Source of the DNA: JBHIER01 sp046760705 [NCBI: bacterium]
GTDB lineage: Bacteria > JBHIER01 > G020348925
NCBI GenBank assembly: GCA_046760705.1
Contig: JBHIER010000011.1
Location: 1 to 18,878 of the forward strand
Reading direction: 5' to 3'
DNA: 18,878 nt
The notes beneath the pieces are model-generated. The model was not told the origin of the DNA. It did not search any database and worked only from the letters and a program-made list of their open reading frames with translations. Shown piece by piece: positions 1-18,878 of the stretch. Position 1 is the first letter of the stretch. Each line of letters starts with the position of its first letter. The translations under genes were made by a program, and so were the position numbers.

Positions 1-50
1 AGGGGCAAGCCCGGTTCCGACGGGATTCCTGTTGGAAGATTCATTCGGAA

Positions 51-120
51 GGAGCAGAGGAGTAAGGGGGTGGAGCGTAGAGCCAAGGGGGCAGAGGGGC
101 AGGGGTTGGAAGTAGGCAAG
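51..120. repeat. degenerate 7-bp tandem repeat array (left)
   Basis: About ten consecutive 7-bp units can be read without slippage, for example GGAGCAG, AGGAGTA, GGAGCGT, AGAGCCA, AGGGGGC and TGGAAGT. They are purine-rich with a G-rich core. The array ends immediately before the ribosome binding site of the small gene at 133. The units GGAGCGT and AGAGCCA resemble those of the second array at 505-651, so the two belong to one family. The plus-strand reading frame of the downstream gene is open through the array to the window edge, but the array itself looks non-coding. Confidence 0.7.
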
Positions 121-132
121 GTGGTGAATCCC

Positions 133-450
133 ATGTTGAGTGAAACGCAACTCAAGAGGCTCGCTAAGGAAGTTACTGGTCAGGCCAGTCTTACGGAGGC
201 ATTGAAGGAGACACTGAGCATTTATGTTGAGCAAGATTACATGTCTTGGGAGGAGGCTGTTACTAATATCGAATATTTCGAGGGAATCGCTTCGCAGCAC
301 CGGCTGTTTGGAGCCAACAATATGAGGATTGGGTGGCACATCCATCCCTACGGTCAGGAAGTCAAGCACGTGAAAAGCGAACCGGTGACCATTGAGGAGT
401 TCCTCCAACTTTTGGAAAAAGAGCTTAAAGGAAAGGATAAACTGATCTAA
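133..450 (+). CDS. small protein of unknown function
   Basis: This 105-residue soluble protein is not one I recognise. The ATG at 133 is chosen because AAGGTGG (118-124) lies 8 nt upstream and because the open frame before it is only 7-bp repeat sequence. The N-terminal half is predicted helical and charged (LSETQLKRLAKEVTG onward). The C-terminal part has a WHIHPYGQEVKH stretch with three histidines, then EPVTIEEFLQLLEKEL. The His-rich segment followed by an acidic helix vaguely recalls small TumE/DUF6516-like toxin proteins, but I cannot support that assignment. There is no signal peptide or membrane segment. No partner gene lies next to it: 7-bp repeat arrays flank it on both sides. Its codons look ordinary compared with the surrounding repeats, so it is probably real. 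Confidence 0.55.
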   Translation: MLSETQLKRLAKEVTGQASLTEALKETLSIYVEQDYMSWEEAVTNIEYFEGIASQHRLFGANNMRIGWHIHPYGQEVKHVKSEPVTIEEFLQLLEKELKGKDKLI

Positions 451-504
451 GAGTGAGCAAAGGGGATCAGGTCTTGATTCTTCATTTTGGCAGGAGAGCA
501 GAGG

Positions 505-651
505 TAGAGGGGAGCGGAGGAGCAAAAAGCGTAAAGCGTAAAGCGAAGAGCGAAGAGCGTGGAGAGAAGGACAAAGAAGTTCAAAGTCAGAGGTCAAGTA
601 TCAGAGGCAAGAGGTTAGAGACAAGAAGCAAGAAGTCCAAAAATCGAATGA
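505..651. repeat. degenerate 7-bp tandem repeat array (right)
   Basis: Roughly twenty 7-bp units run in register. The cleanest are AAAGCGT (526-532), AAAGCGT (533-539), AAAGCGA (540-546) and AGAGCGA (547-553). They are followed by divergent units such as AGAGGTC, AGAGGCA, AGAGGTT, AGAGACA and AGAAGCA. The approximate consensus is AGAGGYN/AAAGCGN. An open frame (453-728) crosses it, but its product is only a Lys/Arg/Ser/Glu-rich translation of the repeat. The array has the same orientation as the one at 51-120, so the two bracket the small gene. Confidence 0.75.
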
Positions 652-667
652 AGAAAGAGACGAGTGG

Positions 668-871
668 TCAGTTGAAAGAGGAATTTGGAGTCAAGCGGAA
701 ACTTGATTGTTTTTTGACAAGTGAATAAAACTGCCCCATCCTGCGGGTCTCAAGGACGCGCCAATTGCGACCGGTTTTGATGGCCTTGATTCGACCCTGG
801 CGAAAGTAACTCTCGACAGTTTTGGGATGGACCACTCCAACTGCCAAATTTTTGAGGTGAAGGTGTTGATT
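668..871 (-). pseudogene. remnant of an excisionase-type (MerR-like) HTH DNA-binding protein
   Basis: On the minus strand this frame reads LAVGVVHPKTVESYFRQG and then RIKAIKTGRNWRVLE. That is the recognition helix and wing pattern of small excisionase-family HTH domains (family pattern: LGVHPKTV, about ten residues, G-[RK]-[IL]-K-A-x-K-x-G-x-x-W-R-V). An in-frame TAA at 874-872 cuts off the expected first helix, and no good start codon or RBS is visible. The neighbouring minus frame just upstream could supply residues such as KINTFT, which suggests a frameshift. The frame ends at TGA 670-668, inside sequence adjoining the 7-bp array. It is best read as a decayed gene. A very short functional protein starting at TTG 847 is possible but less likely. 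Confidence 0.55.
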
Positions 872-892
872 TTAGGAAGATTGTTGTATACC
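866..892 (+). promoter_or_regulatory. possible promoter of the NTPase gene
   Basis: TTGATT (866-871) and TATACC (887-892) are separated by 15 bp, slightly short for a sigma70-type promoter. The predicted transcription start near 899 would leave a leader of about 19 nt carrying the strong AAGGAGG at 905-911. This is a motif match only. Confidence 0.35.
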
Positions 893-917
893 TTGTAGTC
901 AAGCAAGGAGGGCGTGA

Positions 918-1460
918 GTGGTAAACAATATTTTGTTGACCGTAAAGACGACCGTAATTCAAAAGGTCTTGGCTGAAGTTTCCACGAAAGTGGGGGGATT
1001 CTATACGCGAGAGATCCGGAAGGGAAAAACTCGAACCGGGTTTCGGATCGTCTCTCTGAACGGCGAAGAGGGTGTTCTGGCACATAAACATTTCAAAAGC
1101 AGATGGAGGGTCGGAAGGTACGGGGTGAACGTCGAGGATCTGGATCGAGTTGGAGTCAGGGCTCTTGAGAAGGCTTTGGGAGAAAGTGATCTCATCATTA
1201 TGGATGAGATTGGCAGGATGGAACTTTTTTCAGAGCGGTTCCGGGCCACGGTTCTTCGGTGTCTCGACTCTCCCAAAAATGTCTTGGGGACCATACAGAT
1301 AAGACGGACCCCCTTTCTCGATGCGATCCGATCCAGGGACGATGTGACCCTGATGGAGGTGACAGCCGGCAACCGCAATCTTCTCTCTGAGACGATTTTA
1401 GAGATGTTTCGTGACACTGGGTTCTTCGCCAGAGAGCCTCAGAGACCCAGAGATATTTAG
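918..1460 (+). CDS. THEP1-like nucleoside-triphosphatase with a deleted P-loop
   Basis: The 180-residue product resembles the THEP1 (NTPase_1) family of small nucleoside triphosphatases. Family landmarks are GGFYTREI, GFRIVSLNGEEGVLAH, VGRYGVNVEDL, the Walker B segment DLIIMDEIGRMELFS, VLGTI and EVTAGNRN. The GTG start has AAGGAGG at 905-911 with a 6-nt gap. The oddity is Walker A. The family has LTGxPGVGKTT, but this protein reads LLTVKTTVIQKV, an in-frame loss of about five residues including the P-loop glycines. Nucleotide binding is therefore doubtful, although the rest of the frame is intact. Short direct copies of GACCGTAA (939-946 and 949-956) flank the site, so slippage could have made the deletion. 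The last codons run into an 8-bp repeat array. The gene is isolated, so context gives no substrate. Confidence 0.75.
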   Translation: MVNNILLTVKTTVIQKVLAEVSTKVGGFYTREIRKGKTRTGFRIVSLNGEEGVLAHKHFKSRWRVGRYGVNVEDLDRVGVRALEKALGESDLIIMDEIGRMELFSERFRATVLRCLDSPKNVLGTIQIRRTPFLDAIRSRDDVTLMEVTAGNRNLLSETILEMFRDTGFFAREPQRPRDI

Positions 1461-1507
1461 AGATACAGGAATACTGGAGTATTGGAGTCTTGGACTATTG
1501 AAAATCT
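1444..1507. repeat. 8-bp tandem repeat array, forward orientation
   Basis: Eight 8-bp units are in register. The clearest are GGAATACT (1468), GGAGTATT (1476), GGAGTCTT (1484) and GGACTATT (1492). The array begins inside the last codons of the NTPase gene, so the C-terminal residues of that protein are partly repeat-derived. It pairs by orientation with the reverse array at 1543-1582. Confidence 0.75.
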
Positions 1508-1542
1508 TGGGCTCCCGCAGATTCAGATTCCAATGCGATCCG

Positions 1543-1582
1543 CTGCTCCACTCCTCCAACTTTCCAACACTCCAATTTGTCC
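1543..1582. repeat. 8-bp tandem repeat array, reverse orientation
   Basis: Five 8-bp units carry TCCA (or TCC) at a fixed phase: CTGCTCCA, CTCCTCCA, ACTTTCCA, ACACTCCA, ATTTGTCC. Their reverse complements (TGGAGTGT, TGGAAAGT, TGGAGGAG) match the TTGGAGTn pattern of the forward array. The two arrays could fold into one long imperfect hairpin with a spacer of about 35 nt after the NTPase stop codon. Confidence 0.65.
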
Positions 1583-1624
1583 TCCGCATCTCAGTGGCTG
1601 ATGAAGAGCGCTGCAAAAAAAGAC

Positions 1625-1652
1625 TTGACTTACAATATTGTTCAATTAAATT
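1625..1652 (+). promoter_or_regulatory. sigma70-type promoter for the smg-topA-xerC-hslVU block
   Basis: TTGACT (1625-1630) and TAAATT (1647-1652) are separated by 16 bp. The transcription start would fall near 1659, giving a leader of about 45 nt before smg. The same hexamers and spacing occur at 8332-8359, which strengthens both calls. Confidence 0.6.
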
Positions 1653-1703
1653 ACCTTAGGTTTTCGTGATACTGTTGACGTCTCTGAGTGATGGGGAGAT
1701 TCG

Positions 1704-2177
1704 ATGCATCAGCGATTGATGGAGATATTGGTGAAGTTGTTGAGAGAGATCGATGCCTCCGGCGACGGCACGGTCAGACTTAAAGATTTGTCTGAGAAGC
1801 TGAGGAGGCAGGGGTTCTCTAAAATGGAACTCGATGCGGCACTTTCGTGGCTCACGGATCGGCTTCGGGTGCAGGGGTTCGGTTCCAAGGAATGTCCCTC
1901 TTCGGTGCAGTCTGTACGCGTCTTACACCCTGTCGAACGCATGGTGTTGACCCCTGAAGCTTATGGCTATCTCCTCCATTTGGAGAACGTGGGCTTGATC
2001 GATAAGGATCAGATGGAGGCGGTGATCGAAAAGGCCATATTCAGCGGAATGAGTGAGGTCACAGTTGACGACATCAAAATGATTACGGCCTCGGTTCTCT
2101 TCAGCCCGGAAAACCCCGACTGGGTTTCCCAGGCGAGCTTATGGGCGGACGATGATAGCAAATTGAAGGTTCAGTAA
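1704..2177 (+). CDS. smg: Smg/DUF494 family protein
   Basis: This 157-residue protein matches the DUF494 (Smg) family. Family members have an N-terminal helical pattern (MEILVKLLREI, then LSEKLRRQGFSKMELDAALSWL) and a C-terminal half containing MVLTPEAYGYLLHL and LIDKDQMEAVIEKAIF. The biochemical role is unknown. In proteobacteria smg commonly sits beside dprA and topA, and topA follows directly here, supporting the assignment. GGGGAG (1693-1698) precedes the ATG by 5 nt. The stop codon is one base before the topA start, so the two are surely cotranscribed and possibly translationally coupled. The length is normal and there is no membrane segment. Confidence 0.85.
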   Translation: MHQRLMEILVKLLREIDASGDGTVRLKDLSEKLRRQGFSKMELDAALSWLTDRLRVQGFGSKECPSSVQSVRVLHPVERMVLTPEAYGYLLHLENVGLIDKDQMEAVIEKAIFSGMSEVTVDDIKMITASVLFSPENPDWVSQASLWADDDSKLKVQ

Positions 2178-2178
2178 A

Positions 2179-4428
2179 ATGGACGAGCGGAACAGCGTAC
2201 CGTCAAAATCACTGATGATTGTGGAATCCCCGGCCAAGGCCAAGACCATCGAAAAGTTCTTGGGGAAAGGGTTTCAGGTAAAGGCTTGCATGGGCCATAT
2301 CAAAGATCTGCCTGAACGGGAGTTGGGCATCAACGTGAATAACGGGTATGAGCCAAAGTATGTCACCGTCCGGGGGAAGGCCAAGGTCCTGAAGCAGTTG
2401 CGGGAGGCGGCCAGAAGTGCGGGGCGGATTTATTTGGCCACCGATCCGGATCGGGAGGGGGAGGCTATTGCCTGGCACGTGGCCCAGGCAATCTCACCTG
2501 GCATTGACGGGGACTGCCGTGTCCTATTCAATGAGATAACCGAGAGGGCGGTCAAACAGGCTGTGACCAACCCCTCGGCCATCGACGTGAGAAAGGTGAA
2601 TGCTCAGCAGGCCCGGAGGATCATGGACAGGCTGGTGGGGTATCAGGTCAGCCCGCTCCTGTGGAAGACGGTGGCCAAGGGTTTGAGCGCCGGCCGGGTT
2701 CAGTCTGTGGCCCTGCGCATGGTCTGTGAACGCGAAGGGCAGATCGCCTCCTTTGTGCCCGAGGAGTATTGGTCAATTACAGCCGAGGTGAAGAGTGTTA
2801 GAAGCGAACCTTTTAAGGCGAAGTTGGTGAGCATCGGTTCCGAAAAGGTGAAGATTCCCGATGAGAAACAGGCTCAGGAGATTGTGGACGATGTGAGGGA
2901 GAGGCCATTTGTAGTAGATGATATTAAAAGGAAGAAGGTGAAGAAGAGTTCGCAGCCCCCCTTTATTACGAGCACCCTGCAGCAGGAGGCTGGGCGCAAA
3001 CTTCACTTCTCCCCTCAGAAGACGATGGCCCTGGCCCAGCAGCTCTATGAGGGACTTGAGATTGGTGCTGAGGGCAGCGTGGGCCTGATCACCTACATGC
3101 GGACCGACTCGACTCGGGTGGCCAAGGAGGCGCTGGAGGCTGTGCGGCAGTATATTTATGACAATTATGGGCTGGATTATCTACCTGAGAAGCCCAACCT
3201 GTTCAAGTCGAAGAGGGGGGCTCAGGAGGCCCACGAGGCCATTCGGCCCACCTCGATGTCGCGTCCACCTAAGGAGCTGAAGAGATTTCTGACGGAAGAC
3301 CTGTTCAAACTGTACGAACTGATCTGGATCCGCTTTGTCGCTTCGCAGATGAAACCGGCCATCTACGACGTGACCACCGTGGATGTGAAGGCCGATCACT
3401 ATCTCTTTCGGGCCTCGGGATCGGTGGTGACTTTTCGGGGTTTCACTACCGTTTATGAAGAGAGCACAGATGAGAACCAGAGGGAGGAGGGAGGCAGAAT
3501 TCCTTCGCCCTTGAACGTTGGCGAGGAGCTTGTTCTGTTAGACCTCACCGCTGAACAGCACTTTACCAAACCACCGCCCCGATATTCGGAGGCCAGCCTC
3601 GTTAAGGAGTTGGAGGCCAAAGGTGTGGGGCGCCCCAGCACGTACGCCCAAATTGTCACCACCCTGAAGACCCGTAATTATGTGACCGTGGACAAGCGCC
3701 GCTTGCAGGCCACAGACTTAGGTCTGACCGTGAACCGCATATTGGTCAGAAATTTCCCCGATCTCTTTGACGTGGCCTTTACGGCCAAGATGGAAGAGGG
3801 GCTGGATCGCATCGAAGCCGGCGAGGACCGATGGATCGATGTGGTTGATGATTTTTATGTCCCCTTCAATCACGCCCTGCAGCAGGCCCATGAGAAGAGG
3901 GGCGAGCTGAAGGAGTCGACCATCGAGTGGACTGAGGTTCCCTGTGAGAAGTGCGGGCGGAGAATGGTTATCAAATGGGGAAAGAACGGGCGGTTCATGG
4001 CCTGTTCTGGGTTTCCTGAGTGTCGGAATACCAGACCCATTGAGGGCAGGGAACAAGCTCGCCAAACGGATGAGGTGTGTGAGAAATGCGGGTCCAAAAT
4101 GGTCATCCGCAGTGGCCGGTTCGGCCGATTCCTCGCCTGTTCGGCCTATCCCAAATGCGAGCATACCCGCCCTCTGAGTGTCGGTGTGAGCTGCCCTGAG
4201 CACGGCTGCACCGGCTTTTTGACGGAGCGCCGGACCAAGAAGGGGAAGACCTTTTACGGGTGCAGCCGTTATCCCGAGTGTACCTTTGCCCTGTGGGATC
4301 GTCCCCTGGCCCAAAGATGCTCTCTGTGCGATGGCCCCTTTCTTGTCGTCAAAAAGACGAAAGAACGTGGCGAATTCCTCAGATGCCCCAAATGTAAAGG
4401 GGAATTTGAACTCGAAAGCGGTTCTTGA
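2179..4428 (+). CDS. topA: DNA topoisomerase I (type IA)
   Basis: This 749-residue cytoplasmic enzyme relaxes negative supercoils by transient single-strand cleavage. The N-terminal Toprim domain has E16 (MIVESPAKAKTIEKFLG) and the acidic triad D89, D91, E93 (ATDPDREGEA). The catalytic tyrosine is Tyr306 in GLITYMRTDSTR. The tail holds four zinc-ribbon modules at about residues 590-749: two CEKCG-type ribbons ending CSGFPEC and CSAYPKC, a third with CPEHGC and CSRYPEC, and a terminal CSLC/CPKC pair. Such repeated topo_C_ZnRpt modules are typical of full-length bacterial TopA. GAAGG (2165-2169), inside the end of smg, serves as RBS for the ATG. xerC begins 7 nt after the stop, so the gene lies within a compact operon. 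All key residues are present. Confidence 0.97.
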   Translation: MDERNSVPSKSLMIVESPAKAKTIEKFLGKGFQVKACMGHIKDLPERELGINVNNGYEPKYVTVRGKAKVLKQLREAARSAGRIYLATDPDREGEAIAWHVAQAISPGIDGDCRVLFNEITERAVKQAVTNPSAIDVRKVNAQQARRIMDRLVGYQVSPLLWKTVAKGLSAGRVQSVALRMVCEREGQIASFVPEEYWSITAEVKSVRSEPFKAKLVSIGSEKVKIPDEKQAQEIVDDVRERPFVVDDIKRKKVKKSSQPPFITSTLQQEAGRKLHFSPQKTMALAQQLYEGLEIGAEGSVGLITYMRTDSTRVAKEALEAVRQYIYDNYGLDYLPEKPNLFKSKRGAQEAHEAIRPTSMSRPPKELKRFLTEDLFKLYELIWIRFVASQMKPAIYDVTTVDVKADHYLFRASGSVVTFRGFTTVYEESTDENQREEGGRIPSPLNVGEELVLLDLTAEQHFTKPPPRYSEASLVKELEAKGVGRPSTYAQIVTTLKTRNYVTVDKRRLQATDLGLTVNRILVRNFPDLFDVAFTAKMEEGLDRIEAGEDRWIDVVDDFYVPFNHALQQAHEKRGELKESTIEWTEVPCEKCGRRMVIKWGKNGRFMACSGFPECRNTRPIEGREQARQTDEVCEKCGSKMVIRSGRFGRFLACSAYPKCEHTRPLSVGVSCPEHGCTGFLTERRTKKGKTFYGCSRYPECTFALWDRPLAQRCSLCDGPFLVVKKTKERGEFLRCPKCKGEFELESGS

Positions 4429-4435
4429 GCCATCA

Positions 4436-5332
4436 ATGAAAAAGCACATAAAAAGATATCTCCTCCATCTGACCTTTGAGCGGAATTTATCGGAGAATAC
4501 GGTTAAGGCCTACGAGATCGATCTGATTCAGTTCAACACATTTTTAGAGGAACAATTGGGGACGGAGCAGGTTCGGCCCAAAGATATAGACAGACTGGCG
4601 GTGCGCCATTTTCTGGCCTGGCTGCAGAGGGAAGGGCTGACCAAGAGAACGATCGCCAGGAAGTTGGCCTGTATCCGTTCCTTTCTCAAATATCTCTGCC
4701 GGGAAAGGGTGATCGATCACAACCCGGCGGTCCATCTGGCCATCCCAAAGGTGGACAGGAGACTGCCGTCCTTTCTGGATGTGTGTCAGGCCGCAGAGGC
4801 GATGGAGCTGCCTCAGCGGGAGGACGTTTTCGGGCTGCGTGATGCAGCCATTCTGGAGGTGTTTTACAGCGCCGGCCTTAGGCTGAGCGAACTGGTGGGA
4901 TTGAATGTCTCTTCCGTCGACCCCGTGGGCGAAGTGGTCAAGGTTACGGGTAAGGGAAGAAAGCAGCGGATTGTGCCTTTGGGAAGAAAGGCCCTGGAGG
5001 CGCTGAGGCCGTACATGGAGAGGCGCAAAGAGCTCCTCAGAGGAAAGGGCGACGTGGAGGCGTTGTTTTTGAATCGGAGTGCTGGCCGGCTCTCAGAGCG
5101 GAGCGTTCAGAAGATTGTCCAGCGGTATTTGCGCCTCGTCTCCCAGGCCCAGCAGGTCAGCCCCCATGTGCTGCGCCACACCTTCGCCACGCACATGCTC
5201 GACGCTGGAGCGGACCTGAAAGCGGTCAAGGAGCTGCTGGGCCATGTGAGTCTGTCCACCACTCAGGTTTATACGCACGTGAGCTTGGACCGTTTGAAGA
5301 AGGTGTACGATCGGGCCCATCCGAGGGCGTGA
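4436..5332 (+). CDS. xerC: tyrosine recombinase XerC
   Basis: This 298-residue tyrosine recombinase probably resolves chromosome dimers at dif with a XerD partner. An N-terminal SAM-like core-binding domain (about residues 1-90, including LSENTVKAYEIDLIQF) precedes the catalytic domain. The complete active-site set is visible: R149 (AGLRLSEL), K173 (TGKGRKQR), H244 and R247 (HVLRHTFATH), H270 (LLGHVSLSTTQ) and nucleophile Y279 (VYTHVS). The open frame extends upstream into topA, but ATG 4436 gives the standard XerC N-terminus; the RBS is weak. Location directly before hslV-hslU matches the xerC/codV-hslVU arrangement of many bacteria. A XerD-type paralogue cannot be excluded from sequence alone, but length and position favour XerC. 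Confidence 0.92.
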   Translation: MKKHIKRYLLHLTFERNLSENTVKAYEIDLIQFNTFLEEQLGTEQVRPKDIDRLAVRHFLAWLQREGLTKRTIARKLACIRSFLKYLCRERVIDHNPAVHLAIPKVDRRLPSFLDVCQAAEAMELPQREDVFGLRDAAILEVFYSAGLRLSELVGLNVSSVDPVGEVVKVTGKGRKQRIVPLGRKALEALRPYMERRKELLRGKGDVEALFLNRSAGRLSERSVQKIVQRYLRLVSQAQQVSPHVLRHTFATHMLDAGADLKAVKELLGHVSLSTTQVYTHVSLDRLKKVYDRAHPRA

Positions 5333-5337
5333 ATGAG

Positions 5338-5343
5338 AGGAGG
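5338..5343 (+). promoter_or_regulatory. ribosome binding site fixing the hslV TTG start
   Basis: A perfect AGGAGG lies 8 nt upstream of TTG 5352. The alternative in-frame GTG at 5382 has its AAGG immediately adjacent, too close to function, so the TTG start is preferred. Confidence 0.6.
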
Positions 5344-5351
5344 GAGGCCCT

Positions 5352-5918
5352 TTGCTCAAGCTTGAACATGATCGAAGAAGGGTGAGATCAACCACCATCA
5401 TCGGTGTGCGACACAACGGCAGGGTGGCTCTCGGCGGTGACGGTCAGGTGACTTTCAGCGAGACCATCGTCAAACAGAAGGCCAATAAGATCCGCCGCAT
5501 GTATGAGGATGCGATTCTGGCCGGTTTTGCCGGGGCCACGGCCGATGCCTTCACCCTCTTTGAGAAGTTGGAGGGACAACTGGACAAATACCATGGGAAT
5601 CTGCCCAGAGCTGCCGTGGAGCTGGCCAAGACGTGGCGCACGGACAAGTATCTGCGCCGTCTGGAAGCCCTGCTGGCGGTGGCGGATAAGGAGCACGCCT
5701 TGGTGATCTCAGGCAGCGGTGATGTGATTGAGCCCGACGACGGTATCGTGGCTGTCGGTTCAGGCGCTCCTTACGCGCTGGCCGCCGCCCGGGCCCTCAT
5801 AAAATATTCTTCCCTCGAGGCCCGGGAGATCGTGAGGGAGGCACTGCAGATCACCTCCTCAATCTGCGTCTACACCAACGACAATATCATCATCGAGGAA
5901 CTGAAGAGAGATGTTTGA
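5352..5918 (+). CDS. hslV: ATP-dependent protease subunit HslV (ClpQ)
   Basis: HslV is the proteasome-like threonine peptidase of the HslUV complex, a double hexamer capped by HslU ATPase rings in the cytoplasm. The catalytic core begins with [20 protein letters not shown], whose N-terminal Thr is the nucleophile after processing. Other family marks are [31 protein letters not shown], the LRRLEALL region, and [13 protein letters not shown] at the end. From TTG 5352 the protein has a leader of 13 residues ([13 protein letters not shown]) before the TT pair, longer than the one or few residues usual in HslV. A GTG start at 5382 would shorten it to three residues but has a poorly spaced RBS. The last 8 nt overlap hslU, indicating translational coupling of the two subunits. 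Confidence 0.94.
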
Positions 5919-7278
5919 ACGAATAGAGCAACTGACTCCCAAACAGATTGTGGCCGAGCTGGACACATACATCATAGGTCAGGACAAGGCCAAGAAGGCG
6001 GTGGCTATCGCATTGCGGAATCGGTGGCGGCGACAGCGGGTGGAGGGGAAACTGCGGGATGAGATCATGCCCAACAATATCATCTTGATCGGCCCCACCG
6101 GGGTGGGCAAGACTGAGATCGCCCGTCGGCTGGCCAACTTGGCCGGAGCCCCCTTCGTTAAGGTCGAAGCCTCAAAATTCACTGAGGTGGGCTATGTGGG
6201 CCGGGACGTGGAGTCCATGGTCCGCGATCTCATGGATCTGGCGGTGACTATGCTGAAGATGGAACGGACCCAGTCTGTTCAGGAGGAGGCGAATCGACTG
6301 GCCGAGGAGAAGGTGCTCGATCTTCTCTTTCCCCAGGCGCCGAAGAAGAGGTCCAGTTTCAAGGATCCTGAGAGGGAGAGCGAAGCGCAGCAACGGTACG
6401 CCAGGACGCGGGAACGGCTTCGCCGGCAACTGCACGAGGGCAAGCTGGACAATCGGACCGTAGAACTGGAGCTGCCCAACGACCGTTTCCCTATCATAGA
6501 GATCTTCTCACCCATCGGCATTGAGGAGATGGGTGTCAATATTCAGGAGATGTTCGGCGGTATGATGCCCAAACGGACGAAAAGGCGGCGAGTGAGTGTC
6601 CCCGAAGGGCATCGGATCATCGCTCAGCAGGAGGCGCAGAAGCTGGTCGACATGGAGGAGGTGATTCAAGAGGCCAAGATACGGGTAGAAAACCTGGGGA
6701 TCATCTTCGTCGATGAGATCGATAAGATCGCAGGTGAGAGGGCCACCCACGGACCGGACGTCTCCAGAGAAGGGGTGCAGCGAGACATCCTCCCCATTGT
6801 CGAAGGTACGAGCGTGGCTACCAAGTACGGACTGGTGCGGACCGACCACATTCTCTTCATCGCCGCCGGGGCCTTCAGCGTCTCGAAACCGTCGGATCTG
6901 GTTCCTGAGCTCCAGGGTCGGTTCCCAATCCGAGTGGAGTTGGACAGGCTGACAGCCGAGGACTTTGTCCGTATTCTCACCGAGCCCAAGAACGCCCTCA
7001 TCAAACAGTATACGGCGCTCCTGAAAACAGAAGGGGTGGAGATTCAGTTCACCGACGGGGCCATCGAGGAGATCGCCCAGACAGCTACCCTGGTCAATGA
7101 ACGGATGGAAAATATCGGGGCGCGTCGACTCCACACCATTCTGACCACACTGCTGGAGGATATTCTCTTCTCCGTTCCCGATCCGAGGCGGAAGCAGGTG
7201 AAAGTGACCAGGGGTATGGTGAAACAGACATTACACGATATCGTGGAAGATGAGGATCTGAGGCGATACATTCTCTGA
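5911..7278 (+). CDS. hslU: HslU (ClpY) unfoldase ATPase subunit
   Basis: This AAA+ ATPase (455 residues) unfolds substrates and feeds them to HslV. Walker A is GPTGVGKTE at 61-69 and Walker B is IIFVDE at 264-269. The pore-loop region is [14 protein letters not shown]. The inserted I domain (roughly residues 110-240) includes the [14 protein letters not shown] stretch and the Met/Gly-rich [16 protein letters not shown] segment. The C-terminus DEDLRRYIL matches the conserved tail that docks into HslV and activates it. The start codon overlaps the end of hslV. A strong hairpin with a T tract follows within 60 nt, so most transcripts of the block probably end there. Nothing is missing or unusual. 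Confidence 0.96.
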
Positions 7279-7311
7279 TTTCGCGTTTCAAAGACCCAAG
7301 CTTCTCAATGT

Positions 7312-7334
7312 TGCACCCTTCGGGGTGCATTTTT
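7312..7334 (+). terminator. intrinsic terminator, possibly an attenuator of argF
   Basis: TGCACCC (7312-7318) and GGGTGCA (7323-7329) form a perfect 7-bp stem closed by a TTCG tetraloop and followed by five T residues (7330-7334). It sits 33 nt after the hslU stop and 30 nt before the argF start. That leaves no room for a separate promoter and leader between terminator and argF. A competing TTGCA (7311-7315) and TGCAA (7334-7338) pairing is possible. Confidence 0.8.
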
Positions 7335-7364
7335 GCAATAGGGTTTCAGCGCCAGGAGGAGAGG

Positions 7365-8276
7365 GTGAAGAAGGATTTCTTGTCGATAGCCGATCTGACT
7401 CCGGATGGGGTCTGGGATCTGTTACGCTCAGCCAAGGAGATGAAAGTCAGGACGAAGGGAGGGGAATTGTACGCCCCTCTGGCCGGCAAGACGTTGGCCA
7501 TGATTTTTCAGAAACCCTCTGTCCGCACGCGGGTCTCCTTCGAGGTGGGCATGTACCAGTTGGGGGGCAGGGCCTTGTATCTGTCGCCAAAGGAGATCAG
7601 GATCGGCCAGCGGGAGGCGATATCCGACGTAGCCAGAGTGATCTCTCGCTACTGCAATGGGATCATGGCCAGGCTGTTTGCCCACACCGACATGTTAGAC
7701 TTGGCAAAGTATGCATCAGTCTCAGTTATAAATGGGTTGGATGATCTTTTGCATCCGTGCCAGGTGATGGGGGACATCTTCACCATTTGGGAACATCGCC
7801 ACACTCTGGACGATCTAAAAGTGGCCTGGGTGGGCGATGGAAACAACGTGGCCAATTCATGGATCAATCTTGCCTCGAAAATCCCGATGGCTCTTCATCT
7901 GGCCGTGCCGGAGGGCTACGAACCTGATGGGGAGATTCTAAAAGCAGCCTGGAGGGCAGGGATCAGCCAGGTGAAGGTGGTCCATTCCCCCCAGGAGGCG
8001 GTAACATGTGCCGATGTCATTTACACCGACGTCTGGGCCAGTATGGGACAGGAGGCGGAGAAGGGGGAGCGGGAGATCAAGTTCAAGGACTTTCGGGTAG
8101 ATCGAGGGTTGGTCGGTCTGGCCAAAGAGAACGTTATGGTTATGCACTGTCTGCCGGCGCACCGTGGTGAGGAGATCGCCGCCGAGGTGATAGACGGACC
8201 CCGCTCCGTCGTCTTCGACCAGGCCGAAAACCGACTCCACATTCAGAAGGCGATCATGGCGGCACTGATGAGCTGA
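7365..8276 (+). CDS. argF: ornithine carbamoyltransferase
   Basis: The 303-residue enzyme joins carbamoyl phosphate to ornithine to give citrulline in arginine biosynthesis. The carbamoyl-phosphate loop is SVRTR at 52-56 (family: S-T-R-T-R), followed by SFEVGMYQLGG. HPCQ is at 130-133 after NGLDDLL. The ornithine-binding HCLP is at 261-264 in HCLPAHRGEEI. These residues identify OTCase rather than aspartate carbamoyltransferase. GTG 7365 is chosen because AGGAGG (7354-7359) lies 5 nt upstream and the encoded start KKDFLSIADLT is standard; the longer open frame runs through the terminator hairpin. No other arginine gene lies in the window. Expression probably depends on read-through of the upstream hairpin or on a promoter at the end of hslU. 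Confidence 0.95.
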   Translation: MKKDFLSIADLTPDGVWDLLRSAKEMKVRTKGGELYAPLAGKTLAMIFQKPSVRTRVSFEVGMYQLGGRALYLSPKEIRIGQREAISDVARVISRYCNGIMARLFAHTDMLDLAKYASVSVINGLDDLLHPCQVMGDIFTIWEHRHTLDDLKVAWVGDGNNVANSWINLASKIPMALHLAVPEGYEPDGEILKAAWRAGISQVKVVHSPQEAVTCADVIYTDVWASMGQEAEKGEREIKFKDFRVDRGLVGLAKENVMVMHCLPAHRGEEIAAEVIDGPRSVVFDQAENRLHIQKAIMAALMS

Positions 8277-8296
8277 GAGACGACAGGAGACGTCTC
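8277..8296 (+). other. hairpin just after argF
   Basis: GAGACG (8277-8282) can pair with CGTCTC (8291-8296). The second arm also lies in a perfect 12-bp palindrome, GGAGACGTCTCC (8286-8297). There is no T tract, so a terminator role for argF is only a guess. Confidence 0.3.
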
Positions 8297-8331
8297 CAAA
8301 TTCTCCAAGATAATTTTGGACTGGAATTCTC

Positions 8332-8359
8332 TTGACTTTAGACCAGATTTTCGTAAATT
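8332..8359 (+). promoter_or_regulatory. promoter of tRNA-Arg and the TPR gene
   Basis: TTGACT (8332-8337) and TAAATT (8354-8359) are separated by 16 bp, identical in hexamers and spacing to the site at 1625-1652. The start of transcription would fall about 26 nt before the mature tRNA. Confidence 0.65.
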
Positions 8360-8391
8360 TGTTCAGTCTCTTTGCATCTTTTCAGACTTGC

Positions 8392-8466
8392 GCCCCTGTA
8401 GCTCAGGATGGATAGAGCGAGGGATTCCTAATCCCTGTGTCGCGCGTTCGAGTCGCGCCAGGGGCA
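8392..8466 (+). tRNA. tRNA-Arg (anticodon CCU)
   Basis: All four arms pair. The acceptor is GCCCCTG (8392-8398) with CAGGGGC (8459-8465) and discriminator A8466. The D stem is GCTC/GAGC. The anticodon stem is AGGGA/TCCCT around loop TTCCTAA, giving anticodon CCT at 8427-8429 (reads AGG). The T stem is GCGCG/CGCGC with loop TTCGAGT. The 3' CCA is not encoded. A coding gene starts 22 nt downstream with no visible terminator between them, so the tRNA is probably processed from a tRNA-mRNA precursor. Confidence 0.95.
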
Positions 8467-8474
8467 CTGTGTAA

Positions 8475-8488
8475 AGGAGAAGGCTCCT
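8475..8488 (+). promoter_or_regulatory. RBS-sequestering hairpin before the TPR gene
   Basis: The Shine-Dalgarno AGGAG (8475-8479) pairs exactly with CTCCT (8484-8488) across an AAGG loop, and the ATG follows at 8489. The short stem could reduce initiation. It is a sequence observation only. Confidence 0.35.
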
Positions 8489-9163
8489 ATGCCGATGCTG
8501 AAGCCGAGAAAGCGTATCACAAAAAAACAGATCAAGCAGGACAAGCTGGTCACGTATACCTTTAAGATTGTCGATTACATCCAGGATCACTCGAGACAGT
8601 TCACCTTTGGTGTTGTGGCCATCATAGCCGTCCTTCTTATTGGGTTTATAGTGGCCAAGGGGAAGAAACAGAAGGAACTTAATGCGGCGATTCTGTTGGG
8701 CAAAGCCCAACTGGTCTATGAGAGCGGTGACTACGCTGGAGCCGCCCATCTCTTTGAATCGGTGATTCGACAGTACGGCGGCACAGAGAACGGCGGTCGT
8801 GCCACCTACTTTCTGGCCAACTGCTACTTTTTCACCGGGGACGTTGATCAGGCGTTGAAATACTATGAAAAGTACGTGGCCAAGTACCACCGGCTGCCGT
8901 CGCTGACAGCCTCCGCCATGGCCGGGGCTGCCGCATGTTATGAGCAGAAAGGGGAATATGCCGAGGCCGCCCGGCGGTATGAGAAGGCAGCAACTGAGTT
9001 CCGCGACTTTTACGCGGCCCCGGACTATCTTTTGGACGCCGGACGCTGTTACCAGGCAGCCGCCGATACTGCCAATGCGAGAAAGGTCTACCGGAAGATC
9101 GTCGATCTCTATCCCGAGTCGAAATCTCTCCAACAGGCCAAACTGAGCTTGGCTGAACTGTAA
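8489..9163 (+). CDS. membrane-anchored tetratricopeptide repeat protein
   Basis: This 224-residue protein has a very basic N-terminus (KPRKRITKKQIKQDKL), one predicted transmembrane helix at about residues 38-56 (GVVAIIAVLLIGFIVA) and a TPR-like domain to the end. TPR signatures include LGKAQLVYESGDYAGAAHLF, YFLANCYFFTGDVDQALKYY, AGAAACYEQKGEYAEAARRY and DAGRCYQAAADTANARKVY, at least four repeats. The layout (short cytoplasmic tail, one anchor, periplasmic TPRs) resembles YfgM/TPR_21-type ancillary proteins of the Sec translocon, but TPRs are generic and no specific role is assigned. It is probably cotranscribed with the tRNA-Arg gene. Its RBS lies in a small hairpin. Confidence 0.85.
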   Translation: MPMLKPRKRITKKQIKQDKLVTYTFKIVDYIQDHSRQFTFGVVAIIAVLLIGFIVAKGKKQKELNAAILLGKAQLVYESGDYAGAAHLFESVIRQYGGTENGGRATYFLANCYFFTGDVDQALKYYEKYVAKYHRLPSLTASAMAGAAACYEQKGEYAEAARRYEKAATEFRDFYAAPDYLLDAGRCYQAAADTANARKVYRKIVDLYPESKSLQQAKLSLAEL

Positions 9164-9200
9164 GGAGCCTTGACGGCCGAGAGCGCAACAACAAAAGAGA

Positions 9201-9227
9201 GGCCGCTGAGGGTCACCTTCAGCGGCC
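9201..9227. other. long perfect-stem hairpin
   Basis: GGCCGCTGA (9201-9209) pairs with TCAGCGGCC (9219-9227). Inside it a GGT/ACC pairing and one G-U pair extend the stem to about 13 bp. It is followed by AAAAAA on the plus strand, so it lacks the T tract of a plus-strand intrinsic terminator. It may end TPR transcription by a Rho-aided route or protect the mRNA 3' end. Confidence 0.5.
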
Positions 9228-9392
9228 AAAAAATTACGCGGGCTTTCGCGGAATTTGAGGAAAAAGCGGTAGGTGAACTAAGAGGGAAATTTGGAAGGAC
9301 TTGCTTGTCGTTTTGTCAATCAACCCATCCCCGCTACTCACCCGCATTTTCTATATTCACTTGTCAACTTATACGACGTACTGAACGGTCAA

Positions 9393-9416
9393 AAGTTTCC
9401 AATTTTTTTGAAACTT
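9393..9416. promoter_or_regulatory. inverted repeat, candidate operator
   Basis: AAGTTTC (9393-9399) and GAAACTT (9410-9416) are perfect inverted 7-mers separated by a 10-nt T-rich spacer. The half-site core GAAAC is the same as in the phased repeats downstream of the Fic-like gene. The site lies about 115 nt upstream of its predicted -10. Confidence 0.4.
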
Positions 9417-9506
9417 GATAAATTTACTCGGATAGAGCAGTCCCATGATGAGGGGTAGGGGAGGGGCTCTCAAGTCTATTTCCGGGCCGCGTCTGACAAA
9501 TTTCTC

Positions 9507-9535
9507 TTGCCTCTCCCCGGATCGATTGTTATATT
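9507..9535 (+). promoter_or_regulatory. promoter of the Fic-like gene
   Basis: TTGCCT (9507-9512) and TATATT (9530-9535) have a 17-bp spacer. The leader would be about 30 nt and contains TAAGGAG (9556-9562), 9 nt before the ATG at 9572. Confidence 0.55.
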
Positions 9536-9571
9536 GAAAAAGGTGGTGAAGAACATAAGGAGCCCAGGACT

Positions 9572-10675
9572 ATGTTTAGACCCTACTTCGACCTCTCTGA
9601 GGCTTTAGAAAAGCGTCTCCAGTCCATAGACGAGGCGAATGAGTGTCTGAGAGGTCTGACCTTTCCGCCGAGAAGGATGAAGGAGTTAAAGAGGGAGGCC
9701 TTGATCACTTCGATCTACCTGATCATTCAACCAGAGGATCACCGGGTGGGCTACGGCCGGGTGGCGCGAGTTCTCGAATCTATGAGGAAAACGTCGTCCG
9801 ATAGCACAGATCGTCAGATTATGAATATCCGTTCGGCTCTCAAAAAGGTACGCTCCTTCTCCAGTACCTCAAGTAGATTTACCGAGCATGATCTTAAAGA
9901 AGTCTACTCTCTTTTGAATGGTCAACCTGAGGAGAAGCGTTTAACAAGATGGGAAACATGGCCTTATAGAAATTCACCGAGGCCGGTTCTGGAAGAGACA
10001 CAGAAGAAAATATATACCACTGCACCCCACGAAGACATTCCTTCCCTTATGGTCGATCTTTTAGATTGGCTGGAATTCGAAGCCTGTGACCTTCACCCCA
10101 TCATAAAAGCAATCGTGGCCTATTTCCAAATTCTGATTGTGCGACCGTTTCTCGAGGACAATTGTAGAACGGCTTGGTTTCTTTTCCTCTCCACCCTCTC
10201 CAAGAACGGGGTTGATTTCGGCGAGTATGTCTCCTTGGAAAAGAGTATCTTCATGGATCGAAGAAAGTTTCAGAACAATGTATTGAATTTGGTCGCTGCA
10301 ACATACAACCCAAAGAACTTCTCCGAGTCACAATTTCAATCCTATATTAAGTACCTTCTCCCATCCATTGAGGACACTGTAACAGAACGGCGAGTTTGGT
10401 TGGATCGGGAGCACCTGAGAGAGGTGGGGGAGATGCTGCGGAAGGCCAATCTGAATGAAAGGCAGAGAAAGGCCCTCTCTTACGTCGCCCAGAAGGGGAA
10501 GATCACCAACAGGGAATATAAGGAATTGAACGGGGTCCGAGGCCGTAAGAGAGCCTGGGAGGAACTGACATACTTAGCGAAGGAAGAGATTTTACAGAGA
10601 GTGGGCCAAGGGCGCAATGTGGCTTACGAGCTCAGCCCCATAATGGCCCCGGAAACAGTATTGAAACACTTGTGA
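9572..10675 (+). CDS. Fic-family protein with degenerate active site and winged-helix domain (pseudo-Fic)
   Basis: This 367-residue protein has the three-part layout of Fic proteins with a DNA-binding tail. The N-terminal Fic_N-like region is at about 1-60 (FPPRRMKELKREALITS). The central Fic fold includes HPIIKAIVAYFQILIV (H175 onward). The C-terminal winged HTH is at about 294-356 (LNERQRKALSYVAQKGKITN, then REYKELNG). Active Fic enzymes have HPFx(D/E)GNGRxxR and transfer AMP or related groups. Here the motif at 191-202 reads RPFLEDNCRTAW: catalytic His is Arg, both phosphate-binding Gly positions are Asp and Cys, and the last Arg is Trp. The inhibitory (S/T)xxxE(G/N) motif expected after REALITS is also gone (SIYLIIQPED). 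The frame has no interruption and has a good promoter and RBS. AMPylation is unlikely; a regulatory DNA-binding role is inferred. Confidence 0.85.
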   Translation: MFRPYFDLSEALEKRLQSIDEANECLRGLTFPPRRMKELKREALITSIYLIIQPEDHRVGYGRVARVLESMRKTSSDSTDRQIMNIRSALKKVRSFSSTSSRFTEHDLKEVYSLLNGQPEEKRLTRWETWPYRNSPRPVLEETQKKIYTTAPHEDIPSLMVDLLDWLEFEACDLHPIIKAIVAYFQILIVRPFLEDNCRTAWFLFLSTLSKNGVDFGEYVSLEKSIFMDRRKFQNNVLNLVAATYNPKNFSESQFQSYIKYLLPSIEDTVTERRVWLDREHLREVGEMLRKANLNERQRKALSYVAQKGKITNREYKELNGVRGRKRAWEELTYLAKEEILQRVGQGRNVAYELSPIMAPETVLKHL

Positions 10676-10715
10676 AACGATTATGAAACAATAAGGTAAC
10701 ATTTAGAAACGTTGT
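10652..10715 (+). repeat. six phased GAAAC direct repeats (11-bp period)
   Basis: GAAAC-type motifs start at 10652, 10663, 10674, 10685, 10696 (GTAAC) and 10706, spaced 11, 11, 11, 11 and 10 bp. Units include GAAACAGTATT, GAAACACTTGT, GAAACGATTAT and GAAACAATAAG. The array spans the stop codon of the Fic-like gene (TGA 10673-10675). An 11-bp period cannot come from a peptide repeat. Spacing close to one helical turn puts all motifs on the same DNA face, as in iterons or cooperative protein-binding arrays. Confidence 0.6.
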
Positions 10716-10816
10716 ATCAGGTGCGGCACGGGAGTCAGGAACTCAGACACTGTTAATTGTCAATTGGCCATACGGTTAGAGGGTAGAGTTCACGAAATGG
10801 TGATCTTTTGGTTCGT

Positions 10817-10863
10817 ATAATATATATTATGTAAACTTGGAAGCAAATATATATATATATATA
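10817..10863. repeat. AT palindrome and AT dinucleotide tract between converging genes
   Basis: ATAATATATATTAT (10817-10830) is a perfect 14-bp palindrome. A 17-nt alternating AT run occupies 10847-10863, ending 4 nt from the leuS stop codon. TATAAT at 10816-10821 is a perfect -10 match, but no -35 is seen at the right distance. I see no intrinsic terminator for either converging unit in 10676-10867. Confidence 0.6.
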
Positions 10864-10867
10864 CATA

Positions 10868-13303
10868 TCAGCCGGCCACAATACTCAACAACCTCTTCTG
10901 CACGTACACCGTTCTCTTTATCTCTTTTCCGGCTGTATACTTTTGAACCCGCTCGTTATCGAAAGCGACCCTCTTCAGTTCATCCTCTGAAATGTCTGCC
11001 TCAACCTGCAAGTGAGCCCGGATCTTGCCGTTTATTTGGACCACTACGGTGATCTCGTCAGTCTTTATGGCCTCTTCGTCATAACCTGGCCAGGGATGTT
11101 TGAAGATGCTTCCTTTGTGATTCGTCCTCTCCCACAGCTCCTCGCCCAAATGGGGGGCCATTGGCGCCAACAGGAGCGCAAGTGTCTCCAGGGCACGGCT
11201 CCAGTCGCCTGAGTTTATCCTCCCCTCTTCGAGATACAGGTAGTTCACGTACTCCATCAAGGCACTGATGGCCGTATTGAAATGGAACCGTTCCACATCC
11301 TGAGTCACTTTCCTGATAGTTCTGTGTATCATCCGGTTCAGCCCTCGGGGGTCGGCCGTACGGTTTCCTTCCGGCTTTCGCTCAAACAGCCGCCAGACGC
11401 GGTTGACAAACCGAAAGATACCGCCGATCCCCTGATCGCTCCAATCGCCACCGTCCTCGTAAGAGCCCATAAACATCAGATACATCCGAAATGTGTCCGC
11501 CCCGTACTGTCCAATAAACTCATCAGGGTTGACCACATTGCCCCTCGATTTCGACATCCGAGCCCCACCCTGGGTGATCTGCCCCTGGTGAGTGAGTTTC
11601 AGAAAAGGTTCATCAAAATGGATGAATCCCAAATCGTACAAGACCTTAGTAATAAACCGCGCGTAGAGCAGGTGCATCACCGCATGTTCGGCCCCGCCGA
11701 TGTAGTGATCGACAGGAAGCCACTTTTTCACCAACTCTGGGGAGAAGGGTCCGGCTTCGTAATGGGGATCCGGATACCTGAGAAAGTACCACGAGGAGCA
11801 GACGAAGGTATCCATCGTGTCAACCTCCCTCTTTCCTACCCCCCCACACTTCGGACAGCTCGTGTTCACAAAACCGGGAGCCGTAGCCAGTGGAGAGAGC
11901 CCTGTGTGGCTCGGCTTAAATTCAACATCCCGGGGCAGCATAACAGGCAAATCATCTTCTGGGACAGGAATTTGTCCGCATTCTTTACAGTAGATTATGG
12001 GAATCGGCGCACCCCAGTAGCGTTGTCTGGAGACGAGCCAGTCCCTCAGTTTGTATTGGACCGTCTGTTTGGCCTTGTCCTTCTTGTTCAAGTCTGCGAC
12101 GATTCTCTCCGTACATACTTCGTTGGTCAAACCGTCGTACGGGCCCGAATGGACCATGATCCCCGGTCCAATGTAGGCCCCTTTCATCCCGTCCAGGGGT
12201 GAGGTGCCCTCCTTGGGCCGGACCACTTCACGGATGAGCAGTCCGAATCTCCGAGCAAATGCGAAATCGCGTTCGTCGTGGGCCGGGCAGGCAAAGACTG
12301 CCCCGGTGCCATAACTGGCCAGGACATAGTCGGCAATCCACAGGGGAACCCGCTCCCCGTTCACCGGATTGATCACATTGCGCCCGATGAAGATACCTGT
12401 CTTCTCTCGCTCGGCCGAAGCCCGCTCGATCTCAGAGATGCGCTTCGACCTCTCAATATATGCTTCCACCTCCCTGCTCTTTTCGGGAGATGTCAATTCG
12501 CGAACCAGCGGGTGCTCGGGGGCCAAAACGACATAGGTCATCCCGTAGAGAGTATCGGGCCTGGTAGTAAAGACATCGATGGTCCGTTCGTCCCCATCGA
12601 TGTCAAAGCTCAGCAAAACTCCTTCACTCCGCCCGATCCAGTTTCGCTGCATGCTGATCGTCTTCTCCGGCCAGTCGATCTTCTCATGATCCCGGAGCAA
12701 CCGTTCGGCATAGGCCGTAATCTTAAAGAACCACTGCGTCAAGTCCCTCTTCGTGACCTCGGAATCGCACCGCTCGCAAAGGCCCTGGATCACCTGCTCG
12801 TTGGCCAGGACGGTCTGACACTTGGGGCACCAGTTCACCGGAGCCCGCCTCCGGTAAGCCAGTCCGTTCTTGTAAAGCTGGAGGAAGAGCCACTGGGTCC
12901 ACTTATAATATGTAGGATCGCTGGTGTTGACCTCCTTGTCCCAGTCGTACATGGCCCCTATTGCTTTGATCTGGTGGCGGATATACTCGATGTTGTCGGC
13001 AGTACTCTGGGCCGGATGGACGCCGTGCTCGATGGCGTAGTTCTCGGCAGGCAGACCGAAGGCATCGAAGCCCATGGGCTCAAAAACATTGTATCCTTGC
13101 ATCTTCTTGAACCTGGCCCACGTGTCCGCCGGCCCGTAGTTATACCAGTGCCCGATATGGAGTTTCTCCCCAGAGGGGTAGCTAAACATCACCAGAGAGT
13201 AGAGTTTCCTCCGGGTATTGGACATATCCGTCTTGTGGGCTCCGGTCTGCTCCCAGATCCGTTGCCACTTCAACTCGATCTCAGCAAAGGGGTAGTCTGC
13301 CAT
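10868..13303 (-). CDS. leuS: leucyl-tRNA synthetase
   Basis: This 811-residue class I synthetase charges tRNA-Leu. The signature HIGH is at residues 49-52 (GEKLHIGHWYNYG) and the second signature reads RMSKS at 582-586, with Arg replacing the first Lys, a tolerated variation. Zinc-type cysteines are in CPKC and CERC (about 159-180). The CP1 editing domain has TTRPDT (about 245-250) and GTGAVFACPAHDERD (about 330-345), so post-transfer editing should be intact. The ATG has GGAG in the leader; asnS ends 34 nt upstream. It is the last gene of the minus-strand operon, and AT-rich sequence follows its stop. The length is a little below the roughly 860 residues of the E. coli enzyme but no domain is missing. 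Confidence 0.97.
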   Translation of the reverse strand: MADYPFAEIELKWQRIWEQTGAHKTDMSNTRRKLYSLVMFSYPSGEKLHIGHWYNYGPADTWARFKKMQGYNVFEPMGFDAFGLPAENYAIEHGVHPAQSTADNIEYIRHQIKAIGAMYDWDKEVNTSDPTYYKWTQWLFLQLYKNGLAYRRRAPVNWCPKCQTVLANEQVIQGLCERCDSEVTKRDLTQWFFKITAYAERLLRDHEKIDWPEKTISMQRNWIGRSEGVLLSFDIDGDERTIDVFTTRPDTLYGMTYVVLAPEHPLVRELTSPEKSREVEAYIERSKRISEIERASAEREKTGIFIGRNVINPVNGERVPLWIADYVLASYGTGAVFACPAHDERDFAFARRFGLLIREVVRPKEGTSPLDGMKGAYIGPGIMVHSGPYDGLTNEVCTERIVADLNKKDKAKQTVQYKLRDWLVSRQRYWGAPIPIIYCKECGQIPVPEDDLPVMLPRDVEFKPSHTGLSPLATAPGFVNTSCPKCGGVGKREVDTMDTFVCSSWYFLRYPDPHYEAGPFSPELVKKWLPVDHYIGGAEHAVMHLLYARFITKVLYDLGFIHFDEPFLKLTHQGQITQGGARMSKSRGNVVNPDEFIGQYGADTFRMYLMFMGSYEDGGDWSDQGIGGIFRFVNRVWRLFERKPEGNRTADPRGLNRMIHRTIRKVTQDVERFHFNTAISALMEYVNYLYLEEGRINSGDWSRALETLALLLAPMAPHLGEELWERTNHKGSIFKHPWPGYDEEAIKTDEITVVVQINGKIRAHLQVEADISEDELKRVAFDNERVQKYTAGKEIKRTVYVQKRLLSIVAG

Positions 13304-13337
13304 CTGTGCTCCTCTCCATCTGGGCCAGCAGATATGA

Positions 13338-14630
13338 TCAGGGGTAGAGTCGGTGCATCATTCTGGGGAAGGGGATGGTCTCACGAACGTGGGGGACACC
13401 GCAAATCCAGGCCACAGTCCGCTCAATCCCCAGGCCGAAACCTGAATGGGGCACCGTCCCGTATCTGCGCAGGTCGAGGTACCACTGAAAGGCCTCTGTG
13501 GGAAGGTTGTGGGCTTTGATCTTCTTCTCCAACGTCTTCAGATCGTCCTCGCGCTGTCCTCCACCTACGATCTCACCGTATCCCTCTGGAGCAAGCATAT
13601 CCATGCACAGGGCCAACTTCTCATCTTCGGGGTCGGTCTTCATATAGAACGGTTTGGAGACCAAAGGGTATCGATGAACCAAAAGGGGTCTATCGAACCG
13701 TCGCGAGAGGACGGTCTCCTCGTCACCGCCAAAGTCGCTCCCCCATTTTACTTCAAGACCTTCCTTCTGCAGGATCTTCAGGGCCTCGTCGTACCGTATC
13801 CTCGGAAATGGGGAGGTGACCCTCTTCAGAGGGCTCGTGTCCCGTTTGAGGGTCTTCAACTCCGTCTGGCTCCGTTCCAAGACCCTTTGAACGACGTAGA
13901 TGACCATCTCTTCGGCCAGATTCATATCGCCGTCAAGATCGAGATAGGCCACCTCCGGTTCAATCATCCAGAACTCTGTCAGATGGCGTCGGGTTTTCGA
14001 TTTCTCGGCCCGAAAGGTCGGACCAAAGCAGTAGACCTTACCGAAGGCCATGGCTCCAGCCTCCATATACAACTGCCCGCTCTGGGTCAGGTAGGCCTTG
14101 GTATCGAAATAGTTCGTCTCAAAAAGTGTGGTGGTCCCCTCGCAAGCCGCAGGAGTAAAAATAGGGGCATCTAAGAGGACAAATCCCCGCTCGTCGTAAA
14201 AATCTCGACAGGCCTTGACCACTTCACTCCGTATCCTGAGAATGGCCTGTTGCATAGATGAGCGGAGCCACAGATGGCGATGATCCATCAGGAAGGCCGT
14301 GCCATGTTCTTTGGGGGTGATGGGGTACTCCTCCGCCTCCTGGACAATCTGGTAGCTGTTGACATCGAGTTCGTATCCCCCTGGAGCCCGTGTATCGGCC
14401 CGCACCCTGCCCGAGACGACCACCGAGGACTCCTGGGGAAGGCGATCGCACCGCTCAAAGAGCTCCTCCCCTATCCCATCCGGGGTGAGGACGGACTGGA
14501 TGAGCCCTGTACCGTCCCGAATGAGGTGGAACTGGATCTTCCCGCTCGATCTTCTGTTGTAGAGCCACCCTGTGATAGTCACCTGCTGACCATCGTATGC
14601 GCCGATCTCCTCCACGTAGACGCTTTGCAT
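13338..14630 (-). CDS. asnS: asparaginyl-tRNA synthetase
   Basis: This class IIb synthetase (430 residues from this start) charges tRNA-Asn. An N-terminal OB-fold ([18 protein letters not shown]) precedes the catalytic core. [18 protein letters not shown] and [20 protein letters not shown] are AsnRS-type landmarks. Motif 2 is [15 protein letters not shown] (about 203-217) and motif 3 is [15 protein letters not shown] (about 396-410). These fit AsnRS rather than AspRS. The start is ambiguous. ATG 14630 follows GGAAAGGA and gives the usual N-terminus; ATG 14645 and a TTG at 14663 overlapping the ald stop by 4 nt (TTGA) are in frame. The TTG would give translational coupling but adds eleven non-conserved residues. 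Confidence 0.93.
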
Positions 14631-14659
14631 CCGTCCTTTCCGCATAGTATTGACAGATT

Positions 14660-15775
14660 TCAACCCATAATCTCTTTGAGAGGGTAATATTCGAGTTCAA
14701 AGGCCTCGGCCACCCCTGGGTGGGTGATCTTGCCGTCGATCATATTCACCCCAGCCGCAATCTCCGGGTTGGTCCGGACGGCCTGTTGGTACCCCTTTTC
14801 GACGATCTGGAGGGCGTAGCGAAGGGTGGCGTTGGTCAGGGCCAGGGTCGACGTCCTGGGGACCGCCCCGGGCATGTTGGCCACGCAGTAATGGAGGACA
14901 TCGTCCACCACATAGGTGGGTTGATCGTGGGTGGTCGGCTCGCACGTTTCGACACATCCTCCCTGATCCACGGCCACATCGATGATGACCGATCTGGGTT
15001 TCATAAGCTTTAGCATCTCGCGGGTGACCAGCCGCGGTGCTTTGGCCCCAGGGACGAGGATTGCCCCCACTAAGAGGTCGGCCTCAGCGATGGCGCTGCG
15101 AATGTTGTAGCTGTTGGACATGAGGGTGCTCACATTGCCGGGCATAATGTCGTCAAGGTATCGGAGCCGCTCAAGATCGATATCCAAAATGGTCACCCGT
15201 GCCCCGAGGCCGGCGGCCATCTTAGCTGCATTGGTGCCGACCACCCCACCGCCTAAAATCACCACCCTGGCTGGCTCCACTCCCGGTACCCCACCCAATA
15301 GGATCCCCCACCCCCCCCTCCGCTGCTCCAAGTACATCGCCCCCTCCTGACTGGCCATTCTGCCGGCCACCTCGCTCATGGGAATCAGAAGGGGCAGTTT
15401 CCCGTCAATGGTTTGGACGGTTTCGTAAGCGATGGCCACGATTTTGGCCCTCATCATGGCCCGGGTCAGTTCCTCACTGGCGGCGAAGTGGAAGTAGGTG
15501 AAGACCACCTGGCCTTCCCGCAGCAGACCATATTCAGGGGCCAGGGGCTCTTTCACCTTCATGATCATGGCGGCCTCTTGGTAAATCTCCTCCGGGGCCT
15601 CCACAACGGTAGCCCCGGCCTTCCTGTACTCCTCGTCTTCGATACCGCTTCCCACCCCGGCGTTCTTTTCGACCAAGACCGTATGCCCCTTCCTCACGAA
15701 CGCCTCCACCCCCACAGGCAGCAGAGCAACACGGTCCTCGTTGCTCTTAATCTCCTTCGGTACTCCAACGACCAT
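14660..15775 (-). CDS. ald: alanine dehydrogenase
   Basis: The 371-residue NAD-dependent enzyme interconverts alanine with pyruvate and ammonia. It starts [10 protein letters not shown], the family N-terminus. Catalytic and substrate residues expected from characterised homologues are present at the same numbers: R15 (NEDRVALLP), K75 (MKVKEP), H96 (YFHFAAS) and D270 (VAVDQGG). The Rossmann glycines are in [20 protein letters not shown], followed by acidic DID that favours NAD over NADP. The start lies 3 nt after the M16 peptidase stop, so the gene is inside the operon. It has no obvious link to its translation and RNA-decay neighbours. The RBS is weak (GGGAAAG), consistent with coupled translation. 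Confidence 0.95.
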
Positions 15776-15778
15776 GGT

Positions 15779-17074
15779 CTATGCTTTCCCTGAGGCAGAT
15801 TTATCCACAAGCAGGTCCTCCTCTGTGATGGTACCTTCCTTCACCGGTCCCAGGACGGTGAGGGTGAGCTTCTGGGGATCGAAAAGATCGCCGGCAATTT
15901 CCCGAATCTCCTCTGCTGTCACCCGATCAATTTCGGCCAGCGTCTCATCGAGACTCCAATAGCCATTCCTGTAAATCTCCATCTCTGCTAAACGAGTCAT
16001 GCGAGCAGAAGTACTCTCCAGACCGAGCATGAGGCTCCCCTTCAGTTGAGATTTTGTCCTGGCAAGCTCCTCATCCGATATCGGTTCCGAGGCGAGATTG
16101 TGAAATTCCTGCCCAACCATTCTCAGTACCTTTTTGGTGTGAGAGGAGTCGGTGCCCACATAGGCCCAAAAAATTCCCGTATCGGCGAAGAAGACGAGGG
16201 AGGTGAAGATTGAATAGGCCAATCCCAAATTTTCTCGGATTTTCTGAAAGAGCCTCGAACTCATGCCACCACCCAGGAGCGTGCTGAGCACACAGAGGGA
16301 AACCCGGTGAGGATGAGTATAGGGATAGCTCCTCGTTCCGAGGCAAAGATGCGTCTGCGAGATTCTTCTCGTATGGACGTCTATTCTGGTTGATGACGGC
16401 GGAAAATCGACGGTTGCCCTCTCTTGACCGAGGGTGGAGAAATGAAAATGCTCAGTGACCAGATCGACGAAATCGGCGTGGATGACGTTGCCAGCAGCAG
16501 CGATCACTATCCGGTCGGCAGTATACTGAGCGCTGACAAAGTCACGCAGGTCGTCCGCTGAAAAACGGTTCACATTCTCCGCAGGGCCGTGGGTCGGCCA
16601 GCCCAGCGGATGGGGCTCGAACAGGGATCTGGAAAAGAGATCATGGATCAGCTCATCAGGCGTGTCGTCGAGATTCTTGATCTCTTCGATGACGACCTGC
16701 TTCTCCCTTTCAATATCCTCCTCCTGGAAGAGGCAATTGGCCAGAATGTCGGCCAGGACGTCCATGGCCAGAGGCATGTGTTCGTCCAGAACTCTGGCGT
16801 AGTAGCATGTCAACTCTTTGCCGGTGAAAGCGTTCAGGTGCCCCCCAACCGATTCCAGGCTTCTGGCGATCTCCTCTGCCGTGCGATTCGTGGTGCCCTT
16901 GAAGACCATGTGCTCAATGAAATGAGAGATGCCGTTCTTATCCGGGATCTCGTTCCTTGAGCCGGTCCGAATCCACACCCCAATGGATAGGGACCGGACA
17001 TAGGGAATGTACTCAGAGACCACCGTCAACCCATTATCCAATACTGACCTGTTGTATATGGTCTTCCGTTCCAT
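15779..17074 (-). CDS. M16-family zinc metallopeptidase (processing-peptidase-like)
   Basis: This 431-residue protein belongs to peptidase family M16 (pitrilysin/mitochondrial processing peptidase type). The inverted zinc motif HFIEH is at residues 51-55 (ligands H51 and H55, catalytic base E54), and the third ligand E131 (VVIEEIKN) is 76 residues further on, as expected. The N-terminal active domain is followed by a second, inactive M16_C domain with LGGGMSSRLFQKIRENLGLAYS, the substrate-clamp signature. No signal peptide is visible, so a cytoplasmic location is likely. Linkage to pnp, 15 nt upstream, is common in bacteria (the YmxG/PqqL-like group), but the physiological substrate is unknown. 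Confidence 0.92.
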   Translation of the reverse strand: MERKTIYNRSVLDNGLTVVSEYIPYVRSLSIGVWIRTGSRNEIPDKNGISHFIEHMVFKGTTNRTAEEIARSLESVGGHLNAFTGKELTCYYARVLDEHMPLAMDVLADILANCLFQEEDIEREKQVVIEEIKNLDDTPDELIHDLFSRSLFEPHPLGWPTHGPAENVNRFSADDLRDFVSAQYTADRIVIAAAGNVIHADFVDLVTEHFHFSTLGQERATVDFPPSSTRIDVHTRRISQTHLCLGTRSYPYTHPHRVSLCVLSTLLGGGMSSRLFQKIRENLGLAYSIFTSLVFFADTGIFWAYVGTDSSHTKKVLRMVGQEFHNLASEPISDEELARTKSQLKGSLMLGLESTSARMTRLAEMEIYRNGYWSLDETLAEIDRVTAEEIREIAGDLFDPQKLTLTVLGPVKEGTITEEDLLVDKSASGKA

Positions 17075-17089
17075 GGTCGGTCATCCGGC

Positions 17090-18878
17090 CTATCGGCCAC
17101 CGGGTGGTGAGAACTTTTTTCTGGAACCATCGACCTTCGCCCCAGCCCTGTGCCCTCGCGGCGGTCCCAGGGCCGCCTTCCGGCTCAACTTCACCTTTCC
17201 CAGAGGGTCGATGCTGATCACCTTCACCAAAATCTCATCACCGACAGTGACCACGTCTTCAACCCGATTCACCCTGTGGCGCTCCAGATCTGAAATGTGG
17301 ACCATCCCCTCTTTGCCAGGCATAAATTCTACAAAAGCCCCGAAGCTGGTGGTCTTTTTCACCGTCCCTGTATATGTCTTCCCGATCTCCGGTTCGGCCA
17401 CAATGGCCTTGATAAGTTCGACCGCCTTCTGCCCGGACTCAAGATTGCTGGCAGCCACAGTGATGGTCCCATCGTCGTCAATATCGATCTTGGCATCGGT
17501 CTGTTCTGTAATGGATCTGATCATCTTTCCGCCCGGTCCGATCACTCCGCCGATTTTTTCCACAGGGATCTTGAGCACCGATATTCTGGGGGCGTAGATG
17601 GACAGTTCAGGGCGCGGCTTGGAAATCGTCTGGGCCATAATATCGAGAATGTGGAGCCGGGCCGCCTTCGCCCGCTCCAAAGCTTTCTCCAACAGATCGT
17701 AGGTGATGCCACCGGTCTTGATGTCCATCTGAAAGGCCGTAATGCCCTTTCGGGATCCGGTCACTTTAAAGTCCATGTCTCCCAGATGATCCTCAATGCC
17801 GAGAATGTCCGTCAAAATCTCCACCCGATCGTTCTCCTTCACCATACCCATGGCGATACCGGCCACCATATCTTTGATGGGGACACCTGCGTCCATCAGG
17901 GAGAGCGTCCCGGCACACACCGTAGCCATGGAGGAGGACCCGTTCGATTCGAGGACATCGGAGACGATGCGAATGGTGTAGGGGAAGACCTCATCGGAGG
18001 GGATCATCGGTTCGACGGCCCGTTCGGCCAGAACACCGTGTCCGATCTCCCGTCGTCCGGGTCCACGGATCGGACGAACCTCCCCGACGCTGAAAGGGGG
18101 GAAGTTGTAGTGAAGCATGTAACTTTTCCACGATTCTCCCAAAAGGTCGTCTATGCGCTGCTCATCCATTTTGGTCCCCAGGGTGGCCACCGCCAGGCTC
18201 TGGGTCTGGCCCCGGGTAAACAGGGCCGAACCGTGGGTTCGGGGAAGAATCCCCACCTCGCAGGTGACCGGCCGTATCTCGTCCAAACCACGACCATCCA
18301 CCCGCCGCCTCTGCTCCAGAATCATGCGGCGCATGTCCTCCTTCTCAATCTCAAAGATCATCGCAGCCATGATCTTCTCGGCGTCGGGAAACCGTTCGCC
18401 CAACTCCGTGATGACATACTCCACCGTATCGTCTATGGCCTTCTTTCTCTGCTCCTTGTCGGGAAGGGTGTTGGCCCGGCGAATTCTGTCCAGAGACAGA
18501 TCTTTCACGGCCTGAATCAGTTTCTCATCCACCTCTGTGTGGGGAACCTCCCGCTTCGGTTTGCCGCACACAGCGATCAGTTCGCGCTCAAGTTCGATAA
18601 TGCGCTCGATCGATTCGTGGCCGAAGCGAATAGCCTGGACCAGCTCATGTTCGGAGACCTCCTTGGCCTTCCCCTCGACCATGAGAATGGAATCGGCAGT
18701 TCCTGCAACTACGATGTCCAAATCGCTCTCCTCCAACTGGGAAAAGGTAGGATTGACTACGTAATTGCCAGAGATCAACCCGACTCGAACGGCACCGATC
18801 GGGCTTGAAAAGGGGATGTTTGAAATACACAAGGCGGCCGCGGCTCCGGTCAGACCCAACACGTCGGCGTCGTTCTCC
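17090..18878 (-). CDS. pnp: polyribonucleotide nucleotidyltransferase, 5' end outside window
   Basis: PNPase degrades RNA 3' to 5' phosphorolytically and works with RNase E-type complexes. The window holds the last 595 or so residues; the reading frame is open to the edge (ENDADVLGLTGAAAALCISN), so the first RNase PH domain is cut. The second RNase PH domain (MRRMILEQRRRVDGRGLDEI, then VGILPRTHGSALFTRGQTQ) contains the conserved phosphate-site HGSALFTRG. The KH domain follows with VIGPGGKMIRSI. The S1 domain begins GKTYTGTVKKTTSFGAFVEF and ends KVKLSRKAAL. A short basic tail (RGHRAGAKVDGSRKKF) closes the protein. It heads the minus-strand operon visible here. rpsO, its frequent partner, would lie beyond the window. 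Confidence 0.96.
   Translation of the reverse strand, partial: ENDADVLGLTGAAAALCISNIPFSSPIGAVRVGLISGNYVVNPTFSQLEESDLDIVVAGTADSILMVEGKAKEVSEHELVQAIRFGHESIERIIELERELIAVCGKPKREVPHTEVDEKLIQAVKDLSLDRIRRANTLPDKEQRKKAIDDTVEYVITELGERFPDAEKIMAAMIFEIEKEDMRRMILEQRRRVDGRGLDEIRPVTCEVGILPRTHGSALFTRGQTQSLAVATLGTKMDEQRIDDLLGESWKSYMLHYNFPPFSVGEVRPIRGPGRREIGHGVLAERAVEPMIPSDEVFPYTIRIVSDVLESNGSSSMATVCAGTLSLMDAGVPIKDMVAGIAMGMVKENDRVEILTDILGIEDHLGDMDFKVTGSRKGITAFQMDIKTGGITYDLLEKALERAKAARLHILDIMAQTISKPRPELSIYAPRISVLKIPVEKIGGVIGPGGKMIRSITEQTDAKIDIDDDGTITVAASNLESGQKAVELIKAIVAEPEIGKTYTGTVKKTTSFGAFVEFMPGKEGMVHISDLERHRVNRVEDVVTVGDEILVKVISIDPLGKVKLSRKAALGPPRGHRAGAKVDGSRKKFSPPGGR

What the first reader, a model, noticed from the sequence alone, without database searches (positions are those of the whole stretch)
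9572..10675. Pseudo-Fic: both catalytic and inhibitory motifs lost, winged helix kept
Where active Fic enzymes have HPFx(D/E)GNGRxxR the protein has RPFLEDNCRTAW, and the (S/T)xxxE(G/N) autoinhibitory motif is replaced by SIYLIIQPED. Losing the inhibitor makes sense once activity is lost. The fold and the C-terminal HTH are intact over 367 uninterrupted codons, suggesting selection for a non-enzymatic role, perhaps DNA binding.
Basis: partly seen in the sequence, partly recalled or inferred. Interest (0 to 1): 0.65.

Follow-up and report, generated by a model that had tools for sequence, protein, structure and literature searches.

The report
Fic-type protein with dead active site
A bacterial gene codes for a protein shaped like a known protein-modifying toxin but lacking most of the residues needed for the chemistry, while its DNA-binding end looks intact; it may have been re-used as a non-enzymatic regulator or may be a disarmed leftover.

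Summary
The ORF at 9572-10675 (367 aa) is real: a Fic protein of SoFic architecture (Fic domain plus C-terminal winged helix). The loop reads RPFLEDNCRTAW, as reported. Of 20 columns conserved at 80% or more among 53 sampled relatives, 14 differ, among them the catalytic His, both loop glycines and the second Arg; four of the 14 are mild changes. Outside those columns the protein is no more diverged than its relatives, and neutral drift to 14 changed sites with an open frame occurred in 0 of 2000 simulations in each of three settings. So loss was concentrated in the active site while the frame was maintained. No close homologue was found (full-length relatives at most about 27% identical) and no own genome is held, so fixation in a clade and dN/dS are untested. 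AMPylation is very probably lost; DNA binding is plausible but unshown; a disarmed toxin early in decay remains a serious rival. Degenerate Fic motifs are already in print, and an independent His-to-Leu pair in two Thermotogota genomes has dN/dS about 0.19. New variant of a known kind.

The parts
9507..9535 (+). promoter-like site TTGCCT-17-TATATT with TG before the -10
   Evidence: 9 of 12 consensus matches; 4 sites in the region against 1.9 expected by shuffling, so weak
9557..9562 (+). ribosome-binding site AAGGAG, 9 nt before the ATG
   Evidence: read from the sequence
9572..10675 (+). pseudo-Fic ORF, 367 aa, SoFic architecture
9722..9739 (+). damaged inhibitory motif IIQPED (residues 51-56); inhibitory Glu55 kept, Ser and Gly lost
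9881..10189 (+). Pfam Fic domain match, residues 104-206
9983..10018 (+). predicted flap beta-hairpin, residues 138-149
   Evidence: strands 138-140, 146-149
10142..10177 (+). degenerate catalytic loop RPFLEDNCRTAW, residues 191-202
10427..10642 (+). C-terminal winged helix, residues 286-357, up to 51% identical to winged helices in proteins without a Fic motif

Best explanation
The gene encodes a catalytically dead SoFic-type protein. Shown: the catalytic His, both loop glycines, the second loop Arg and several other conserved residues are gone; the frame and start signals are intact, the fold is predicted intact, and divergence outside the conserved columns is ordinary. Inferred: AMP transfer and de-AMPylation no longer occur, so the autoinhibitory Glu-Arg contact is no longer needed; the protein is kept for a non-enzymatic role, most likely DNA binding by the C-terminal winged helix (own promoter or other genes), with the Fic domain serving as dimerisation or ligand-sensing scaffold.
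For: This protein keeps 5 of 12 motif columns and 1 of 8 other conserved columns; the 53 relatives keep on average 99% (lowest 92%) of motif columns and 87% (lowest 45%) of the others. On a midpoint-rooted tree without those columns its root-to-tip length is 2.18 against a mean of 2.42 (sd 0.36) for the 53 relatives; with all columns 2.35 against 2.27. Relatives with similarly long terminal branches keep the motif: L061, L043 and L090 11 of 12, L104 12 of 12. Neutral simulation: 14 of 20 sites changed without ever a stop in 0 of 2000 runs in each of three settings; 8 sites in 1, 2 and 3 of 2000. Codon score 0.138 in frame against -0.237 and -0.224 in the other two forward frames. Model pLDDT 89.6, pTM 0.86, matching SoFic and Dde_2494. 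Winged helix net charge +6, relatives mean +3.65, range -2 to 9, n 43. In CccR the HTH represses with the catalytic His mutated (PMC9755527, passages).
Against: No close homologue, so no direct proof of purifying selection. The model was built with 47 relatives that have the motif; the protein alone gave pLDDT 36.5, so its own stability is untested. Its codon score is the lowest of the 14 genes scored (the other 13 trained the score, which favours them) and GC is low, which fits recent import or relaxed selection. Its terminal branch is among the four longest of 54. The recognition helix alone is not unusually basic (+2, relatives mean +1.3, range -2 to 4), and the winged helix has an insertion. 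No operator is evident: a 12-bp near-palindrome at 9495-9506 is at chance level (my estimate). A degenerate motif need not mean inactivity: C. fetus Fic2 is toxic (though it keeps its His; PMC5651007, passages) and residual activity of a His-to-Ala IbpA is cited in PMC4454073 (section read).
Confidence: 0.42

Rival explanations
1. A disarmed abortive-infection toxin in decay: missense loss of the active site removed the cost of an orphan SoFic, and the gene now drifts without function.
For: Sofic is a toxic single-gene defence protein and its active-site mutants lose toxicity (PMC12249575, passages). Solitary gene between housekeeping genes, low GC and lowest codon score. Conserved columns outside the two motifs are 7 of 8 lost.
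Against: 14 of 20 conserved sites lost with no stop is not reached by neutral drift (0 of 2000 per setting), though 4 sites would be (60 to 89 of 2000 without counting frameshifts); divergence elsewhere is not raised. A single disarming change would have been enough, yet the whole cleft changed.
Confidence: 0.33
2. A non-catalytic partner or antitoxin for an active Fic encoded elsewhere in the genome, working by Fic-Fic contact.
For: Campylobacter fetus Fic1 neutralises the motif-degenerate Fic2, and Fic-Fic contact is reported (PMC5651007, abstract and passages). In two Thermotogota genomes His-to-Leu pseudo-Fics lie 4 to 9 kb from an intact Fic.
Against: No second Fic was seen in the window; own genome not held. 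Inhibitory Ser and Gly are lost. In C. fetus the antitoxin is the motif-intact partner, the reverse of this case.
Confidence: 0.13
3. The altered pocket does other chemistry or binds a nucleotide without His, as in AvrB, which lacks the motif but binds ADP.
For: Pro, Phe, an acidic residue, Asn and the first Arg of the loop and the inhibitory Glu are kept. AvrB precedent (PMC2686095, abstract and passages) and the Gln-for-His Doc clade D2 (PMC4454073, section 6 read).
Against: Both loop glycines became Asp and Cys; His, second Arg and the Tyr pair (now Phe-Gln) changed together.
Confidence: 0.07

Closest known systems
SoFic / Sofic (PADLOC SoFic; PDB 3eqx, 3zcn, 3zec)
   Same: Full-length architecture: class II Fic domain and C-terminal domain; best Foldseek matches.
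   Different: Sofic has the catalytic His and is a toxic defence AMPylase (PMC12249575, passages); here the motif is broken and of the inhibitory motif only the Glu survives.
Fic protein Dde_2494 (PDB 4rgl)
   Same: Best sequence match in PDB (E 3.5e-8) and top VIA-align row, Z 26.0, rmsd 10.2 over 318 residues, tied within 1 with SoFic and FICD rows.
   Different: Has HPFADGNGRMGR and SLAIENN; 18% identity.
CccR of Yersinia pseudotuberculosis
   Same: N-terminal Fic plus C-terminal HTH; repression does not need the catalytic His (PMC9755527, passages).
   Different: CccR is an active, secreted AMPylase; nothing in the window suggests secretion.
Degenerate Fic/Doc clades F3, D1, D2 of Khater and Mohanty; C. 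fetus Fic2
   Same: Fido proteins with an altered catalytic motif kept in genomes (PMC4454073 section 6, PMC5651007 passages).
   Different: The three clades as described change one or a few motif positions, and Fic2 keeps its His; here His, both Gly and the second Arg are all lost in a winged-helix Fic.
Thermotogota His-to-Leu Fic proteins (L106, L107)
   Same: Catalytic His lost, frame kept.
   Different: Loop glycines and both Arg kept, acidic residue changed to Tyr; different sequence group.

Membership tests
Fic family (PF02661, Fido fold) | Profile score above the curated cut-off | tested here: met
   33.9 bits, cut-off 24
Fic family (PF02661, Fido fold) | Fido fold with flap hairpin | tested here: met
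   Model pLDDT 89.6; Z 23-26 to 25 class II Fic or FICD-type entries. The model leans on 47 relatives; alone pLDDT 36.5
Active Fic AMPylase | HPFx(D/E)GNGRxxR | tested here: not met
   RPFLEDNCRTAW
Active Fic AMPylase | Nucleotidyl transfer | not testable with these tools
   needs an assay
Class II (N-terminal inhibitory helix) Fic | (S/T)xxxE(G/N) before the Fic core | tested here: not met
   IIQPED: Glu kept, Ser and Gly lost
SoFic defence protein | Match to the SoFic profile over both domains | tested here: met
   PADLOC 67.9 bits, residues 73-358; but NCBIfam SoFic equivalog only 28.3 bits against a cut-off of 550, so not an equivalog
SoFic defence protein | Catalytic residues needed for toxicity | tested here: not met
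   His lost; the Arg eight residues on is kept; the Tyr pair reads Phe-Gln (the match to Sofic numbering is by spacing only)
Fic-HTH transcriptional regulator (CccR-like) | C-terminal winged helix | tested here: met
Fic-HTH transcriptional regulator (CccR-like) | Specific DNA binding | not testable with these tools
   needs an assay
Conserved pseudoenzyme clade | Same lesions fixed in orthologues with low dN/dS | tested here: inconclusive
   no close homologue found

The most novel reading that the evidence does not exclude
A lineage of an unidentified, probably uncultured phylum has turned a SoFic-type abortive-infection toxin into a dedicated DNA-binding regulator by dismantling the whole catalytic cleft while keeping the inhibitory Glu, fold and winged helix: a true pseudo-Fic transcription factor.
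Probability: 0.25. Interest if true: 0.65.

Novelty: new variant of a known kind. Interest (0 to 1): 0.38.

Why it matters
If the protein is kept for DNA binding, it would show what the common winged helix of SoFic-type proteins does apart from catalysis, and how a defence toxin can be turned into a regulator. It would also caution defence-system annotation: a profile search matches this protein to SoFic although its catalytic motif is gone.

Tried and rejected
Looked for close homologues in genome contigs (two loci, winged helix only, in proteins without a Fic motif), viral contigs (none), plasmids (56 records, all under 60% identity; of 20 listed the highest is 25.0%; six of the 56 were fetched), phages (3 records, partial, 26.5-29.5%), 103 genomes of the phylum of L001, a record titled Thermotogaceae (21 with a match, three of them full-length Fic at 23-25%), and 395 genomes of the phylum of L002, titled Chitinophagales (22 with a match at 1e-9, full-length ones at 25-27%; partial ones of the Fic part up to 28%). 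The 34 relatives aligned all show the catalytic His; three have another lesion (L024, L025, L038). Unfetched matches were not inspected. A degenerate DNA pattern of the broken loop found nothing in viral contigs. HslU of the window is at most 64% identical to any of the 108 genomes with a match among 148 of the Bacteroidota sample, so the host is probably outside that phylum; its identity stays unknown.

Rejected: chance ORF (2.2e-9); sequencing error as sole cause (14 substitutions without a frame break; inference); a tRNA-bounded island (no direct repeat over 18 nt in 8200-11000). A small antitoxin like the 47-residue AS1 found downstream of E. coli Sofic: no plus-strand ORF of 20 aa or more lies within 10676-10836; upstream in 9164-9571 there are TTG-started ORFs of 82, 55, 33 and 27 aa and an ATG-started one of 30 aa, none examined further. 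Structure prediction from the single sequence failed and was not used. Literature searches for a named inactive or winged-helix pseudo-Fic gave nothing on point: no paper, only PMC2686095, 108 papers of which the 20 listed are mostly materials-science hits (titles and abstract starts seen); one search gave only CccR.

Full report
What is there. The window carries mostly housekeeping genes: an NTPase_1 protein, DUF494, topA, a phage-integrase-type recombinase, hslV- and hslU-like genes, an ornithine/aspartate carbamoyltransferase, tRNA-Arg, a TPR protein (YbgF-like, below cut-off), then on the other strand leuS, asnS, alanine dehydrogenase, a protein with sub-cut-off similarity to YfmF-type peptidase homologues, and pnp (short gene names partly recalled). 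Between the TPR gene (8489-9163) and leuS (10868-13303, minus strand) stands a solitary ORF, 9572-10675, with its own AAGGAG and a promoter-like site. GC falls to about 47% across it against about 55% in the neighbouring genes, as it also does near the left end of the window. Its codon score, though clearly in frame, is the lowest of the 14 genes scored; the other 13 trained the score.

Family. Pfam assigns the Fic family above its cut-off, PADLOC assigns SoFic over residues 73-358, and the AlphaFold2 model (47 relatives plus the query, pLDDT 89.6, pTM 0.86) matches SoFic and Dde_2494 best. The rmsd of the full-length matches is high (7.8-13.3 A), which I take to mean another angle between the two domains (inference); the Fic domain alone aligns to human FICD at 2.4-3.2 A over 236-250 residues. 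AlphaFold2 is insensitive to point changes and leaned on relatives that have the motif; the protein alone gave no usable model (pLDDT 36.5).

The active site. I aligned it to 53 relatives taken from fetched loci: 76 ORFs passed a coverage filter, then winged-helix-only proteins and copies over 85% identical were dropped. They were mostly found with Fic profiles or this protein and taken from the best-scoring hits, so they lean towards intact motifs, and the His-to-Leu proteins described below are not among them. Twenty query positions are conserved at 80% or more. This protein keeps six: E55, P192, F193, N197, R199 and L209. It differs at S51, I54, G56, H112, G130, H184, I190, H191, D195, G196, G198, R202, Y233 and L237; of these I190V, D195E, Y233F and L237V are mild. 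All 53 relatives have His191, Gly198, Arg199, Arg202 and Tyr233; the least complete keep 11 of 12 motif positions. Its partner in active enzymes is the second Arg of the loop (pairing recalled; that Arg's role in gamma-phosphate binding is stated in PMC4454073, section 6), which is now Trp, so that contact cannot form. In E. coli Sofic, changing the His, the Arg eight residues later or the Tyr 43 residues after the His reduced toxicity (PMC12249575, passages); here His is Arg, that Arg is kept, and the equivalent of the Tyr, by spacing alone, is Gln234, after Phe233.

Decay or use. Two tests speak against simple drift. First, neutral substitution on this gene until 14 of the 20 sites had changed always passed through a stop: 0 of 2000 runs in each of three settings; for 8 sites 1, 2 and 3 of 2000 escaped, for 4 sites 60, 82 and 89 of 2000; in the one setting with indels, 2 of 2000 (4 sites) and 0 of 2000 (8 and 14 sites) had neither stop nor frameshift. 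The runs start from the present codons, and the comparison assumes the ancestor had the consensus residues. Second, on a tree from 305 columns without those positions the protein's root-to-tip length (2.18) is below the mean of its relatives (2.42, sd 0.36); with all 325 columns it is 2.35 against 2.27. Its terminal branch is long (fourth of 54 without those positions, third with them), but relatives with similarly long branches keep 11 or 12 of 12 motif residues. Loss was thus concentrated in the catalytic cleft. A late start of decay after functional loss is not excluded, and I found no close homologue with which to measure dN/dS.

Role. The winged helix (residues 286-357) is the part with the closest matches: up to 51% identity (51, 49, 47 and 47% in G089, G001, G052, G050), mostly at the end of proteins of 440-470 residues in which I saw no Fic motif. 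It carries net charge +6 against a mean of +3.65 (range -2 to 9) in 43 relatives; the recognition helix alone is ordinary at +2, and there is a one-residue insertion before it. A Fic-HTH protein of Yersinia represses its own promoter through its HTH, and its His mutant still represses (PMC9755527, passages). A DNA-binding role is thus the likeliest use, but it is inferred.

What is known. Degenerate Fic and Doc motifs are in print: clades lacking the last Arg, the acidic residue or the His (PMC4454073, section 6 read), C. fetus Fic2, which stays toxic and needs its His (PMC5651007, abstract and passages), and AvrB (PMC2686095, abstract and passages). I found no description of a winged-helix Fic with the whole loop lost in searches, which cover open-licence papers only and of which I saw listings and the papers named here. 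In passing I found another pseudo-Fic: in two genomes of the Thermotogota sample three ORFs read LPFEYGNGRV(S/G)R; the one orthologous pair is 94% identical with dN 0.033 and dS 0.171 (ratio about 0.19, Nei-Gojobori in a script), hence apparently under purifying selection, and both genomes have an intact Fic 4 to 9 kb away. This makes the pseudoenzyme reading more credible in general without proving it for the window.

Verdict. AMPylation is very probably lost (about 0.9, my judgement). Use in a non-enzymatic role is more likely than pure decay, but not by much. New variant of a known kind.

Noticed in passing
L106 and L107 (genomes G070, G071, Thermotogota sample): Three Fic-like ORFs with LPFEYGNGRV(S/G)R (catalytic His to Leu, acidic residue to Tyr) and SCALDG at the inhibitory motif; the orthologous pair has dN 0.033, dS 0.171; an intact Fic lies 4 to 9 kb away in both genomes.
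   Followed up: partly
L001 8001-8207, L002 1681-1908: The winged helix of the window protein recurs at the end of larger proteins without a Fic motif (AlbA or Schlafen-like by recall), suggesting a mobile regulatory domain.
   Followed up: partly
L025, L038, L024 (Bacteroidota sample): Fic genes with single motif lesions: HPFQDCNGR, HPFQDGNGW and HPVQDGNGR.
   Followed up: no
L016, L017, L021, L022, L024, L028, L038, L040: Eight Bacteroidota-sample Fic matches contain or run through one TAG codon; could be end-of-gene read-through in the search.
   Followed up: no
window 9250-10860: GC drops to about 47% around the gene against about 55% in the flanks, and an AT-repeat tract lies at 10847-10868.
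   Followed up: partly
window 9495-9506: 12-bp near-palindrome just before the promoter-like -35; at chance level by my estimate.
   Followed up: no
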